From assembly GCA_026390165.1 (NCBI GenBank), contig JAPLGM010000024.1:1-64000 (forward strand): DNA of 64,000 bases, written 5' to 3'. Under the pieces are notes generated by a model, which searched no databases, was not told the DNA's origin, and worked only from the letters and a program-made list of their open reading frames with translations. This stretch comes from Campylobacterales bacterium. GTDB lineage: Bacteria > Campylobacterota > Campylobacteria > Campylobacterales > Sulfurimonadaceae. Below, one piece after another: positions 1 through 64,000 of this stretch. The translations under genes were made by a program, and so were the position numbers. How positions within the stretch are numbered: position 1 is the stretch's first letter; the number at the start of each line of letters is the position of its first letter.

Positions 1-120
1 TTACATCTAAACAAGATTGAAAATATTGGTCGAAAAATGATTGATACAACTTATGATTTGGGTGAATCTTTAGTGCTATTTTCAATGGTGCGTTTGAAAT
101 ATGGCATTGTTAAATGGTGA
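1..120 (+). CDS. C-terminal fragment of an unidentified protein
   Basis: The first reading frame is open from the window edge to a TGA at 118-120 and gives the last 39 residues of a protein, ending in LKYGIVKW. The 5' part lies outside the window, so neither start nor family can be given. It sits 19 bases before the next gene on the same strand and shares its AT-rich composition, so the two are probably co-transcribed. The tail contains no motif I recognise. It is called coding because the frame stays open and leads directly into a co-directional gene pair; confidence is moderate. Confidence 0.5.
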   Translation, partial: LHLNKIENIGRKMIDTTYDLGESLVLFSMVRLKYGIVKW

Positions 121-139
121 TTAGTATTGGAATGGGCTA

Positions 140-634
140 ATGGAAAACCTATTAAGTACAACATTATTAACAATAGCAGTAACTTTGCTTACGCTATTTG
201 CAAAGTCATATTTCGAGCTAAAAAAAACAAAGTATCAAGTAGAGATTACTCATTTAAATGATTCATTGAAGGCCGTTTTAGAAGCAATATCTGCAATACA
301 ATCAATGAAAGACTCTCTTCAAATTATTTTAGAATCATTTGAAGACGCTATGAGTAAAGAACATGTAATAGAAAAAATTAATTTATCTACAGAACGATTA
401 GTGAAAGCATATGAAGAGTATGGTGGTTATTTATCTCAAGATGAAATTCAGCCATTTCATAAAGCGAAAAATTTATCTTTACGATCTCAGCCTATTTTGT
501 CAAATATGCTTAAAAATGTAGATTATCCATCGGAGCTTCAAAAAGCTGATAAAGATAGTATTAAAATTATCCGCGATGAATTAACAGACTTTCAAAATAG
601 ACTAAGGGACTATAGAGATGTCAGACGAAATTAA
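140..634 (+). CDS. membrane-anchored coiled-coil protein, unknown function
   Basis: This 164-residue protein has one hydrophobic N-terminal segment (about residues 4-22), which should anchor it in the inner membrane. The rest is a charged, helix-forming body rich in K, E, Q and L (about residues 25-160) with heptad-like spacing. There is no cleavable signal motif and no catalytic signature. Its 3' end overlaps the next gene, a CheY-like receiver, by 17 bases, which implies translational coupling and a shared role. The organisation recalls small membrane sensors or scaffolds paired with a receiver, but that is inference. Base composition is clearly more AT-rich than the mtfA gene downstream, which suggests recent acquisition. 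Confidence 0.7.
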   Translation: MENLLSTTLLTIAVTLLTLFAKSYFELKKTKYQVEITHLNDSLKAVLEAISAIQSMKDSLQIILESFEDAMSKEHVIEKINLSTERLVKAYEEYGGYLSQDEIQPFHKAKNLSLRSQPILSNMLKNVDYPSELQKADKDSIKIIRDELTDFQNRLRDYRDVRRN

Positions 635-1073
635 TTTAGACCTTATTACATTAGTAAGTTCTTTAAAAAAATATTCTGTGTTAGTAGTTGATGATGAAGG
701 GATAGCTTTACAATTATTTTCAACTACATTAAAACACTTCTTTAAACATGTTGGTATCGCACAGCATGTGTCCATTGCTATAGATAAGATGAATGAATAC
801 CCATATGATGCATTAATAACGGATAATATACTTCCAGATATATTTGGCACGGAGTTAATCACAAAAATTAGAAATGGTGAAGCTGTCAAAAATGAGGAAT
901 ATAGAAAAAAAATTGAAAATATGCCCATATATTTAATAACACATGCTGTAGAATCACATCTAACTGATGTATTAAATCTAAATCATGTATATTATTTACA
1001 TAAACCTTCTTTAAAAACACAAACAATACTTGAAATGCTTTGCATATTAGCAAAATCACTTGAATGTGAGTAA
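618..1073 (+). CDS. single-domain response regulator (CheY-like receiver)
   Basis: The 151 residues form one receiver domain. The acidic pair is in VVDDEG (about residues 24-26), the phospho-acceptor Asp is in ITDNILPD (about 68), a Thr is in YLITH (about 107), and the invariant Lys is in LHKPS (about 129). No DNA-binding or enzymatic output domain follows, so it probably signals by protein contact, as CheY does. The start overlaps the coiled-coil membrane gene by 17 bases, so that protein is a likely partner. No histidine kinase is visible, although the truncated gene at the window edge could encode one. The family call is firm and the pathway is unknown. Confidence 0.85.
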   Translation: MSDEINLDLITLVSSLKKYSVLVVDDEGIALQLFSTTLKHFFKHVGIAQHVSIAIDKMNEYPYDALITDNILPDIFGTELITKIRNGEAVKNEEYRKKIENMPIYLITHAVESHLTDVLNLNHVYYLHKPSLKTQTILEMLCILAKSLECE

Positions 1074-1459
1074 TTGCTATATGAAAAGAGAGTTGCTGCT
1101 TAGAGAGTGGGAACGAAAATTAGAGTTTAATCGTTAAAAAATATCTTTCTAATTTCATAGATATGTATGCATTCCCAAAATTGGCGAATATCCACCCTTT
1201 GGAATAAGCAACTAAGAGAACCAATGAAAGGGGAATACCCAAAGAAAAAATATCAGTAAACATACAACAAAACTCCAAATTTTTTCGCTATTTTAGCAAG
1301 TTATCCCCTTTACTAACTGTTGTTACGCAGTAACCTTTTTTTCCGTCATCCTCAATGCAGAGCTGGATTCCCCCAAGGGTATCAATTTTTGATATGATTA
1401 GTCTATGGAAGCGGACGAGAGATTTATGATACAGTGAGGGGAAAGGATTGTAAAGAACT
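1074..1459. other. 386-base gene-free gap
   Basis: No credible reading frame was found. The gap holds one degenerate copy of the local palindrome-bounded repeat (1105-1177) and AT-rich sequence up to mtfA. A weak -10-like TATGAT occurs near 1393-1398, but no matching -35 element is convincing. Confidence 0.6.
1105..1177. repeat. degenerate copy of the GAGTGGGAA-bounded intergenic repeat
   Basis: This 73-base unit begins GAGTGGGAACGA, contains TTTAATCGTTA and AATATCTTT, and ends ATGTATGCATTCCCA. The same ordered blocks occur at 4153-4214 and 4666-4735. The ends GAGTGGGAA and TTCCCA(CTC) are inverted with respect to each other, so the unit has short terminal inverted repeats like a small non-autonomous element. 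It is a decayed copy, because the right palindrome half is incomplete. Confidence 0.65.
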
Positions 1460-2296
1460 ATGGAATATCACGCAGCGCTTCTCATCATCATGGCTGGGTT
1501 GGGGACAACTTTTTTTACTCTGTTACTTCTAAATGAATGGCGTAAAAAAAGTGTTCTCAACGAGATCCGAAAACTTCCGTTCACCGAGCAGTATGAAGCG
1601 GTCGTCGCACGAACCCCCCATTATCACAGACTCAGCAACGACGATAAGCTAAAGCTTCAGCGTTCCATCATCACCTTTACTCATACCAAAGAGTTCATTG
1701 GAGTTGGCTTGAGCGTGACCGACGAGATGAAAGTGTTGATCGCCTTTTACGCCTGCTTGCTGCTGATCCATAAAAATATCGAAAACTGCTATGACAATCT
1801 AAAAACCATCATCATTTACCCCCACTCGGTGATGATCAAAGAGGTGAGATCCTACGGCGGCATCTACGCCAAAGAGCAGTTCATGATTCAGGGGCAATCG
1901 GCGAACGACACCGTCGTGATCACGTGGCATGAGGCCAGAAAAGAGTCGTACCATATGCGTCACACCAATGTCATCATCCACGAGTTCGCCCATGAAATTG
2001 ACTTTATGGATGGAGAAATTGACGGCGTACCGCCACTGGAGCACTCGAAATACGACGGATGGGTCAATATCCTCTACAAAGAGTTTAATGCCCTCAATAC
2101 TATCGTTTTAAAAGACCGCGACTGGGGAAAATACAAACTGCTCGGCGCCTATGCGGCTAGCAATGAAGCAGAGTTTTTTGCCGTCGTGACAGAGCGTTTT
2201 TTTGAATCTCCCGCAGCATTACAAAAGCACTTTCCGCAACTGTATGACGAACTGGAAGATTTCTATCAGATCGATACGGCAGAGCTATTTTCGTGA
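1460..2296 (+). CDS. mtfA: MtfA-family zinc metallopeptidase (M90)
   Basis: This 278-residue protein has an N-terminal membrane segment (about residues 5-24) and then a zinc peptidase domain. The HExxH motif is in VIIHEFAHEIDFMDG (about residues 171-185). The conserved downstream block GAYAASNEAEFFAVVTERF supplies the further acidic ligand typical of MtfA. E. coli MtfA binds the glucose repressor Mlc and is an aminopeptidase; whether a Mlc partner exists here is unknown. The length and C-terminal block match the family well. The gene stands alone after a 386-base gap and converges on the next gene with only 39 bases between stops. Confidence 0.9.
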   Translation: MEYHAALLIIMAGLGTTFFTLLLLNEWRKKSVLNEIRKLPFTEQYEAVVARTPHYHRLSNDDKLKLQRSIITFTHTKEFIGVGLSVTDEMKVLIAFYACLLLIHKNIENCYDNLKTIIIYPHSVMIKEVRSYGGIYAKEQFMIQGQSANDTVVITWHEARKESYHMRHTNVIIHEFAHEIDFMDGEIDGVPPLEHSKYDGWVNILYKEFNALNTIVLKDRDWGKYKLLGAYAASNEAEFFAVVTERFFESPAALQKHFPQLYDELEDFYQIDTAELFS

Positions 2297-2335
2297 CAGA
2301 GGGATTTTAAGTACGCTTAGGATGCTGATAATCTT

Positions 2336-2734
2336 TCAGAATCTGATTTCATAAGAGAGGACAGGATATAAACCGCTATAGGCTATTGAGCTTGTATATC
2401 CACCGCCTAATTTTAAATAATGGGTGTTTTTAACATTTACTTGGTAGGCTAATGATCCATACAGTATCGACCCGATCCCGACACCTACCGTACCGGTGAA
2501 CCCATTTCCCTGATAATTGTCGTAGTAATTGAGTCCAACCGCTACAAGTGAGGGGAAACCAAACGTATAATAACGATAAAACGAATCGTTAATCTTGGTT
2601 TGAGCGGTATATCCTACTATATCCACCCCGTTTGGATCCATAAACCCTCCATGAAACGATGTCGTCGTCTCTTCGGATATGGCAGTATGGGCAAAGAATG
2701 AGAATATCAAGCAAACGGTAAAAATATTTTTCAT
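2336..2734 (-). CDS. small exported protein, beta-rich, unknown
   Basis: The 132 residues begin with a clear Sec signal peptide (about residues 1-20, cut near AIS-EE). The mature part is rich in Tyr, Gly and Thr with alternating hydrophobic residues and ends in EIRF, the terminal-Phe pattern of outer membrane beta-barrels. It is short for a barrel, so it may be a small eight-strand porin-like protein or a periplasmic protein. It follows the HD-GYP gene on the same strand with a 20-base gap, so the two may form one transcript. No family was recognised. Confidence 0.7.
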   Translation of the reverse strand: MKNIFTVCLIFSFFAHTAISEETTTSFHGGFMDPNGVDIVGYTAQTKINDSFYRYYTFGFPSLVAVGLNYYDNYQGNGFTGTVGVGIGSILYGSLAYQVNVKNTHYLKLGGGYTSSIAYSGLYPVLSYEIRF

Positions 2735-2754
2735 AAACTGACGATCTTTATGAT

Positions 2755-3996
2755 TTAACTTATATCATAGCTGCTGTTTTGTGATATAGTGTACTTCACA
2801 GTAGCATTTTCATAACAGCTTTGTAGATTTTCTTTAAGTTTTGTAACAATATCAACGTCTAGTTTTCCGTTTTCACACATCTCACTTATTATCGTATAAG
2901 CTTCGTGCATACTCATCCCATCTCTATAGGGTCTGTTTTGTATGAGAGCTTGAAAAATATCTGCTACGGCTACTATTCTTGCTTCAAATGGAATCTTATC
3001 TTTACTTAAAGAGTACGGATAGCCTTTTGCATCTAGTGTCTCATGGTGAAGAGATGCAATGTGGGCAATACGCTTAAACCCTTTTATCCGTCTTAACACG
3101 ATGTCTGAATCAAATCCGTGACGATTCATGATCAATCTTTCTTCTTCATTTAGTTGGCCATGTTTGTCTAAAATAGCATCTTGAACTCTTAACTTGCCCA
3201 AGTCATGAAGTAGTCCTGCCAGCTCTATCTCTTCGCAGCTCTCTTGCGAGAGTTGAAACAGTTCAGCCAAATATCTTGATAACGTAGCAACACCGATAGA
3301 GTGTTCAAATGTAAATACGCTTTTTGCATCAACAATAGCCGCAAACATAAGTGATATCTCTTTTATCTCTAAAAATGTATAGGTATTATCAGAGCCTGTT
3401 TCAACCCATTCTGCGATATATTCGCCTAAGGCATCACTATCTAAATAAAACCAGAAGGAACCATTTGAAGAGGTATGAATGAAAGCTTCCACCAGTTCTG
3501 GACTAAAGAGTGAACCTGAGTATTTTTGTATCGTTGCTTGTATCTCCTCAGGTTTAGCATCTGCTTTTTGAGCTCTTAGGGCATCCACTCTATCCACTAG
3601 ATAAATCAGGTTGGAAATGTTTTTTTCTTGTTTGGTTAATTCTTGTGGAAGTGCATCCCAATGTGTATGATGATATCGGATATAGGTGGAAAATCTATTG
3701 TAGACATTTGTTCTTTTTAGTAAATCTTCCCCTCGGATAGAGTGAATGTGGGAGTTTGCCCAGTCAAGTTCACCAACAAGATGGGTATGAACATCTGTGG
3801 ATGATACTCCGCAGTCATGAAGCATCCCTATAAACATAAGATCATCAGTGATCTCTTCACTCCATGAGAGCTTTTTTGAAACTTCAGCTGCCATGTAGGC
3901 CACTCTTTTGCTATGCAGTATATCATCTATACCGACAAAATCAAGCGCTTCAGATAACGCATACGTTACCTCTTTGATATTTAAAGTATATTCCAA
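2755..3996 (-). CDS. HD-GYP domain c-di-GMP phosphodiesterase with tandem HD domains
   Basis: The 413 residues contain two HD-type domains. The first (about 1-190) has HSKRVAYMA and MLHDCG but lacks a GYP motif and looks like a regulatory copy. The second (about 225-400) is a full HD-GYP domain with HSIGVATL, GLLHDLGKL, HGFDSD and HHETLDAKGYP, followed by IVAVADIFQAL and RPYRDG. HD-GYP proteins hydrolyse c-di-GMP to pGpG or GMP with a bi- or trinuclear metal centre, and the needed His and Asp residues are visible. There is no transmembrane segment, so it should be cytosolic. The activating input is not evident. Fold and activity are well supported; physiological role is not. Confidence 0.87.
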   Translation of the reverse strand: MEYTLNIKEVTYALSEALDFVGIDDILHSKRVAYMAAEVSKKLSWSEEITDDLMFIGMLHDCGVSSTDVHTHLVGELDWANSHIHSIRGEDLLKRTNVYNRFSTYIRYHHTHWDALPQELTKQEKNISNLIYLVDRVDALRAQKADAKPEEIQATIQKYSGSLFSPELVEAFIHTSSNGSFWFYLDSDALGEYIAEWVETGSDNTYTFLEIKEISLMFAAIVDAKSVFTFEHSIGVATLSRYLAELFQLSQESCEEIELAGLLHDLGKLRVQDAILDKHGQLNEEERLIMNRHGFDSDIVLRRIKGFKRIAHIASLHHETLDAKGYPYSLSKDKIPFEARIVAVADIFQALIQNRPYRDGMSMHEAYTIISEMCENGKLDVDIVTKLKENLQSCYENATVKYTISQNSSYDIS

Positions 3997-4328
3997 AACA
4001 GAACCTCTTATTATATTATAAATATTTATAGATTGTATGATTTTTTATTGAATGAATATACTATCATAAAAACGTTTTACATCGATAATGTTCTCGTTCC
4101 AAAGTTTTCACCCCAAGGGTAATTACCTACACTCTTTCGTTCCAACTCTTCTGAGTGGTAACGAAAAGTAGAATTGAATCGTTAGAGAATGTCTTTGTGA
4201 TTTTATAGTTATCGTTATCACCTGATCCCTATAACCTGCCCTGTTTTTTTGATGGCATTTTGCCTTTTTTTTTGCACTTTTCAGCCCTTTTCTCTTATAA
4301 TCTGCTAAACACGAAAAAAGGTATAAGC
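3997..4328. other. 332-base gene-free gap with a decayed repeat
   Basis: No credible gene. It carries fragments of the local repeat (CGTTCCAA and GAGTGGTAACGA motifs around 4095-4214). A block around 4206-4231 (AGTTATCGTTATCACCTGA) recurs with small changes at 5872-5897. The final 30 bases contain the ribosome-binding site of the gene at 4329. Confidence 0.55.
4153..4214. repeat. degenerate copy of the intergenic repeat
   Basis: The unit starts GAGTGGTAACGA, continues through GAATCGTTAGAGAAT and CTTTGTGATTTTATAG, and breaks off before the right palindrome half. It matches the order of blocks in the better copy at 4666-4735, with several substitutions. Confidence 0.6.
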
Positions 4329-4655
4329 ATGAAGGGAACGATGAACGTCACCTATAAGATCCTCTGCAACAACGATACAGACATGACGATCAGTATGTCC
4401 GATCTGCTCAACAACGAGAAGATCGTCAAAGCGATCAAAAGCGAGTTCGGCAAAGGCGTGCGCAACATCGCACTGAGCAGCGACGACAAAGAGGCCCTGT
4501 TGGTTCTGGCAACGGAAAAAGAGCTCTACACCTTCGAGGTCAGCAAAAACGATTTTGCCGACCTGCTCGAACTGGCCGAAGAGAATGCAAAAGGGCGGAA
4601 GCTGTTTAAAAAAGATTGCGACAGAGTGGAAATTGTTGATATTGAGACGGTGTAA
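4329..4655 (+). CDS. small conserved-looking cytosolic protein, unknown
   Basis: The start chosen is the ATG at 4329, preceded by AAAAAAGG five to eleven bases upstream; a longer frame reaches 4260 but that part is AT-rich and has no ribosome-binding site. The product is 108 residues, mixed alpha/beta by eye, with no signal peptide or membrane segment and many charged residues (DDKEALLVLATEKEL). Codon use is GC-richer than the flanking repeats and resembles the core genes, so it is probably an old resident gene. I do not recognise the family. It is flanked on both sides by copies of the intergenic repeat. Confidence 0.65.
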   Translation: MKGTMNVTYKILCNNDTDMTISMSDLLNNEKIVKAIKSEFGKGVRNIALSSDDKEALLVLATEKELYTFEVSKNDFADLLELAEENAKGRKLFKKDCDRVEIVDIETV

Positions 4656-5007
4656 CGCTTGACTTAACGGAAATTAGAAATTAATCGTTAGGAGAATATC
4701 TTTGTCATTTTATAGTTATGTATGCATTCCCACTCGGAGAGTGGGAACGAGGAAATAAACAATCTTGATTCCTACCTCAAGGTTACTTCGAAATTAATTG
4801 CTAAGAATGGGGTGCGAAAGTACGGATATACAGAAAAGTGTGTTGAAAAAGCCGATTTTTGAGTAAATTGTTATTTTGCGATTCGTGTTGAATTTCCATA
4901 ATTATTTCAATTCTAAAATTCATTATTCAATCTGCAACTAGAATATGGTACTATACTCTTTGTGTTTCGGATGGTGTTGCTTTGCACTATTTGGAAAGGA
5001 TCTATGA
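4656..5007. other. 352-base gene-free gap containing a repeat
   Basis: The first 100 bases hold the best-preserved copy of the intergenic repeat. The remainder is AT-rich without a convincing reading frame. A TATACT hexamer at 4952-4957, about 50 bases before hicA, is a plausible -10 element but has no clear -35 partner. Confidence 0.55.
4666..4753. repeat. best copy of the intergenic repeat with perfect palindrome
   Basis: The repeat body (4666-4735) ends in the half-palindrome TTCCCACTC. With GGA and GAGTGGGAA this forms a perfect 9-base stem with a 3-base loop at 4727-4747. The 46 bases from 4708 to 4753 are identical to 5899-5944. Palindromes of this type (GTTCCCAC...GTGGGAAC) are scattered in many bacterial genomes and resemble REP elements mobilised by TnpA-REP/RAYT transposases. 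No such transposase is in the window, so mobilisation is inference. Confidence 0.8.
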
Positions 5008-5265
5008 ATGTCAAAATCTGAAAAGCTTTTAGTTAAATTTTTAGAGAGCCCGGTAAGAAGTGATCTTACGTTTCAGGATCTCAAAATCGTCATGAGCAAC
5101 TTTGGTTTTGTCATGCAAGAACGTGCAGGAAGTAGAGTTGCCTTCACCAAAGAAGGTGAGCCGCCGATTATGCTTCACAAACCCCATCCGGGGAATGAAT
5201 TGAAACAATATGTCGTTAAGCAACTGCAAGAACGACTTCGAAGCCTTTTGGAGCAACAAGCCTAA
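5008..5265 (+). CDS. hicA: HicA-type toxin (mRNA interferase)
   Basis: The 85 residues fit the longer HicA subgroup: an N-terminal helix, LTFQDLKIVMSNFGF, then EREGSRV-like QERAGSRVAF, then LHKPHPGNELKQYVVKQL. HicA folds like a double-stranded RNA-binding domain and cleaves mRNA and tmRNA independently of ribosomes. The catalytic His of the short subgroup (GSHxxF) is replaced by Arg here, and the conserved His residues are in HKPHPG. The partner hicB starts 34 bases downstream. The pair is compact, lies between repeat copies and ends in a strong hairpin, as expected for a small portable toxin-antitoxin unit. Confidence 0.85.
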   Translation: MSKSEKLLVKFLESPVRSDLTFQDLKIVMSNFGFVMQERAGSRVAFTKEGEPPIMLHKPHPGNELKQYVVKQLQERLRSLLEQQA

Positions 5266-5299
5266 TCAGCCTGCTCAAAAGGTTAAAAAGGGGGAAAAG

Positions 5300-5713
5300 A
5301 TGGAAACACTAAGTCACAAAGGTTATGTCGGGAGTATTCATTATTCTCATGAAGACAAAGTATTTTGGGGAAAGCTCGAACTTATTGATGCTTTGGTTAC
5401 TTTTGAAGCCAATAATGCAACCGATCTTGAAGCAAACTTCATTGATACAGTCGAGGACTACCTTTTGTTGTGTAGCGAACAAAACGTTGAGCCGCAAAAG
5501 CCATTCAGGGGAACTTTTAATGTACGCGTCGGTTCTAATCTTCACAAAGCAGCATACATTAGTTCTCTCATCGAAGGGGTTTCAATGAATAAAATCGTCG
5601 AAGAAGCCCTTTTTGAGCACAGTGTTAAATTAATGAATGAGCATCCGGAACACAAGGCTACACTCCAAGCCGTAATTTTTGCAACCGAAAACGGAGCAAC
5701 TACGGCTTACTAA
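5300..5713 (+). CDS. hicB: HicB-type antitoxin with ribbon-helix-helix tail
   Basis: The start is the ATG at 5300, preceded by AAAAAGGGGGAAAAG; upstream in-frame codons overlap hicA and lack a ribosome-binding site. The 137 residues have a partially degraded RNase H-like N-terminal domain (GYVGSIHYSHEDKVFWGKL, about 6-25). A C-terminal DNA-binding segment resembling a ribbon-helix-helix follows (RGTFNVRVGSNLHKAAYISS, then SMNKIVEEAL, about 76-113). HicB binds and neutralises HicA and represses the operon. Order toxin-antitoxin with a short gap is normal for hicAB. Identification is good. Confidence 0.85.
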   Translation: METLSHKGYVGSIHYSHEDKVFWGKLELIDALVTFEANNATDLEANFIDTVEDYLLLCSEQNVEPQKPFRGTFNVRVGSNLHKAAYISSLIEGVSMNKIVEEALFEHSVKLMNEHPEHKATLQAVIFATENGATTAY

Positions 5714-5724
5714 AGCCGTAGTTT
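5698..5724 (+). terminator. hairpin terminator overlapping the hicB stop codon
   Basis: AACTACGGCTT at 5698-5708 and AAGCCGTAGTT at 5713-5723 form a perfect 11-base stem with a 4-base loop that includes the hicB TAA stop. Only a short T run follows, so intrinsic termination is plausible but the hairpin may instead protect the 3' end. Confidence 0.6.
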
Positions 5725-5749
5725 AATCGATCAATTTTTCCAAACTTTC

Positions 5750-5856
5750 TATACTAAACAAACTTCAAAAGGCTGGTTTTGAACTTTCAAATAGAGCCTA
5801 TTACTCTTGATAATTCTCAAAAACCAAAACTAGCTTTTCTAAGTTTGTTGAGTATA
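5750..5856. repeat. long imperfect inverted repeat
   Basis: The 32-base arm at 5750-5781 (TATACTAAACAAACTT then CAAAAGGCTGGTTTTG) pairs with the arm at 5825-5856 with about five mismatches, separated by 43 bases. It could be a small MITE-like relic or encode a structured RNA. No transposase or clear promoter accompanies it. Confidence 0.6.
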
Positions 5857-5898
5857 TACACTATTTTCTTATAGTTATAGGTATCACCTGACCCCTAT

Positions 5899-5944
5899 TT
5901 TTATAGTTATGTATGCATTCCCACTCGGAGAGTGGGAACGAGGA
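5899..5944. repeat. 46-base exact copy of the intergenic repeat end
   Basis: These bases are identical to 4708-4753, including the perfect palindrome (stem TTCCCACTC/GAGTGGGAA at 5918-5938). Only the right end of the longer unit is present; the left part is replaced by unrelated sequence, showing that the palindrome and 20-odd bases beside it can occur alone. Confidence 0.8.
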
Positions 5945-6076
5945 TCATTGCAGACAGAAGCACGAGAGATTGAGCTAATACAACCATTGGCGTCTTAATC
6001 ATCAAGTTTATGAAAACAGAGAGCTGTTGTTCCGTTATTTTTGACTTTTCAGCAAGAGGGATTTAGAGAGGGTCAT

Positions 6077-8905
6077 CTATGCGATTCTTAAAAAATTTGG
6101 AAATGGTGCTTTAAACTCATCGGTCATCAATTTTAATGTCACCATATCAACGTTGCCATCATTGTTCCAGCGGAGTTGATGTAGCCAACCATTCAACATT
6201 CGTACAAGTTCAACGGCTCGTTCATCTTGATGCAACATCACTACAAATGAAAGAGGCATACTTTTAACACGATGTAATCGTATTAATATCTCAAAAAATC
6301 TGCACAAATCTTTGAAAGTGTGTTGATCCATTTCCTGTGCAGGATCATCCAAAACAATAGCCGCATGTTGAAATCTTCCAAAAGTCAAATATCTCGTAAA
6401 AAACCATGCTAATCCTAAAACATGAATTTCTGCTCCGTTAAGTATATAGTGTGCCAAACGTTTACGATCATCACTATCAACTATGTCAACAGTTACGGTT
6501 GATTGTTTATTTTTCAAGTCAGCATCAAGTTGAACTTTCCCTTGATATTGCCATGGTGCTGGTGTTAATGATTGCGCAATTTCCATCCATAATAATTGAT
6601 AAGTTGATGGTAAGTGTTCATCAATAATATGCATTATTTCTTCATTAATGACTTTTTCAACTTGTGCCCAAGCCCTTTCTTGTTCAAAATTTTCTTTAAT
6701 ACTAATGATTTCATGTTCAATCTTTTTTGCCATTTCTATTGACATTGCATTAACTTCATCTTCGTTATATATTTTTTCATTTATCGGTTGACGTAATTGA
6801 ACAATCTGTATTATCTCTTTAAGAAGTATTGTATTTGATTCTGATGAAAGGTAATCACTAAAAGATATATCATTGGGAATTAGCCAAAGTAGCTTTTCTT
6901 GAAGTTCAATCTGTCTTTCAGATGAAAGTGGGTTTGGCATTTCACCCAAACTAAGTAATTCTGAATCCAATAGTTTAATTTTATCGCTGAGTGTTTTATA
7001 TTCATCTCGGAGAGTATTCTGTTCACTTTGACTTTGCTGCAATAACAATGATATAGCCTGAGAAGCACCTTGACGATTTGTTAAATCAGATCCACAAGAA
7101 GGACATTCGTTAGGGGATTCTTCATTCCATGCATGCGTATTCATGAAAATTTGAACCGTTTGAATATGTTCAACCCTAGCTTTTAGTCGTTGTCCATTTT
7201 TTATAACTTTTTCTCGCTCTTTTGAGAGTTCATTGCGTTGCGTTTTAAGCTCAATAATATGGGAAGAATCTTTATCTACTAAAGATGTTTGGGCACAAAG
7301 CCACTGCGACCATTTTTCAATGTCTGCAACTAAATAATGATCAAATAGCATCGCATACTTATTTACTGAATTGTAAAATTCATGATTTTTCGATAATAGC
7401 TTCCCCTTATTTGATAAAAGTTCTACCAGTATATGTTGTTTTTGGTCTTCACTAACACCAATTAGTTTTTTTACATAAATCTCTTTTTGCGTAGAAAATT
7501 CATTCCATTCACTCTTAAATATTTGTGCAGCCATAAAAAATGGATGTTCTGACAACTGATAATTTGAAAGCCAATTTAAAAAAGATGATGGAACTGTAAA
7601 TACTTGATTGAGATATGAATCAATGACTTTTTGAGATGCTGTGTCAATCTTCTTAACTTGAGCATTAATTCCATAAAGTCTTAAATATTTTTTTTGAGTT
7701 TCACGTACTTGGCTATATCTTGATGTAATAAATTCTTGCAACGCCATTGCCAAGGTTGATGATTGTCCAACAATAATGTTACCAAGCTCACTTCTAGGCA
7801 TTTTAGTAAACTCACCAGTTTGTTCTTGTGATAGAAGCGTGCCAGAAATCATATTTAGCCGTTTTGAACTTTCGTATATATCATGCTCACTGTCAATATG
7901 ATGATAATTTGTATTGATGCTGATAGAAGGTGTATTATGTTTATTAATTGAAAAAAGATACTCCTCTTTGTAAGCATTCTTTCTATTGTGGTTAGGATCT
8001 TCCAAATAAGTTTTGTACCGTTTCGATGTATTACCAAGTCCAAATGATAATGCTTCAAATATACTACTTTTTCCTGTACCATTTGGACCATGAATGATTG
8101 ATGCTGTAACAGATTTTTCGTTATTTTCATCACCCAGTGGAATATCGAGAGTATTGATATTACGAAAGTTATTTACAGAAATATTTTTATAAGTTTTAGC
8201 TGTATCAATAGGTTTTTCAGATACTTCTTCAGTTAGCTCTTCTTTTTCAATAAATGTACTAATTTCATTAAATATTTGCTCATGTAGTTGATTATCAAGC
8301 TTACTTGTTAGATTTTCTTTAGCCTGTTGTACTGCAAGTTTTATTTTACTATTGGCACTTGACCATTTTTCGATATCGTCATATTTATCTTTTGAAAGTA
8401 TTGCACGTGTTTGAAGTAGTAATCTTGGAAATCGATGCTTTTCAAGCGCATTTTGAATTTCACTTTGTTTGTAGATAATGGCATCAATAGGCACTTCTTC
8501 AATTTGTGAACTCTCTCTCCGAATATCTGCAACTTGCTTTACCCAATCATCTAAATCTTTTTGCTCAACATACCAGTGTAGTATTATATTCCACATACCG
8601 TTGGCATCTGCAAATTTTGGTGAGTATTCAAACAAAAGTTTAGAGCGATAACTAAGTGCTTTAGCAATTTGAATATTTAATTTTTGCGAATTGTAAGGGA
8701 GAATAAAAAGACATACTCCAATTTCAGGATCTATTACCACTCCACCATCTTGTTGTAGTGTTGTCGTTTTTAAGTGTTCATCAACCCAAAGCCAAGTTGG
8801 TTTTGTTTGTGCTTGCTCCAAAGTCTCACAAAATGAAAAAGAATCATCATAAAGATTCTGATAACTCTTTGTAAGATATGTTCTTATTGTCTCAATTTGA
8901 TTCAT
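6077..8905 (-). CDS. SMC/Rad50-like ATPase with extra N-terminal domain, putative defence protein
   Basis: The start is the ATG at 8903-8905, which overlaps the sir2 stop codon as ATGA; a frame extending to 8950 lies inside sir2. The 942 residues have an unrecognised N-terminal domain (about 1-240), then an ABC/SMC head beginning YKNISVNNFRNINTL. Walker A is GPNGTGKSS (about 272-280), followed by long coiled-coil arms, a Rad50-type zinc hook CPSCGS (about 600), and a C-terminal head with Walker B AIVLDDPAQEMD (about 850). SMC-like ATPases with zinc hooks act as DNA-end or replication-structure sensors in Lamassu and related anti-phage systems. The coupling to a SIR2 protein makes a sensor role likely. 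Composition is strongly AT-rich relative to sbcCD. Function is inferred from architecture. Confidence 0.8.
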   Translation of the reverse strand: MNQIETIRTYLTKSYQNLYDDSFSFCETLEQAQTKPTWLWVDEHLKTTTLQQDGGVVIDPEIGVCLFILPYNSQKLNIQIAKALSYRSKLLFEYSPKFADANGMWNIILHWYVEQKDLDDWVKQVADIRRESSQIEEVPIDAIIYKQSEIQNALEKHRFPRLLLQTRAILSKDKYDDIEKWSSANSKIKLAVQQAKENLTSKLDNQLHEQIFNEISTFIEKEELTEEVSEKPIDTAKTYKNISVNNFRNINTLDIPLGDENNEKSVTASIIHGPNGTGKSSIFEALSFGLGNTSKRYKTYLEDPNHNRKNAYKEEYLFSINKHNTPSISINTNYHHIDSEHDIYESSKRLNMISGTLLSQEQTGEFTKMPRSELGNIIVGQSSTLAMALQEFITSRYSQVRETQKKYLRLYGINAQVKKIDTASQKVIDSYLNQVFTVPSSFLNWLSNYQLSEHPFFMAAQIFKSEWNEFSTQKEIYVKKLIGVSEDQKQHILVELLSNKGKLLSKNHEFYNSVNKYAMLFDHYLVADIEKWSQWLCAQTSLVDKDSSHIIELKTQRNELSKEREKVIKNGQRLKARVEHIQTVQIFMNTHAWNEESPNECPSCGSDLTNRQGASQAISLLLQQSQSEQNTLRDEYKTLSDKIKLLDSELLSLGEMPNPLSSERQIELQEKLLWLIPNDISFSDYLSSESNTILLKEIIQIVQLRQPINEKIYNEDEVNAMSIEMAKKIEHEIISIKENFEQERAWAQVEKVINEEIMHIIDEHLPSTYQLLWMEIAQSLTPAPWQYQGKVQLDADLKNKQSTVTVDIVDSDDRKRLAHYILNGAEIHVLGLAWFFTRYLTFGRFQHAAIVLDDPAQEMDQHTFKDLCRFFEILIRLHRVKSMPLSFVVMLHQDERAVELVRMLNGWLHQLRWNNDGNVDMVTLKLMTDEFKAPFPNFLRIA

Positions 8906-10476
8906 ATGATGTCCTCGTAGTCTATAAGATTGTTTGTGCTTTCCCAACAAAAACCTTTACGTACAAACTGGGGTTTTGTGAAAATTTGCTTCATAGAGTA
9001 TTGTAGTAATAAAGTATTTGATGAGCATTGAAGAGAAGTGTGTGTTATGGGCATAAGAGCAATGCGTGTGATGTATGCTGCTTTTTCTTCAATCATTTTA
9101 ACAAGAGGTTTTATTACATGTAATGTTGAGAATGTTGCATTTGGTAGAGGAATTACTAATCGACTATTTTCATAATCCCAAAGTCCTCCTGGAAATGTTG
9201 AGAAATCCCAATTTGTTTTTGAGTTTTGAATGTGATGGAAAATTGTGGCTGCCATTTCCATATCAATACGAAGAGTGCCTACAATACCGTCATACGGTAC
9301 ATGAACATCCTGTTTTTCTAATCGAATGTCAAACGAGTTGAAAGCTCTGACCGTTAAGTGTTCTGTACGCCAACACAAACGAACCCATGCGGGTAAAAAA
9401 TCATCTGCCCAAGAGATATGTGCATTCTTTGCATTTCCCAAATCACATTGACTAAGAACATTTTGAATTGTTTTCCACTCATTACTTCCTTCATCTGTAT
9501 TGTTTAATAATTGTTTTAAAGAATATTTTGTTTGTAATGCCAAGAAGAGGTTATCTGTGGAAAAATCTTTATCTATTGAAAAATGCGTATCATCTTGTTG
9601 TAAACCGTAATGTTCACAAATGATTTGATGCCCTTTATCATTAAATTGTGGATCAACAATAGAAAGATGTTCTATTTCTGCTTGAATAGATACCATTTTA
9701 TTTCCTATTTTATTATGCATATATTTTTCTGGAAGGCTCCATCCAACTACAATAACTGGATGTATTAAACTTGTATGCATCAAACTAAGAAAAGTGCTTC
9801 CAGGCTCAGTGGTAATCCATGGTTTGATTAATGATAGCTCTTCTTCTCCTATCATAAAACGATCAGCAATTTTTTTTGATTCTGTAGGATTACTCGTTTG
9901 TAGCTCTTGAGCTTTTTTCATAGCATGTAAACAACCATGAGGTTTATAAACTTTAAAAAATCCATCTGTAGGAGTAGCAGTCAGATCATCATGTGTGATT
10001 ATGGTGTCGAAAAGTGTATTCCAAGGCTGTTTTATTGCATCTTTTCGTCCGCGTGTAAATCCAACAGCCTCAAAAGCCGATTCTAAAACAGTATCCCAGT
10101 TATAGCTCCATATTTCATGAAGCAAGTTTTCTCTAGCAAAACGGGCAACAACTCTATGTCGTGGTGTTGTGCCTCTTAGAGGTAGCCCAACTTTAGCAAA
10201 CCATTTTGGATTATTGATAATCCCCATATTTTGAACAAGAACTAATTTGTCTTGATCTGGAATATGTTTCAAGACAATATCTGCATATTTATATGGATCA
10301 GGTTCTGTCAATAGCTCATCGTCTTCAATAGGTAAATTGTTTGTAACCAGTTCTAATGATTTTTTTAACTCGTTTGCCATAGGCACTAAACCGTATGACA
10401 TACCTGCACCAATCATTAATACAGCTTTTTCTTCTCTTGAAGTAAATTTTTCAAATTGATGCGGTACATTTGCCAT
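8902..10476 (-). CDS. SIR2-like domain protein, putative NAD-degrading effector
   Basis: The 524 residues carry SIR2-family marks in order. These are the nucleotide-binding GAGMS (about 23-27), SYNWDTVLE (TxNxD-type motif, about 123), KPHGCLH with the catalytic His (about 177), VVGWSLPE (about 240) and LSIVDPQF. The C-terminal 200 residues are unassigned. Stand-alone SIR2 domains in bacterial defence systems (Thoeris ThsA, DSR, SIR2-HerA and others) cleave NAD+ on infection to stop phage replication. The overlap with the SMC-ATPase gene (ATGA) suggests a two-protein system of sensor and effector. It starts directly after a relic of the sbcC 3' end. The domain call is strong; defence activity is inferred. 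Confidence 0.82.
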   Translation of the reverse strand: MANVPHQFEKFTSREEKAVLMIGAGMSYGLVPMANELKKSLELVTNNLPIEDDELLTEPDPYKYADIVLKHIPDQDKLVLVQNMGIINNPKWFAKVGLPLRGTTPRHRVVARFARENLLHEIWSYNWDTVLESAFEAVGFTRGRKDAIKQPWNTLFDTIITHDDLTATPTDGFFKVYKPHGCLHAMKKAQELQTSNPTESKKIADRFMIGEEELSLIKPWITTEPGSTFLSLMHTSLIHPVIVVGWSLPEKYMHNKIGNKMVSIQAEIEHLSIVDPQFNDKGHQIICEHYGLQQDDTHFSIDKDFSTDNLFLALQTKYSLKQLLNNTDEGSNEWKTIQNVLSQCDLGNAKNAHISWADDFLPAWVRLCWRTEHLTVRAFNSFDIRLEKQDVHVPYDGIVGTLRIDMEMAATIFHHIQNSKTNWDFSTFPGGLWDYENSRLVIPLPNATFSTLHVIKPLVKMIEEKAAYITRIALMPITHTSLQCSSNTLLLQYSMKQIFTKPQFVRKGFCWESTNNLIDYEDII

Positions 10477-10611
10477 TTATAACTCCACCACTCTCTCAAA
10501 CATCACCTTAATCTCCGTTTCATGAGAGATCAAAAATATTTGCCGATACGATTCGCTGATCGTGTGAAACGCTTCCATGATTTGGATGCGTCGTTCCTCG
10601 TTTGGATGCAT
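10477..10611 (-). pseudogene. duplicated 3' end of sbcC (44-codon relic)
   Basis: Read on the minus strand this stretch encodes RRIQIMEAFHTISESYRQ, then FLISHETEIKVMF and ERVVEL-stop, almost the same as the C-terminus of the intact SbcC at 11620-13977. Over 120 bases (10480-10599 against 11623-11742) I count about nine mismatches. Upstream of that the match stops abruptly. The relic's TAA stop (10477-10479) abuts the sir2 ATG at 10476. An ATG at 10609-10611 is in frame, so a 44-residue peptide could be made, but a full protein cannot. It shows that sir2-smc once sat directly behind a complete sbcC. Confidence 0.9.
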
Positions 10612-10618
10612 AAACACC

Positions 10619-11608
10619 TTACCCCTCCACCAACATATTGACGATCAATCGTATCACCGTATCTTTTTGATTAGGGATACTCTTGGCGGTCATGAGAGCC
10701 AGTGCTACGAGGGCGTTGTCGTTGATTTTGAGTTCACCGTTTGGTTTGTAGCGTGCGCGATTTTTGTCCAAAAACAGGATGAATAAAAAAGCGCCAATCC
10801 GTTTGTTACCGTCGTTGAACGGGTGGTCTTTGATGATGTAGTAGAGGAGATGTGCTGCTTTTTCTTCGACGCTTGGGATGAGGTCGTCACCGCCGAAAGT
10901 TTGGTAGATGTTTCGGATAATCCCCTCGAATTCGTTCGCCTTTTCCCGTCCGAAGAGGTCGCTGGCTTCGGCTTTGCGGAGGAGTTCGTGTTTAAGCATT
11001 GCTATTGCCGCTTTGGCCTCATCAGCGTCGAGGATAAAGCGTTGATCGCGTGCGAGACGGTATTCGGGAAGAGAATCTTCGTCATACCCTTGCAGTAGTG
11101 ACCATGTACGCGAGTAGTTTAAGATAATATCGAGCATCCCTTTGGCTTCGTCTAATCCGATTTCACTCTGTTGTATCGTAGAACGTAATAGCTCCATTGT
11201 TTGAGTGAGTTCGTTCAGCCCTTTTTGGGCTAATCGCTTTTGGTTGAGGGTGTAGCCTTTGACGATGTGATCTTTGAGAATTTTCGTTGCCCAGATACGA
11301 AACTGGGTTCCGCGTGCCGATTTGACCCGATAGCCGACTGATATTATAATGTCGAGATTGTAGTAGATCACATCGTAAGTTTTACCATCATTGGCAGTTG
11401 TCCGGAATTTCCGGACAACTCCTTCCTTGCTTAGTTCTCCCTCTTTGAAAATATTGTTGATATGTTCGGATATCGTTTTTTTACTCTTGTCAAAAAGCTG
11501 TTCCATCTGTTTCTGACTCAGCCAAACCGTTTCATCTTTCAGTTCAACGTCCAACCCGATTGTTCCGTCACCACTTTGAAAGATTATGACATTCTGCTGT
11601 TCTTCCAT
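10619..11608 (-). CDS. RhuM-Fic/Doc fusion protein
   Basis: The product is 329 residues from the ATG at 11606-11608, which follows a strong AAGGAGG; an upstream ATG at 11621-11623 overlaps the sbcC stop and would add five residues. The N-terminal part (about 1-120: TVWLSQKQMEQLFDKSKKTISEHI, then IYYNLDIIISVGYRVKS) is the RhuM domain found in virulence-associated and phage-linked proteins. The C-terminal part is a Fic/Doc fold with HPFNDGNKRIGAF (about 256-268), closer to the Doc motif HxFxDxNKR than to canonical Fic. Fic/Doc proteins transfer nucleotides or phosphate to target proteins. No antitoxin gene is beside it. It sits between sbcC and the sbcC relic, evidently an inserted passenger. 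Confidence 0.85.
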   Translation of the reverse strand: MEEQQNVIIFQSGDGTIGLDVELKDETVWLSQKQMEQLFDKSKKTISEHINNIFKEGELSKEGVVRKFRTTANDGKTYDVIYYNLDIIISVGYRVKSARGTQFRIWATKILKDHIVKGYTLNQKRLAQKGLNELTQTMELLRSTIQQSEIGLDEAKGMLDIILNYSRTWSLLQGYDEDSLPEYRLARDQRFILDADEAKAAIAMLKHELLRKAEASDLFGREKANEFEGIIRNIYQTFGGDDLIPSVEEKAAHLLYYIIKDHPFNDGNKRIGAFLFILFLDKNRARYKPNGELKINDNALVALALMTAKSIPNQKDTVIRLIVNMLVEG

Positions 11609-11619
11609 TATTTCCTCCT

Positions 11620-13977
11620 TCATAATTCCACCACTCTCTCAAACATCTCTTTAATCTCCGTTTCATGAGAGATCAGAAAGATTTGCCGATACGATTCGCT
11701 GATGGTGTGAAACGCCTCCATGATCTGGATGCGCCGTTGCTCATCTTGGGAGCCGAATACCTCGTCGAATGCTAAAAACCCGATATTGCCGCCGCCGCTG
11801 AGTTCCCCCAACGTTTTGCTGATGGCGATGCGCAGTACGAGGTTAGCGAGATCGATCTCTCCGCCGCTGAACCGCTCGATAGGGTAGCGTTCGCCGTTGT
11901 CGTAGATGTAGAAGTCAAACTCGGGGCTTACCTCGATGTGTTGATAGCGTCCACGGGTGATACGGCTGTACATCTCGCTGGCAACTTCTCCGATACGGGG
12001 GGCGACGCGGGCGTTGATGTGGGTTTTGAATTCGGACATTACTGCTTTGAGTTTCTCGTAGTCGGCTTGGTCGTTTTCTCTGGTTTTGAGAGCGGTGCGA
12101 TTGGTCTCATCCCGTTTGATCTCTTTGTCGATGGCTTCGATGTCGCGGCGGATGTTGGTCTGTTCTAGTAGGGCGGTATTGAGTTCTACCCCTTTGGCAT
12201 CTTTTTCCGTTTCGGCGGTTTTGACATGAAGGGTCGCGTCGGTGTGATTTTTCTCGCTGTAACTCTCCTCTGCAATGATTTTCTGCTGTGAAGTGATGCT
12301 TTGGGTGTCGGTTTGTATCTGTTCTCGTAGCTTTTGTGCGGCGGTCGTTTTGGTGGGGATGGTAGCGATGAGGGCTTCGAGTGCGATAAGGGTATCGACT
12401 TGGGGTTTGAGGGTGTCGCGCTCGCCTTTTAGGGTTGTGTGCACTTTCTCATCATAGAGTATTGTCCCAAGCTGTGCAAGGGCGGCTTTGTTCGCTAACC
12501 CCCGTGTTTCGACTTCTTGGAACCGCTCTTGCGCTTTGATGAGGTCTTGGGTTTTACTCAGGAGGAGGGCGATGTGTTTGTCGGTGGTGTTTTTAGACGC
12601 TTCGGCTTCGATTAGGACTTTTTGCTGAGAGACTTTTTGGTCATTAAGGGTGGTGAGACGATTTTGTGTCTCGTCGATTTGCTTTTGGTAGATGTCGATG
12701 ATCTCATGATGAAGCGAGGAGAGGACGGTGTCGTAGTTTTCCAGTAAGGGGCGGGTACAGATAGGGCAGGGGGATTGGGTTCCAAGCTCGGTTATCTTTT
12801 CTACTTTTGCCTGCACGTTTGCGATATTAGTGCGGTTGGCGGTGATCTGGGCGGTGGCGTTGGTGATGTACTCGGTTAGCGTCTCAAACGATGTTTTAAC
12901 GGTGGTGAAATGATTTTGCTCGTGCACCAATTGGGCTTTGAGAGTTTCGAGAGGTTCGATCTCTTTGGAGAGTTGTGCTACCTCCTCTTTGCGTACGGTG
13001 TAGCTTTTGCGAAGCTCTTCTTGCTCTTTCTCTAATCCCTCTTTTTTCAGATAGGAGGCTTTGAGGCTCTCTTGCTCTAGGAGCGATTTTTCGAGAACCT
13101 CGAACCGTGTTTTCAAAGGGAGCTGTGCCGTGTAATGGCTCTGTTGTGAGTGAAGGCTTTTTAGCTCTTCATCGAGGGTGGTGAGCTGTTTTTGTTGCAG
13201 TGCGAGGGCTTGTTGGAGTTTATCGAGCTGTTGAAGTTTCTTTTGCCACTCCTCTTTGCTTTTTTGGTGAGCATCAAGAGCTATTTTCGCGCTCTCGTAG
13301 ACAGTTTTTAGGGCGGTGGCTTCGTCGTTCAGCTGTTGGATGCGCTTATCGAGGGTGAGGGCGGTTTCGGTTTTTATTTTCAGATCATCACGGTGCTGTT
13401 TAAGGATGTCGTCACTCAGCAGATACGCCGAAGCACTTTTGAGTTCGCGGTTGAGCTCCCGTAACTCCTCACGGATCATCTCCTCGATCTTGTCGATCTT
13501 CTCCAGTCCCAATAGACGGCGCATCATCGTTTTTCGTTCATCATTCTTCATGGAGCTTAGTGCCGTCAGCTCTTTTTGGGAGGCGAATACGGTGTGTAAA
13601 AATGCCTCTTTCCCCATCCCCAATAGCTTGGTGACCGAGTTGCTCACCTCTTTGGCTCCCGTAGCGAGAGCACGCTCCCCCTCTTTAAGCGAGGCGTAGG
13701 CGGTGAGGGCTTTGCCCCGAAACTCACGAATCACCGTGTAGCTTTTATCGTCGATGGCGAAGTTCAGCTCAACTTTTACGCTCCCTGTGCTTCCTGCTGT
13801 GGGGATCAGCTCTTTGGAGCCTTTGTACTCTCCGTAGAGGGCGAAAAAGACGCCGTCAAAGATTGTTGATTTCCCCCGTCCATTTCGTCCGAGGATGCCA
13901 CATAGACCGCTTTCGAATTCGATCTTATAGTCAGCATAGCGTTTGAAGTTTTGGAGTGTAAGAGATTCAAGCGTCAC
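11620..13977 (-). CDS. sbcC: SbcC-like Rad50 nuclease subunit
   Basis: The 785 residues show the full SMC/Rad50 layout. Walker A is GRNGRGKST (about 32-40), followed by coiled coil and a zinc hook CPICTRP (about 402). Returning coiled coil leads to an ABC signature FSGGEIDLAN (about 695), Walker B LAFDEVFGSQDE (about 734), and the H-loop FLISHE. SbcC with SbcD opens hairpins and trims double-strand ends in an ATP-dependent manner. It is shorter than E. coli SbcC (about 1050) because the arms are short, which is common. The start overlaps sbcD by 11 bases. The last 40 codons are duplicated at 10477-10611. Confidence 0.92.
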   Translation of the reverse strand: MTLESLTLQNFKRYADYKIEFESGLCGILGRNGRGKSTIFDGVFFALYGEYKGSKELIPTAGSTGSVKVELNFAIDDKSYTVIREFRGKALTAYASLKEGERALATGAKEVSNSVTKLLGMGKEAFLHTVFASQKELTALSSMKNDERKTMMRRLLGLEKIDKIEEMIREELRELNRELKSASAYLLSDDILKQHRDDLKIKTETALTLDKRIQQLNDEATALKTVYESAKIALDAHQKSKEEWQKKLQQLDKLQQALALQQKQLTTLDEELKSLHSQQSHYTAQLPLKTRFEVLEKSLLEQESLKASYLKKEGLEKEQEELRKSYTVRKEEVAQLSKEIEPLETLKAQLVHEQNHFTTVKTSFETLTEYITNATAQITANRTNIANVQAKVEKITELGTQSPCPICTRPLLENYDTVLSSLHHEIIDIYQKQIDETQNRLTTLNDQKVSQQKVLIEAEASKNTTDKHIALLLSKTQDLIKAQERFQEVETRGLANKAALAQLGTILYDEKVHTTLKGERDTLKPQVDTLIALEALIATIPTKTTAAQKLREQIQTDTQSITSQQKIIAEESYSEKNHTDATLHVKTAETEKDAKGVELNTALLEQTNIRRDIEAIDKEIKRDETNRTALKTRENDQADYEKLKAVMSEFKTHINARVAPRIGEVASEMYSRITRGRYQHIEVSPEFDFYIYDNGERYPIERFSGGEIDLANLVLRIAISKTLGELSGGGNIGFLAFDEVFGSQDEQRRIQIMEAFHTISESYRQIFLISHETEIKEMFERVVEL

Positions 13978-15097
13978 GGGTCACCTCGTCATAGCGTGCA
14001 AATAAGGTTGCGACTTTGGAGCCAAGGCGTGTGTATTCCTCTGCCGTTGTGCTTTGCTCTTCCAAGAATGCCCCGAAATATTCTTGTAACGATGCGGCAT
14101 TGACCGATTCTGTTGCGGCGGAGGAAACGCTATGTCGGAACTTGCGCTGGATTTGGACATTGAGGGCGGTGGGGAAACACCCCTCGATATCGTGGTTGGC
14201 AATGTCGATCGACTGGGTGGCACTGAGGTTTTCGAGGGTGATGGAAAGCAGTGCGCCTTCAATCTCCAAGGATGAACCAAGTGAGCGCAACTCATCGAAA
14301 ATATCCTCTGAGGTTTGGGCATCAACACGGATACGGTGGCTTGGGCGCAGAGTGATGGGATGAAACGCAACATCAAGGGTCTCTCCCAATGTGATGAGGG
14401 CGTATCCCTTCTCATTACGGGCATCACCGCTACTGGTACGCTCTGTTGATCCGGCATAATAGACGTTGGGGTGTTTGCCAACACTTCCGAAGCTGTGCCA
14501 GTGTCCGAGGGCGACGTAATCCATCTGTTCAAAAAGAGGCTCTTTCTCTTTGGGGTAGACCCGTTCGCCGTACTCCTCCATCATAAACTGAGCGCCAACG
14601 GAGCAGTGGAGGAGCATGATATTGCGCTTATCTGCCTCCACTGACGTTTCGCAGTGCTCAATCGCCGCAAAATTTGCCTCTTCGTCGTTGATGTGGGGGA
14701 TACAGTGAAAATTTATAGTCTCAAATATTACTTTCTCATACGCCTCTTCAAATACGGGATGGATATGATCGAGTGTCCGAAGTGCGGCGAGTATAGGGGA
14801 AGCTGAACGGGTGCGCGGTGTCGAGTGGTTCCCTGCGATAATGACTGTTTCGATGTGTGCGACACTGAGCCGTTTGAGCTGGCTAAGGCAGAAACTAATA
14901 GCACGGTTGGAGGGGTGAGGGCGGTGGAAGAGATCCCCAGTGTGAATAACATAATCGGGCTTTATTTCGACAATAGCATCGATCACTTGGGTAAAAGCGT
15001 CGTAAAAATCGGCTTCACGCTGATTGACTCCTGCGTCATTAACGATCTCTAAATCGTTAAAACCTAGATGGGTGTCGGAGAAATGAATAATTGTCAA
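13967..15097 (-). CDS. sbcD: SbcD-like Mre11 nuclease subunit
   Basis: The 376-residue calcineurin-type phosphoesterase has the Mre11/SbcD metal motifs in order. They are FSDTHLGF (about 6-13), HTGDLFHRPHP (about 52-62), AGNHSTPR (about 90-97), LLHCSV (about 162) and GHWH (about 198). It supplies the Mn-dependent 3'-5' exonuclease and endonuclease activity of the SbcCD complex. It is the first gene of the minus-strand block, coupled to sbcC by an 11-base overlap. Its start faces the divergent promoter of the siroheme gene 146 bases away. Confidence 0.92.
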   Translation of the reverse strand: MTIIHFSDTHLGFNDLEIVNDAGVNQREADFYDAFTQVIDAIVEIKPDYVIHTGDLFHRPHPSNRAISFCLSQLKRLSVAHIETVIIAGNHSTPRTRSASPILAALRTLDHIHPVFEEAYEKVIFETINFHCIPHINDEEANFAAIEHCETSVEADKRNIMLLHCSVGAQFMMEEYGERVYPKEKEPLFEQMDYVALGHWHSFGSVGKHPNVYYAGSTERTSSGDARNEKGYALITLGETLDVAFHPITLRPSHRIRVDAQTSEDIFDELRSLGSSLEIEGALLSITLENLSATQSIDIANHDIEGCFPTALNVQIQRKFRHSVSSAATESVNAASLQEYFGAFLEEQSTTAEEYTRLGSKVATLFARYDEVTRDA

Positions 15098-15107
15098 CGA
15101 ATACCTT

Positions 15108-15136
15108 TTGACGAAAAATATTATTTTATATATACT
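15108..15136 (+). promoter_or_regulatory. sigma-70 type promoter for the siroheme gene
   Basis: TTGACG at 15108-15113 and TATACT at 15131-15136 are separated by exactly 17 bases. The spacer is AT-rich. It points at the small frame at 15204 and the siroheme gene at 15244, leaving a leader of about 65 bases before the first ATG. Confidence 0.6.
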
Positions 15137-15203
15137 ACATGGTGTTTACTTAATCTTTATGACTACTATAGAGTTGTGTTACAATATATTAAAAGGATTT
15201 TGT

Positions 15204-15239
15204 ATGAGTAATTATTTAGCGTATTTGATGTGCAGTTAA
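15204..15239 (+). CDS. possible 11-residue leader peptide
   Basis: An ATG at 15204 preceded by AAAAGGATTTTGT encodes MSNYLAYLMCS and stops five bases before the siroheme gene start. The siroheme ATG has no obvious ribosome-binding site of its own, so its translation may depend on this peptide. A Cys near the stop would suit a sulfur-linked control, but that is inference. It is too short to prove by sequence alone. Confidence 0.4.
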   Translation: MSNYLAYLMCS

Positions 15240-15243
15240 ACCT

Positions 15244-15807
15244 ATGGCACTTTTTCCCATGTTCATTGATCTAAACGATAAAGATATTTTGGTGATTGGT
15301 GCAGGTGAGGTTGCGTTGCGCAAGATCGAGCAGCTGATAAAGTTCAAGCCACGTTTGACGGTGATTGCCCCTGAAATGCACCATGAAATCGTAACCCTTG
15401 CCGAGGAATATACGATAACTCTTCTCCAACGACCCTATGTCATTGAGGATTTAAAGGATCGATTTATGGTTATCGGTGCATTGGATGATTTGGAGGAACA
15501 AGTAAAAATTTATAATCTCTGTATGGCAATGAAAATAGCTGTTAATTGTGTCGATTCTCCCGCGTTGTGCAGTTTTATTTTTCCAGCTCTTATCGTGGAG
15601 GGGGATTTGTGTGTGGGGATCAATACCTCTGGACGTGCACCTGCGGTGAGTTCGGCATTGCGCAAGTATCTAACGTCCTTGCTTCCACAAGGGATAAAAG
15701 AGTTGATTGACCGTGTCCATACGATTCGTCAAAATGAGCCCGTAGGGAGAGAGCGTAAGGAGAAAATTATCGAGATATGTCAAAATTTTTTCACCCGAGA
15801 GGGGTGA
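15244..15807 (+). CDS. precorrin-2 dehydrogenase / sirohydrochlorin ferrochelatase
   Basis: The 187 residues correspond to the N-terminal module of CysG and to yeast Met8: FPMFIDLNDKDILVIGAGEVALRK with the NAD-binding Gly motif (about 5-28), then NCVDSPALCSFIFPALI (about 99-115) and NTSGRAPAVSSALRK (about 125-139). It oxidises precorrin-2 and probably inserts iron to give siroheme, the cofactor of assimilatory nitrite and sulfite reductases. No uroporphyrinogen methyltransferase domain is fused. Its position beside the nitrate uptake cluster fits a need for siroheme. It converges on the porin gene with five bases between the stop codons. Confidence 0.88.
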   Translation: MALFPMFIDLNDKDILVIGAGEVALRKIEQLIKFKPRLTVIAPEMHHEIVTLAEEYTITLLQRPYVIEDLKDRFMVIGALDDLEEQVKIYNLCMAMKIAVNCVDSPALCSFIFPALIVEGDLCVGINTSGRAPAVSSALRKYLTSLLPQGIKELIDRVHTIRQNEPVGRERKEKIIEICQNFFTREG

Positions 15808-15808
15808 A
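15790..15808. terminator. hairpin between convergent genes
   Basis: TTCACCC and GGGTGAA form a 7-base stem around GAGAG, covering the siroheme gene stop codon and lying just before the porin stop. On the minus strand it is followed by A and T runs, so it may serve the porin transcript, but the signal is modest. Confidence 0.4.
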
Positions 15809-15812
15809 GAGG

Positions 15813-17045
15813 CTAGAATTTATAATCAAGTTGGAACCAAACTTTAGTAACGTCTTTGTTAAACGTTGCAACATCACCCGCTTTAAAATAGGCAGCTTTT
15901 GCAAGAGCGCTTAACCCTTTTACATTAGGAATCGCATTGGTATAAAGGGCATCCCACTCTGTTCCAAGATCGCTTTTACTGCCCATAGCAACATCGGTGG
16001 TAAAATCGTGATAAACAACCATCGCTTTACCATAACCTGCTGTAGTATAACCGAGGGTTGCACTTGCATCGCACAATCCCCCTTTTGGAGTAGTGAGGAA
16101 TTTATCCGCCCATCCGTTGAAAGCGTGTAAGGTTGCTAATGGTGTTTGGAAAGCTGTTTTTCCATCTGCTCCTGTTGTTCCGCTAAGAACTTCATATCCT
16201 CCGCCAAGTAGAACTCCGCTGATATTGGCAAGGAGATCGAGGTTGTAATAATAGGCATCAGCTTGAACATTTTTTGCTCCTCCTGACGTATCCAATGAGG
16301 CATCCCCTTGTGAAGCATACTCTGCACGATAACCAATCTTAGCACTGCTAAGTGGAACATCACCTGTCAATGCCAAACCTGCTGTGTCCGCAAATGATGA
16401 GAGGATATAATCGTAACCTGTGACGGTAAGCATCGAATTTGCTTTATACGCAGCGTGCAATACGACTGAGTTAGTATCTGAAGTTGGGAGGTCTTTAATA
16501 GAATTAACACCCCATACATATCCGCCGATAAGGGTAAGGTTTTCAATGCTGTTATTGACAACTATTGCCGAATCAAAGCTTTGAGGCATTTGACGCCAAT
16601 CGACAGCACCGATAAAACGTTGATTATCAAGATTGATAAGTTGACGACCTGCTTTGAGTGTTGTTGCCCCATTCTTATATTGGATATACCCTTGGGTAAA
16701 GCGGGTTTGTACGGGATCGACAACCGTTTGATAACCTGTTTGACCATTGGCGGTACTATTATAGCTTTGACCCCCGATAGCTTGTACTGTCGTTGCATCC
16801 GCTTTCATAGAGAGACCCTCTACCCCTGCTATGTCAGCAGCGATACCGATAGTGGCACGGATTGTCATTGCATTGGCATCTTTAATGGTTTGATCTTGAA
16901 CTCCAACGTTCTCATAACGGGCACGCACTTCGCCATTGGCTTTGACGTTAGTAAAAAGAGAAATACCCTCATCGGCGCTAAGGGTTGTCGTGAATGTAAT
17001 AGCTATTGAGAGAATAGCAACGGCTGATAACGTGATTTTTTTCAT
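15813..17045 (-). CDS. outer membrane porin of the nitrate cluster
   Basis: The 410 residues start with a Sec signal peptide (about 1-24, cut near LSA-DE) and continue as an alternating beta pattern ending in WFQLDYKF with terminal Phe, typical of a 16-18-strand barrel. The motifs GEVRARYENV and LKAGRQLINLDNQRFIG resemble Campylobacterota OprD/alginate-export-like porins. It follows nrtD by 16 bases on the same strand, so it probably lets nitrate or another small anion through the outer membrane. The specificity is inferred from position only. Confidence 0.8.
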   Translation of the reverse strand: MKKITLSAVAILSIAITFTTTLSADEGISLFTNVKANGEVRARYENVGVQDQTIKDANAMTIRATIGIAADIAGVEGLSMKADATTVQAIGGQSYNSTANGQTGYQTVVDPVQTRFTQGYIQYKNGATTLKAGRQLINLDNQRFIGAVDWRQMPQSFDSAIVVNNSIENLTLIGGYVWGVNSIKDLPTSDTNSVVLHAAYKANSMLTVTGYDYILSSFADTAGLALTGDVPLSSAKIGYRAEYASQGDASLDTSGGAKNVQADAYYYNLDLLANISGVLLGGGYEVLSGTTGADGKTAFQTPLATLHAFNGWADKFLTTPKGGLCDASATLGYTTAGYGKAMVVYHDFTTDVAMGSKSDLGTEWDALYTNAIPNVKGLSALAKAAYFKAGDVATFNKDVTKVWFQLDYKF

Positions 17046-17061
17046 TTATAGATCCTTTTTT

Positions 17062-17859
17062 TTAATCGTCGTGCTTAGCAAATTTAGAGTAAAGAAACTC
17101 AACAATCGCTCCACGACACCGTAGATATTCTTCGTTGTGCTGTAGGGTAAGACGTTCTCGCGGACGGGGAAGATTCACTTCTAATATCTCACCGATGGTA
17201 GCTTCGGGTCCATTGGTCATCATAATGACACGGTCGCTTAATAAGACCGCTTCATCGACATCGTGGGTAATGATGATAACGGTGTTCCCTGTTTGCATCT
17301 GTATGCGCATCAAATGATCTTGTAAATTAGCGCGTGTCAGAGAATCGAGTGCTCCGAACGGCTCATCCATCAACAGCACTTTTGGCTCGATAGAGAGGGC
17401 TCGTGCGATTCCGACACGCTGCTTCATCCCTCCGCTGATTTCAGCCGGATATTTGTCTTTGGCGTGATCGAGATTGACGAGATTGATATATTTCATTACA
17501 TGCTCACGCACCTCTTTAGCATCGAAATCTTTTTTTACTTTTTTGACGGCCATTTCGATGTTTTGGTAGACATTTAGCCACGGCAACAGCGAATGGTTTT
17601 GAAACACCACCGCACGCTCAGGTCCTGGCGCATTGATCTCACGCTCTTCAAGTAAGATAACGCCGTTGGAGATCGTATCCAGACCTGCGATGAGGTTGAG
17701 AATCGTCGATTTACCGCATCCGGAGTGACCGATGATGGAAACAATCTCATTTTCACGGATTTCGAGTTTTATATCACGCAATGCGACGTACTCTTTTCCT
17801 TTACCCAGTGGAAAAATTTTATCGACATGATCGATATTTAAAAAGGGTTTTGCACTCAT
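17062..17859 (-). CDS. nrtD: nitrate ABC transporter ATP-binding protein
   Basis: The 265-residue ABC ATPase has Walker A GHSGCGKST (about 43-51), Q-loop VFQNHSLLPWLN, signature ISGGMKQRVGIARAL, Walker B VLLMDEPFGALD and switch His IITHDVDEA. The LLPW sequence and the C-terminal PRPRERL are usual in the nitrate/sulfonate/taurine group. It overlaps the permease gene by four bases. Together with the NrtA-type binding protein the nitrate assignment is favoured over sulfonate. Confidence 0.87.
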   Translation of the reverse strand: MSAKPFLNIDHVDKIFPLGKGKEYVALRDIKLEIRENEIVSIIGHSGCGKSTILNLIAGLDTISNGVILLEEREINAPGPERAVVFQNHSLLPWLNVYQNIEMAVKKVKKDFDAKEVREHVMKYINLVNLDHAKDKYPAEISGGMKQRVGIARALSIEPKVLLMDEPFGALDSLTRANLQDHLMRIQMQTGNTVIIITHDVDEAVLLSDRVIMMTNGPEATIGEILEVNLPRPRERLTLQHNEEYLRCRGAIVEFLYSKFAKHDD

Positions 17860-18638
17860 ACGCGACCTCGCTTGCGGTAATCAAAATGATCGGCGATAAA
17901 GCCCATGATGGTGTCGAGGATATACCCGACTACACCGATGAGGATGATACCGATGATAATATGGGAATAGTTGAGATTGTTATACTCATCCCAAATCCAA
18001 AATCCAATCCCTAAACCGCCCGTTAGCATTTCAGCTGCGACGATGACCAGCCATGCGATTCCAAGTGAGAGACGCATTCCTGTAAAGATAAAGGGTACGG
18101 CTACGGGGAGAATGATTTGAAACACTCTCTCAAACGCCGTGAGTTGTAACACTTTGGCAACGTTGAGATAATCCTCACTGACACTGCGTACTCCCAAAGC
18201 CGTATTAATGATAATAGGCCAAATAGAAGTGATAAAGATGACGAAAATTGCCGTCATATCCACATCTTTGAAGACAAAGAGTGCCAATGGCAACCACGCA
18301 AGCGGTGACACGGGTTTTAAAATCTGGATGTACGGATTAAAAGCCGTTTGTGCTGCTTTGGACATTCCAATAAGCAGTCCAACAGGGACACCTACCGCAA
18401 TCGCCAGTGCAAATCCGCCAAATACCCGTTTGAGTGAACTCATAAGTTGCAACGCAATTCCCTGATCTCCGGCTCCATTGTCATAGAGTGGATCAGAGAG
18501 AACGATGAGCAATTCGCTCCATGTCTCCATAGGGGTTGGGAATCCTGGAATTTTAATCGCAACGGTTGACCATACAGCAATAAGGACACCAAAGAGCAAT
18601 GCTGGAAGTGCTACGGTGTTAATTGTTTTTAAGAGCAT
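17856..18638 (-). CDS. nrtB: nitrate ABC transporter permease
   Basis: The 260-residue integral membrane protein has about six hydrophobic helices and a BPD-type permease loop (about 150-185) in which the expected EAA region appears as AKVLQLTAFERVFQIILP. It forms the inner-membrane channel for the NrtA-delivered substrate. It lies 12 bases after nrtA and overlaps nrtD by four bases, a compact operon. The family includes sulfonate and taurine permeases; the neighbours make nitrate most likely. Confidence 0.87.
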   Translation of the reverse strand: MLLKTINTVALPALLFGVLIAVWSTVAIKIPGFPTPMETWSELLIVLSDPLYDNGAGDQGIALQLMSSLKRVFGGFALAIAVGVPVGLLIGMSKAAQTAFNPYIQILKPVSPLAWLPLALFVFKDVDMTAIFVIFITSIWPIIINTALGVRSVSEDYLNVAKVLQLTAFERVFQIILPVAVPFIFTGMRLSLGIAWLVIVAAEMLTGGLGIGFWIWDEYNNLNYSHIIIGIILIGVVGYILDTIMGFIADHFDYRKRGRV

Positions 18639-18650
18639 AGATGCCTCCTT

Positions 18651-19943
18651 TTATTTCACTGTCCATTTATTCACTTTAGCCAGTGCTTCTTTGGTTATTT
18701 TTGGATGTTTAATCGGGGCGTTATAGATGTAATCAACCGCTTTGTTGGGATCAAATATTGACCCGTCGATAAATTTATTGCCCGCAGATTTACCTTCAAT
18801 TTTCCATGGCGTTGCAGGAAGAGAATATTTAACCTCTTTGGCCGCAGTAGCAAACAAATCAGGACGATAAACGCTCTCTACCGTTTTCTTCATATCGATG
18901 GGATGATCGAGCTGTCCCCAGCGAACCATTTGCGTCACTTGCCACATTCCGTGAGTGTAATACGGATAGAGGGCTTGTTTTTTACCGAATACATTAAATT
19001 GAGGCATTGCGGTATTGACTCCATTTGTATACATGTAGGTACCTGTCATAGAGTTGTCAATAACATCTTTTGGGGCATTAACGTAGGATTTAGACGACAA
19101 AATTACGGATGCTTCTTTGCGGTTTTCCCATGATGCATCAAGCCACATTCCCGCCTCAATAACGGCTTCGATCATCTGTTTGGTTGTTTCAGGATATTTA
19201 TCTGCAAACTCTTTTTGGACGCCTAAAACTTTTTCAGGACCATTTTCCCAGAGTTGATACCCCGTGACAATTACTTTTCCAATATTGCCCATAACAGCGC
19301 GTTGTCCCCAAGGCTCACCGACACAATATCCATCGATATTACCCGCCGTCATATTGGCAACCATTTGGGGTGGGGGAACAACTTTGAGAGCGACATCGGT
19401 ATCGGGATCAACACCCCCTGCTGCCATCCAAAATCTTAGATGATAGTTGTGTGTACCCGTAGGAAATGTCATTCCAAACTCAGGAACTCCCATGGTTTTG
19501 CTTGCGATCACTTTTTTAAGAGCTACGGCAGACCCCTTTTTTGTAGCGACAGGATCGGCTGCCATCATGGCATCGTACATCTTGTTTGATACCGTAATCG
19601 CATCCCCATTTTGACCCAGTGCCATAAGGGCGACCATATTTTTTTGGGTACTTCCCACCCCTAGTGTTGAGGCAATCGGCATTGCGGCAAGCATGTGTGA
19701 CGCATCGAGTTCACCTACCGTCATTTTGTCACGAACATTTGCCCATGAAGCCTCTTTACTTAGCTCTACATTGAGACCATGTTTGGTAAAGAACCCTTTC
19801 TCTTTAGCGATAACGAGTGCCGCACAATCGGTCAATGGGATAAACCCAATTTTGAGATCTTTTTTTTCAACGGCCGCCATCGCAATAGATGCAGCAAGAG
19901 AGAGTAATAACGCACTTTTTCCTAAGAAATTTAAACCTTTCAT
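18651..19943 (-). CDS. nrtA: nitrate-binding protein (NrtA/CmpA family)
   Basis: The 430 residues start with a Sec signal peptide (about 1-23, ASIAMAA-VE) without a lipobox Cys, so the protein should be free in the periplasm. The NrtA/CmpA hallmarks follow: KIGFIPLTDCAALVIAKEKG, TMGVPEFGMTFPTGTHNYHLRFW, NIDGYCVGEPWGQRAV and YYTHGMWQVTQMVRWGQL. This family binds nitrate/nitrite or bicarbonate. The co-location with narK, a PP2C-kinase fusion and a siroheme gene supports nitrate. Its promoter region shares two dyad elements with narK. Confidence 0.9.
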   Translation of the reverse strand: MKGLNFLGKSALLLSLAASIAMAAVEKKDLKIGFIPLTDCAALVIAKEKGFFTKHGLNVELSKEASWANVRDKMTVGELDASHMLAAMPIASTLGVGSTQKNMVALMALGQNGDAITVSNKMYDAMMAADPVATKKGSAVALKKVIASKTMGVPEFGMTFPTGTHNYHLRFWMAAGGVDPDTDVALKVVPPPQMVANMTAGNIDGYCVGEPWGQRAVMGNIGKVIVTGYQLWENGPEKVLGVQKEFADKYPETTKQMIEAVIEAGMWLDASWENRKEASVILSSKSYVNAPKDVIDNSMTGTYMYTNGVNTAMPQFNVFGKKQALYPYYTHGMWQVTQMVRWGQLDHPIDMKKTVESVYRPDLFATAAKEVKYSLPATPWKIEGKSAGNKFIDGSIFDPNKAVDYIYNAPIKHPKITKEALAKVNKWTVK

Positions 19944-19958
19944 TTGAAAGCCCCTTAA

Positions 19959-20034
19959 TCAGATTTTTTTATCTGAAATAATTATAGGGGATAAAAGTAT
20001 ATAAATAACCAATAATATGATTAAAAAATAAGCA
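19959..20034 (-). promoter_or_regulatory. nrtA promoter with two dyad elements
   Basis: On the minus strand TATAAT (19981-19986) is a good -10. Thirty-one bases further upstream is the dyad TGATTA-N5-TAAGCA (20018-20034), an activator-like position. Downstream, around the expected transcription start, is the perfect dyad TCAGAT-N6-ATCTGA (19959-19976), a repressor-like position. Both elements recur at narK. No good -35 hexamer is present, which fits activator dependence. Confidence 0.6.
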
Positions 20035-20040
20035 ATTTGA

Positions 20041-20466
20041 TTAAATTCGTTTAATTTTACGGTGAAGTACATCATCGGTGATTTCACTTAAACGCATCGC
20101 GTGATACATGAGCAGCATCTCTTGCCGCCATACATCCCATTGGGCATGAAGGGCACACGGTGTTTCAGCTTCACAATCGCCAATCCCAAGGACGCAGGCA
20201 TCGAAAAAAGCACTGCCATCCACAGCGTCAATGATGGAGAGGAGGGTGATGTCGGATGCACTTTGCGCGAGAGCAACCCCTCCCGACGCACCGCGCTGTG
20301 AGATCAAAATCCCAGCATGAACGAGTTTTTGAAGCGACTTTGCCATAAAATGAAAGGGCAATTCCAATGACTCACTAATCTCTTGTATCCGATGGAATTC
20401 CCCCTTTGGTTTGGTTGAGAGCCATACGGCGGCGCGGATTGTGTCTTGGCAAGCGGAGGTGAGCAT
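20041..20466 (-). CDS. Rrf2-family regulator with Fe-S type cysteines
   Basis: The 141 residues have an N-terminal winged helix (about 1-75: IQEISESLELPFHFMAKSLQKL and GILISQRGASGGVAL) as in NsrR, IscR and RirA. Three cysteines, C91, C98 and C104, in ACVLGIGDCEAETPC lie where IscR and NsrR bind their [2Fe-2S] or [4Fe-4S] cluster. NsrR-type proteins sense nitric oxide and IscR-type proteins sense cluster supply. Lying next to nitrate uptake genes it may control the nearby promoters, with the +1 dyads as candidate operators. It follows the kinase gene by nine bases. Confidence 0.85.
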   Translation of the reverse strand: MLTSACQDTIRAAVWLSTKPKGEFHRIQEISESLELPFHFMAKSLQKLVHAGILISQRGASGGVALAQSASDITLLSIIDAVDGSAFFDACVLGIGDCEAETPCALHAQWDVWRQEMLLMYHAMRLSEITDDVLHRKIKRI

Positions 20467-20475
20467 GAAAAACCT

Positions 20476-22116
20476 TTATTTGGTAACGTAAAGATAAAAA
20501 GTGATAACTTCAATGATAAACAGAAGTATAAACCCTATTTTATAAAAAGTTGCGGGAGAGCGTTCGATGAGGGGGATTCCTTTAGTAAAATAGGGTTTTA
20601 CTTTTTCGGGTGCTTTAAGTTCGTAGAAAAATTCGGAATAGTGGGTGTAACGCTCGTTCGGATTTATGGCAATGGCGTGCATAATGATGGAGTCCAACCA
20701 TAAGGGGATATTGCTATTGAGTTTTACGGGTCGTTTGGGTGTTTTAAAGGTCGGTGTTTGAAACGGCTCGATTTCGCCGTAAGGGAGAACCCCTGTGAGT
20801 GCCCAGTACAATGTCACCCCGATGGAGAAAATTTCACTCGATTCGTTAATGATCCCCCCCGTAAAACGCTCAGGGGCAAGATAGCTAGGGGTTCCTGCAC
20901 GAGAATTAGATGAAAAAATCTCGACGATGGAGCCAAAATCGACCATCTTAAAATCAACCCCTGCCTCCCCCACTTTTTTCGTGACGAGGATATTCTCCGG
21001 TTTGATATCTCCGTGGGTCAGCCCCAAATGGAGCAAATGGGCTTCAGCTTTGTGTAAGAACTTTCCTAGCTCTATCGCCGTATCGATGGAGAGGGTTCGG
21101 TTTTTGAGATAATCACGCAGATTAATCCCCTCGACACGCTCCATCATATAATAACGCATTGTTCGATCCTCTGGAACCCATGCGTGACCAAACGCTTTGT
21201 GGGTCACTTGTTTGGCAGTCCATGCCTCACGGACAAACGCATCAAGGGCATCGGGATTATCGGCGGACATGGGAAATTTCATGACAAAAGTCTCATCATC
21301 TTTCCTAACGTTCCAAATACGACGGTGTTCCATCAAAGGGGAGATGAGGGTATACCCATCAATTATCTCCCCTTCATACAGTGTTTCAGGGATAGGTAAA
21401 GGGGTGTTTTTAATCGCATGGAGAGGATCGAGCCCTTCGATGTGGAAGATTTGCAAGCTCATATCGTCACGCTCTTCAGACTTGGTATTTTGAGAGAGGT
21501 GTGAAAGGATACTTTTGGCTCCCAACCCTTTTTGGACAAGTTCCATAAACTCGGAGTTATTGGTGAGAGTATACACACCGTCACTGCAAAGGATGAGCGT
21601 ATCCCCCAGCTGAACAGGGGTTGTGGTAATGGTAAATTCAACATTTTCCGATAAACCGCACGCTACGGTGAGAACATGAGACATATACGCATCATCCATC
21701 GTATGATCGGTAGTGAGCTGTCGGACCTCTCTCTCTTTGGTGAGGAGATAGATACGTGAATCACCGAGATTGAGAGTGTAGAGATTCTCCCCCTCAATGA
21801 CGGCGAGACAAAGGGTAGTCAGAAGTTCGATCCTCTGATACTGAGACATTGACTCTTTGAAGAGGAGGCTGTTGATGTGGCGGGTAAAGAGCTCCATCGT
21901 TTTAGGTATATCCCACGCTTTGGGACGGATTTTGAACTGATCGATGAAGAATTTTACCGTTTGACGTGCCGCACTCCCCCCCCGTTTCGCACTTCCGACT
22001 CCATCGCACAGTACACTGACAAATAACGTATTGTCGATGATGGTGTAACCACACGCATCATCCCCACTTGAGTTGGGTTTGGGCAAGAGAGCTTCGGAAG
22101 ATTGAAGTTGAAGCAT
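20476..22116 (-). CDS. PP2C phosphatase - Ser/Thr kinase fusion with C-terminal anchor
   Basis: The start is the ATG at 22114-22116, two bases after the narK stop, with GGAGG ahead; a longer frame runs into narK. The 546 residues hold a PP2C domain (about 10-230: CDGVGSA, LGDSRIYLL, LCSDGVYTL). A eukaryotic-type kinase domain follows (about 255-505), with catalytic HGDIKPEN, metal-binding DFGS and GTPSYLAPERF. A C-terminal membrane helix ends the protein (FILLFIIEVITFYLY). This fusion is known from nitrate assimilation clusters of proteobacteria, though its substrate is not established to my knowledge. It probably tunes transport or reductase activity after translation. Confidence 0.88.
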   Translation of the reverse strand: MLQLQSSEALLPKPNSSGDDACGYTIIDNTLFVSVLCDGVGSAKRGGSAARQTVKFFIDQFKIRPKAWDIPKTMELFTRHINSLLFKESMSQYQRIELLTTLCLAVIEGENLYTLNLGDSRIYLLTKEREVRQLTTDHTMDDAYMSHVLTVACGLSENVEFTITTTPVQLGDTLILCSDGVYTLTNNSEFMELVQKGLGAKSILSHLSQNTKSEERDDMSLQIFHIEGLDPLHAIKNTPLPIPETLYEGEIIDGYTLISPLMEHRRIWNVRKDDETFVMKFPMSADNPDALDAFVREAWTAKQVTHKAFGHAWVPEDRTMRYYMMERVEGINLRDYLKNRTLSIDTAIELGKFLHKAEAHLLHLGLTHGDIKPENILVTKKVGEAGVDFKMVDFGSIVEIFSSNSRAGTPSYLAPERFTGGIINESSEIFSIGVTLYWALTGVLPYGEIEPFQTPTFKTPKRPVKLNSNIPLWLDSIIMHAIAINPNERYTHYSEFFYELKAPEKVKPYFTKGIPLIERSPATFYKIGFILLFIIEVITFYLYVTK

Positions 22117-22118
22117 GG

Positions 22119-23396
22119 TTAAATTTTTCCTCCAGACACAGCACCCCATGTCGTTCTCCAACGGGTTTTGACCATCGAGATACCAAAGATGGCAAGCAGT
22201 ACAAATCCAGCAAAGATCAAGAATCCTGCACTGTAGCCATCAAATGCCCCTTGAGACCAACCGAATGTTTTGATAAGAGCTGTTCCGCCCAAACCGCCAG
22301 CCGCACCGATAAGTCCCGTCATGATACCAATATCTTTCCCAAAACGTTGCGGAACGAGTTGAAATACTGAACCGTTCGCCATCCCAAGATTCGCCATGAT
22401 GAGAAACATGACGGTAATTGCTACCCAAAACGGAAGGGAGATTAACGCCGTGATAAGGGATAGAAGTACAATACTGCCATAAAAGACATAAAGCGATTTG
22501 ATCCCCCCCATTTTGTCGGCAATGGCACCACCAACAGGACGAAGCACTGCCCCTGCAAAGATACAAAGGGCTCCAAAATAGCCTGCCATTACTTTGACAT
22601 TATCTTCATTCAAAAAGTCCAGACCGATAGCCGACATATCGGCTTGGTACGTGTTCATCAAATAGACTTTCATATAGTTGGCAAACCCGACGAATCCGCC
22701 GAACGAGACGGCATAAAAGAGGTTGAACCACCACGTATCTTTGTCACGGAAAAGTTTCATGTAATCGCTTAGTTTTTTTGGATTTGCGGTATAGACACTT
22801 GCAGGGGCATCTTTAGCCAAAAACATGTACGCAATGAAGATAATAGTGGATAACACAGCACCTACGAGAAAGACGGAGGGCCATCCCCACACTTGTGCGA
22901 TTTTAGGGGCAAACAAAAAGTCGATGACGACGCCGATATTTCCCGCACCCGCGATCCCCAAAACAACCCCTTGAAGACGTGGCGGATACCATTGACCCGC
23001 TTGCGGCAGTGCGACAGCAAAGGATGCTCCGCCAAACCCAAGCCCAAGGGCAACCCATAACAATTGATTATAGGTGATCGCATCCGACTGTACGAACGCA
23101 AAAAAGAGGGTGGCAATAACAATCGCTTGCGAAACAAGGGCGGTCTTTTTCGGCCCGAATTTATCAACAAAGAATCCAAGGAGTATACGCAACAAGGCAC
23201 CTGATAGTATGGGTAATGCCAGCAGGGATGCCATTTGCGAATCGTTGAGAGCATTTCCAGCTTTTGTGAGCGTTTCATTAATCTCCGTAGCCAATGGCCC
23301 TAGCATTGTCCACATCATAAAACTAAAGTCGAAATAGAGGAATGCTGCCAGCAGTGACGGCCAGTGCCCCTCTTTTTTTAATTCACCGAATTTCAT
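22119..23396 (-). CDS. narK: NarK-type nitrate/nitrite transporter (MFS)
   Basis: The 425 residues form about twelve membrane helices in the NarK/NasA group. It has FDFSFMMWTMLGPLA in helix 1, RILLGFFVDKFGPKK after helix 2, GLGFGGASFAVALPQAGQWYPP in the first nitrate signature region and GAAGGLGGTALI in the second. It exchanges or symports nitrate and nitrite across the inner membrane. It is the first gene of a narK-kinase-rrf2 unit and its promoter carries the same elements as nrtA. Having both an ABC importer and NarK suggests uptake over a wide nitrate range. Confidence 0.9.
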   Translation of the reverse strand: MKFGELKKEGHWPSLLAAFLYFDFSFMMWTMLGPLATEINETLTKAGNALNDSQMASLLALPILSGALLRILLGFFVDKFGPKKTALVSQAIVIATLFFAFVQSDAITYNQLLWVALGLGFGGASFAVALPQAGQWYPPRLQGVVLGIAGAGNIGVVIDFLFAPKIAQVWGWPSVFLVGAVLSTIIFIAYMFLAKDAPASVYTANPKKLSDYMKLFRDKDTWWFNLFYAVSFGGFVGFANYMKVYLMNTYQADMSAIGLDFLNEDNVKVMAGYFGALCIFAGAVLRPVGGAIADKMGGIKSLYVFYGSIVLLSLITALISLPFWVAITVMFLIMANLGMANGSVFQLVPQRFGKDIGIMTGLIGAAGGLGGTALIKTFGWSQGAFDGYSAGFLIFAGFVLLAIFGISMVKTRWRTTWGAVSGGKI

Positions 23397-23410
23397 CGCT
23401 AACCCCTAAA

Positions 23411-23486
23411 GAAGATTTTTTTGTCTGAATAATTGTAGCGACAAAAGAGAGAGAATGAGTACAGAATAGTGATTAAAAAATAAGCA
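23411..23486 (-). promoter_or_regulatory. narK promoter with the same two elements as nrtA
   Basis: The -10 is TACAAT (23432-23437 on the minus strand). The 17-base dyad TGATTA-N5-TAAGCA is at 23470-23486, identical to the nrtA copy and 32 bases upstream of the -10 (31 at nrtA). The +1-region dyad is weaker here, GAAGAT-N6-GTCTGA at 23411-23428. No -35 hexamer is evident. Confidence 0.6.
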
Positions 23487-23532
23487 GACAATCTTAACGA
23501 AGTCAGCTTCTTTTTTTAGCCCACGGATGAAT

Positions 23533-25473
23533 TTAAAATTTATACGTATACGTTAGATTGGCACTGCGCCCCCAATGATGGGGAATTGTATTGGTTCCGT
23601 TGGTGTAATTGAGATTGGGGGTATATACCTCTTCATTGAGTATATTGTCCAGATATAAAGCCAGTAAAGAGTGTTCAGCCTTTCCAATCCCCCATGTTTT
23701 TGCGGTATCCACTGATATATTGGCCGTTAAAAGATTGTAGGCCGTTGCTTTTGGATTTAGGGCAAGTGCATTATTCGTCACGGTCAAATCGGTTGATTTT
23801 CCGATATAGCTGTTAAAGATCGCTATATTGGTTCCGTAAATCCCTCCGTACGACGCGCCAACTTTTGCCATCATGTTGGGGGCAAACGTACTATCTTCTA
23901 TGCCGCTGTTCGTTTTGTTGATCTGATAACTGAAATTACCCGTCATACTGAGGTCATAATCAAGCTCTAAACGCCCTTCCAGCTCTAACCCCTGAAAATG
24001 GACGTATCCTTGGTTCTCAAACATTGTCGGGGTTCCAGGAACCCTTACTATCAAATTTTTGAGCATAGTATCGTACAAGGCTATTGCAAAGTAGTGTTTT
24101 GGTGTTTGATAAATAAGCTGTGCGTCGTAGGTCGCGACTTTTTCCGGATCGAGTAAAGGGTTTCCTTTCAGTGTCGGCGCATTGATTTTTGCTTCTTGGA
24201 GATTCGGGGAGCGGTAGGCTTCGCTGTAGAGGAGTTTGAGCCACCAATTATCTCCGAATCCCTGAATAAATCCGGCGCGCTTGGAGAGATCCGTTTTCGT
24301 CTCTTCGGGTTTGTTCAACTGAAACCCACCGATGAGTTTTTGTTTCGGGGAGAGCATATAGTCGATTTGGGTATAGGCACTTTTATTACTCATACTTGAC
24401 GCGGGAAATCCGGTCTTAAATTCTGTTTGATAATTTGATGTATTGGCACCAAACAGGAGATTAAGATCCTTGGCGATATTGCCGCGGACGATCAGCTCTG
24501 TCATATCGTAGCGGTCTGCATAATGATTACGCCCGCCTGCTTCGCTGATTTGCCAATCGAACGTGGCCGTATTAACCGTATAGTTGATCGACGCATCCCA
24601 TCCACGGGTAATATCATACAAATACCCTATGTCCAAATAATTTCTTTTCTTTACCATGGGAGATGAGGGGAGCTGAAAGGTAGAGCCTCCGCTGTCCGCG
24701 TTATTATTCATTACCATACCGTTGAGAGTAAAGTTTTTATATTTGCCGTTGATGACGAGATTATCGCTATTTTCACCCGTATTGTAGGTTCCGGCACTCT
24801 TATCTCTATCAACGACCCCTCCAACACTATCGCCGTTCGCGCGAATAGAGTTGAGCCCGATATTCAAACTGTAATCGGCTCCACCTATTAATGTCGAGAG
24901 CTGAATTTGCTTGCGGTTAAAGCTTCCGGCACTGATATCAACGATACTCTCATTGATGGATTTTTGGGCGTCTTTGGTGACGATGTTGATCACCCCTCCC
25001 ATGGCGTTCGTACCGTACATTACCGATCCGGGACCTCGGATCACTTCGATATGATCAATCATCTCCAGAGGAAAGCCGAGATAAATGTCGAAGTTAAATC
25101 CTCCGTCTGTTCCGTCATGTATGGGGCGTCCGTTTAAAAGAATAACAACGGATCCGTCTTGGTGCGCTCCGTTCATCGCTCGTATGGAGGTTTTATTATG
25201 CGGGCGTTGATGCGAACTTAGCACTTGCATCCCGACAAGACGGTCGATGACATCACGTAGGTGTCGTGCTCCGTATTGATGAATCTCCTGTGATGAGACA
25301 ACAGTGATAACACCGGGTGCCAATTGTTGAGACTCTTCGCGCCGTGAAGTACTGGTGACTTGAATATTAAGAAGATCCTCAAAGGAGAGGGTAGATAAAG
25401 GCTCTATATCACTCTGCCCCTGCGCTTGGAGCAAAGAACAGCAAAGTGCTGATATCCAAAAAGCTTTTTTCAT
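23533..25473 (-). CDS. TonB-dependent outer membrane receptor, copy 1
   Basis: The start is the second ATG of an ATGATG pair, which gives six-base spacing from AAGGAG. The 646 residues have a signal peptide (cut near LLQAQ), a plug domain and a barrel. The plug (about 30-170) shows SRREESQQLAPGVITVVS, LLNGRPIHD, IEVIRGPGSVMYGTNAMGG and INIVTKDA. The 22-strand barrel ends in NLTYTYKF. The closest style is the vitamin B12/colicin I/siderophore receptor group; the ligand is unknown. It is the last gene of the five-gene sensor-receptor unit and has the same length as its upstream paralogue. Confidence 0.88.
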   Translation of the reverse strand: MKKAFWISALCCSLLQAQGQSDIEPLSTLSFEDLLNIQVTSTSRREESQQLAPGVITVVSSQEIHQYGARHLRDVIDRLVGMQVLSSHQRPHNKTSIRAMNGAHQDGSVVILLNGRPIHDGTDGGFNFDIYLGFPLEMIDHIEVIRGPGSVMYGTNAMGGVINIVTKDAQKSINESIVDISAGSFNRKQIQLSTLIGGADYSLNIGLNSIRANGDSVGGVVDRDKSAGTYNTGENSDNLVINGKYKNFTLNGMVMNNNADSGGSTFQLPSSPMVKKRNYLDIGYLYDITRGWDASINYTVNTATFDWQISEAGGRNHYADRYDMTELIVRGNIAKDLNLLFGANTSNYQTEFKTGFPASSMSNKSAYTQIDYMLSPKQKLIGGFQLNKPEETKTDLSKRAGFIQGFGDNWWLKLLYSEAYRSPNLQEAKINAPTLKGNPLLDPEKVATYDAQLIYQTPKHYFAIALYDTMLKNLIVRVPGTPTMFENQGYVHFQGLELEGRLELDYDLSMTGNFSYQINKTNSGIEDSTFAPNMMAKVGASYGGIYGTNIAIFNSYIGKSTDLTVTNNALALNPKATAYNLLTANISVDTAKTWGIGKAEHSLLALYLDNILNEEVYTPNLNYTNGTNTIPHHWGRSANLTYTYKF

Positions 25474-25587
25474 CATTATCTCCTTACGGGAAAATAGTAT
25501 AATCAGTGATAGTATACGTTATTGTATTAATTATACCTGATATAATTTTTTTGAGTATATCTTCAGGAAGAGAAAATAGCCGACAGA

Positions 25588-27528
25588 TTAGAATTTATAA
25601 GTATAAGTAATATTTGCACTGCGTCCCCAATGGTGAGGAACCGTGTTATTAGTATTTGAATATTGCAAATCGGGGGCAAAAATCTTTTCATTAAAAAGGT
25701 TGTCTAAATACAAAGAGAGCAGCGAATGATCTACTTTTCCTGTACCCCACATTTTTCCCATATCCATGGATATATTGGCGGTTAAAAGATTATAGGCTTC
25801 AGGTATCGGGTTTTTAAGGGGTGCATTATTGGTCACCGTCAAATCGGTTGATTTACCGATGTAGCTACTGAAAACCGCTATATTCATTCCGTGAATCCCT
25901 CCGTACGAAGCACCCAGCTTTGCCATCATGTTGGGGGCAAAGGTGCTCTCTTTTATCCCGCTATTTGTTTTGTTGATCTGATAGCTGACATTGCCGGTCA
26001 TACTCAGATCATAATCGAGTTCCAGCCGCCCTTCAAGCTCTATACCCTGAAAGTGTACAAATCCTTGGTTGTTGTGTGATGGCGGGGAATCGGCGGTTCT
26101 TATAATCAGATCTTTCAGCATAGAGTCATACAGAGTCAATGAAAAGTATTGTTTGGCCGTTTGATAGATAAGCTGCGCATCGTACGTGGCTACTTGTTCA
26201 GGTTTTAAGTTTGGATTTCCTTTTAGCTGCGGTGCATCAACGTAGGATTCTATGAGACTGGCAGATCGGTAGGCTTCGCTGTAGAGAAGTTTGAGCCACC
26301 AATTGTCTCCGAATCCCTGAATAAAACCAGCTCTGGAAGAGAGATCAGAGGAACTGTTTTCGGGTTTGTTCATCTGAATCCCGGCAATTATTTTTTGTTT
26401 TGGGGAGAGCATGTAGTCGATTTGTGTATAGCCGCTTAGATTTGCACGTTTCGCAAAGGGGAGAAATCGGTCGAATGTAGTACTATTCTCCAAATAATTG
26501 ACACCGAATAAAAGATTCAAATTATCGGCTATATTACCGCGAAGGATAGTTTCAACCATCTCTGATCGGTCTTTGTATCGGTTAAGTCCAGCCGCTTCAT
26601 TAATCTGCCATCCAAAGTTGGCGGTATTAAGTGTATAGTTGATCGAAGCATCCCATCCGCTGGATATAGGGTACAAATAGCCTATATCTAAAAAGTGTCT
26701 TCGTTTTTCCAGTGGATGCGAGGGGAGTTGAAATGCGGATGATCCGGAGTCTAGCAAATCGTCTGTAATCAAGCCGGTAAAGGTAAAGCCTTTATATTTG
26801 CCGTTAATCATGAGATTATCGCTTTTTTCACCAGTTTTATAGGTTCCGATAGTATTGTCTTGATCTTTAATGCCATCAAAATGATCACCATTCGAGCGGA
26901 TCGAATTTAAACCGATATTGAAACTGTAATCACTGCCACCCATAAAGGAGGAGAGTTGAAGCTGTTTACGGTTAAAACTTCCTGCACCAATGTCAACTTC
27001 TGTTTCGTTGATGGATGTGTGCGCGTCTTTGGTAATGATATTGATGATCCCAGCCATGGCCGGAGAACCATAGATGACCGATCCGGGACCGCGAACGACT
27101 TCAATCCGCTCAATCGTTTTTAGAGGAAATCCAAGATAGATATCATAATTGCTTCCTCCATCGGTCGCATCACGCACGGGACGGCCATTTATGAGAATCA
27201 ATACTGACCCTTCGGTTGAACCTGCATTCATAGCCCTTATAGAGGTTTTAGAATGGGTATACAGATGTGAACTTAGCACCTGTGTACCGACAAGACGGTC
27301 GATAACGTCACGCAGATGCCGTGCTCCGTATTGGTGAATCTCCTGAGCGGAGATAACGGTAATGACTCCGGGCGCTAAATTCTGATTTTCCTCGCGGCGC
27401 GAGGTACTGGTAACTTGAATATTAAGGAGGTCTTCCAATGAGAGGGCAGATAAAGGCTCTGTATTTGCCTGTTCTTGTGCTTGTAGTAAAGAACAGCAAA
27501 GTGCCGACATCCATAAAGCTTTTTTCAT
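25588..27528 (-). CDS. TonB-dependent outer membrane receptor, copy 2
   Basis: The start is the ATG at 27526-27528 (MKKALWMSALCC), matching copy 1; an upstream in-frame ATG adds 16 residues without a ribosome-binding site. The 646 residues repeat the architecture of copy 1: signal peptide, plug with LINGRPVRDAT and IEVVRGPGSVIYGSPAMAG, and a barrel ending in NITYTYKF. Plug and final strands are nearly identical to copy 1, while several central barrel segments differ, as expected if external loops diverged for a different ligand. It starts 58 bases after the histidine kinase stop. Confidence 0.88.
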   Translation of the reverse strand: MKKALWMSALCCSLLQAQEQANTEPLSALSLEDLLNIQVTSTSRREENQNLAPGVITVISAQEIHQYGARHLRDVIDRLVGTQVLSSHLYTHSKTSIRAMNAGSTEGSVLILINGRPVRDATDGGSNYDIYLGFPLKTIERIEVVRGPGSVIYGSPAMAGIINIITKDAHTSINETEVDIGAGSFNRKQLQLSSFMGGSDYSFNIGLNSIRSNGDHFDGIKDQDNTIGTYKTGEKSDNLMINGKYKGFTFTGLITDDLLDSGSSAFQLPSHPLEKRRHFLDIGYLYPISSGWDASINYTLNTANFGWQINEAAGLNRYKDRSEMVETILRGNIADNLNLLFGVNYLENSTTFDRFLPFAKRANLSGYTQIDYMLSPKQKIIAGIQMNKPENSSSDLSSRAGFIQGFGDNWWLKLLYSEAYRSASLIESYVDAPQLKGNPNLKPEQVATYDAQLIYQTAKQYFSLTLYDSMLKDLIIRTADSPPSHNNQGFVHFQGIELEGRLELDYDLSMTGNVSYQINKTNSGIKESTFAPNMMAKLGASYGGIHGMNIAVFSSYIGKSTDLTVTNNAPLKNPIPEAYNLLTANISMDMGKMWGTGKVDHSLLSLYLDNLFNEKIFAPDLQYSNTNNTVPHHWGRSANITYTYKF

Positions 27529-27586
27529 GATGGACTCTTTAAAACAATATTTATATAATTTTTTATAATAAATCATCTTTTGTTAA

Positions 27587-29161
27587 TTACGCCTGAATAG
27601 TAACGTTGTTAGTCGTATTTGAGGATTCCAGTGGGAGAGTCATGGTGAGCGTTATTCCCTTGGAAGGTTCGGAGTCAAGTTCAATGGTTCCATGGAGCTT
27701 TTGGGTAATGAGGTTATAAACAATGTTCAATCCCAACCCCGTCCCTCCGGCATTGCGCTTGGTCGTCGTAAATGGCTCGAAGGCGATTTTTCGCATCTGT
27801 TCGTCCATTCCTGCCCCATTATCAGAATAGGTTAAAAGCAGATTTTTGTTTTGGATTTCAAAATAGATCGTTATGATCGCATTATGTGTAGTCTCATTGA
27901 AACCGTGCAATAACGAGTTTTGCACAAAATTGCTGATAATTTGAGCGTATACGCCGGGGTAGGATTTGAGTACTAGATCGTGATCGCCGTCGACTATGAC
28001 GGTCACCGGTAGTTTTTTGAGTTTATTATGAAATGTGAGTATTATCTCCTCAAGGTATTCGTAGAGCTTGAAATCCCTCTTTTCTTCTATACTTTGATCG
28101 ACGGAAATACGTTTAAAACTGCGAATCAAATTGGCTGCTTGGTTAATACTTTTGAGCAGAAGATCGGCGGTTTCATTCAGTACATGGAGCTTTTGTTCCA
28201 TAAAAGATTTTTTGAGGGTCCCCTCTTCAATTTGTTTGAGCAGTTCTTTGGTTTCCCTGACAATAATGGAACCACCAGTGATTGCATTTCCTAAAGGGGT
28301 ATTAACCTCATGAGCAACACCGCTAACAAGATTTCCAAGAGCAGCCATTTTTTCGGACTGTATCAGTTGAACTTGCGCTTTTTTCAATGTATCAAGCGAA
28401 TCATTAAGCTCTTTCGTTCGTGATTCTACCCGTGATTCCAAATGATTAGTCAGCGATTCCGTATCGGCTAAAAGCTGATTAAATGCGTTATACAAAGAGG
28501 TGATCTCATTGTCTGCATTGTGAGAAACGCGGAGGGCATAGTTTTTACTCTCTGCGACGGTTGTGGCTATTTTGGCTAAGGAGAGAACCGGTTTGAGTAT
28601 TTTTTTGCTTAGCGATTGCGCTGCAAGATAGACAAAAAAGAGTAATAGGATTGAAAAGAGCGATGCACTTTTTATGAGTTGTAACGTAAAAGCAGTGATC
28701 CGTTCTGTTTTTTTCTCGATATAGAGGTAGCCTAAAAGTTGACCGTTTTGTTTAATTTCGAGGGTGTTTTTGAGTTTTCCTAGTTTCCATGGATTCCATC
28801 CGGGATGTTCGTATCGTATTCCCAGCGGAAAGATGTCGGTCGGAAGGGGTTTGCGGCTAGGATTAATAGAGGTCAATAGGGTTTTGTCGGGACCATAGAC
28901 AATTGCCAAGAGAACATTATTGTTGTCATGTAAACGGTGCATATTGGTCATCGTTCCCTGAAGATCAAAAAATGCTAAGGGAGCGGTGATTAAATCTACG
29001 ACTAAATCGGCTTCCAAACGGCTTTCGCGGATAAAAGCACGTTTTTCATGGTTAATACTGTACCAAACTTGAAACAATGTTCCGAAAGTAACGATGAAAA
29101 GGCTTGAGAGAACCAAAGAAAAAATAATTTGTGATGTAATGGAGTGACTATTTAGTCGCAT
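27587..29161 (-). CDS. membrane sensor histidine kinase
   Basis: The ATG at 29159-29161 with AGGGGG upstream is preferred; the longer frame lies inside the preceding gene. The 524 residues have a first membrane helix (about 10-32), a periplasmic sensor region of about 140 residues, a second helix (about 172-192) and a HAMP-like linker with coiled coil (about 195-260). The kinase core has H-box GVAHEVNTPLGN, N-box FVQNSLLHG, DNGAGM, FEPFTTTKRN and GGTGLGLNIV. It should phosphorylate a receiver; the REC-GGDEF-EAL protein two genes upstream is the obvious candidate. The start overlaps the YfiR-like gene by 14 bases. Confidence 0.88.
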   Translation of the reverse strand: MRLNSHSITSQIIFSLVLSSLFIVTFGTLFQVWYSINHEKRAFIRESRLEADLVVDLITAPLAFFDLQGTMTNMHRLHDNNNVLLAIVYGPDKTLLTSINPSRKPLPTDIFPLGIRYEHPGWNPWKLGKLKNTLEIKQNGQLLGYLYIEKKTERITAFTLQLIKSASLFSILLLFFVYLAAQSLSKKILKPVLSLAKIATTVAESKNYALRVSHNADNEITSLYNAFNQLLADTESLTNHLESRVESRTKELNDSLDTLKKAQVQLIQSEKMAALGNLVSGVAHEVNTPLGNAITGGSIIVRETKELLKQIEEGTLKKSFMEQKLHVLNETADLLLKSINQAANLIRSFKRISVDQSIEEKRDFKLYEYLEEIILTFHNKLKKLPVTVIVDGDHDLVLKSYPGVYAQIISNFVQNSLLHGFNETTHNAIITIYFEIQNKNLLLTYSDNGAGMDEQMRKIAFEPFTTTKRNAGGTGLGLNIVYNLITQKLHGTIELDSEPSKGITLTMTLPLESSNTTNNVTIQA

Positions 29162-29693
29162 TGTATCCCCCTGTAGGTTCGATAACGGTAGCAAAATTGA
29201 GAAGTTTGTAGCTGACACTTAAATGGGCATCTTCGAGGTTGCGTTGATTGATAACAAAACGAAGCAGGTTGTTTTGCAAATAAAATCCTATCATTGCCCC
29301 TTTTTTCGTATCGTCGTCGTCGTCGCTGATGAGTAGGACATTGTTTTTGTATAAAGTATTGAGATAATGTTCATTTTGATTGGGTTTTGAATCTCGAAAA
29401 TAGAGGATATGACATTTTAATGTTTCATTTTCGGGTGTTCCGCTTGAGAGCGATATGACATTTAGAGGATGGCTGTTAAAAAGGCGTGACGAATAGCTTT
29501 TTTGAAGTGTTTTGGCAAAGGAAGTATCATTATAAATGCAAATATTATAGGACTCAACAGGTTTTGGCCACTGAATGAACATCGCAAATCGCTCCAGATA
29601 GGCTGCTTTGATACTCTCTTCAGAGATGGCGAGCAATGAAGTGGCATGGCAAAGGCAAACAAAGGCTAAGGTAGCAACTTTCGTCGAACGCAT
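29148..29693 (-). CDS. YfiR/DUF4154-family periplasmic protein
   Basis: The 181 residues have a signal peptide (cut near LLA-IS) and a YfiR-like domain: ESIKAAYLERFAMFIQWP, YNICIYNDTSFAKTL, CHILYF, VLLISDD and GAMIGFYLQNNLLRFVINQ. In Pseudomonas, YfiR is a periplasmic repressor of the diguanylate cyclase YfiN. Here it is coupled to a REC-GGDEF-EAL gene (one-base overlap, TAATG) and to a histidine kinase, so it may instead gate that kinase's periplasmic sensor. DUF4154 proteins near TonB receptors are common in my experience, but the signal is unknown. Confidence 0.85.
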   Translation of the reverse strand: MRSTKVATLAFVCLCHATSLLAISEESIKAAYLERFAMFIQWPKPVESYNICIYNDTSFAKTLQKSYSSRLFNSHPLNVISLSSGTPENETLKCHILYFRDSKPNQNEHYLNTLYKNNVLLISDDDDDTKKGAMIGFYLQNNLLRFVINQRNLEDAHLSVSYKLLNFATVIEPTGGYNATK

Positions 29694-31402
29694 TAGATCA
29701 AATCTGGTTTGGGTTCACCCAGAAAATACCCCTGTGCATAATCGATCCCCATTGATTTTACAATCTCGTATACTTGCGCACTGTGGACGAATTCTGCGAC
29801 GGTTTTTACCCCTATTTTACTCGTAAAAAAGAGAATTGATTCCGTCACGACTTGGGATTTTTGATTGACGTCGATATCCTTGATGTAGATACCATCAATT
29901 TTAACAATAGCGAGGTTTAGATTACCAAGTTGAGCGAAGTTCGAACACTGAACCCCAAAATCATCCAAACACAGATGATATCCCATCTCTGTTAGCCGAT
30001 TAAGATGTCTTTCGGCAAGGGGATTGGTTAGAATACTGCTCTCTTCAAGAATTTCGAAATAGATTCGGTCGGCTTCGATCCCGTAATGGATCCGTGTCTG
30101 CTCTATAAATTCCACAAAATCTTCTTCTAGAAGATCCTGATCGGTAATGTTGATCGTAAATCCGAGAGTATTATCAGCAAATTTTGCGCACGCTTGATCA
30201 AACATCCGTTGTGTTATTTGATGGAGCAACCCTGCATATCGGGCCGTACCGAGGAAAAGAAAAGGGGTGTATATGACTCCATCATGCTCAAGACGGACAA
30301 GGGTTTCGTATTTGACGATCATCCCTGTTTTACAATCAACGATCGGCTGAAAATAGGCAATCAATTTATCGTGATCGAGGGCATCTTTGAGCCATTTAGT
30401 CCATTTGGTATTTTCTTTGATTTGTGTGATAACCGCTAGATCATCGGAATAAACCTGTACACGGTTTCGGCTCATTTTTCGTGCTTCACGCAGTGCGATT
30501 TCGGCTTTTTGAATCATATTTCCCATATCGTGCTTGACAACGCCCATCGTAACATTGATCCGATGCTCTATTCCGTTAATAAGAAACGAGTTTTTGGTGA
30601 TACTGCTTTGGATAAGGAGAACCTCTTTTTGGATATCTTGAACTTCTGTATAGCTGGTTAATATGGCATAGATATCGGCTTCTAAACGGTAGATTTTACA
30701 TATAGAAGAGGAGGTGTCACGCAAAATTTTGGCAAACTGCAACAGCATTTGATCCCCTACCTCAAATCCGTATACGTCATTGATCATACTGAAGGAATCA
30801 ATATTCAGCAAAATAAGTGACATCGGCTTCTCGGTGTCTAGGTCGTAGTTGAGTTTGACCCGATTTCCCAGACCGGTCAAACTATCGGTGATCAAGGTGG
30901 CGTATATCTCATTTTTTTTATTGAGGAGTTCAATGATTTGTTTGTATTGCGAAAGGGCGCTGCGGATCGTTGTGTAGAGCCGATCGGTTGTTAACTCCGT
31001 TTTTTCTTTATAGTCGTTGATGTCGTAATGATCGATAACATATCGCTCAGGTGCCGCTCCAGGCTGACCTGTGCGGATAATGATCCGTACCATCGTATTA
31101 TTGAAGCGATAACGGATGATTTCGACAAGATCCAGACCTGCCGTATCGGTTTCCATGACGACATCGAGTAAGATAACGGCGATATCATCATGGTGTTTTA
31201 AAATTTCTGTCGCTTCTTTGGCGCTGTAGGCGGAGAGAAAATGGAGTGGTTTTCGGTCGTAGGTAAAATCATGAAGAGCCAGTTTGGTAAAGGAGTGCAC
31301 TTCAATATCGTCATCGACAATGAGTACAATCCACGACGTACCGAATGATTCATTCTTCTCTTCTGGAGCAAATAAAAGTTCATCTGTATCCATTATATCC
31401 AT
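29693..31402 (-). CDS. REC - degenerate GGDEF - EAL response regulator
   Basis: The 569 residues have three domains. The receiver (about 20-150) has VLIVDDD, the acceptor Asp in ILLDVVME, Thr in IIRTG and Lys in NDYKEK. The GGDEF domain (about 170-320) has RLEADIYAIL where GGDEF should be, so no cyclase activity is expected. The EAL domain (about 335-565) has ETLVR in place of EALxR but keeps the catalytic Glu, FTINITDQD, EILEES, LDDFG, VKIDG and VAEF, so phosphodiesterase activity is likely. It is the first gene of the unit and probably the output of the kinase encoded downstream. Confidence 0.88.
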   Translation of the reverse strand: MDIMDTDELLFAPEEKNESFGTSWIVLIVDDDIEVHSFTKLALHDFTYDRKPLHFLSAYSAKEATEILKHHDDIAVILLDVVMETDTAGLDLVEIIRYRFNNTMVRIIIRTGQPGAAPERYVIDHYDINDYKEKTELTTDRLYTTIRSALSQYKQIIELLNKKNEIYATLITDSLTGLGNRVKLNYDLDTEKPMSLILLNIDSFSMINDVYGFEVGDQMLLQFAKILRDTSSSICKIYRLEADIYAILTSYTEVQDIQKEVLLIQSSITKNSFLINGIEHRINVTMGVVKHDMGNMIQKAEIALREARKMSRNRVQVYSDDLAVITQIKENTKWTKWLKDALDHDKLIAYFQPIVDCKTGMIVKYETLVRLEHDGVIYTPFLFLGTARYAGLLHQITQRMFDQACAKFADNTLGFTINITDQDLLEEDFVEFIEQTRIHYGIEADRIYFEILEESSILTNPLAERHLNRLTEMGYHLCLDDFGVQCSNFAQLGNLNLAIVKIDGIYIKDIDVNQKSQVVTESILFFTSKIGVKTVAEFVHSAQVYEIVKSMGIDYAQGYFLGEPKPDLI

Positions 31403-31537
31403 GAATTTCGACCCTTTTTTATTTATTATATTAGGATAATAATAAATAGCATATAAAAGAAATTATTTTTCATCTTTGGCACATTCTAATTAGATAAAAT
31501 AAATCATAGAAATAGGATTAAAAAAATAGGTATAGTA

Positions 31538-31747
31538 TCAATAATAGTCGTATTCACCTGCGGCAATATCAGCTTTAATCTCATCCAAAGCCTCTTGCAT
31601 GATGGCAACGAGCTGTTTCGCTGCTTCATGATCGTCCGCTTCGGGGACATTCCAATCGGTAATTTTCATATTCGCCTTAAATAGCAGTTCTAATTCTTTA
31701 CGGATCTCACTTTTTCGATTTTCAAAATCTTTTTGTACGGCATTCAT
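31538..31747 (-). CDS. small acidic protein, unknown
   Basis: The 69 residues are mostly helical and acidic and end in EYDYY. There is no signal peptide, membrane segment or recognised domain. An AAAAAGGGGAT sequence precedes the ATG, supporting translation. It stands alone, divergent from corA, and is preceded on the downstream side by the promoter of the sensor operon. Small size limits certainty. Confidence 0.6.
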   Translation of the reverse strand: MNAVQKDFENRKSEIRKELELLFKANMKITDWNVPEADDHEAAKQLVAIMQEALDEIKADIAAGEYDYY

Positions 31748-31824
31748 ACTATCCCCTTTTTAGATCGCTTCGATACGATTATTATAGTACAAAAAAACTA
31801 TAAAGCATTTTTTTCTTCAATAAT

Positions 31825-31857
31825 TTCACGCTAACCTTACGTAAAGAGAGCTATACT
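31825..31857 (+). promoter_or_regulatory. corA promoter with direct-repeat activator box
   Basis: TTCACG (31825-31830), five bases, CTTACG (31836-31841), ten bases, then TATACT (31852-31857). The 11-base period and the ten-base distance to the -10 element match the geometry of PhoP/OmpR-family boxes that replace a -35. The same arrangement occurs at 32978-33010 and 36521-36553. Confidence 0.6.
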
Positions 31858-31903
31858 ACTTCTCAAAGGTTATTTATGCAAACAATACGTACAGAAGATA
31901 GTA

Positions 31904-32971
31904 ATGTCTAAATCATTGAGCACCTCTTCCGATAAAGCGGGCTTTCCCCCTGGTGCTCTTGTTCACGTCGGTGATATTCATCAAACACAGACAACAATTA
32001 CTCTCATTCATTACGATAAAGAGGGAGTGCACGAGTGTGAAATCACCTCCGTGGAATCGATAGGTGAGTATGTAAAAAAAAATACCGTTACGTGGGTTAT
32101 CATCGAAGGACTCAGCGATGCGGATTTGATCGCGAGAATAGGAGAGCTGTTTACTATCCATCCTCTCGTTCTTGAAGATATTTTGACGACGCACCAGAGA
32201 CCGAAATTTGAAGAGTATGACCATTATCTCTACGTTGTTCTCAAAAGTCTTATGGCTTCGAGTGAAGTATTCACCATCAATAATGAACAAATCAGCATTT
32301 TGGTTTTGGAGAATCTTGTTCTCTCTTTCAAAGAAAAATCCGATAAGCTTTTTTCCCCCGTCAAACAGCGCATCCAAACCAGTAAAGGGCATTTTAGAAG
32401 CATGGGGAGCGATTACCTTACCTACGCTATATTGGATATTATCGTCGATAATCTTTTTATTTTGATTGATTCGCTGGATGAGATAACTCTTACCCTTGAA
32501 GATCATTTAATCTCCGAAGAATCGACACCTTTGACCCTTATTACAATCCAAAAACTAAAACGGGAACTGATCCATATACGAAAATACGTTTCGCCATTAC
32601 GAGAGTTGTTGGCGGGAATGTTGCGCAGTGATTCCGAACTGATTCAAGAACATACAAAAATTTATCTTCGAGATGTTTCCGATCATGCTATTCGGATCAT
32701 TGAATCCATCGAATCGTATCAAAATATTTTGGCAGGGTTATTGGATATTTATATCTCCAGTATCAGCAATAAAATGAATGAGGTGATGAAAGTTTTGACG
32801 GTATTCGCCTCAATCTTTATCCCGTTGACCTTTATCGCAGGCATCTATGGGATGAATTTTACCGATATGCCTGAGCTGCATTGGAGGTGGGGATACCCTG
32901 CCATTTGGGGGGTGTTTATCCTTATCACAATGGTACTTCTTATCTATTTCAGAAAGAAAAAATGGATCTAG
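31904..32971 (+). CDS. corA: CorA-family magnesium/cobalt transporter
   Basis: The 355 residues have the CorA layout: a large cytosolic N-terminal domain (about 1-290), then two C-terminal helices. The signature GMN (in AGIYGMNFTDMPEL) closes the first and RKKKWI ends the protein after the second. It forms a pentameric channel for Mg2+ and related divalent ions. It is a single gene following a promoter with the shared direct-repeat box. The ATG at 31904 has only a weak ribosome-binding site (GAAGAT). Confidence 0.92.
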   Translation: MSKSLSTSSDKAGFPPGALVHVGDIHQTQTTITLIHYDKEGVHECEITSVESIGEYVKKNTVTWVIIEGLSDADLIARIGELFTIHPLVLEDILTTHQRPKFEEYDHYLYVVLKSLMASSEVFTINNEQISILVLENLVLSFKEKSDKLFSPVKQRIQTSKGHFRSMGSDYLTYAILDIIVDNLFILIDSLDEITLTLEDHLISEESTPLTLITIQKLKRELIHIRKYVSPLRELLAGMLRSDSELIQEHTKIYLRDVSDHAIRIIESIESYQNILAGLLDIYISSISNKMNEVMKVLTVFASIFIPLTFIAGIYGMNFTDMPELHWRWGYPAIWGVFILITMVLLIYFRKKKWI

Positions 32972-32977
32972 CATTAA

Positions 32978-33010
32978 TTCAAACACGGTTCACACAATTA
33001 TATGTATACT
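32978..33010 (+). promoter_or_regulatory. promoter of the isomerase gene with the shared box
   Basis: TTCAAA (32978-32983), five bases, TTCACA (32989-32994), ten bases, then TATACT (33005-33010), 29 bases before the ATG of the isomerase gene. It starts seven bases after the corA stop codon, so the gene has its own promoter of the same type as corA. Confidence 0.58.
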
Positions 33011-33039
33011 TAGAAATAAATAACCCATAAGGATTTAGT

Positions 33040-33834
33040 ATGTTTAAAAAAATTATTAGTTCGGTGGTAACTGCACTACTATTGGCGTCGTCACTTCAAG
33101 GGCGGACGATTGCCCCCGATGAGATAAAAGAGTTTTCGGCACAAGTATTGCATATTGATTTAAATACTGCCTCAAAAGAGATTCAAGATAAGATCGCGGC
33201 AGATTACACGCAGAGGGTTAAACTTGCCGATATTCTTGTGGAGAAACTCCAAAAAGATCCTCAGTTTGTTCAGCTCTCTGAGACTTTTGCCTTTGATTTG
33301 TGGTCGAAACGGATTGCGGAGTCTGTCAATCCAACAGACGATGAGCTGAAGCACGTGTTCAATGAGAGCAAAAGTATGCGTGTACCAACAGGTTATAACG
33401 TTCGTCATATTTTGGTGATGGAGGAGACATTAGCGGATGATCTTTTAAAGCAGTTAAACGCCAAAACGGGGGAGGATCGAAATAGACTATTCTCCTCATT
33501 GGCGCTAAAAGAGAGTCTTGATTTAAAATCACGGCAAAGAGGGGGTATGGTTGGATGGGTTGATGCTACAACCGTCCCACCCGTCATTATCGATGGAATT
33601 AAAGACAAAGAGGCGGGAACGTTTGTCAAGCTTGCTATGGGTAATAATATGTGGGAGATTATCCTTGTAGATGAGATCAACCCTGAACATCCTGCTACCT
33701 TTGAAGAGGCAAAAAATTCTTTGGTCATAATGATGCGTCAACATGCCATTGCCAATGAAGCAAAGAGACTTTTAACGCTCAATGAAGTAAAGCATTCATC
33801 GTCTCCAAAATCCGTTGGCAAACAACATAAATAA
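33040..33834 (+). CDS. parvulin-type peptidyl-prolyl isomerase, exported
   Basis: The 264 residues carry a signal peptide (about 1-21, LQG-RT), a helical chaperone-like segment and a PpiC rotamase domain (about 110-215). The domain shows NVRHILVMEE, LALKESLDLKSRQRGGMVGWV and VKLAMGNNMWEIILVDE. Such SurA/PpiD-like proteins assist folding of outer membrane and periplasmic proteins. Campylobacterota encode several (PEB4/CBF2 group). AAGGAT precedes the ATG. The promoter resembles those of corA and the SlyB-like gene, hinting at an envelope or ion-stress response. Confidence 0.87.
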   Translation: MFKKIISSVVTALLLASSLQGRTIAPDEIKEFSAQVLHIDLNTASKEIQDKIAADYTQRVKLADILVEKLQKDPQFVQLSETFAFDLWSKRIAESVNPTDDELKHVFNESKSMRVPTGYNVRHILVMEETLADDLLKQLNAKTGEDRNRLFSSLALKESLDLKSRQRGGMVGWVDATTVPPVIIDGIKDKEAGTFVKLAMGNNMWEIILVDEINPEHPATFEEAKNSLVIMMRQHAIANEAKRLLTLNEVKHSSSPKSVGKQHK

Positions 33835-33895
33835 AGTCACTTATCGCTAGAATTAAGAGGATTGACACTATTACATAGGTATAAGGAGAAAAAGA

Positions 33896-36517
33896 GTGCA
33901 ATTGCTTAATTACAGCTATGAGAGTGCTGATTCACTGAAAAAATTTATCGTTGAAAACAAGATTATAAGTGCTAATTCGGTATTGATACAACTTTTTTAT
34001 TCCCTCACGTGTAGTGAAGAGATTTATCCGATAAAAGAGGCTCTTTTGGAGCTCTTGCCGAATGCCTCGTTATTGGGTACATCCACTGCAGGGATGATTT
34101 CGGATGGAAAAATTCTGGATGGGGGTATTACGATTTCATTTTCTCTCTTCAACCACTCGCACGTAAAATCAAACAGCTTTTATGGATTGAGTATTGATGA
34201 GATTGTACCGAGACTATCGGACTCTTTGATTACCGATAAAACCAAACTTCTTGTCTGTTTTGCCAATACGTTTCGCTTTGATTCTGAGCTTTTATTACAG
34301 AAAATTACCCAAATTTATCCTGATATTGTGATCGTAGGGGGGAATGGTGGGGATGATTTGAGGTTTGAAAAGTGTGATGTTTTTTCGACAACGTGCAACA
34401 ATTGCGACGTTGCTTTTGCGGCGATCGATTCCGATTTGTTAAAAATTGAGACAAAATATCTTTTCAATTGGCATCCCATCGGGAAAGAGCTCCGTATCAC
34501 GAAATCGGTCGGAAAACGAGTATATGAAATTGATAATCAAAAAACGGTCGATATTTACGAACACTATCTAGGCAAAGAGATCCTTGAAAATATTTTACGG
34601 TATGGGATAGAGTTTCCGTTGATACAGCAAGAAAAGGGTATTGAGATAGGGAGAACCCCGCTTATTGATCATGGAGATGGGTCGTTGACATTTTCAGGAG
34701 AATTAAAAGAGGGGAGCATTGTCAAGTTTGGATATGCCAATGTTGAATACATCGAAGATTACAATAGAAGGATGCTCCTAGATCCCCTTCTTTGCAAGAG
34801 TGAAGCGATTTATATTTACAGCTGCAGCGCGAGAAGATCAATGCTTGGAACCTATTTAGATGAAGAAGTAGCCATCATCAATGAGGTAGCTGCGACATCT
34901 GGTTTTATAGCCTATGGAGAATTTTTTCACGACAGTAATAGCCACACCAACCATCTTTTAAATATTAGCACTACTTATGTGAGTTTAAGCGAAGAAGATG
35001 GGGCGAAAAAAAAGATTGGCACAGTTGCATACCCAATTAACATTGAGAACAAAGATATGAGGTTAAAAGCGCTGACAACATTGATTTCACGCACGAGTGA
35101 AGAGCTTGATGAAAAGATCCACTATTTAAAGCAATTTGAAAATATTGTTAATGAGGTGGCAATTTTTTCCATTTCAGATGAGAAAGGGATTATCACAGGA
35201 GTAAATAAGAATTTTGAAATTATTTCCGGTTATACCGAAGAAGAACTTATCGGGAAATCGCATTCCATTATAAGACACGAAGATGTTCCAAAGGAGATGT
35301 TTGCAGAGATGTGGGCTACTATCAAAAGTGGTAAAATTTGGAAAGGTCGTCTTAAAAATAAAACTAAAAATGGGATCCCTTATTATGTTGTTTCTGATAT
35401 AGGGGCTATCTATAATAGAGATGGCTCTTTTAAAGAGTATATCGCTATTCGAACGGATGTAACGCAACTTGAAGAGTACAAAGAGATATTGAAAAATGAG
35501 CTGGATTCCACCAATCGAAGTTTCGAAGAGAATATAAATTATATGAAACAGTACGAAGAGGCGATTAACTCCACAACCGCAATCATAAAAACGGACACCA
35601 ATAATATTATCAACTATGTCAATGAAAAATTTTGTGAACTCAGCGGCTATAGTTTAGCGGAGGTTATAGGTCGAAACTGTGAGGAGCTTAGGCATCAGAA
35701 GCATCTAAAATTAAAAACCTGTGATGGGATCCGAAAAGAGCTCTCAGAAAAAAAAGTCGTTCAAAAGATATTGACCAATATTAGGAAAGATGGAGAGGAA
35801 TATACCGTTAATAATCTGTTTTATCCTATTGTTGATATTGATGGGAATCTCATCGAGTATCTTCAGATAATGCATGATTTGACAGAGATTGTGACGCTGA
35901 ATGAGGAAATTGTTACAACGCAAAAAGAGGTTCTTTTTACAATGGGGGCGATTGGCGAAACTCGCTCCAAAGAGACAGGGCTGCATGTTAAGCGAGTAGC
36001 CGAATACTCCTACTTATTAGCGAAACTTTCTAATATGAGTGAAGAGGATGCCTCTTTACTCAAACAAGCTTCCCCTATGCATGATATAGGAAAAGTCGGC
36101 ATTGCCGATAACATTCTCAATAAACCGGGGAAACTCACTTTTGATGAGTTTGAAGTGATGAAAACACATGCACAACTTGGATATGAGATGCTCAAAAATT
36201 CTCAACGCCCCATTTTGAAAGCTTCGGCAATTGTTGCACTGACACATCACGAAAAATACGATGGGACAGGTTATCCTAGGGGATTGGTAGGGGAGGATAT
36301 CCCCATATATGGTCGTATAACAGCTATCGCTGATGTATTTGATGCCTTAGGGAACGATAGGGTATACAAAAAAGCATGGCCGCTAGAAGATATTTTAATC
36401 CTTTTTCGAGAAGGATATGGGAAACACTTTGATCCGAAGTTAATCCGTCTATTTTTCGATAATTTGGATCAATTTTTAGAAATTCGAGATAGCATGAGAG
36501 AGGATCTCCTCTCGTAA
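33896..36517 (+). CDS. FIST - PAS - PAS - HD-GYP sensor phosphodiesterase
   Basis: Translation starts at GTG 33896 behind AAGGAG. The 873 residues hold a FIST N/C sensor (about 1-390, with LLGTSTAGMIS, IVGGNGGDD and the C-terminal YSCSARRSMLG). Two PAS domains follow (about 410-530 and 545-665, with NKNFEIISGYTEEELIG and NEKFCELSGYSLAEVIG), then an HD-GYP domain (about 680-860). That last domain has HVKRVAEYSYLLA, MHDIGKVGI, HHEKYDGTGYP and IADVFDAL. FIST domains are thought to bind small ligands such as amino acids. The complete HD-GYP motif set predicts c-di-GMP hydrolysis. No membrane segment is seen. Confidence 0.9.
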   Translation: MQLLNYSYESADSLKKFIVENKIISANSVLIQLFYSLTCSEEIYPIKEALLELLPNASLLGTSTAGMISDGKILDGGITISFSLFNHSHVKSNSFYGLSIDEIVPRLSDSLITDKTKLLVCFANTFRFDSELLLQKITQIYPDIVIVGGNGGDDLRFEKCDVFSTTCNNCDVAFAAIDSDLLKIETKYLFNWHPIGKELRITKSVGKRVYEIDNQKTVDIYEHYLGKEILENILRYGIEFPLIQQEKGIEIGRTPLIDHGDGSLTFSGELKEGSIVKFGYANVEYIEDYNRRMLLDPLLCKSEAIYIYSCSARRSMLGTYLDEEVAIINEVAATSGFIAYGEFFHDSNSHTNHLLNISTTYVSLSEEDGAKKKIGTVAYPINIENKDMRLKALTTLISRTSEELDEKIHYLKQFENIVNEVAIFSISDEKGIITGVNKNFEIISGYTEEELIGKSHSIIRHEDVPKEMFAEMWATIKSGKIWKGRLKNKTKNGIPYYVVSDIGAIYNRDGSFKEYIAIRTDVTQLEEYKEILKNELDSTNRSFEENINYMKQYEEAINSTTAIIKTDTNNIINYVNEKFCELSGYSLAEVIGRNCEELRHQKHLKLKTCDGIRKELSEKKVVQKILTNIRKDGEEYTVNNLFYPIVDIDGNLIEYLQIMHDLTEIVTLNEEIVTTQKEVLFTMGAIGETRSKETGLHVKRVAEYSYLLAKLSNMSEEDASLLKQASPMHDIGKVGIADNILNKPGKLTFDEFEVMKTHAQLGYEMLKNSQRPILKASAIVALTHHEKYDGTGYPRGLVGEDIPIYGRITAIADVFDALGNDRVYKKAWPLEDILILFREGYGKHFDPKLIRLFFDNLDQFLEIRDSMREDLLS

Positions 36518-36520
36518 AAG

Positions 36521-36553
36521 TTCACGCTAACTTCACGGAGAAAAAGGTATACT
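36521..36553 (+). promoter_or_regulatory. promoter of the SlyB-like gene with the shared box
   Basis: TTCACG (36521-36526), CTAAC, TTCACG (36532-36537), ten bases, TATACT (36548-36553). It is the cleanest of three copies; the corA copy shares even the spacer CTAAC. It lies 30 bases before the ATG of the glycine-zipper gene. Confidence 0.62.
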
Positions 36554-36583
36554 GTTTTTATACTTCGAAGTAAAGGAGATTTG

Positions 36584-37111
36584 ATGAAACATAAAATAAT
36601 TATTATAGCTATTTCGCTTGCATGTGTTTCAACAGTATTGATGGCTCGATCGAGTGGATATGGTTCCGCTAATGTGATGAGTGAGATTGAATACGTTCCT
36701 GTCACCCACTCAGAACCCGTCTATTCGAAAATTACCAAAAATATCCCCCGTGAGGTGTGTCAAGATCAGCAAATTGCCGTACAACAGCAAAGTGGCGGAA
36801 ATAGTATTATAGGTGGGCTTGTCGGTGCTGCCATTGGCGGTGTAATCGGTCATCAAATCGGTGGCGGAAGCGGAAAAGTGGCGGCAACCATTGGGGGGGC
36901 AGCACTGGGGACAATGGCGGGACAAAATGCCGATCAAGATACCCAAACAAGCTATCAAACGGTACGTCGATGTTTCACCCAATACGATACCCAAGCGGAT
37001 ACGGTTATCACGGGGTATATGAACTATGGCAAATTTCACGGACGTGATATCGCCAAAACAAGCTCACAGCCGTTGAAAGAAATTAAAGTTACTAGCTCTT
37101 TTAGTTTTTAA
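36584..37111 (+). CDS. glycine-zipper (SlyB/2TM-like) envelope protein
   Basis: The ATG at 36584 follows AAAGGAG; an in-frame TTG three bases earlier is less likely. The 175 residues start with a signal peptide (ending near LMA-RS). A glycine-zipper hairpin follows (about 85-120: GGLVGAAIGGVIGHQIGGG and TIGGAALGTMAG), then a Cys-containing tail. SlyB-type proteins sit in the outer membrane and stabilise it under Mg2+ limitation in enterobacteria, where slyB is PhoP-regulated. No lipobox Cys is seen, so it may not be a lipoprotein. The shared promoter box with corA is suggestive. Confidence 0.8.
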   Translation: MKHKIIIIAISLACVSTVLMARSSGYGSANVMSEIEYVPVTHSEPVYSKITKNIPREVCQDQQIAVQQQSGGNSIIGGLVGAAIGGVIGHQIGGGSGKVAATIGGAALGTMAGQNADQDTQTSYQTVRRCFTQYDTQADTVITGYMNYGKFHGRDIAKTSSQPLKEIKVTSSFSF

Positions 37112-37136
37112 AATATTAAATTCAAGGAGTCTTTCG

Positions 37137-37523
37137 ATGAAAAAAATAGTTTTAGCAGCAGCAACAATGATTCTTCTTATGAGCGGATCGGTTCAGGCCC
37201 GTGGTTATGGTGGTGGGCATCATAGATCTGGTTCTGCTCATTATTATGGCGGTGGATGGGGCTATGGAGGGTGGGTCGCTCCTCTCTTGTTTGGCGGAGT
37301 TCTTGGGTATGCCGCTTCACGTCCTACTGTAGTCTATGATAGTTCTCCCACCGTTGTTTACACGACACAACCCCAAACAATGGTGATACAAAGCAGTACA
37401 CCTGCACCTGTTGTTCAAGAGAATAACATGATTTCGGATGACCCATCAGGGTATGAAGAGCGTTGGGTCTATTTTGAAGATTGCCAATGTGAGCGAAAAG
37501 TGCTTGTGAATATGAGACAGTGA
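37137..37523 (+). CDS. small exported Gly/Tyr/His-rich protein
   Basis: The 128 residues have a signal peptide (cut near VQA-RG), a Gly/His/Tyr-rich stretch (RGYGGGHHRSGSAHYYGGG) and one hydrophobic segment (about 42-58). A Thr/Val/Pro-rich linker leads to a tail with a CxC pair (EDCQCERK). It follows the SlyB-like gene by 25 bases and should be co-transcribed. The His-rich part could bind metal, but this is inference. The family is not recognised beyond general exported proteins. Confidence 0.7.
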   Translation: MKKIVLAAATMILLMSGSVQARGYGGGHHRSGSAHYYGGGWGYGGWVAPLLFGGVLGYAASRPTVVYDSSPTVVYTTQPQTMVIQSSTPAPVVQENNMISDDPSGYEERWVYFEDCQCERKVLVNMRQ

Positions 37524-37563
37524 AGCATTCAGGACGCATTACTGTTTTGATTTTGTTTTTAAT

Positions 37564-38007
37564 TTATGCGTTGTTTATTGTAATGTGATCATCCAGACGG
37601 ATGATATGACCATGGTCATCAAAATAAACCGTAACAAATTGGCTATTGACACACTCTTGCAGCTGCGTATCGTCGACGTTAAAATAACTGGAATAATCGT
37701 TAGAATGATAGATCAAATGCTCACTTGGAGCTTGGTGTCTGTTGAGTCTTGAGAGTATAAACAGCACTATAGGAGTTGCGATTAACATCCATATGGCCCG
37801 ATCAAAGGTAACACTATGGATTTCGCCAAAAATCCAATCGGATAACTCTTCCGCCGGTGCACCTAACGTAATGATTCGATAAAATATGTGAAACACAGGC
37901 TTCCATAAATAGAAAAAACCCAGCCAAAGAAAAACAGTTATGATGTCCCAAATGATTCGTTTGATTCTAGGTAATTCACGGCGTTTGTTAATGATTAATG
38001 TTTCCAT
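37564..38007 (-). CDS. pgaD: PgaD-like PNAG synthesis accessory protein
   Basis: The ATG at 38005-38007 with AAAAGGTTAAG upstream lies four bases after the pgaC stop; a longer frame overlaps pgaC. The 147 residues have two membrane helices (about 22-42 and 73-93) and a cytosolic tail. In E. coli PgaD binds PgaC and c-di-GMP bridges the two to activate synthesis. The identification rests on position after pgaC and on the two-helix topology, since PgaD is poorly conserved. It converges on the Gly-rich protein gene. Confidence 0.7.
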   Translation of the reverse strand: METLIINKRRELPRIKRIIWDIITVFLWLGFFYLWKPVFHIFYRIITLGAPAEELSDWIFGEIHSVTFDRAIWMLIATPIVLFILSRLNRHQAPSEHLIYHSNDYSSYFNVDDTQLQECVNSQFVTVYFDDHGHIIRLDDHITINNA

Positions 38008-38011
38008 ATTC

Positions 38012-39304
38012 TTAACCTTTTTTGACCTGTTGATGTGCACCACGATCGGGACTAACCCATCGTGCACGACCTTTTGTACCGAATAACACTTTTGGAAGAG
38101 CCGTTACCGCCGTAAACAAATTGAGGAGCCAATAGGCAAACGGGTACCAAATCATCCAAAAATAATTTTTTCCCAGACCTTGGTCATAATGACCATCTAG
38201 CCATTTGCTGACACCGAACTGTACCAAACAAGCACCGATTAGAATCACACTGCTTTGATCCGGCAAAATTGGTGATTGCTGAGGCATTAAATACGCTACG
38301 GGAACAAATAAACTAATGAACCAGACTAAAAAGACCAATACCATACTGTACGCCCAAATCGTACTGAGCATTAGTTCAACCATTAATCCCCAAAGATGGG
38401 TCTGTTTGGGCATAAATAAAACCTTGAAGTTTTTCAGCATCACTTGTACACCGCCCATCGCCCAACGTAACCGTTGTTTCCATAGACCGCTCAATGTTTC
38501 AGGCATCAAAATCCATACCAATGCACGTGGCTCAAAACGGACATCCCAACCGTTGCTTTGCAGTTTCCAAGTAATATCGATATCTTCAGTCAGCATATCC
38601 GGACTCCAATAGCCCACCTCGTGCACTGCCGCTTTTCTAAAACCGGTAATCACCCCTGATACGGTAAAAATCCGTCCGAAACTGCGCTGTGCCCGCTTGA
38701 TCATCCCGACAATAGAGGAAAACTCGCCGACTTGAATTTTACCTAGCAGTGTTGTACGATTGCGTATTCGTGGATTTCCCGTTACGGCAGCAACTGCGGG
38801 GTAGCGGATAAAATGTTTCACCATCCAATAAACACAATATTCGTCTATCAAAGCATCTCCGTCGATACCGATCAAATACTCATGTTTTGCTACCAACGCA
38901 CCTGCTTGAAGCCCTAATGCTTTGCCTTGATTTTCAGCTAAGTTAACCACTTTTAATTTCGGATTATTTTTTGCCAACTCCAGTAATATCTCTAATGTGT
39001 TATCTTTGCTCCCATCATTGATGGCAATAACCTCAAATTCTGGGTATTTGACATTCAGCGCATACGTGATGGTTTCAATAGCATTTTGCCCTTCGTTATA
39101 GCACGGGATTAAAATACTGACCCCTTCCCACTTTTCATTCTCTCTTAAGGGTGGGATAGTATATTTTAAATAGGGTTTTTCATTTTTATAATAAAAAAAG
39201 ATGGCGCCGACGATCCACAAACTTGACATAAAGAGTGGATAATAAAATATAAACCCTAACAGCGTATGCCATAGTAAATGGACAAATACAATAAAAGTGG
39301 TCAT
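38012..39304 (-). CDS. pgaC: poly-beta-1,6-N-acetylglucosamine synthase
   Basis: The 430-residue GT2 glycosyltransferase has N-terminal and C-terminal membrane helices around a catalytic domain. It shows SILIPCYNEG, INDGSKDNT, GIDGDAL (DxD region), TGNPRI, EDIDITW and the QxxRW motif KQRLRWAMG. It polymerises UDP-GlcNAc into PNAG and moves it across the inner membrane. It sits between pgaB and pgaD, nine and four bases away. PNAG is a biofilm adhesin. Confidence 0.92.
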   Translation of the reverse strand: MTTFIVFVHLLWHTLLGFIFYYPLFMSSLWIVGAIFFYYKNEKPYLKYTIPPLRENEKWEGVSILIPCYNEGQNAIETITYALNVKYPEFEVIAINDGSKDNTLEILLELAKNNPKLKVVNLAENQGKALGLQAGALVAKHEYLIGIDGDALIDEYCVYWMVKHFIRYPAVAAVTGNPRIRNRTTLLGKIQVGEFSSIVGMIKRAQRSFGRIFTVSGVITGFRKAAVHEVGYWSPDMLTEDIDITWKLQSNGWDVRFEPRALVWILMPETLSGLWKQRLRWAMGGVQVMLKNFKVLFMPKQTHLWGLMVELMLSTIWAYSMVLVFLVWFISLFVPVAYLMPQQSPILPDQSSVILIGACLVQFGVSKWLDGHYDQGLGKNYFWMIWYPFAYWLLNLFTAVTALPKVLFGTKGRARWVSPDRGAHQQVKKG

Positions 39305-39313
39305 GAATCCTTC

Positions 39314-41359
39314 TTACTTATTGGGCATAGTATTCGTATACATGCGCACTGGTTTTTGAGCAAATGCTTTATTCATCATATCGGCATCAGGATTGTTTGT
39401 AAACACACTGTCAGGATAATACGCGATGTGATGAACACCTAAACCATACAAATATCGTATGGTGCTATTCAACTCTTGGGAAGAAATCGGCTCATTATGT
39501 TCTCTCCAATTAACCGTTTGCAACTCAATAACAGTCCGTTCGAGCCCACATTGCTCTTGTTTGACATGCTTAACTATTTCACCTAAAAAGTGCTCTGGGT
39601 CACCGGCTTGTTCCATATACGGCATCGCCATAATGGCGGTATAGTCATATTTCTCTATTGATTGGGCCAAACTTTGTGCATACCACTCTTGGGAATCACT
39701 GTTTAGGGCGACTTGAGCGTATAAGTTACGCGCTGTTTTAAGTCCCGGTTGTTCATCTCTTACAATTTGAGCTAACTGCATTGCAAACTCATCTAAATAG
39801 TGTGTTTTGAGTTTAGTCCACTTTACAAACTGTTTTCGATCCGTTCTGATTTTAGTGACACTTTGCGATAATCCCCATTTTTTATATTGATTACGGGCAA
39901 ATGTACTGTCATCTTCAAAATCGGACAGCGTTACATCGTCATGAAATAAGAGTCCGTCAATGTAGGCCGATTTTGCTAAATCTTCATAGATTTCTTCTAT
40001 AACTTTTCGCGCTTTAGGTGAAAATGGGGATAATCTCGGATATCCCATATTGAGATGGGTCGGATCAACCTGCAATGTCACGACTGTATCTTTGGCCGCA
40101 ACATTGCTCTGTGGTAATTGCCAAGCCAGCATTGGCATCCAAGCATAAATACGCTTGACTTGCGTACATTTGGCAATTTGCCATGAAACGCGGTTAAACA
40201 GATTGGATCGCATCGGTACGTTTCGGTTTGGAAAATAGACATAATCCGCTGCACCGTTGGCATCAGGGTCAGCAAACGCTTGCAGATAGACCGTATTGAC
40301 CCCTAATTTTTTAATACGATCAAGCAATAGTCCAATATTCTTTTCCTGCTGGATTGGATCTGGATCATAAATATAGTCCAAATCAATGTGAGCTGCTTTG
40401 GTCGTTCTAGCATCGTCGGTAAAATTACCACTTCGCATCCACATGAGAAAATCTAAATCCCGAAGAGACATATTTCCCTCTACCAATATACGCCGAAGCC
40501 CCCACAAAGGTGTAATGGCTGTATTGCTACCGTCATCCAACGTTAATCCTAGGGGCATACCTAAGCGCTCTGCAATGCGGCGAATCTCGATATTATAGCG
40601 CCCGTACGGCCACACCATAACGCGGGGCTGTTGCCCTGTATAGGCTTTCAAAAAGGTATTATTTTCTAATAAATCAGTGTAAACGCGCTGTTGATATGTT
40701 TTTTCATCCTCATACCCCCTTTTCTCAGCAAGCCATTGGCGAGTGGTAAGAGCTGGCTGCATATTACCTTGCGGGTTGCCGGGGATCCCTTTATGCATAC
40801 AACAACTATGACTGGCAATCTCCACCAACCCGCTGCTGACCATCTTTTTGATCTCGGCTTGACTCAAGAACTTGTTGCGATCAATCATATGCCCGTCAAA
40901 ATCGACTTTATCTTTGGCTCTCATCCAATTCCCGACGAGTGCGATAACACTCGGGATTTTGTATTTTTTCAAAATCGGATAGGCATTAGCATACACAGAC
41001 TGGTAACCATCATCAAAAGTGATCAAAACGGCTTTATTCGGTAACGGCTTCCTTGTTTTTCGATACGTTAAAATATCATTGATACTAATAAAGTGATACC
41101 CGTTATCCATCAACCAATGTATTTGCGCATTAAAATTCGATGGAGTTACCGCATAGGTCGAATCTAGCGTTTCACTTTTATTGGCTATTTCATGGTAGCT
41201 TAGTATGGTAAACTCGTTTTCGTTTTGATCTCGACTACATATATTAGGCAACTCATTTGCCATAATACAACTGCTTGTAATACCTATGAATACCCAAATT
41301 AGTTTTAATAGTGGTTTGAGTATATTATGCCTAGCTTTTAGCGTTTTTGATGTAATCAT
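39314..41359 (-). CDS. pgaB: PNAG N-deacetylase PgaB
   Basis: The 681 residues have an N-terminal export segment (about 15-35) and a polysaccharide deacetylase domain (about 45-300: LSYHEI, ITFDDGYQSVYANAYP, VEIASHSCCMHKG). The C-terminal glycosidase-like domain (about 320-665) shows IDLDYIYDPDP, DGLLFHDDVTLSD and YTAIMAMPYMEQ. It partly deacetylates PNAG in the periplasm, which is needed for export. No pgaA porin gene precedes it; the next gene upstream is a divergent P-type ATPase. The length matches E. coli PgaB (672). Confidence 0.92.
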   Translation of the reverse strand: MITSKTLKARHNILKPLLKLIWVFIGITSSCIMANELPNICSRDQNENEFTILSYHEIANKSETLDSTYAVTPSNFNAQIHWLMDNGYHFISINDILTYRKTRKPLPNKAVLITFDDGYQSVYANAYPILKKYKIPSVIALVGNWMRAKDKVDFDGHMIDRNKFLSQAEIKKMVSSGLVEIASHSCCMHKGIPGNPQGNMQPALTTRQWLAEKRGYEDEKTYQQRVYTDLLENNTFLKAYTGQQPRVMVWPYGRYNIEIRRIAERLGMPLGLTLDDGSNTAITPLWGLRRILVEGNMSLRDLDFLMWMRSGNFTDDARTTKAAHIDLDYIYDPDPIQQEKNIGLLLDRIKKLGVNTVYLQAFADPDANGAADYVYFPNRNVPMRSNLFNRVSWQIAKCTQVKRIYAWMPMLAWQLPQSNVAAKDTVVTLQVDPTHLNMGYPRLSPFSPKARKVIEEIYEDLAKSAYIDGLLFHDDVTLSDFEDDSTFARNQYKKWGLSQSVTKIRTDRKQFVKWTKLKTHYLDEFAMQLAQIVRDEQPGLKTARNLYAQVALNSDSQEWYAQSLAQSIEKYDYTAIMAMPYMEQAGDPEHFLGEIVKHVKQEQCGLERTVIELQTVNWREHNEPISSQELNSTIRYLYGLGVHHIAYYPDSVFTNNPDADMMNKAFAQKPVRMYTNTMPNK

Positions 41360-41484
41360 AATTAAAGTACTTTCTTTAAATTTTAATAAGACATTATATC
41401 TCTAATCCTCTTACAAAGCTCCAAAGATACCCTTTGTTGAATTTTATTTGCTCTTTTTAGGTAAAAAAGGTGTAGAATTATTAT

Positions 41485-44103
41485 ATGAAAACAATGACTA
41501 TTCCCGAGCTATTTTCACTATTTGCAACTTCAGAAAAGGGGTTAGACGATGAGACGGTGAAACGACGGCATCAGCAATACGGACTCAATACCCTTCCCCA
41601 TATCCCTGCAAAACCGTGGTATCAGAAACTAGTCGCCCAATTTACCCACTTTTTCGCCATTTTATTGTGGGTTGCGGCAGTGATCAGCTTCGTGACGGGG
41701 TGGTTGGATCCCTCTTCTAATATGCTCCCGATTGGATGGGCTATCGTTATCGTCATTCTCCTCAACGGTGCATTCGGTTTTTATCAGGAGATTCGCACCG
41801 AAAAAAGTTTGGAGGCATTGCGAAATATGCTCCCACTAAAAGTGAGAGTATCGCGAGGGGGAGAAGAGCGTATCGTCTCTGCCCAAGAGCTCGTTCCGGG
41901 GGACATTGTTATTCTCCATGAGGGGGATAAAGTCCCCTCTGATATGTATATCATCCGTGCGTTTGATTTATGGGTCAATGAGAGTACCTTAACGGGTGAG
42001 AGTGAGTCTGTCTCATGCGATGCGGTAGGTTCCGAACATCTTAAAACAATTCTCTATTCAGGGACGTATATTGTCAAGGGAGAAGGGGAGGGATTGGTCT
42101 ATGCTACGGGGAAAGAGAGCCGATATGGGACGATTGCCGCATTGACTCAGAGTGTCAATGCGGGTGAAAGCCATCTCCAAAAAGAGATTGTCCATATCTC
42201 AAAAGTAATCGCATTGACCTCGTTTGTTATCGCAGGGGGATTGATCGTTATTGCCATGGCGGTCGGAGGGTTTGAGCTATGGAAAACCTTTTTGTTTGCG
42301 TTAGGTGTTTTGGTTGCATTGATCCCAGAGGGGCTCCTCCCCACCGTGACACTGGCGTTGGCATTTGGGGCGCAGCGGATGGCATCCAAAGGATTTCTTG
42401 TTAACGGTCTCTCGGTCATCGAGAATCTGGGAGCCATCACGGTGATCGCAACCGATAAGACGGGGACGATTACCCAAAATGAAATGAAAGTGGCGGCATG
42501 GGAAGAGGGGGAGAAAGGGGAAAAACCCTCATCGAAGCTTCTGGATGGGGCACTGTTGTGCAACCGTGCCGACGCTCAAAGCGGTGATCCCGTAGAGCAG
42601 GCATTGGTGCTATTTGCTAACAATTATACCGATGTGGCACTCCGACGGAGTGAGACTCCGATAGTGGCTGATTATGCGTTTGACTATCATCTAAAACGAA
42701 TGTGTACGGTACATTCGGCTGGGGACGCATATGCAATCTTCTGCAAAGGGGCACCTGAAATCATCCTCGCGCTGTGTCATACCGTAGCGACATCGGAGGG
42801 GACAAAAGAGCTTACAGAGGATGAACATCAAAAACTGATAATGCAACATGACGCACTAGCGGCGTTGGGGTATCGGGTGATCGCTTTTGCTACGCGTGAG
42901 AGTGTGACATTGCCTGCCTCACGCCAAGAGGCAGAGAGCCAATTGGGTTTTATCGGATTTATCGCAATGGTTGATCCGTTGCGCGATGATATAGAAGAGG
43001 CGGTTGGTCTGTGCCACAAAGCGGGAATTCGGGTATTGATGATTACAGGGGATCATCCGATCACAGCGGGGGCTATTGGGATACAAGCAGGTATTATCAC
43101 CTTCCAAACGGATGTGACTACGGGGGAATATCTGGATAAACTTCCCCCATCGGCGATAAAGCGGTTGTTGCGGTGTAATCATGTTTTCGCGCGTGTTTCA
43201 CCAGAACAAAAACTTTTTCTCGTCGGATTGCTTAAAGAGATGGGAGAGACGGTCGCGGTAACGGGTGATGGGGTAAACGATGCCCCCGCATTAAAAAAAG
43301 CGGATGTCGGTATCGCAATGGGGTCAGGAACCGATGTAGCGAAACAATCTGCCGATGCGGTATTGATGGATGATCATTTTGCAACCATTGTGAAAGGGAT
43401 TGAGGAGGGGCGCGCGGTCCATGAAAATATACGCCGCTTTATCACCTATATGCTCTCCAATAATCTTCCTGAAGCCGTCCCCTATATTTTCTTTTTTTCG
43501 ATGGGTTTCCCTTTGGCGCTTCCTGTTCCTCTTGTCTTAGCCATTGATTTGGGGACAAATATTTTACCAGGGATGGCTTTAGGGGCTGAATTACCGCATA
43601 TTGGATTGATGAATCAACCTCCACACAGCCGAAAAGAACGGATATTGACTCGCAATGTCTATTTGCGCTCATTCGGATTTTTGGGGCTTATTACGGCGGT
43701 GTTATCAATGGGGCTTTTTTGGTTTTATCTTAGAGGACACGGTTGGAACGGTGGAGTATTATCGTGGCATGATCCATTATACTTACAAGCGACGACGTTG
43801 ACGTTTAGCGCAATTGTCTTTGCTCAGATTGCCAACGGTCTCTCATGTCGAAGTACTAAAGATTCGTTGTGGAAAATCGGGGTGTGGAGTAATCGCTATT
43901 ATGTGGCAGGTGTCGGAGTGCAATTAGGTGTTTTAGTGACATTGATTTTTTTCACCCCTCTTTCGAGTGTTTTCGGCACAGCTTCATTTGACCCCATCTA
44001 TTGGTGGGCTGTTGTCGCTGTTATGGTGATCGTTTTAGTGGCAGAGGAGATGCGTAAAGCTTGGATGCGGAGGTTTTATTCTAAGGATCATGCAACGCGA
44101 TGA
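41485..44103 (+). CDS. P2-type cation-transporting ATPase
   Basis: The 872 residues have the P-type ATPase set: the actuator TGES (about 172), PEGLLPTVTLALAFGAQRMA in membrane helix 4, the phosphorylated Asp in ATDKTGTITQ (about 324), KGAPE in the nucleotide domain, and TGDGVNDAPALKKADVGIAMG (about 591). About ten helices are present. Helix 4 with PEGLL and helix 6 with IDLGTNILPGMALGAE look closer to P2C-type and related bacterial pumps than to SERCA (PEGLPAV). The ion could be Ca2+, Na+/K+ or H+; the sequence alone does not decide. It is divergent from pgaB. Confidence 0.88.
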   Translation: MKTMTIPELFSLFATSEKGLDDETVKRRHQQYGLNTLPHIPAKPWYQKLVAQFTHFFAILLWVAAVISFVTGWLDPSSNMLPIGWAIVIVILLNGAFGFYQEIRTEKSLEALRNMLPLKVRVSRGGEERIVSAQELVPGDIVILHEGDKVPSDMYIIRAFDLWVNESTLTGESESVSCDAVGSEHLKTILYSGTYIVKGEGEGLVYATGKESRYGTIAALTQSVNAGESHLQKEIVHISKVIALTSFVIAGGLIVIAMAVGGFELWKTFLFALGVLVALIPEGLLPTVTLALAFGAQRMASKGFLVNGLSVIENLGAITVIATDKTGTITQNEMKVAAWEEGEKGEKPSSKLLDGALLCNRADAQSGDPVEQALVLFANNYTDVALRRSETPIVADYAFDYHLKRMCTVHSAGDAYAIFCKGAPEIILALCHTVATSEGTKELTEDEHQKLIMQHDALAALGYRVIAFATRESVTLPASRQEAESQLGFIGFIAMVDPLRDDIEEAVGLCHKAGIRVLMITGDHPITAGAIGIQAGIITFQTDVTTGEYLDKLPPSAIKRLLRCNHVFARVSPEQKLFLVGLLKEMGETVAVTGDGVNDAPALKKADVGIAMGSGTDVAKQSADAVLMDDHFATIVKGIEEGRAVHENIRRFITYMLSNNLPEAVPYIFFFSMGFPLALPVPLVLAIDLGTNILPGMALGAELPHIGLMNQPPHSRKERILTRNVYLRSFGFLGLITAVLSMGLFWFYLRGHGWNGGVLSWHDPLYLQATTLTFSAIVFAQIANGLSCRSTKDSLWKIGVWSNRYYVAGVGVQLGVLVTLIFFTPLSSVFGTASFDPIYWWAVVAVMVIVLVAEEMRKAWMRRFYSKDHATR

Positions 44104-44113
44104 GATACTCTCC

Positions 44114-44989
44114 TCAAATACGAAGATTCATATTATCACTCAAAACCATATCATCAAATCGGTGCAACGCTCTAGGAGGGGGTTTTATATTTATGGGTAT
44201 TTTGTAGCTCGAAACATTTGTAATATCGGTAAATTTTGCTTTAAATCCTACGGTTACAGCGTAGGTGTTTTGTGCAATATTATTGGTGTATTCCGTTGTG
44301 AAGTAACCATAATTTAGTACATACCCCTTGGAAACATTATTTTGCATATTCATATACGAGTAGCCTAACTTAATATTTTTATTGGGGTAATAGTTGAAAC
44401 TACTGCCGTAATTTTGTTCCTTAGCAGCAAGATTCTGATAAAGCTGGTTGCCCTTTAACGTTACATCTATGGTACCCATGGGTGTCTCTGAGCGTTTGGC
44501 AATTTGACAATAGGTATCTTTTAGTGTTTGATTGCTGATTGCGTTCTCTGGGTTGGTTTTATTTGCAATTACTTCTGTCAGACTGCTGCCAATCTCAAAA
44601 TCTACACTCGGGTAAAACATATAGCCAACACTCACTGCAGTCGAATATTGACTGACATTTTCTTTGATGAGATCATTACGGGATAAATTTTGAGTAAGAT
44701 AGTTAGCCCCAAGTTGTAGATAGAGTGAATTTTGAAAAGGGTTTATTTTTACAATAGCCCCTGTTTTAACAAAATCAGCAGATGTTTCGACTTTAAATTT
44801 GATATTGGTAGAGTTATAAGAAAGACCTCCACCCTTACCGTTAATGCGTGCTTTCTCAGGGGTCGGATTAATGCTATAGATAGAAAGTGAATTGCTGTTT
44901 GAGCTATTTGTATCCTCTAGGCAAAAGGCTTCAATCGGTATTAGTGCTAAAAAAACCGCAGGGACAATACAAACCTTCTTACCTATCAC
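44114..44989 (-). CDS. exported outer-membrane-like protein, unknown
   Basis: The 291 residues start with a signal peptide (about 1-23, EAF-CL) and show alternating beta segments rich in Asn, Tyr, Ser and Thr (YLQLGANYLTQNL, AVSVGYMFYPSVDFEIGSSL, NIKLGYSYMNMQN). It is probably a barrel of about 10-12 strands, but the last residues (NMNLRI) do not give the typical terminal aromatic. It is more AT-rich than the ATPase it converges on, with ten bases between stops. No family was recognised. Confidence 0.7.
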   Translation of the reverse strand: MIGKKVCIVPAVFLALIPIEAFCLEDTNSSNSNSLSIYSINPTPEKARINGKGGGLSYNSTNIKFKVETSADFVKTGAIVKINPFQNSLYLQLGANYLTQNLSRNDLIKENVSQYSTAVSVGYMFYPSVDFEIGSSLTEVIANKTNPENAISNQTLKDTYCQIAKRSETPMGTIDVTLKGNQLYQNLAAKEQNYGSSFNYYPNKNIKLGYSYMNMQNNVSKGYVLNYGYFTTEYTNNIAQNTYAVTVGFKAKFTDITNVSSYKIPINIKPPPRALHRFDDMVLSDNMNLRI

Positions 44990-45058
44990 CCAATACCTCT
45001 AGTTCATTTTAAAATATTTTTTGAACTATACAGATTTATAGCTTTACAATCCGTGAAT

Positions 45059-46687
45059 CTATTCCGTTACCATCATGGCGTTTGGCTCTCCGAAATAGTA
45101 TCCTTGAAAATGGCTGATGGGAAGCTGTTTGAGGTAGTTGTAAACATTTTCATCGCACACAAACTCAGCAACGCTTTGGATCCCCAATTGGGAAGCAAAA
45201 TCGATAATCGTTTTGGTGATAATTTGAGAGGTTGTCTCCTTATGGATATTGCGGATAATGGAACCGTCGATTTTGATGTAGTCAATATCAAGTTTGGTAA
45301 TATAGACAAAATTGGAATACCCCGCACCGAAATCATCAATGGCAATTTTAACGCCGTATTGTTTCACTTCAGTAATAAATTGATTAATTGTTTCATAGTT
45401 GCCAATCCCCTCAGATTCGAGTATTTCGAAAATAATCCGATCTGAATGTGGATAGTGTTTGATTTTATTGACGATGTAGTTGTACATAACATTGTCATGT
45501 ATATCTTCAATAGAGAGATTAATAGAACATTGAACCTTGTCGTGATTCGCTAACTCTTTGAATACTTTATCGATCATGATGGTTGTTAGTTGATGATAGA
45601 GTTTCACTTTTTTGGAAATTTCTAAGAATTTGAAGGGGGAGATGATGGTTCCATCCTCCTCCACAATACGAATTAAGGCTTCATATTTTTCAATTTTAAG
45701 GGTTTGTGCATTGACGATGGGTTGGTAAAAGGGGATAACCCTATCTTCATCAATAGCATTTCGAAGCCGTTTGATCCACGAAAGATTGTTTTCATAATTT
45801 TCTTTTATGAGCAATGACTCATCGTAATAGAGATAATTTTTACGTGTTTTTTTTGCCAGTTTCAAAGCCATATCGGCATGTGTCATAATATCGTTGATTT
45901 GAGTGGCATTCACAGTCGATCCAGCAACGCCGATGGTAATATTCAGACTGATCTCTTGATCTGCTACGGTAAAAATTTTGGTATTGAAGGTTGTGGATAA
46001 GGCGGTGATACATTGATCGACCTCTTCTCTACTGCAGGCACATTTAATGAGGATGGCGTATTCATCAACGGGAAGTTTGTAAACCACGGATGAGAGAGGG
46101 ATTGTTTGTGAATAGTTCACAATCTCAGAACCCAACGTGATGAGCAGCTGATCCGCGATTTTATGACCGTAAAAGGTATTGAACTCTTTGAAGCTGTCAA
46201 TATTGATTAAAATGATGGTAAAAGCTGAGTCAATATCACTGATATCACTTAAAAGTTTTCTCCGATTTGGAAGCTTGGTGAGTATCTCGTATTTCGATGC
46301 CAAGAGCTCTTTATTGAGTTGATGTAATGCCGTCATATCGCGGATACTGACAAGAATATTGTCCATATTCCCTTCATTATCGTACAATGCTTGAACATTT
46401 TTAGAGATATGGACAATCGATCCGTCTTTTCGTCTGAAGATTGTCTCTTGATCCCTGCAATGACCACACTCCTGTACACTCGTCATACAATGGGTTAAAA
46501 TACTCAAATCTCCGAGATAATTGCTAATAGGGGTGCCGTATAATTCACTTTCACTGTATCCTACTAGCTGACAAAAGGCAGGATTGGTATATTGAATGTT
46601 CATATTGGTATCAATTGTAAACATCCCATCCGGTGAGTTTTCAAGAATCGCTTCTAATCGAATACTCTCCAGTCGATGCTTCGTCAT
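45059..46687 (-). CDS. PAS - degenerate GGDEF - EAL phosphodiesterase
   Basis: The 542 residues have a PAS domain (about 8-130, NPAFCQLVGYSESELYG), a GGDEF domain (about 140-290) whose active-site loop reads KLPVDEYAIL, and an EAL domain (about 305-540). The EAL domain has KYEALIRI, CSINLSIEDI, FEILESEG, IDDFGAGYSNF, IKIDGS and VAEFV. The EAL residues needed for catalysis are present, so it should degrade c-di-GMP, with the GGDEF acting at most as a GTP-binding regulator. The PAS domain contains a CGHC sequence (about 83-86) that could be redox-active. It is a single gene. Confidence 0.88.
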   Translation of the reverse strand: MTKHRLESIRLEAILENSPDGMFTIDTNMNIQYTNPAFCQLVGYSESELYGTPISNYLGDLSILTHCMTSVQECGHCRDQETIFRRKDGSIVHISKNVQALYDNEGNMDNILVSIRDMTALHQLNKELLASKYEILTKLPNRRKLLSDISDIDSAFTIILINIDSFKEFNTFYGHKIADQLLITLGSEIVNYSQTIPLSSVVYKLPVDEYAILIKCACSREEVDQCITALSTTFNTKIFTVADQEISLNITIGVAGSTVNATQINDIMTHADMALKLAKKTRKNYLYYDESLLIKENYENNLSWIKRLRNAIDEDRVIPFYQPIVNAQTLKIEKYEALIRIVEEDGTIISPFKFLEISKKVKLYHQLTTIMIDKVFKELANHDKVQCSINLSIEDIHDNVMYNYIVNKIKHYPHSDRIIFEILESEGIGNYETINQFITEVKQYGVKIAIDDFGAGYSNFVYITKLDIDYIKIDGSIIRNIHKETTSQIITKTIIDFASQLGIQSVAEFVCDENVYNYLKQLPISHFQGYYFGEPNAMMVTE

Positions 46688-46756
46688 TATGACCCTTTTA
46701 TAACATATTTTTATTACATTATAAAAGGTATGCCTTTAAAACAACGTAAAAATTAA

Positions 46757-47614
46757 TTACTCCTTCTCTGTTTTACGGATAACATAAACAAATAGTGCAA
46801 AAACGAGGAGTAAAAATGCTAAAGCAGCAATAAGCGTTGATGCGTACGGTAAGTCTTTGTAGTTGTGGATAGAGATTTTAAAGACGACCAGTAACGCTTC
46901 GATCAAGAGGGCGATAATAATCGATACGGAAAAATTGAGTAATGTTTTGGGATTAAAGGCATCGCTTACATGCTGTGTTCGAGGGAGTACCTCTTGTTCA
47001 ACAATGGTTTTTCCCAAATCATAGACAGCAAGTCCCAGCGTTAAAGCAATGATGGGTTTGAAGACTGCGTCAATACTCAGAGGTTCGAGTCCAAAAACAT
47101 ATCCGCCAAAGGTGTAGAATCCGTACAGCACAACGAAAACCCCAAAAAAGAGGAGACCAGCACCGATAATTGCGTAAGAGAGGCGATTGATCCCTTTGAA
47201 AACATCATTTTTTTCGATGAGGTCAAACCGTTCGAGAAGTTTCCGTAGACGAAAATCCAAAAATAGGTATCCATCCCCTACGGCATAGACGACGGTAATA
47301 CAGAGAAATCCCGTAGCTGTGGAGATATAGGGTTGCGAGATATAATACCCTTTTTCAAGCTCAGCTTCATTGACCAAATAAAGTCTGTCTGCGCCAATAT
47401 GGTAGTGCTCTTCCTTATCATTATAGATATTGGGAGAGTTTTGGACAAACCCCTCATCGCATTTGTACAGCAGCTCTAAACTTGGGAATGTTTTATAAAG
47501 TCGTTCACTGAGTCGGACATCAAGCGTTTTCAGACTGACATTTCCCAATGTGGAGAGGATGAATTTTTGGATCAGCGAAGCATTTGCTTCATAGCTTTTT
47601 ACTAAATCTTGCAT
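46757..47614 (-). CDS. membrane protein with N-terminal sensor-like domain
   Basis: The 285 residues have a soluble N-terminal part (about 1-130, with LYKCDEGFVQNSPNIYN and YYISQPYISTATGFLCITVVY resembling PDC/Cache-type sensor segments). Four hydrophobic helices follow (about 143-170, 182-203, 227-247 and 260-280). No kinase, chemoreceptor or cyclase output is fused. It may be a receptor working with separate partners, or a general membrane protein. Its promoter carries a variant of the dyad found at narK and nrtA. Confidence 0.72.
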   Translation of the reverse strand: MQDLVKSYEANASLIQKFILSTLGNVSLKTLDVRLSERLYKTFPSLELLYKCDEGFVQNSPNIYNDKEEHYHIGADRLYLVNEAELEKGYYISQPYISTATGFLCITVVYAVGDGYLFLDFRLRKLLERFDLIEKNDVFKGINRLSYAIIGAGLLFFGVFVVLYGFYTFGGYVFGLEPLSIDAVFKPIIALTLGLAVYDLGKTIVEQEVLPRTQHVSDAFNPKTLLNFSVSIIIALLIEALLVVFKISIHNYKDLPYASTLIAALAFLLLVFALFVYVIRKTEKE

Positions 47615-47647
47615 GATTTCTCTCCTTTATAAGGTATTGATGAAAAA

Positions 47648-47691
47648 ATTATAGTCTAAATTGTGATTTTTACCTGATTATAAAATAAGCA
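47648..47691 (-). promoter_or_regulatory. promoter with a narK/nrtA-like dyad, shifted by a helical turn
   Basis: On the minus strand TATAAT at 47648-47653 is a good -10. The dyad TGATTA-N5-TAAGCA occurs at 47675-47691, only 21 bases upstream instead of 31-32. The shift of about ten bases keeps the site on the same face of the helix. Confidence 0.5.
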
Positions 47692-47737
47692 ATTAATCTT
47701 GAAGTGACCTCTAAGATTCAAACGCTAAAATTCGCCC

Positions 47738-48463
47738 ATGCAAAAAATAATTATTAATCAAAAATATTATGGCTCTATCGAACTTCCTGAGAATGAGGAG
47801 GCTACGCGTGTCTTTTCGAAAGTTATGAGTGCGTTTGGAACGCTTAAGAGGATGGAGATAGGGATTATTTTCCCTCACTACAAGTTAAAAGCATTAAGCA
47901 GTTATCAAAAAGGGGGAGCGCGACAAGAGTTGGAGGATATTGAGCTCTATATCGAACTGGGAAAAGTGTTGAACTTTAACACCGATGACGCTGTGAAACT
48001 GAAAAATTCTATCGAACTCACCAATGATATTGCCCACAATCACTATAATATTTCCAAACGTCTCACCCTCATCAACAAACCAAAAGCGACCCAAAACAGT
48101 GACCATTATTTGTTTTGGGATATAGAGAATTTTTCGAATATTGGCTCGATGTTTAATGACGTGATTGAAAAATTCAATATTGCTGATAACCGTATCTATG
48201 TGGCGGCAAATCCCGACTCTCTCTATCTCTTTAAGAGCGAATGGGAAGCCGATTTATACGACTATAAAAAAACGTTAAAATCGTTTAATTTTACGAAATG
48301 CGATCACGGCAAAAACGTCGCAGATGATGTATTGCTGGCAAATTTCAACGCGCTTCATCTCCACAATGCGAACGTCTATCTAATGACATTTGACCGAGAG
48401 CTTAAAGAGCGGTTTAATACACAGTGTCATGCGAGTAATAATTTGTATATTTTGGAGAAGTGA
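47738..48463 (+). CDS. NYN/PIN-like nuclease domain protein
   Basis: The 241 residues contain an N-terminal helical part (about 1-110) and a C-terminal alpha/beta domain with acidic positions as in NYN (PIN-fold) ribonucleases. These are FWDIENFSNIG (about 125-135), VADDVLLANF (about 198-207) and LMTFDRELKERF (about 216-227). NYN domains usually cleave structured or processed RNA with a metal ion. The order of the three acidic clusters supports this fold, but it is an inference by eye. It is a single gene, directly before the small hydrophobic peptide locus on the other strand. Confidence 0.65.
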   Translation: MQKIIINQKYYGSIELPENEEATRVFSKVMSAFGTLKRMEIGIIFPHYKLKALSSYQKGGARQELEDIELYIELGKVLNFNTDDAVKLKNSIELTNDIAHNHYNISKRLTLINKPKATQNSDHYLFWDIENFSNIGSMFNDVIEKFNIADNRIYVAANPDSLYLFKSEWEADLYDYKKTLKSFNFTKCDHGKNVADDVLLANFNALHLHNANVYLMTFDRELKERFNTQCHASNNLYILEK

Positions 48464-48471
48464 GGGGGGAT

Positions 48472-48490
48472 CAAGGGGATAAACCCCTTG
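48472..48490. terminator. symmetric hairpin downstream of the small peptide
   Basis: CAAGGGG-ATAAA-CCCCTTG is a perfect 7-base stem. It lies between the stop of the NYN gene (plus strand) and the stop of the small peptide (minus strand). No U-run follows in either direction, so termination efficiency is uncertain; it may shield RNA 3' ends. Confidence 0.5.
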
Positions 48491-48496
48491 GCATTG

Positions 48497-48556
48497 CTAG
48501 TGTAGCAATGGTGCAAAAATGCACATAAGTAGTAAAGCGATTACAAGCTTATCCAT
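48497..48556 (-). CDS. Ibs-like 19-residue hydrophobic peptide, putative type I toxin
   Basis: An ATG at 48554-48556 behind AAGGGGG (six-base spacing) encodes MDKLVIALLLMCIFAPLLH, then TAG. Length, the charged N-terminus followed by LVI and the otherwise hydrophobic body resemble E. coli IbsC (19 residues, MMRLVI...). Such peptides insert in the inner membrane and are toxic when overproduced; their mRNAs are folded and controlled by small RNAs. Two hairpins overlap the 3' half of this frame (48492-48510, 8-base stem, and 48511-48524). The segment around the start codon is flanked by bases complementary to the RNA at 48590-48670. Toxicity is inferred. Confidence 0.6.
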   Translation of the reverse strand: MDKLVIALLLMCIFAPLLH

Positions 48557-48589
48557 AAAAGACCCCCTTCTGTAGCTTTTTTGGAGGGC

Positions 48590-48626
48590 AAAAAAAAAGG
48601 GACATAGGTTTCGAACCCTACATCCC
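48590..48626 (-). terminator. intrinsic terminator of the small RNA
   Basis: On the minus strand the arms at 48617-48626 and 48599-48608 pair over ten positions, two of them G-U, with an 8-base loop, followed by nine T. The stem is complete only when read on the minus strand (plus-strand RNA would have two mismatches), which fixes the direction of transcription. Confidence 0.8.
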
Positions 48627-48670
48627 CAGACTTTACCGCTCCATTAAAGCTACAGAAAGTTTGTAATCGC
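48590..48670 (-). ncRNA. small RNA or leader complementary to the peptide start region
   Basis: The unit starts about seven bases after a consensus promoter and ends in a strong intrinsic terminator, giving about 80 nt. Its 5' end GCGATTACAAACTT can pair with AAGCTTGTAATCGC inside the peptide frame (13 of 14). The adjoining TTCTGTAGCTTT pairs perfectly with AAAGCTACAGAA just before the peptide's ribosome-binding site. Both flanks of the initiation region would be bound, leaving the site itself in a 17-base bulge. It could act in trans as an antitoxin RNA, or in cis when transcription reads through, because no separate promoter for the peptide was found. Confidence 0.6.
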
Positions 48671-48676
48671 ACCAAA

Positions 48677-48705
48677 ATTATAACTACATAAAATCAACAC
48701 GTCAA
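48677..48705 (-). promoter_or_regulatory. consensus sigma-70 promoter of the small RNA
   Basis: TTGACG (48700-48705) and TATAAT (48677-48682) on the minus strand with exactly 17 bases between them. It is the best promoter match I saw in the window, pointing at the small RNA. Confidence 0.75.
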
Positions 48706-48806
48706 TAAGAACAAAATTTCCATGACACCTTACCATATTATCACAGCCTCTTAGGGTCAATAAGATAAAATTTCCCTTTGACTAAAAAGGGAGTGAGCCG
48801 ATATAG

Positions 48807-48881
48807 CGTGACGCAATCAAAATATTTGACGATAAAAAAGTACGAACGGTTTGGGATGAGAGCCAAGAAAAATGGTATATT
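48807..48881 (+). pseudogene. relic of a Bro-N / phage antirepressor-like gene start
   Basis: Read from 48807 the frame gives RDAIKIFDDKKVRTVWDESQ followed by EKWYI, which matches the typical beginning of Bro-N family proteins (IKIFxxKKxRTVWDExxExWYF). After WYI the sequence becomes AT-rich with no further similarity and soon stops. No start codon is in frame, since TAG precedes. It is therefore a truncated remnant of a phage- or island-linked gene. Confidence 0.5.
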
Positions 48882-48932
48882 CAAAATAAAATGCACAAAA
48901 TCTTAAAGATCAACTATTAAAGGAACAAAACA

Positions 48933-51047
48933 ATGACACCCCTTATTAACCTCCTCACCCAAAAAACGGGCATTACTAAAATCCACGTTGAGGCCATCCT
49001 CAAACTTCTCGAAGAGGGTTCCACTATCCCTTTTATTGCCCGTTATCGCAAAGAGATGACGGGGGGAGCGTCGGATGAACAGTTGAGAGAGTTTGAGACT
49101 GTTTACGGCTATTCTAAAAAATCATTGGAGCGAAAAGAGGAGATACGGCGATTGATCGAAGAGCGCGGTCATTGTACGCCAGAGCTTACGACACAGATCA
49201 ATGCTGCTCAAACGCTTCAAGTGTTAGAAGATATTTATCGCCCCTTTAAAGAGAAGAAAAACACCCGTGCGGCATCGGCTATTGCGGCAGGGTTGGAACC
49301 GTTGGCGGAGTTGTTGCAAAGCGGACGTTTAGAACTAGAAGTATTTAAAAGAAAAGCAGGGGAGTTTCTCAAGGCTTCCATTAAAACGGTGGATGAAGCG
49401 GTACAGGGGGCAAAAGATATTGTGGCGGAGCGGTACAGCGATGACCCACGAGAGCGTGAACATTGGAGAAAACAGCTTTTTGATTACGCTTCGTTTGAGA
49501 TTAAAGGGACGAAAAGCCTCAAAGAGGAGGGCTTATTTTCGAAACTAGCCGGTAAATCGGAGAAGATTTCCTCTATCCCTTCTCACCGTTATCTCGCTCT
49601 AATGCGCGGTGTCTCTGAAAAAGAGCTGAGTATCAAAATATCCATTGATATGGAGAGGGTGGAAGAGAGTCTAAAGCGCAACCTGCTCCCTCGTAATTGC
49701 AACAGCTCTTCCTCACTACTTCTCGAAGCCTATCTCGATGGATTTAAGCGTCTGTTGTTCCCCTCACTGGAGCGTGAAATTCATGGAATGATTAAAGAGC
49801 GTGCCGATATTCAAGCGATTAATACCTTTGGTAAAAATTTGACACAGCTTCTTAATACCCCTCCCGTCACGAAAAGGGTGATTTTGGGAGCTGACCCAGC
49901 ATACCGTACAGGGTGCAAGCTTGCCGTCGTCGATGAGCACGGAACCTATCTTACCCACGCCGTTATCTATCCCACTCCACCACAAAGTGATTATACAGCG
50001 TCGGCAAAAGTGGTCAAAGAGTTGACACAAAAATACAACATTACGGGAGTTGCCATCGGTAACGGTACAGGTTCACGCGAGACGCAGGAATTTTTTGCAC
50101 GGGTGAATCGTGACGAGGGGTTGAGTTTGGCGTATACCGTCGTTTCGGAAGCGGGGGCATCGGTCTACTCTGCCTCTAAAATTGCGCACGAGGAGTACCC
50201 ACAGCTGGATGTAACGATCAGAGGAGCCATCTCTATTGCCCAACGGTTACGTGATCCGATGGCGGCGTTGGTGAAGATTGATCCAAAATCGTTGGGGATA
50301 GGGCAATATCAGCACGACGTCGATCAAAAGCTCTTGGAAAAACAGCTAGAGAGTGTGACGGAGGATTTGGTTAATCGTATTGGTGTTGATGTCAACAGCG
50401 CCTCGGTATCGTTGCTTTCATACGTTGCAGGAGTCGGTTCTAAAGTTGCCAAGGGTATCGTAGAGTATCGTGAAAAATCGGGGGCATTTACGAGCAAACA
50501 AGAGCTGCTAAAAGTCAAAGGGCTGGGGGTGAAAGCGTACGAGCAGTGTGCAGGATTTTTTCGGATACGGGAGGGGAAAAGTATCCTTGATAATACAGGA
50601 GTTCATCCTGAAAGCTACAGTGCGGCGCAAAAACTTCTAAAAGAGTATGATGTTGGTTCTATTACGAAAGGGGAGATTCCCTCCATTGCAAAAACGTTAG
50701 GGATAGGGGAAGTGACGCTTGGTGATATACTTGCCGAACTCAAAAAACCCGGATTTGATCCTCGTGAAACGCTCCCCCCTATTATTTTTAGTTCGGATTT
50801 GACCAATATAAAAGAGTTAAGAGAGGGTTCCATCGTCTCAGGGGTTGTCCGAAATATTGCCGACTTCGGGGCATTTGTTGATATTGGGCTAAAAAATGAC
50901 GGTCTTATTCATATTTCACAGATGTCTGAAAAGCGAATTGCTCATCCGTTAGAAGTGTTGAGCGTCAATCAGCAACTGATACGAATCCGTGTTATCGAGA
51001 TAGATGTGGAAAAAGGGAAAGTAGGGTTGAGTTTGAGAGAGATTTAG
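48933..51047 (+). CDS. tex: Tex-family RNA-binding transcription accessory protein
   Basis: The 704 residues follow the Tex order: an N-terminal helical domain (IPFIARYRKEMTGGASDEQLREFE), a YqgF/RNase H-like domain (about 325-450, ILGADPAYRTGCKLAVVD and AIGNGTGSRETQ), helix-hairpin-helix motifs (about 495-560) and a C-terminal S1 domain (about 630-700, GSIVSGVVRNIADFGAFVDIG). Tex binds nucleic acids and assists transcription elongation and RNA quality control. The length is slightly below E. coli YhgF (773). AAAGGAAC precedes the ATG. Confidence 0.93.
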   Translation: MTPLINLLTQKTGITKIHVEAILKLLEEGSTIPFIARYRKEMTGGASDEQLREFETVYGYSKKSLERKEEIRRLIEERGHCTPELTTQINAAQTLQVLEDIYRPFKEKKNTRAASAIAAGLEPLAELLQSGRLELEVFKRKAGEFLKASIKTVDEAVQGAKDIVAERYSDDPREREHWRKQLFDYASFEIKGTKSLKEEGLFSKLAGKSEKISSIPSHRYLALMRGVSEKELSIKISIDMERVEESLKRNLLPRNCNSSSSLLLEAYLDGFKRLLFPSLEREIHGMIKERADIQAINTFGKNLTQLLNTPPVTKRVILGADPAYRTGCKLAVVDEHGTYLTHAVIYPTPPQSDYTASAKVVKELTQKYNITGVAIGNGTGSRETQEFFARVNRDEGLSLAYTVVSEAGASVYSASKIAHEEYPQLDVTIRGAISIAQRLRDPMAALVKIDPKSLGIGQYQHDVDQKLLEKQLESVTEDLVNRIGVDVNSASVSLLSYVAGVGSKVAKGIVEYREKSGAFTSKQELLKVKGLGVKAYEQCAGFFRIREGKSILDNTGVHPESYSAAQKLLKEYDVGSITKGEIPSIAKTLGIGEVTLGDILAELKKPGFDPRETLPPIIFSSDLTNIKELREGSIVSGVVRNIADFGAFVDIGLKNDGLIHISQMSEKRIAHPLEVLSVNQQLIRIRVIEIDVEKGKVGLSLREI

Positions 51048-51086
51048 ATTCCGTGTCATACCCTATAGGGCACGTGAGCACGGAAT
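51048..51086. terminator. hairpin after tex
   Basis: ATTCCGTG (51048-51055) and CACGGAAT (51079-51086) pair perfectly and enclose a second palindrome CCCTATAGGG. It lies between the convergent tex and chemoreceptor genes. No long T-run follows, so it is a possible bidirectional terminator. Confidence 0.45.
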
Positions 51087-51097
51087 GGCTAAATAGG

Positions 51098-52699
51098 CTA
51101 CGTGCGATACACAGTAATTTGATTGGTGAGCTGTTCAGTCATTTGGTGGAGATGTTCGGCAGCTGAAGCGATCTCTTCAACACTGCGTGCATTGGCGGTT
51201 GAGAGGGTATGGATTGTTGCGATTTTACCGATAATGGTATCGGTTGTATTGGCATTAGTTTGAGTATCACTTGAGAGTTTTTCGATGGCTTTGACGGTCA
51301 TCTCGAGTGCTGTACTAGCCGTTGCTGTATGGCTATCTACTTCAGCCGATGCGCTTACTAGTTCTTCAATACGATTTGTATTATGGTTCATTTGGTCGGT
51401 AATATCATTGATCGATTGGACGATAACATTGACCGTTGCATTGGTCTCTACAAGACTTTTTTGGGTACGTTCTGCAAGTTTACGCACTTCATCAGCGACG
51501 ACGGCAAATCCACGGCCATGTTCACCCGCACGCGCCGCTTCAATAGCAGCATTAAGGGCGAGAAGATTGGTTTGGTCGGCAATATCAGCGATAACCGTGA
51601 GGACTTGTTTAACTTGGGATGCCTCTTGGGAAAGATTATTGAGCCGTTGGTTGATTTCACTCTCCATTTGAACCGTAAGGGAGAGTTGTTCCATTGTATT
51701 GTGAAGCGCTGTTTGCGCCTCTTGGAGATTTCCTCGTGCACCAATGGCTTGTTCACGGACGCTTTGCGCCTCACGTGAAGAGTTCCGCATCGCCTCTTTC
51801 ATTTTATCCGATTCAGTTGTTGTTTCCGTGACGATTTTCGCCTCTTGCTCAGCAGCTCTTCCGATAGAGAGGGTCGTTGCGGAGAGTTCGGCAGCAACAG
51901 AGAGATTTTCGCTTGATGCGGAACGGATCGATTGGAACGATTGACGCAGCATTTGAATGAGTCCATTGAGCTTGCGTCCCATTTGTGCAAGTTCATCATC
52001 CCCTTCAATGACGGCATCTTTGGTAAAGTCATGATTTTGAGCGAGAGTATCAATTGTTTTTTCCAACCGTTCAATGGATGCCCTGATACTGCTGATAATG
52101 AAATACAACATCCCTATCATAATTATTGTACTTAAAATAATGATAATTTCCATCGTAAGGGCATTGCTATCGAGGGTAGCAAGATTTTTCTTTTCCATTG
52201 ATGTTTCTAAATCCCGTCGTTTTTCAACCATAGTATTATAATGCTCTTTTGCATCTTTGGAAATGTTCATCAGTTTCTGTCCATCAGGACTTTGATCAAA
52301 TGCTTCGGTATGGGTAAGTTTTTGATATTTTCCGATGATGGCAATACGAGGCCCATTCATCTCATCTAAAGCTTTAATATCAGCGGCAATTTCTGCAAGT
52401 CTTTTTTTATTCTCTTCGGAACGGGTAATATCTGAAAGTTCTTCAATTGCTTCGGCAATTTTGTCATTGCGCTCCTGATAGCGATCTAAATACTCTTGTT
52501 TATAGAACAGTTGATATCCGCGCAGTTCCATCATGATACCATTCATTTCTGAACGGATATTACCTAATAGAACCATTCTCTGAGCCATTTTTTTGGCATC
52601 ATTGTTATTGGAATGGGATAAAAAACCTAATGTAGCCAATATTACAAAGCTAAGTAGTGCAAGTAAAGTGAGTTTGCCTCGTATTGTGGCGAAATTCAT
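51098..52699 (-). CDS. methyl-accepting chemotaxis protein with 4-helix sensor
   Basis: The ATG at 52697-52699 follows GGAGG by eight bases; the longer frame is rejected. The 533 residues have a first membrane helix (about 9-26), a periplasmic four-helix-bundle sensor (about 30-180), a second helix (about 187-205), HAMP (about 206-260) and a signalling coiled coil with the hairpin tip [30 protein letters not shown] (about 385-415, shortened here as [20 protein letters not shown]). No C-terminal CheR pentapeptide is evident. Ligand unknown. It is a single gene, convergent with tex. Confidence 0.9.
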
Positions 52700-52771
52700 G
52701 TAGAGAACCTCCATAATGTGATAAGGATGAATTATAGCGTATTTGTTGTGTCTGAAGTTGTAATATCAGAT

Positions 52772-52795
52772 AATAACTGCCATTACGCAGTTATT
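52772..52795 (-). terminator. hairpin overlapping the stop of the gene at 52794
   Basis: AATAACTGC-CATTAC-GCAGTTATT is a perfect 9-base stem covering the first bases of the stop codon of the 188-residue gene. It lies about 73 bases before the chemoreceptor start. There is no T-run, so its role may be RNA stability rather than termination. Confidence 0.45.
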
Positions 52796-53360
52796 AGACA
52801 CTGGTGTCGAGGATACTTCCTCCCAAAGAGGTGATCTTCTCATCAATTTTGGCAAGGGCTTTATCGAGCGTTTGGTAGGAGATATCGGGGAGTTTCCCCC
52901 CCCACATTTTTTCGGCATCATTAAATCCTTTAACAATCCCCTCCCGTCCTGCTTTGAGGGTGTCAATATTATCACCGGCACCACTTAGGACAAAGTCGGA
53001 TAAACGTGCAGAGGTTTGGTCAACGCCGAAGAAACCATCTTGACCTACTAGCGCTTTAGCTTCATCAGGAGACATCTCTTTGATCGGTTTTCCCGTATAC
53101 CCGATCGCTTCGAAATCGATAGAATCCAAAATATCACCGATTTTTTTCATATCAAAGGGAGCTGTTTGCGCTTCGAAATTACTCGAAGAATTCGCCTGAA
53201 TACTCAGAGAATATTGGACAAGATAGGATTCTGAAAGGGCTTTACCAGAAATTTCACCATTTTTGATCTTATCTTTAAACTCTTGAGATGTTTTGTCAGT
53301 GGGGATAAGATCATTCTGAACGTATGGATTGAGCGATGAGCCAACAGTATTGATTTGCAT
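52794..53360 (-). CDS. soluble protein of unknown function after the efflux operon
   Basis: The ATG at 53358-53360 follows AAAGGGG; a longer frame runs into the permease gene. The 188 residues have no signal peptide or membrane segment and look largely helical, with a central part containing IDFEAIGYTGKPIKEMSPDEAKALVG and QDGFFGVDQTSARLSDFV. Such proteins start MQIN and resemble flagellar or surface-associated hypothetical proteins of Campylobacterota, but I cannot name the family. It follows the permease gene by 44 bases on the same strand. Confidence 0.7.
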   Translation of the reverse strand: MQINTVGSSLNPYVQNDLIPTDKTSQEFKDKIKNGEISGKALSESYLVQYSLSIQANSSSNFEAQTAPFDMKKIGDILDSIDFEAIGYTGKPIKEMSPDEAKALVGQDGFFGVDQTSARLSDFVLSGAGDNIDTLKAGREGIVKGFNDAEKMWGGKLPDISYQTLDKALAKIDEKITSLGGSILDTSV

Positions 53361-53404
53361 TGGTAACCCCTTTTTTATTTTATGTAAAGAGTATATCGAC
53401 AAAA

Positions 53405-54613
53405 TCACTCATGCCGTAAAGCGTCGATGGGATTAAGGCGTGCCGCTTTACGAGCAGGAAAGTAACCAAAGAGTATCCCCACAAGGGTAGAGAATAAAAA
53501 GGCGATGATAACAATCGAGGTATTAAAGACAAACGGCAGCTCAAAAAAGAGGTTGATCCCCACCCCGACACCGATACCAAACGCCATACCGATCACCCCT
53601 CCCAACGAGGAGAGGACGACTGCTTCGACGAGAAACTGCAAGAGAACCTCACGCTCCAGTGCTCCAATAGCAAGGCGTATCCCTATTTCACGGGTTCGTT
53701 CGGTGACGGAGACGAGCATAATATTCATAATTCCGATCCCCCCTACGAGGAGACTGATAGCGGCAACGGCACCTAAAAGCAAGGTGAGCATTTCGGTTGT
53801 CTGAGAGAGGGTTTGGATCACTTCGCGCAAATCACGGACATTAAAATCATCCTCATCTCCACTGTGAATATGGCGACGTTCACGCATAAGTGCGGTAACA
53901 CTTGTTTTGATGTTTTCGATGGAGGATGCGTTTTTGGCGGAGAGGAGCACCACCGCAATGTCTTGATTCCCGCTGATACGGCGCTGAAACATCCGAATGG
54001 GGGCGACGATAAGATCATCTTGATCCATTCCGAACATAGAAGCCCCTTTAGGATGAAGGAGTCCGATTACTTGACACGAAAAATTTCCCACTCGAATGGA
54101 AGCATTGATGGGGTTTTGGCTTCCGAAGAGTTCACGGCGGACGGTTTCTCCGATGACACACACGGCTTTTCCCCCTTGAAGTTCAGCAGGGGTAAAGGTT
54201 CTCCCTTTTTCGATTACCCAATCTTTGACGGTGAAATAATCGTTATCACTTCCATCCATCGAGGTGGAGTAGTTTTTGTTACCATAAACGGCTTGAATCC
54301 CCTTGGAAGCGACGGGAGCAACCCCTTTTAACCCACCGATTTCACGTTTAATAGCGATGATGTCATCATGGGTGAATAGTTTGGCGGTGGCATCCCCTTG
54401 GGGACCATGGCGATCTTGCCCTGGGCGGACGATGAGCATATTGCTGCCAAGTTTGGTGATACTGTTGGTGACGTAGGCGGTAGTAGCATCGCCAAGCATC
54501 ACCATTGCAATAACAGAGGCAACCCCGATAACGATCCCCAACGTCGTTAGAAAAGAACGCAGTGCACTTCGGCGGATTTCACGCAATGCCAAGATAAAAG
54601 CGTTCCAAATCAT
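53405..54613 (-). CDS. MacB-type ABC permease (FtsX-like)
   Basis: The 402 residues have the MacB permease layout. There is an N-terminal helix (about 19-40), a large periplasmic domain (about 45-270) and three C-terminal helices (about 278-300, 330-352 and 365-385), with SVTERTREIGIRLAIGA and FPARKAARLNPIDALRHE. In E. coli MacB the ATPase is fused to the N-terminus; here it is a separate gene. The complex does not transport across the inner membrane but uses ATP to drive a TolC-linked periplasmic pump. The start overlaps the ATPase gene by four bases. Confidence 0.88.
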   Translation of the reverse strand: MIWNAFILALREIRRSALRSFLTTLGIVIGVASVIAMVMLGDATTAYVTNSITKLGSNMLIVRPGQDRHGPQGDATAKLFTHDDIIAIKREIGGLKGVAPVASKGIQAVYGNKNYSTSMDGSDNDYFTVKDWVIEKGRTFTPAELQGGKAVCVIGETVRRELFGSQNPINASIRVGNFSCQVIGLLHPKGASMFGMDQDDLIVAPIRMFQRRISGNQDIAVVLLSAKNASSIENIKTSVTALMRERRHIHSGDEDDFNVRDLREVIQTLSQTTEMLTLLLGAVAAISLLVGGIGIMNIMLVSVTERTREIGIRLAIGALEREVLLQFLVEAVVLSSLGGVIGMAFGIGVGVGINLFFELPFVFNTSIVIIAFLFSTLVGILFGYFPARKAARLNPIDALRHE

Positions 54614-55308
54614 AGATGCCCCTCCGCATTGATGTGCCCATCACGGAAGTGGACAATCCGTGAGGCGTATGCTGCCATATCGTTTTCGTGGGTGACCATA
54701 ATGATAGTAATTCCCGAATCACGATTAAACGATTGGAGAAGCTCCATCACTTCGATACTTTTGGCGGTGTCAAGATTTCCTGTCGGCTCATCAGCAAGGA
54801 GAACGAGAGGATTGGTGACAATGGCACGGGCAATGGCGACGCGTTGTTGCTGTCCCCCTGAAAGTTCACTTGGGGTATGGTGGGCAACCTTTTCGAGTCC
54901 GACACTTCGTAACGCCTCCATTGCCATAACGCGGCGTTTTGATGCGCTCACACCGCGATAGAGGAGGGGGAGCTCGACGTTTTCAATCGCCGACGTTTTA
55001 CCCAAAAGATTGAACCCTTGGAAGATAAACCCGATGTAATTACGGCGAAGGAGGGCTCGTTGATCGCGTGAAAGAGCCCCAACATCGACCCCTTCAAAGA
55101 GGTATTGCCCCTCACTTGGGAGATCGAGACATCCTATGATATTCATAGCCGTCGATTTTCCCGATCCGCTGGGTCCCATGATGGCGACGAACTCCCCTTG
55201 GCGTATGGTTAAATCGACCCCTTGGAGGGCATAGGCAGTCGCGTCCCCCTCTCCGTAATACTTTTTAGTGTTCCGCAGTTCGATAACGGGGGTGGATGAC
55301 GCTTCCAT
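54610..55308 (-). CDS. MacB/LolD-type ABC ATPase
   Basis: The 232 residues include Walker A GPSGSGKST (about 44-52), GFIFQGFNLLGK (Q-loop), signature LSGGQQQRVAIARAI, Walker B VLLADEPTGNLD and IIMVTHENDMA. This is the MacB/LolD/FtsE type of mechanotransmission ATPase. Its ATG directly abuts the macA stop codon, and its end overlaps the permease gene by four bases. Together with macA and tolC it forms a complete tripartite pump. Confidence 0.9.
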   Translation of the reverse strand: MEASSTPVIELRNTKKYYGEGDATAYALQGVDLTIRQGEFVAIMGPSGSGKSTAMNIIGCLDLPSEGQYLFEGVDVGALSRDQRALLRRNYIGFIFQGFNLLGKTSAIENVELPLLYRGVSASKRRVMAMEALRSVGLEKVAHHTPSELSGGQQQRVAIARAIVTNPLVLLADEPTGNLDTAKSIEVMELLQSFNRDSGITIIMVTHENDMAAYASRIVHFRDGHINAEGHL

Positions 55309-56526
55309 TTACTCTTCTACACCTGTAATGAGCTGATCTTTCAACGAGAGGGGAGAATTTAGGATAACGGTAGAGATTCCATCGCTTTGCCCTATGCGAA
55401 CTCTGATTTTCGTGGGGATGTTATTTTTGAGTATCCAGACATAATCCCCTTTATCCTCTTCTTGGGTCGCGTGTTTTTTCTTATCTTTGGCATCAGCATT
55501 TTTAGGCAGAGGGGGGGTAAATCGTAAGGCAGCGTTAGGGACGACGGTGACCTTTTTTAGCGTTCCTGTGATAATTGAGGCATTGGCAGTCATTCCGGGG
55601 CGTAAGAGCAGATTGTTATTAGAGACAGCAACTACTGCTTCGTAGGTGACGACACCACTGACAACAGTTGAGTTGAGGCGCAGTTGAGTGATCTTCCCCT
55701 CAAATTCACGATTAGGATAGGCATCGACTGTGAATACTACTTTTTGGTTCTCTTTGACACCACCAATGTCCGCTTCGTCGACGCTGACAATTGCTCTCAT
55801 TTTTGTTAAATCCTCCGCAAGGGTGAATAACACGGGCGTTTGCATGGCAGCAACGACCGTTTGCCCTGGTTCAACTTTTCGCTCAAGGACAATTCCATTG
55901 ATCGGAGAGACAACGACCGCTTTTTTGAGATTCTCTTCATCGGTTTTAAGCTGCGCCAACGATTGATCTATTTGCGCTTTTGCGGCGGCAATTGCCCCCT
56001 TTGCTTGTTCAACACTCGACGAGAGAGATTGGAGCTCTTTACGGGAGGGGTAATTGCCTTCTGTTGATTTGTACATCGTAAGGGCACGATCATTTTCGAT
56101 AAGGGCATTGTCGAACACCGCTTTGGCACTTTGTTCATTGGCTTTACTTTTCATCCAATTGGCGTTGGAGCTTGTAACCACGGCTCTTAGTTTGGTCGTA
56201 TCAAGCCGTGCTAGTGGCTGGTGTAGTGTGACTTGGGCATTATAATCGACCAATACCTCACTGATCGTCCCCGAGACTTCAATCCCTACATCGACGGTAT
56301 TGGTGGGTTCCAGATTTCCTGTTGCCGAAACGGTGGTGGTGAGATCTTTAACGGTGAGAGGGACGGTAATAAACGCTATTTCTGCTTTGCCGTTTTGTTT
56401 GAGTTTATACGCTACGCCACCACCGATGAGGAGAAGAACGGCAACGGCAATAACGATCTTTTTCCACCGTTTGGGGGAACTATTTTCCCCTATCTGGAGC
56501 GTTTTTTCAATGGTTGAGGAGTTCAT
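55309..56526 (-). CDS. macA: MacA-like periplasmic adaptor (HlyD/RND type)
   Basis: The 405 residues have one N-terminal membrane helix (about 24-42), split lipoyl-domain halves (about 72-110 and 205-240, with ATGNLEPTNTVDVGIEVSGTI and VVSPINGIVLERKVEPGQTV), a coiled-coil hairpin between them and beta-barrel domains. The family links an ABC pump of the inner membrane to TolC. It overlaps tolC by four bases and precedes the ATPase. The substrate could be a macrolide, peptide or toxin; it is not deducible. Confidence 0.88.
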   Translation of the reverse strand: MNSSTIEKTLQIGENSSPKRWKKIVIAVAVLLLIGGGVAYKLKQNGKAEIAFITVPLTVKDLTTTVSATGNLEPTNTVDVGIEVSGTISEVLVDYNAQVTLHQPLARLDTTKLRAVVTSSNANWMKSKANEQSAKAVFDNALIENDRALTMYKSTEGNYPSRKELQSLSSSVEQAKGAIAAAKAQIDQSLAQLKTDEENLKKAVVVSPINGIVLERKVEPGQTVVAAMQTPVLFTLAEDLTKMRAIVSVDEADIGGVKENQKVVFTVDAYPNREFEGKITQLRLNSTVVSGVVTYEAVVAVSNNNLLLRPGMTANASIITGTLKKVTVVPNAALRFTPPLPKNADAKDKKKHATQEEDKGDYVWILKNNIPTKIRVRIGQSDGISTVILNSPLSLKDQLITGVEE

Positions 56527-57737
56527 AGCGGTTCCTTTTGTGAATGGCGCATTAAAAAGTAGAGGGTTGCGAGTTCGATTTGGATATTAACCTCATTGAT
56601 TTTGATCTCAAGCTCTTCGATAGAACGGGTATTTTGGAGCGTTTGCAAATCATATCCCGCTTTGTACCCTGCATTCACGGCTGCTTTCGTTGCTGTGATG
56701 AGTTCACCATAAAATTTCAGCGTTTCGTTTGTAATGGTAATAAGACGCTGATAACTTTCGATATGGGAGAGAGATTGTTCGTATATCCCCTCCATTTGAC
56801 GCTTGGTGTCCGCTACACTTGCACGTTGTTTGAGCGTTATTGCTTGCGCTTCTTGGAGTGTGTCGGAAGAATTATAGGCGATGGGGAGAGAGAGTTGTAA
56901 TCCTGCATCGTAAAAATTGCCGTGGTAATCGTTCAATGCACTTGTTTGCCCCTCAAACCGTTGAACTCCTGCATCGGCGATAAAAGTCAGCTTTGGGAGA
57001 TAGGAGGTTTTGAGTTGTCCATATTGCTGAGTGGTGCTTTGTACTAGTGCGTTGGCGTACTGAACACTCCACCCTTCATTTACAAATTCTTCTTTTGGGG
57101 TGAGGGTGAATGTCGGTAGAGTGAGGGAATTGATGGGACGATCAGTAAGCTTGAGTGCTTCAAGGCGTTGTTGGGCAAGGGCAAATCGTATAGCCGTATT
57201 GTTTTTGAGTTCACCGCTTTGAGTCATTAATGCGTTATTGAGCAACGTAATGTCGATATCACCTGCTTCATACTGCTTACGCTTGAGAAAAATTTCGATT
57301 TTGGTATTTTTGAGTCGAATCTCGCTTTGTTCGAGGAGAAGGGCGTTTTTTTGGTAATTGAGGAGAGCACTGATTAGTTGTTGATTAAGTCCCGCAATCT
57401 CTTTGTCCATTCCGATAGTATCAGCATTTTTTTTCGCTTGCGCAACCCCGATTGCATACTCAATTCCACCAGAGCGGAAAATATCCTGCGCAACCCCGAC
57501 GGAGAGATTTTGTCTGACATCGCGCATCCCCATTGACGCCGATTTTTCGTAGAGTGTGGAGGCTTTAAGATTGATGGGGCTAATCCAGTCGGTACGGAGT
57601 TTTTCATATCCTGCATCGATCTGGTTTTGTTGCTGCTCATAGTAACTTTGTTTTTCAGAGGAGAGGAGTGACAGGTCACTGCTGTACACCGATGAGGTGA
57701 ATACAATAAATAATACTAGTAAAGAATATGTTTTCAT
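56523..57737 (-). CDS. TolC-family outer membrane efflux protein
   Basis: The 404 residues start with a signal peptide (cut near VYS-SD) and show long amphipathic helices with Ala/Gln/Leu periodicity, as in TolC. It has a repeat-like layout and a short C-terminus (LATLYFLMRHSQKEPL). It is the first gene of the minus-strand efflux operon. It is a little shorter than typical TolC proteins (about 430-480). The pairing with macA and a MacB-like pump supports outer membrane channel function. Confidence 0.85.
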   Translation of the reverse strand: MKTYSLLVLFIVFTSSVYSSDLSLLSSEKQSYYEQQQNQIDAGYEKLRTDWISPINLKASTLYEKSASMGMRDVRQNLSVGVAQDIFRSGGIEYAIGVAQAKKNADTIGMDKEIAGLNQQLISALLNYQKNALLLEQSEIRLKNTKIEIFLKRKQYEAGDIDITLLNNALMTQSGELKNNTAIRFALAQQRLEALKLTDRPINSLTLPTFTLTPKEEFVNEGWSVQYANALVQSTTQQYGQLKTSYLPKLTFIADAGVQRFEGQTSALNDYHGNFYDAGLQLSLPIAYNSSDTLQEAQAITLKQRASVADTKRQMEGIYEQSLSHIESYQRLITITNETLKFYGELITATKAAVNAGYKAGYDLQTLQNTRSIEELEIKINEVNIQIELATLYFLMRHSQKEPL

Positions 57738-57804
57738 TTTTTGATTGTAATCTAATTTTAATAATTTGGACGTTAATTAATTAATGAAGGAAAAAAGTAT
57801 CTTT

Positions 57805-58215
57805 TTACCTATCAAGTATATCTTCCATCTCGACGCGGATATAGGAGTTTTTACGGGTTTCAATGAGAATCTGTTTTAGTCGATTGAGAACATTTTGGGG
57901 CTCTTTTGAGGTATTGAACGTATCCAACGCGATACAGGTGGTGTAATTATTAAAATGTCTGTCGAGCTTGTGGAGAATATTTTGGGATGCTTTGTACGAG
58001 TTTTCCTGTGATGTAAAGGTGAAAATGATAAAATAGTGCTGATCATCAAGCTTTATCAAGTGATCAGAGGTGCGAACATACTTCGCTAACTCAACGACGC
58101 TCAACGGCTCTTCATGGTATAGCAATGCAAACATTGCATTTACTTGAAATCTTTCGTAAGTATAATAAGTCTTTTTAATGAGGATATTGATTCGATTTAA
58201 AATATTAAAACTCAT
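57805..58215 (-). CDS. stand-alone degenerate GGDEF-like protein
   Basis: The 136 residues align by pattern with the second half of a GGDEF domain. VRTSDHLIKLDDQHYFIIF takes the place of RxxDxxxRxGGDEFxxx, followed by ASQNILHKLDRHF, CIALDTFNTS and NRLKQILIETRKNSYIRVE. The active-site motif is LDDQH instead of GGDEF, so it should not make c-di-GMP; it could bind a nucleotide or a partner. It lies between tolC (67 bases downstream on the same strand) and a divergent TonB receptor gene. The similarity is by eye only. Confidence 0.6.
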   Translation of the reverse strand: MSFNILNRINILIKKTYYTYERFQVNAMFALLYHEEPLSVVELAKYVRTSDHLIKLDDQHYFIIFTFTSQENSYKASQNILHKLDRHFNNYTTCIALDTFNTSKEPQNVLNRLKQILIETRKNSYIRVEMEDILDR

Positions 58216-58305
58216 GTTGTTCCAAACTCGGCACGTTATTCCGAAGGGTTATTAATCTAAGATGATACCTAAATATAGCAAACAATTCCGTAAAAAGGCT
58301 CTTTT

Positions 58306-60354
58306 GTGTTTACACGATCCCTTATCCTCCTTAGCTTTACGTTCTCGCTGGCTTGTGCAGAAGAGATTCTTACCCTCGATAAAATCCAAGTAGAAGAGAA
58401 TGGCGCAACGCTTGAAGAGCGACGCGATAATTCTATCGCCAAACGTCTTATCAGCGGTGAAGAGTTGACCCAGTATGGGGATCTTAATGCCCTTGAAATT
58501 CTCAAACGAACTCCCGGAGTCACCATTGCCGATGGAAAAGGTAAAAAATCGGCTCCCGGAAAAGGGTACACGGTGGTATTAATCGACGGAGAGGAGACAA
58601 CAACGTCCAAGCGTGTCAATCCGTTGGAACAAATCTCCCCTGATATGATAGAACGCATCGAGGTGATGACGAACGGTTCGGCCGAGTATACGGCAGAATC
58701 GATGGGGGGGATTGTCAATATCGTCCTTAAAGTCCCTAAGTCAGCAGGGCAAACCATTGCCAAAATGACGATAGGAAGTTATGGTGGGGATCTCCCCATG
58801 GAGTCTCTCTTTCTTCAACGTGAGGGGAAATCGGGAAAATTAGCCTATCTTTTCAATGTCACTGCCGCCGATAACCGACAGCTCGATAGCTCCTCAACCT
58901 CGAAGCAAAGTGCAGCCTCTAGGAGTGAGGAGAATAGAGCTACTGAGGGACGCTATCAAACACTCAACGCAACAATCAAGCTGATCTATACCCCATCCTC
59001 CAGAGATAAATATACCTATAACGGCTCCATAGGTCTAAACAGTACGAACAGCGATATGAACACCAAACCCGATTCTTTAACTACAACCGATCAATCGAAA
59101 GGGGCAATGGTATGGTCAAGTATCAAAGGGGAACACCATCTCTCCAGCACAGAGCTGTTGGAATGGAAGCTCAAATTTCACCAAAACGATGATAATGGTG
59201 ACTCTACATCATTGCAATCTTCGCCTATCGTAACCAATCAAAAACAAAAAGATAATGGTTCTATCCGCATACTTGGGGCTGAGGGGATTTATTCACGTGC
59301 TATTGGGGATCATTTTATCAAAACAGGGGCAGAACTAAAACGACAAAATCAGCGTGATGAGGTGACTTTGTACGGTACGTCAATCCCCACTTCTCTTAAT
59401 ACGACTCAAATGCGTCAAGATAAAGGTTCTCTCTATTTTCAAGACGAGATTAGTGTCGGTGATTCAACTGTCGTGACTCCGGGGGTACGGTATGAAAATG
59501 TTTCACGGGATTTTGGAACAGCCTCTACTATTGATTATTTCGCCCCATCAGTGCATCTCCTTCATCACCTAACTCCTAGCGATAATATCAGAGCGAGTAT
59601 TGCCAAAACAGTAAAACTTCCTACCCTTAATCAGCTCTCTACGCTCACGGACAGCTCATTGGAGCGTAATGACATCGTCCATCCCGATCTCATCGGCAAT
59701 GCGAACCTTACCGAAGAGAAAGCTCTTAGCACTGAACTTCGATATGAGCACTATTTTGAGAACAAAGGGATAGTGAGTGTTGGGGGATTCTATCGAAATA
59801 TCGACGACAAGATTGAAAATGTTATAAAATTGGATGCGGCGACTTCACGCTATACTCAAACACCTGAAAATGCAGGGCAAGGGAACTTGTGGGGAGTGGA
59901 GTTGGAACTCAAAAAATCGCTGAGTGCGTATATGGAAGGGTTGGGAATGTTCGCCAACGCAACATTTCAAGACTCTTCCCTCACCAATAGAACAACAGGA
60001 GTGAAACGCCCCATCAAACAAACAAGTAATTTTCTCTCGAATATAGGGATAGACCACACACTAAAAGCCTATAAATTGACCTATGGAGCTGCTTATCGTT
60101 ATGTCGGTGGATACGATGATCCGATGGAATATCAGCTTTCCCAATCGCAAAAAGGGTACGGTGCTCTTGACCTTTATGCGAGTAAACGACTTGATAAAAC
60201 TTTCAAATTTCAACTCAATGTGAAAAATATTACCAGTACGACGGTAAAGATGAGATCGAATAGTTATGATGGTGTAGGAGCTCTAAGCACAACTCAACTT
60301 GATAAAATACATTCCAAACCGCAAATCCTTGTGATGGTGGAGGGGAAGTGGTAA
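58306..60354 (+). CDS. TonB-dependent outer membrane receptor, third type
   Basis: Translation starts at GTG 58306; only a weak AAAAAGG precedes it. The 682 residues have a signal peptide (cut near ACA-EE), a TonB plug (about 20-150) and a large barrel ending in VMVEGKW. The plug shows LDKIQVEENGATLEERRDN, LNALEILKRTPGV, VVLIDGEETTT, IERIEVMTNGSAEYTAESMGG and VNIVLKV. It differs clearly from the tandem pair at 23.5-27.5 kb and is closer to iron-siderophore-type receptors with the MGGIVNI pattern. Ligand unknown. It is divergent from the GGDEF-like gene. Confidence 0.87.
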   Translation: MFTRSLILLSFTFSLACAEEILTLDKIQVEENGATLEERRDNSIAKRLISGEELTQYGDLNALEILKRTPGVTIADGKGKKSAPGKGYTVVLIDGEETTTSKRVNPLEQISPDMIERIEVMTNGSAEYTAESMGGIVNIVLKVPKSAGQTIAKMTIGSYGGDLPMESLFLQREGKSGKLAYLFNVTAADNRQLDSSSTSKQSAASRSEENRATEGRYQTLNATIKLIYTPSSRDKYTYNGSIGLNSTNSDMNTKPDSLTTTDQSKGAMVWSSIKGEHHLSSTELLEWKLKFHQNDDNGDSTSLQSSPIVTNQKQKDNGSIRILGAEGIYSRAIGDHFIKTGAELKRQNQRDEVTLYGTSIPTSLNTTQMRQDKGSLYFQDEISVGDSTVVTPGVRYENVSRDFGTASTIDYFAPSVHLLHHLTPSDNIRASIAKTVKLPTLNQLSTLTDSSLERNDIVHPDLIGNANLTEEKALSTELRYEHYFENKGIVSVGGFYRNIDDKIENVIKLDAATSRYTQTPENAGQGNLWGVELELKKSLSAYMEGLGMFANATFQDSSLTNRTTGVKRPIKQTSNFLSNIGIDHTLKAYKLTYGAAYRYVGGYDDPMEYQLSQSQKGYGALDLYASKRLDKTFKFQLNVKNITSTTVKMRSNSYDGVGALSTTQLDKIHSKPQILVMVEGKW

Positions 60355-60473
60355 GATTGACGACCAAACCATTAAAAAAGTAAGCTTAAAACGTCACTAT
60401 AGAAAAAAATAATTAACCGATTATAGGATAAGATTGCTACTATTTTAAAATCTAAAATATCGAGGAAATTCAC

Positions 60474-60671
60474 ATGAAAAATAATGAACCTACTTTACGT
60501 TCTATTGAGGACTACGATACTCTCAAGGGATCTAAAAAACGGATCGTTTGGATGGTGATACTTATCGGTCTGCTCATCGGAGCGATTTTTGCTGGAGCGA
60601 AGATTTATTACGGTGAAGCTAATGATACCCTTCCTACGCAGGACTCTATTATTAAAGTGCCTTTGAAATAA
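60474..60671 (+). CDS. small single-span membrane protein, unknown
   Basis: The 65 residues have a charged N-terminus (about 1-23), one membrane helix (about 25-45, VWMVILIGLLIGAIFAGAKI) and a short periplasmic tail. Its TAA overlaps the ATG of the M48 protease by one base, so translation is coupled and it may be a subunit or regulator of that protease. A weak AGGAAATTCAC precedes the ATG. No family known to me. Confidence 0.68.
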   Translation: MKNNEPTLRSIEDYDTLKGSKKRIVWMVILIGLLIGAIFAGAKIYYGEANDTLPTQDSIIKVPLK

Positions 60672-61915
60672 TGGTTGCACTATTAATAGGGATTTATACC
60701 CTCTATATTGTTGTACGCCTTTATGTGAGTGTGATGCAAATAGGGTTTATCAATCAGATGAAGGGTAAAGGGGCGGTGCTGATGGGTGAGCTGGAGTATC
60801 GTGATGCCGCCAATTATGCCGTTGCCAAAGAGAAGCTTTCCATGATCGAAGCGTGTGTAGAGTACGGGCTCTTTTTGGCTTGGATGATGGGGTTGATCTA
60901 TTGGGTTGATTCTCAGCTGATGGGGCAAAGTGTTGCGGTGCAATCGATTGTTGCTGTGGTGGGGATGTTGCTCATCAACTCATTGGTGATGCTCCCCTTT
61001 GGCTGGATTGCGAAATTCAAAATCGACGCGCACTATGGCTTTAACCGCTCAACGACAGGACAGTTTGTCAAAGATACTCTTATAACGACGGTACTAACGG
61101 TGATTATTGGTAGTGCTATCGTATGGATACTCTCAATGATTATGAGCTCTAGTGCGTTGTGGTGGTTATGGAGCTTTAGCTTTATCTTTGGGGTAGTGAT
61201 TGCCCTGAATATGTTTTTTCCGACCGTGCGTGCCCTCTTTTTTGACAAAGTAACACCGTTAGAGAACAGTGAGCTTCGGACGAAAATCGAAGAGCTGATG
61301 GCGAAAACAGGTTTTGTGAGCAGTGGCGTATTTGTAAGTGATGCGAGTAAACGTGATGCGCGTCTCAACGCTTATTTCGGTGGCTTGGGGAAAACAAAAC
61401 GGGTTGTTTTATTCGATACCCTTATCGCAAAACTCTCTCCTTGCGAGCTTGTTGCTGTTTTAGGGCATGAGTTGGGGCATTTCGCTCATGGTGATTTGTA
61501 TAAGAATATTGCAATGGTCGGGGCAATGCTCTTCGGGATGTTTGCCCTTTTTGGGAATATTCCTGATTCTCTCTATATGGAACTTGGGGTTGCGCAGTCA
61601 CCTCATGTCTCTATGATCCTCTTTATATTGCTCTTGCCAATGGTGAGTTTCGCCATTATGCCACTTATGGGGATGATGAGTCGTCACAATGAATACGAAG
61701 CAGATCGTACGGGGGCGGAACTGGGAGGTGCTGAATATCTCGTTAATGCACTCAAGAAATTGGTAACGGAAAACAAAAGCTTCCCGTTGTCCCATCCGTT
61801 GTACCGCTTTTTTCACACGACCCATCCCCCTGTGATTGATCGTCTTCTTGCCTTGGGATATGATATTCGTGTCAATACGGAGGAAGGATACGCTGATCCA
61901 TGCCCCGTACTCTAA
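60671..61915 (+). CDS. M48-family membrane metalloprotease (Ste24-like)
   Basis: The 414 residues have several membrane helices (about 1-20, 60-80, 95-115, 140-165 and 175-195). The zinc site HELGHF is in AVLGHELGHFAHGD (about 263-276), and the third ligand is in NEYEADRTGAELG (about 338-350). This is the CAAX prenyl protease 1 (Ste24) type found widely in bacteria, which probably handles membrane protein quality control. It overlaps prmC by 16 bases and is coupled to the small membrane gene upstream. Confidence 0.9.
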   Translation: MVALLIGIYTLYIVVRLYVSVMQIGFINQMKGKGAVLMGELEYRDAANYAVAKEKLSMIEACVEYGLFLAWMMGLIYWVDSQLMGQSVAVQSIVAVVGMLLINSLVMLPFGWIAKFKIDAHYGFNRSTTGQFVKDTLITTVLTVIIGSAIVWILSMIMSSSALWWLWSFSFIFGVVIALNMFFPTVRALFFDKVTPLENSELRTKIEELMAKTGFVSSGVFVSDASKRDARLNAYFGGLGKTKRVVLFDTLIAKLSPCELVAVLGHELGHFAHGDLYKNIAMVGAMLFGMFALFGNIPDSLYMELGVAQSPHVSMILFILLLPMVSFAIMPLMGMMSRHNEYEADRTGAELGGAEYLVNALKKLVTENKSFPLSHPLYRFFHTTHPPVIDRLLALGYDIRVNTEEGYADPCPVL

Positions 61916-62733
61916 AAGAACTTCATGCTGATATTACGACACTTTTAACGGGGGTCGTTGAGGCTCCTCGCCGTGAAGCGGAGCTTCTCCTTATGGCGTA
62001 TCTTCAAAAAGATCAACTCTATTTCATTACCCACCAAGAAGAGTTTATTGATGATACTGATCCCAAGCTGATTGAGTGGGTAGAGAAGCGACGCCGTAAC
62101 GTCCCCCTTGAATACCTCACAAACCGTGTCAGTTTCTATTCGCGTGAGTTCACTATTGATGAGGGGGCGTTAATACCCCGTCCTGAGACGGAACATCTCA
62201 TTGATGAGGTGCTCTCTCGCGTTTCATCCGATACGACGATAACGATTGTCGAAGTGGGGGTAGGGAGCGGGATTATCTCTATCCTCCTTGCTCTGCATCT
62301 CCCTAATGCCCGTTTTATCGCCGTAGATATTTCACCGCGTGCCTTGAGTGTCGCGCGTCGCAACATTGAGGCGTTTGGCTTGCGTGAGCGAATCGAATTG
62401 CGTGAGGGGGATCTTCTCTCGTGCGTCGATGAAAGAATCGATCTTCTTGTCTCTAATCCCCCCTATATCGCTAACGATGCACCATTGGAATACAATCTCT
62501 CCTACGAGCCTCAAAACGCCCTTTTCGGGGGAACGATAGGGGATGAAATTATTCGTAGACTTTTAGATGAAGTGGTTGTGAGAAAAATTCCGATGTTTGT
62601 GTGTGAAATGGGGTATGATCAACGTTCTCCCGTGCAAGAGTATCTTAAAAATTTTGCGGTACAATCGCTGGAATTTTATAAAGATTACGCCTCGTTTGAT
62701 CGAGGGTTTATTTTAAAGGCAAATCATGAATAA
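61900..62733 (+). CDS. prmC: release factor glutamine methyltransferase
   Basis: The 277 residues have an N-terminal helical domain (about 1-75) and a SAM-binding domain with PRPETEHLIDEVL, VEVGVGSGIISI (motif I), FIAVDISPRALSVARRN and the catalytic NPPYIAND (about 187-194). PrmC methylates the Gln of the GGQ motif in release factors. The gene overlaps its neighbours on both sides (16 and 8 bases), giving a tight operon. Confidence 0.93.
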   Translation: MPRTLKELHADITTLLTGVVEAPRREAELLLMAYLQKDQLYFITHQEEFIDDTDPKLIEWVEKRRRNVPLEYLTNRVSFYSREFTIDEGALIPRPETEHLIDEVLSRVSSDTTITIVEVGVGSGIISILLALHLPNARFIAVDISPRALSVARRNIEAFGLRERIELREGDLLSCVDERIDLLVSNPPYIANDAPLEYNLSYEPQNALFGGTIGDEIIRRLLDEVVVRKIPMFVCEMGYDQRSPVQEYLKNFAVQSLEFYKDYASFDRGFILKANHE

Positions 62734-63211
62734 TCGAAAACTTACCATCGATATGACCTATCTTCTCGCATTGGGGATGAGTATCGGTGCCGTCTTTATT
62801 TTGGGTGCTTTTGTTGCTCCCGTCGTCTTTGGCTCCGAATTGTATTTGAGTATCCCCATCCTCTCACGCTATGAAGAGGGGAAAATTATGGGAGAGATCT
62901 TCCGCCGTTTTAGTTATTGGAGTTATGGCTTGGCTACGGTAATAGCGATTTATGAAGTGTCACGCTACAAAGTGATGCAAATCGATAAAGTCTCGATCCT
63001 CAGTGCCTTTGCCTCTATTGGAACACTTCTTCTCTTTAGTGCTGTTTATGTCCCTAAAATTTTGGAGTATCAATCGCGTGGAGAAGTGGCGATGGATGAT
63101 TCCTTTGAAGCGCTTCATAAAGCAAGTGAACTTGATTTTAAAATTCTCCTTGTCGTATTGACGGTTCTCTTTCTCCGTCGCGCTTACTTGATGATGGCAG
63201 TTAAACGATGA
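62726..63211 (+). CDS. DUF4149-type four-helix membrane protein
   Basis: The 161 residues have four hydrophobic helices (about 10-34, 64-78, 88-106 and 136-152). They include FILGAFVAPVVFGSELYLS, RRFSYWSYGLATVIAIYE and FEALHKASELDFKILL, the pattern of DUF4149/TMEM205-like proteins, which have His and Ser positions in the third to fourth helix region. Function unknown. It overlaps prmC by eight and the ATPase gene by four bases, so it is in the same operon. Confidence 0.8.
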   Translation: MNNRKLTIDMTYLLALGMSIGAVFILGAFVAPVVFGSELYLSIPILSRYEEGKIMGEIFRRFSYWSYGLATVIAIYEVSRYKVMQIDKVSILSAFASIGTLLLFSAVYVPKILEYQSRGEVAMDDSFEALHKASELDFKILLVVLTVLFLRRAYLMMAVKR

Positions 63212-63960
63212 TTCGTTTTGAAAATGTCACCAAAAGCTTCGGTAAGCGTGAAATTCTTCGGGGTGTCAATCTGGAGATAGAGAAAGGAAAAACAACCGTT
63301 ATTTTCGGTGTATCAGGTGGTGGTAAATCAACAATTATTAAACATATGGTAGGATTACTCAAGCCCGATAGCGGAACGATTAGCTACAATGGGGTACGCA
63401 TGGACAATGCCGATGAGCCAACGCTACAAGAAATCCGAAAGAAGATTGGATTTTTGTTTCAAAGTGGTGCACTGTTTGACAGTATGAATATTCGTGGCAA
63501 TGTTGCCTTTCCGATGATTGAACACCAAAAATTAACCCCCAAAGAGCTAGAATATAAAATCGATGAAAAACTTACAATGGTAGGGTTAGATCCCAAAATT
63601 GTTAAATCACTCTATCCTGAAGAGCTTAGTGGTGGGATGCGTAAGCGTGTCGGGCTTGCGCGCACTCTTGCGCTGGAACCTGAAATTATTTTATACGATG
63701 AGCCAACTTCGGGACTTGATCCCGTTACGAGTGATTTTATTACCCAGATGATCTGCCGCTTGCGTGATGAGATGGGGATGACCTCCGTCCTTATTAGTCA
63801 CGATATTGCTGAAAGCTTTAAAGCAGGGGATAACTACGCGATGCTTTTTGATGGGGTGATTGTGGAAGCAGGGGATAAAGAGACGTTTCAAAACTCACCG
63901 AATGAGGTAGTTCAGCAATTTATCCATGCCCGCTCCGAAGGACCGATCGAATTTCATTAA
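63208..63960 (+). CDS. mlaF: MlaF-like ABC ATPase of the phospholipid transport system
   Basis: The 250-residue ATPase shows Walker A GVSGGGKST (about 34-42), LFQSGALFDSM (Q-loop typical of MlaF), signature LSGGMRKRVGLARTL, Walker B ILYDEPTSGLDP and SVLISHD, and a C-terminal tail AEGDKETFQNSPN-like (VEAGDKETFQNSPN). MlaF powers MlaE-MlaD lipid trafficking between inner and outer membrane. The permease mlaE and substrate-binding mlaD are not in the window; they may lie beyond the right edge, or mlaE upstream elsewhere. It closes the operon after the DUF4149 gene. The last 40 bases hold no gene. Confidence 0.87.
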   Translation: MIRFENVTKSFGKREILRGVNLEIEKGKTTVIFGVSGGGKSTIIKHMVGLLKPDSGTISYNGVRMDNADEPTLQEIRKKIGFLFQSGALFDSMNIRGNVAFPMIEHQKLTPKELEYKIDEKLTMVGLDPKIVKSLYPEELSGGMRKRVGLARTLALEPEIILYDEPTSGLDPVTSDFITQMICRLRDEMGMTSVLISHDIAESFKAGDNYAMLFDGVIVEAGDKETFQNSPNEVVQQFIHARSEGPIEFH

Positions 63961-64000
63961 TTTGATACGCATTGGGAATAAAATCCTCAATACTACGCTA

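Follow-up and report, generated by a model that had tools for sequence, protein, structure and literature searches.

Do three neighbouring promoters that share a tandem hexamer belong to one regulon and, if so, does this regulon respond to magnesium? The question was raised by a locus in a Sulfuricurvum-like genome of 2.64 Mb, where corA, a gene for a PpiC-type isomerase and a gene for a glycine-zipper protein are each preceded by such a repeat. The original prediction had assigned these sites to an OmpR-family regulator with a PhoP-like job and a different hexamer. The window, i.e. the whole stretch of 64,000 nucleotides that was analysed (G000:C30:1-64000), contains the boxes and genes given below; genome-wide counts were obtained by pattern searches.

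31825..31857, plus strand: Box 1, corA promoter, TTCACG-CTAAC-CTTACG-N10-TATACT; matrix score 22.7; support from relatives weakest of the three boxes
31904..32971, plus strand: corA, CorA-family Mg2+/Co2+ transporter, 355 aa (PF01544, 3.8e-71; TIGR00383 above cut-off)
32978..33010, plus strand: Box 2, promoter of the ppiC-type gene, TTCAAA-CACGG-TTCACA-N10-TATACT; matrix score 21.4
33040..33834, plus strand: exported PpiC-type peptidyl-prolyl isomerase, 264 aa (PF13145, 2.6e-11)
33896..36517, plus strand: FIST - PAS - PAS - HD-domain (HD-GYP-like) signalling protein, 873 aa (PF08495, PF10442, PF13426, PF13487), without a box of its own
36521..36553, plus strand: Box 3 (perfect), promoter of the YcfJ-like glycine-zipper gene, TTCACG-CTAAC-TTCACG-N10-TATACT; matrix score 32.7
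36584..37111, plus strand: exported glycine-zipper protein, YcfJ-like, 175 aa (PF05433, 2.5e-9; NCBIfam PRK11280, 84.4 bits, cut-off 99)
37137..37523, plus strand: small exported His/Gly/Tyr-rich protein, 3' neighbour of the glycine-zipper gene, no match in Pfam or NCBIfam

The sequence confirmed all three predicted sites at these positions, with a period of 11 bases and TATACT exactly 10 bases further on, and the spacer CTAAC is indeed identical in the boxes of corA and the glycine-zipper gene. Both hexamers are perfect only at 36521; the second hexamer is degenerate in Box 1 (CTTACG) and the first in Box 2 (TTCAAA). The ATG of corA lies 47 nt 3' of Box 1. As the hexamers are 21 and 10 nt away from the -10 region, neither of them is an ordinary -35 region. 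Tandem hexamers with a period of one helical turn (11 nt), placed over the -35 region at N10 or N9 from the -10, match the class-II geometry of OmpR-family regulators, which supports their reading as direct repeats of the OmpR-family type in a class-II position overlapping the -35 region.

The gene at 36584 had been called SlyB-like. The best NCBIfam match of its product was PRK11280, which we take to be the YcfJ family, although its score stayed below the cut-off; the protein resembles SlyB through the generic glycine-zipper domain only, and a search for a lipobox gave no convincing candidate. The gene is better described as YcfJ-like, so that control of slyB, a trait of PhoP/PhoQ, is not found at this locus. 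Together with the small His/Gly/Tyr-rich gene it forms a pair that is kept at the relatives' loci with an orthologue. Directly after this pair follow pgaB and pgaD (both above the NCBIfam cut-offs), with a family-2 glycosyltransferase gene in between; the matrix scan detected no box upstream of this pgaB.

In the window 3 matches with up to 3 mismatches were found versus 0.69 expected, and since 3 of 100 shuffled windows also reached 3 matches, the window by itself is merely suggestive. The pattern scanned over the window without the -10 hexamer gave background levels only. A clearer separation was obtained with a scoring matrix built from 15 sites, all of them from other genomes. This matrix ranked exactly the three boxes highest (32.7, 22.7 and 21.4), the next score being 13.1, and no score above 18 occurred in simulated windows. 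The score of the ppiC box is partly non-independent, because the site of the ppiC orthologue of G008 was among the training sites.

By the original prediction, the genome should have contained a few dozen hits, at more than random frequency. At up to 3 mismatches the frequency was random (40 matches versus 39 in the reversed control), whereas at 0-1 mismatch two matches were left, both within the window. The spacer-aware pattern without the -10 hexamer yielded three perfect double repeats in the genome (C30:36521, C19:160546 and C19:161859). The two C19 boxes are each situated 33-37 nt 5' of a TolC-type gene, in connection with an RND efflux operon, with N9 instead of N10 before TATAAT, and the one at C19:160546 is kept in the near relative G040. 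With the three window boxes and these two perfect repeats, the good sites of the genome come to about five instead of the few dozen expected.

A search of 41 genomes from the genus for the refined box, TTCACR-CTAAC-TTCACR-N10-TATACT, gave 20 sites versus 2 in the reversed control (up to 3 mismatches). The 20 sites of the spacer-aware pattern TTCACRCTAACTTCACR-N10-TATACT fall in 10 of the 41 genomes, and this motif occurred in other genomes also at 0-1 mismatch. An order-wide search added few variant sites, of the TTCACAATAATTTCACA type. The prediction had required the box at the orthologous genes of relatives, and here the outcome was divided. Orthologues of the glycine-zipper gene carry the box in G027 (L051 7953-7985) and G029 (L103 2568-2600) and a weaker one in G025 and G033, but those of G013, G019, G022, G034, G035 and G038 are without it. 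The ppiC-type gene has a match at E<=1e-30 in 10 of the 41 genomes; its orthologue in G008 is preceded by TTCATA-TACTG-TTCACA-N10-TATACT (L052 2268-2300), while the other ppiC orthologues read lack a box. An orthologue of corA is present in just 3 of the 41 genomes (E<=1e-60). The contig of G040 begins inside the gene, and the sole other readable corA promoter, that of G019 (L249), has no box even though this genome possesses the candidate regulator RR039 described below. Perhaps CorA was recruited recently, or the box at its gene is due to chance. An 11-codon reading frame 5' of corA was considered as an Mg2+ leader peptide and rejected, as it is not kept in G019.

In relatives the box also precedes genes for a second glycine-zipper protein, a TPR protein, OmpA/Pal-type proteins, MotA, PgaB (in G020, G024 and G033), PLDc_N, TolC and small exported proteins. 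Of 26 first genes 3' of the box, 20 encode membrane or exported proteins as judged by a simple hydropathy criterion, whereas the share among all genes of these stretches is 51% (P 0.006); this is a modest enrichment over background loci that are themselves rich in envelope genes. Since the box of relatives stands before other exported proteins, targets appear to turn over fast, with the box and its regulator persisting.

None of the 20 OmpR-family regulators of the genome is encoded in the window. The candidate and its partner are:

G000:C22:158465-159157, minus strand: RR039, OmpR-family response regulator, PF00486 (Trans_reg_C) above cut-off
422 aa reading frame: partner membrane kinase of RR039, two transmembrane segments with a short periplasmic part, HisKA and HATPase_c as the only Pfam domains

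With orthologues defined by at least 60% identity (the next paralogue reached 47%), RR039 is present in 10 of the 41 genomes, the refined box in 10 and both in 8 (hypergeometric p 1.9e-5); 18 of the 20 refined-box sites are in RR039-positive genomes (binomial 1e-9). Both values overstate independence, because the genomes share ancestry. The recognition helix LRTHIKNLRK is invariant in 10 of 10 orthologues, the whole proteins being as little as about 60% identical. In G001, G019 and G028, whose regulators are 71-77% identical to RR039 of the genome studied, the operon of RR039 and its kinase has a full box at its 3' end, and a degenerate one occurs at this position in G013 and G033. The operon adjoins pga genes in G001, G028 and G033. 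No box was found near the genome's own RR039 operon, and the RR039-positive G013 and G019 have none at the YcfJ-like gene. A KdpE-like regulator gene beside one of the boxes of G027 was taken as a coincidence, because that box serves a TPR gene which is box-preceded elsewhere too.

A chance resemblance of the three sites to a common promoter pattern would agree with the shuffled windows and with the genome-wide count at 3 mismatches, which equalled the control. It would leave unexplained why the spacer-aware motif recurs in other genomes well above the control, with some sites nearly perfect, why two of the three window genes have orthologues with the box in front of them and why it co-occurs with RR039, and we consider it very improbable for the three boxes together; for the corA site alone, chance may be the answer. 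Hardly more can be said for a Mg2+-responsive, PhoP-like regulon governing corA and a SlyB homologue. The hexamer-N5-hexamer near the -10, as in PhoP architecture I, and the box at corA speak for it. On the other hand, the supposed SlyB homologue is YcfJ-like, corA is rare among the relatives and boxless at the other promoter that could be read, the domains that Pfam recognised in the candidate kinase do not include a PhoQ sensor, and both the TTCACR hexamer and the N10/N9 spacing differ from PhoP. The relatives' other targets (OmpA/Pal-type, TPR, PgaB, TolC, MotA) include no Mg2+ transporter. Of the original proposal, the OmpR-family regulator was retained, as one such regulator co-occurs with a box that recurs in the genus before envelope genes; its Mg2+/PhoP job was abandoned.

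A more serious, though still unlikely, alternative keeps the box as real but assigns it to a different OmpR-family regulator, such as RR047 (G000:C19:158573-159238), or to several paralogues whose specificities overlap. Twenty such regulators are available in the genome, and the two perfect N9 double repeats adjoin the operon of RR047 and its kinase, one of the two being oriented divergently to this operon. Moreover, G029 and G038 possess the box without RR039, and in G038 it adjoins a different two-component system. RR047, however, occurs in 35 of the 41 genomes, most of which have no box; at the RR047 loci read in 15 relatives, 12 had no box, 2 ended before the promoter and 1 (G040) had a box. 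RR047 as the only regulator was rejected for this wide occurrence, which does not follow the box. Of the two regulators checked among the genome's 20, RR039 and RR047, only the former followed it.

Probably, then, the three boxes are sites of an OmpR-family response regulator, most likely RR039, which would activate a small regulon of cell-envelope genes from class-II promoters. TTCACR-N5-TTCACR would be occupied by two of its subunits in head-to-tail order. Because the repeats cover about -39 to -23, this geometry suggests that the dimer would replace the missing -35 region of a promoter with TATACT as its -10, like PhoP at its architecture I promoters (PMC3335776). RR039 would act together with its membrane kinase, and the expected inducer would be an envelope or surface condition rather than low Mg2+ specifically. 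In the window, the regulon is predicted to comprise the YcfJ-like glycine-zipper protein, the small protein encoded next to it and the periplasmic PpiC isomerase; CorA is a less certain member. Two TolC-type proteins of the RND efflux operon, whose genes follow the N9 boxes, may be further targets in this genome.

As the box recurs before envelope genes and travels with one regulator, a small envelope-stress regulon, not a magnesium regulon, is the most likely reading. The motif is real and the class of mechanism ordinary, and the small envelope regulon is probably undescribed so far: literature searches retrieved no description of a Sulfuricurvum regulon and nothing relevant on a TTCAC box in Campylobacterota. 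For a wider reading we see the chances as evenly balanced. It would be an as yet undescribed two-component regulon for envelope stress in Sulfuricurvum and relatives, in which one regulator-box pair was maintained while the targets were almost wholly exchanged between species, and which had an ancestral link to the pga biofilm polysaccharide genes. If so, free-living Campylobacterota would have a candidate system for envelope stress, and the regulon would clearly illustrate how sites can move between envelope genes with the box and the recognition helix fixed. The box, the candidate regulator and the target list could all be read from the sequence alone.

The Cpx and Bae systems of enterobacteria control periplasmic folding factors, small envelope proteins and RND/TolC efflux, and the candidate targets identified here are of the same types. 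RR039 itself scored far under the NCBIfam cut-offs of both regulators (CpxR, 91.4 versus 341; BaeR, 89.9 versus 380).

The PhoP architecture I promoters of Salmonella (mgtA, phoP and slyB) have a single box in direct orientation, (T/G)GTTTA-N5-(T/G)GTTTA, in a class-II position over the -35 region and 12 (11) nt before the -10 (PMC3335776); corA is not mentioned in that study. The boxes described here resemble them in the direct hexamer repeat with a 5-nt spacer, one helical turn before the -10, and in the class-II position (PMC3335776). The claim of the same geometry as the PhoP box therefore holds for hexamer-N5-hexamer but not for the distance to the -10, which is 10 (9) nt instead of 12 (11). 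Further differences from PhoP are the hexamer, TTCACR versus (T/G)GTTTA, the additional conservation of the spacer (CTAAC), the target set and the candidate kinase.

Within the Campylobacterota, PceP of Sulfurospirillum is likewise an OmpR-family regulator with a direct repeat overlapping the -35 region, but its box is CTATW-N17-CTATW and its targets are genes of organohalide respiration (PMC7755780). The nearest parallel described in the phylum, as judged by the target set, is DccRS of Campylobacter jejuni, which controls six genes and dccR itself, the products being periplasmic or membrane proteins (PMC7118207, PMC9449129). The system proposed here would likewise combine an OmpR-type regulator with a small set of periplasmic or membrane proteins.

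The glycine-zipper pair is adjoined by an operon of pga genes:

37564-41359, minus strand: pgaB, a pgaC-like glycosyltransferase gene and pgaD

In relatives the same pga genes adjoin the operon of RR039, the OmpR-family candidate reader of the box, and its kinase, which suggests an ancestral pga-RR039 cluster that has since been split in the window's genome.

On contig C19 of this genome, a pair of genes preceding an RND efflux operon lies divergent from the kinase-RR047 operon, and each carries its own perfect TTCACA-N5-TTCACA box:

L156:8547-9891 (G000:C19:160546-161891): two tandem TolC-type genes

Genome G038 has the box, and RR039 is absent from it; a second regulator possibly reads the same box there:

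L101:7812-7844: box with a TolC/RND operon on one side and a non-RR039 two-component system on the other

Outside the genus, a variant precedes helix-hairpin-helix (ComEA-like) and cytochrome-c-like genes:

L093, L094, L095, L096 and L097, 1501-1533: TTCACAATAATTTCACA-N10-TATAAT

The surroundings of corA and the box cluster are rich in cyclic-di-GMP genes, comprising the FIST-PAS-HD protein gene enclosed by the cluster and a run immediately upstream of corA:

27587-31402, minus strand: genes for a histidine kinase, a YfiR-like protein and a receiver-GGDEF-EAL protein

The corA start is itself overlapped by a short frame, preceded by a ribosome-site-like AAAGG:

31877-31912: 11-codon reading frame (MQTIRTEDSNV), out of frame with corA

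The frame resembles a corA leader peptide, but its conservation was looked for in genome G019 and not found.
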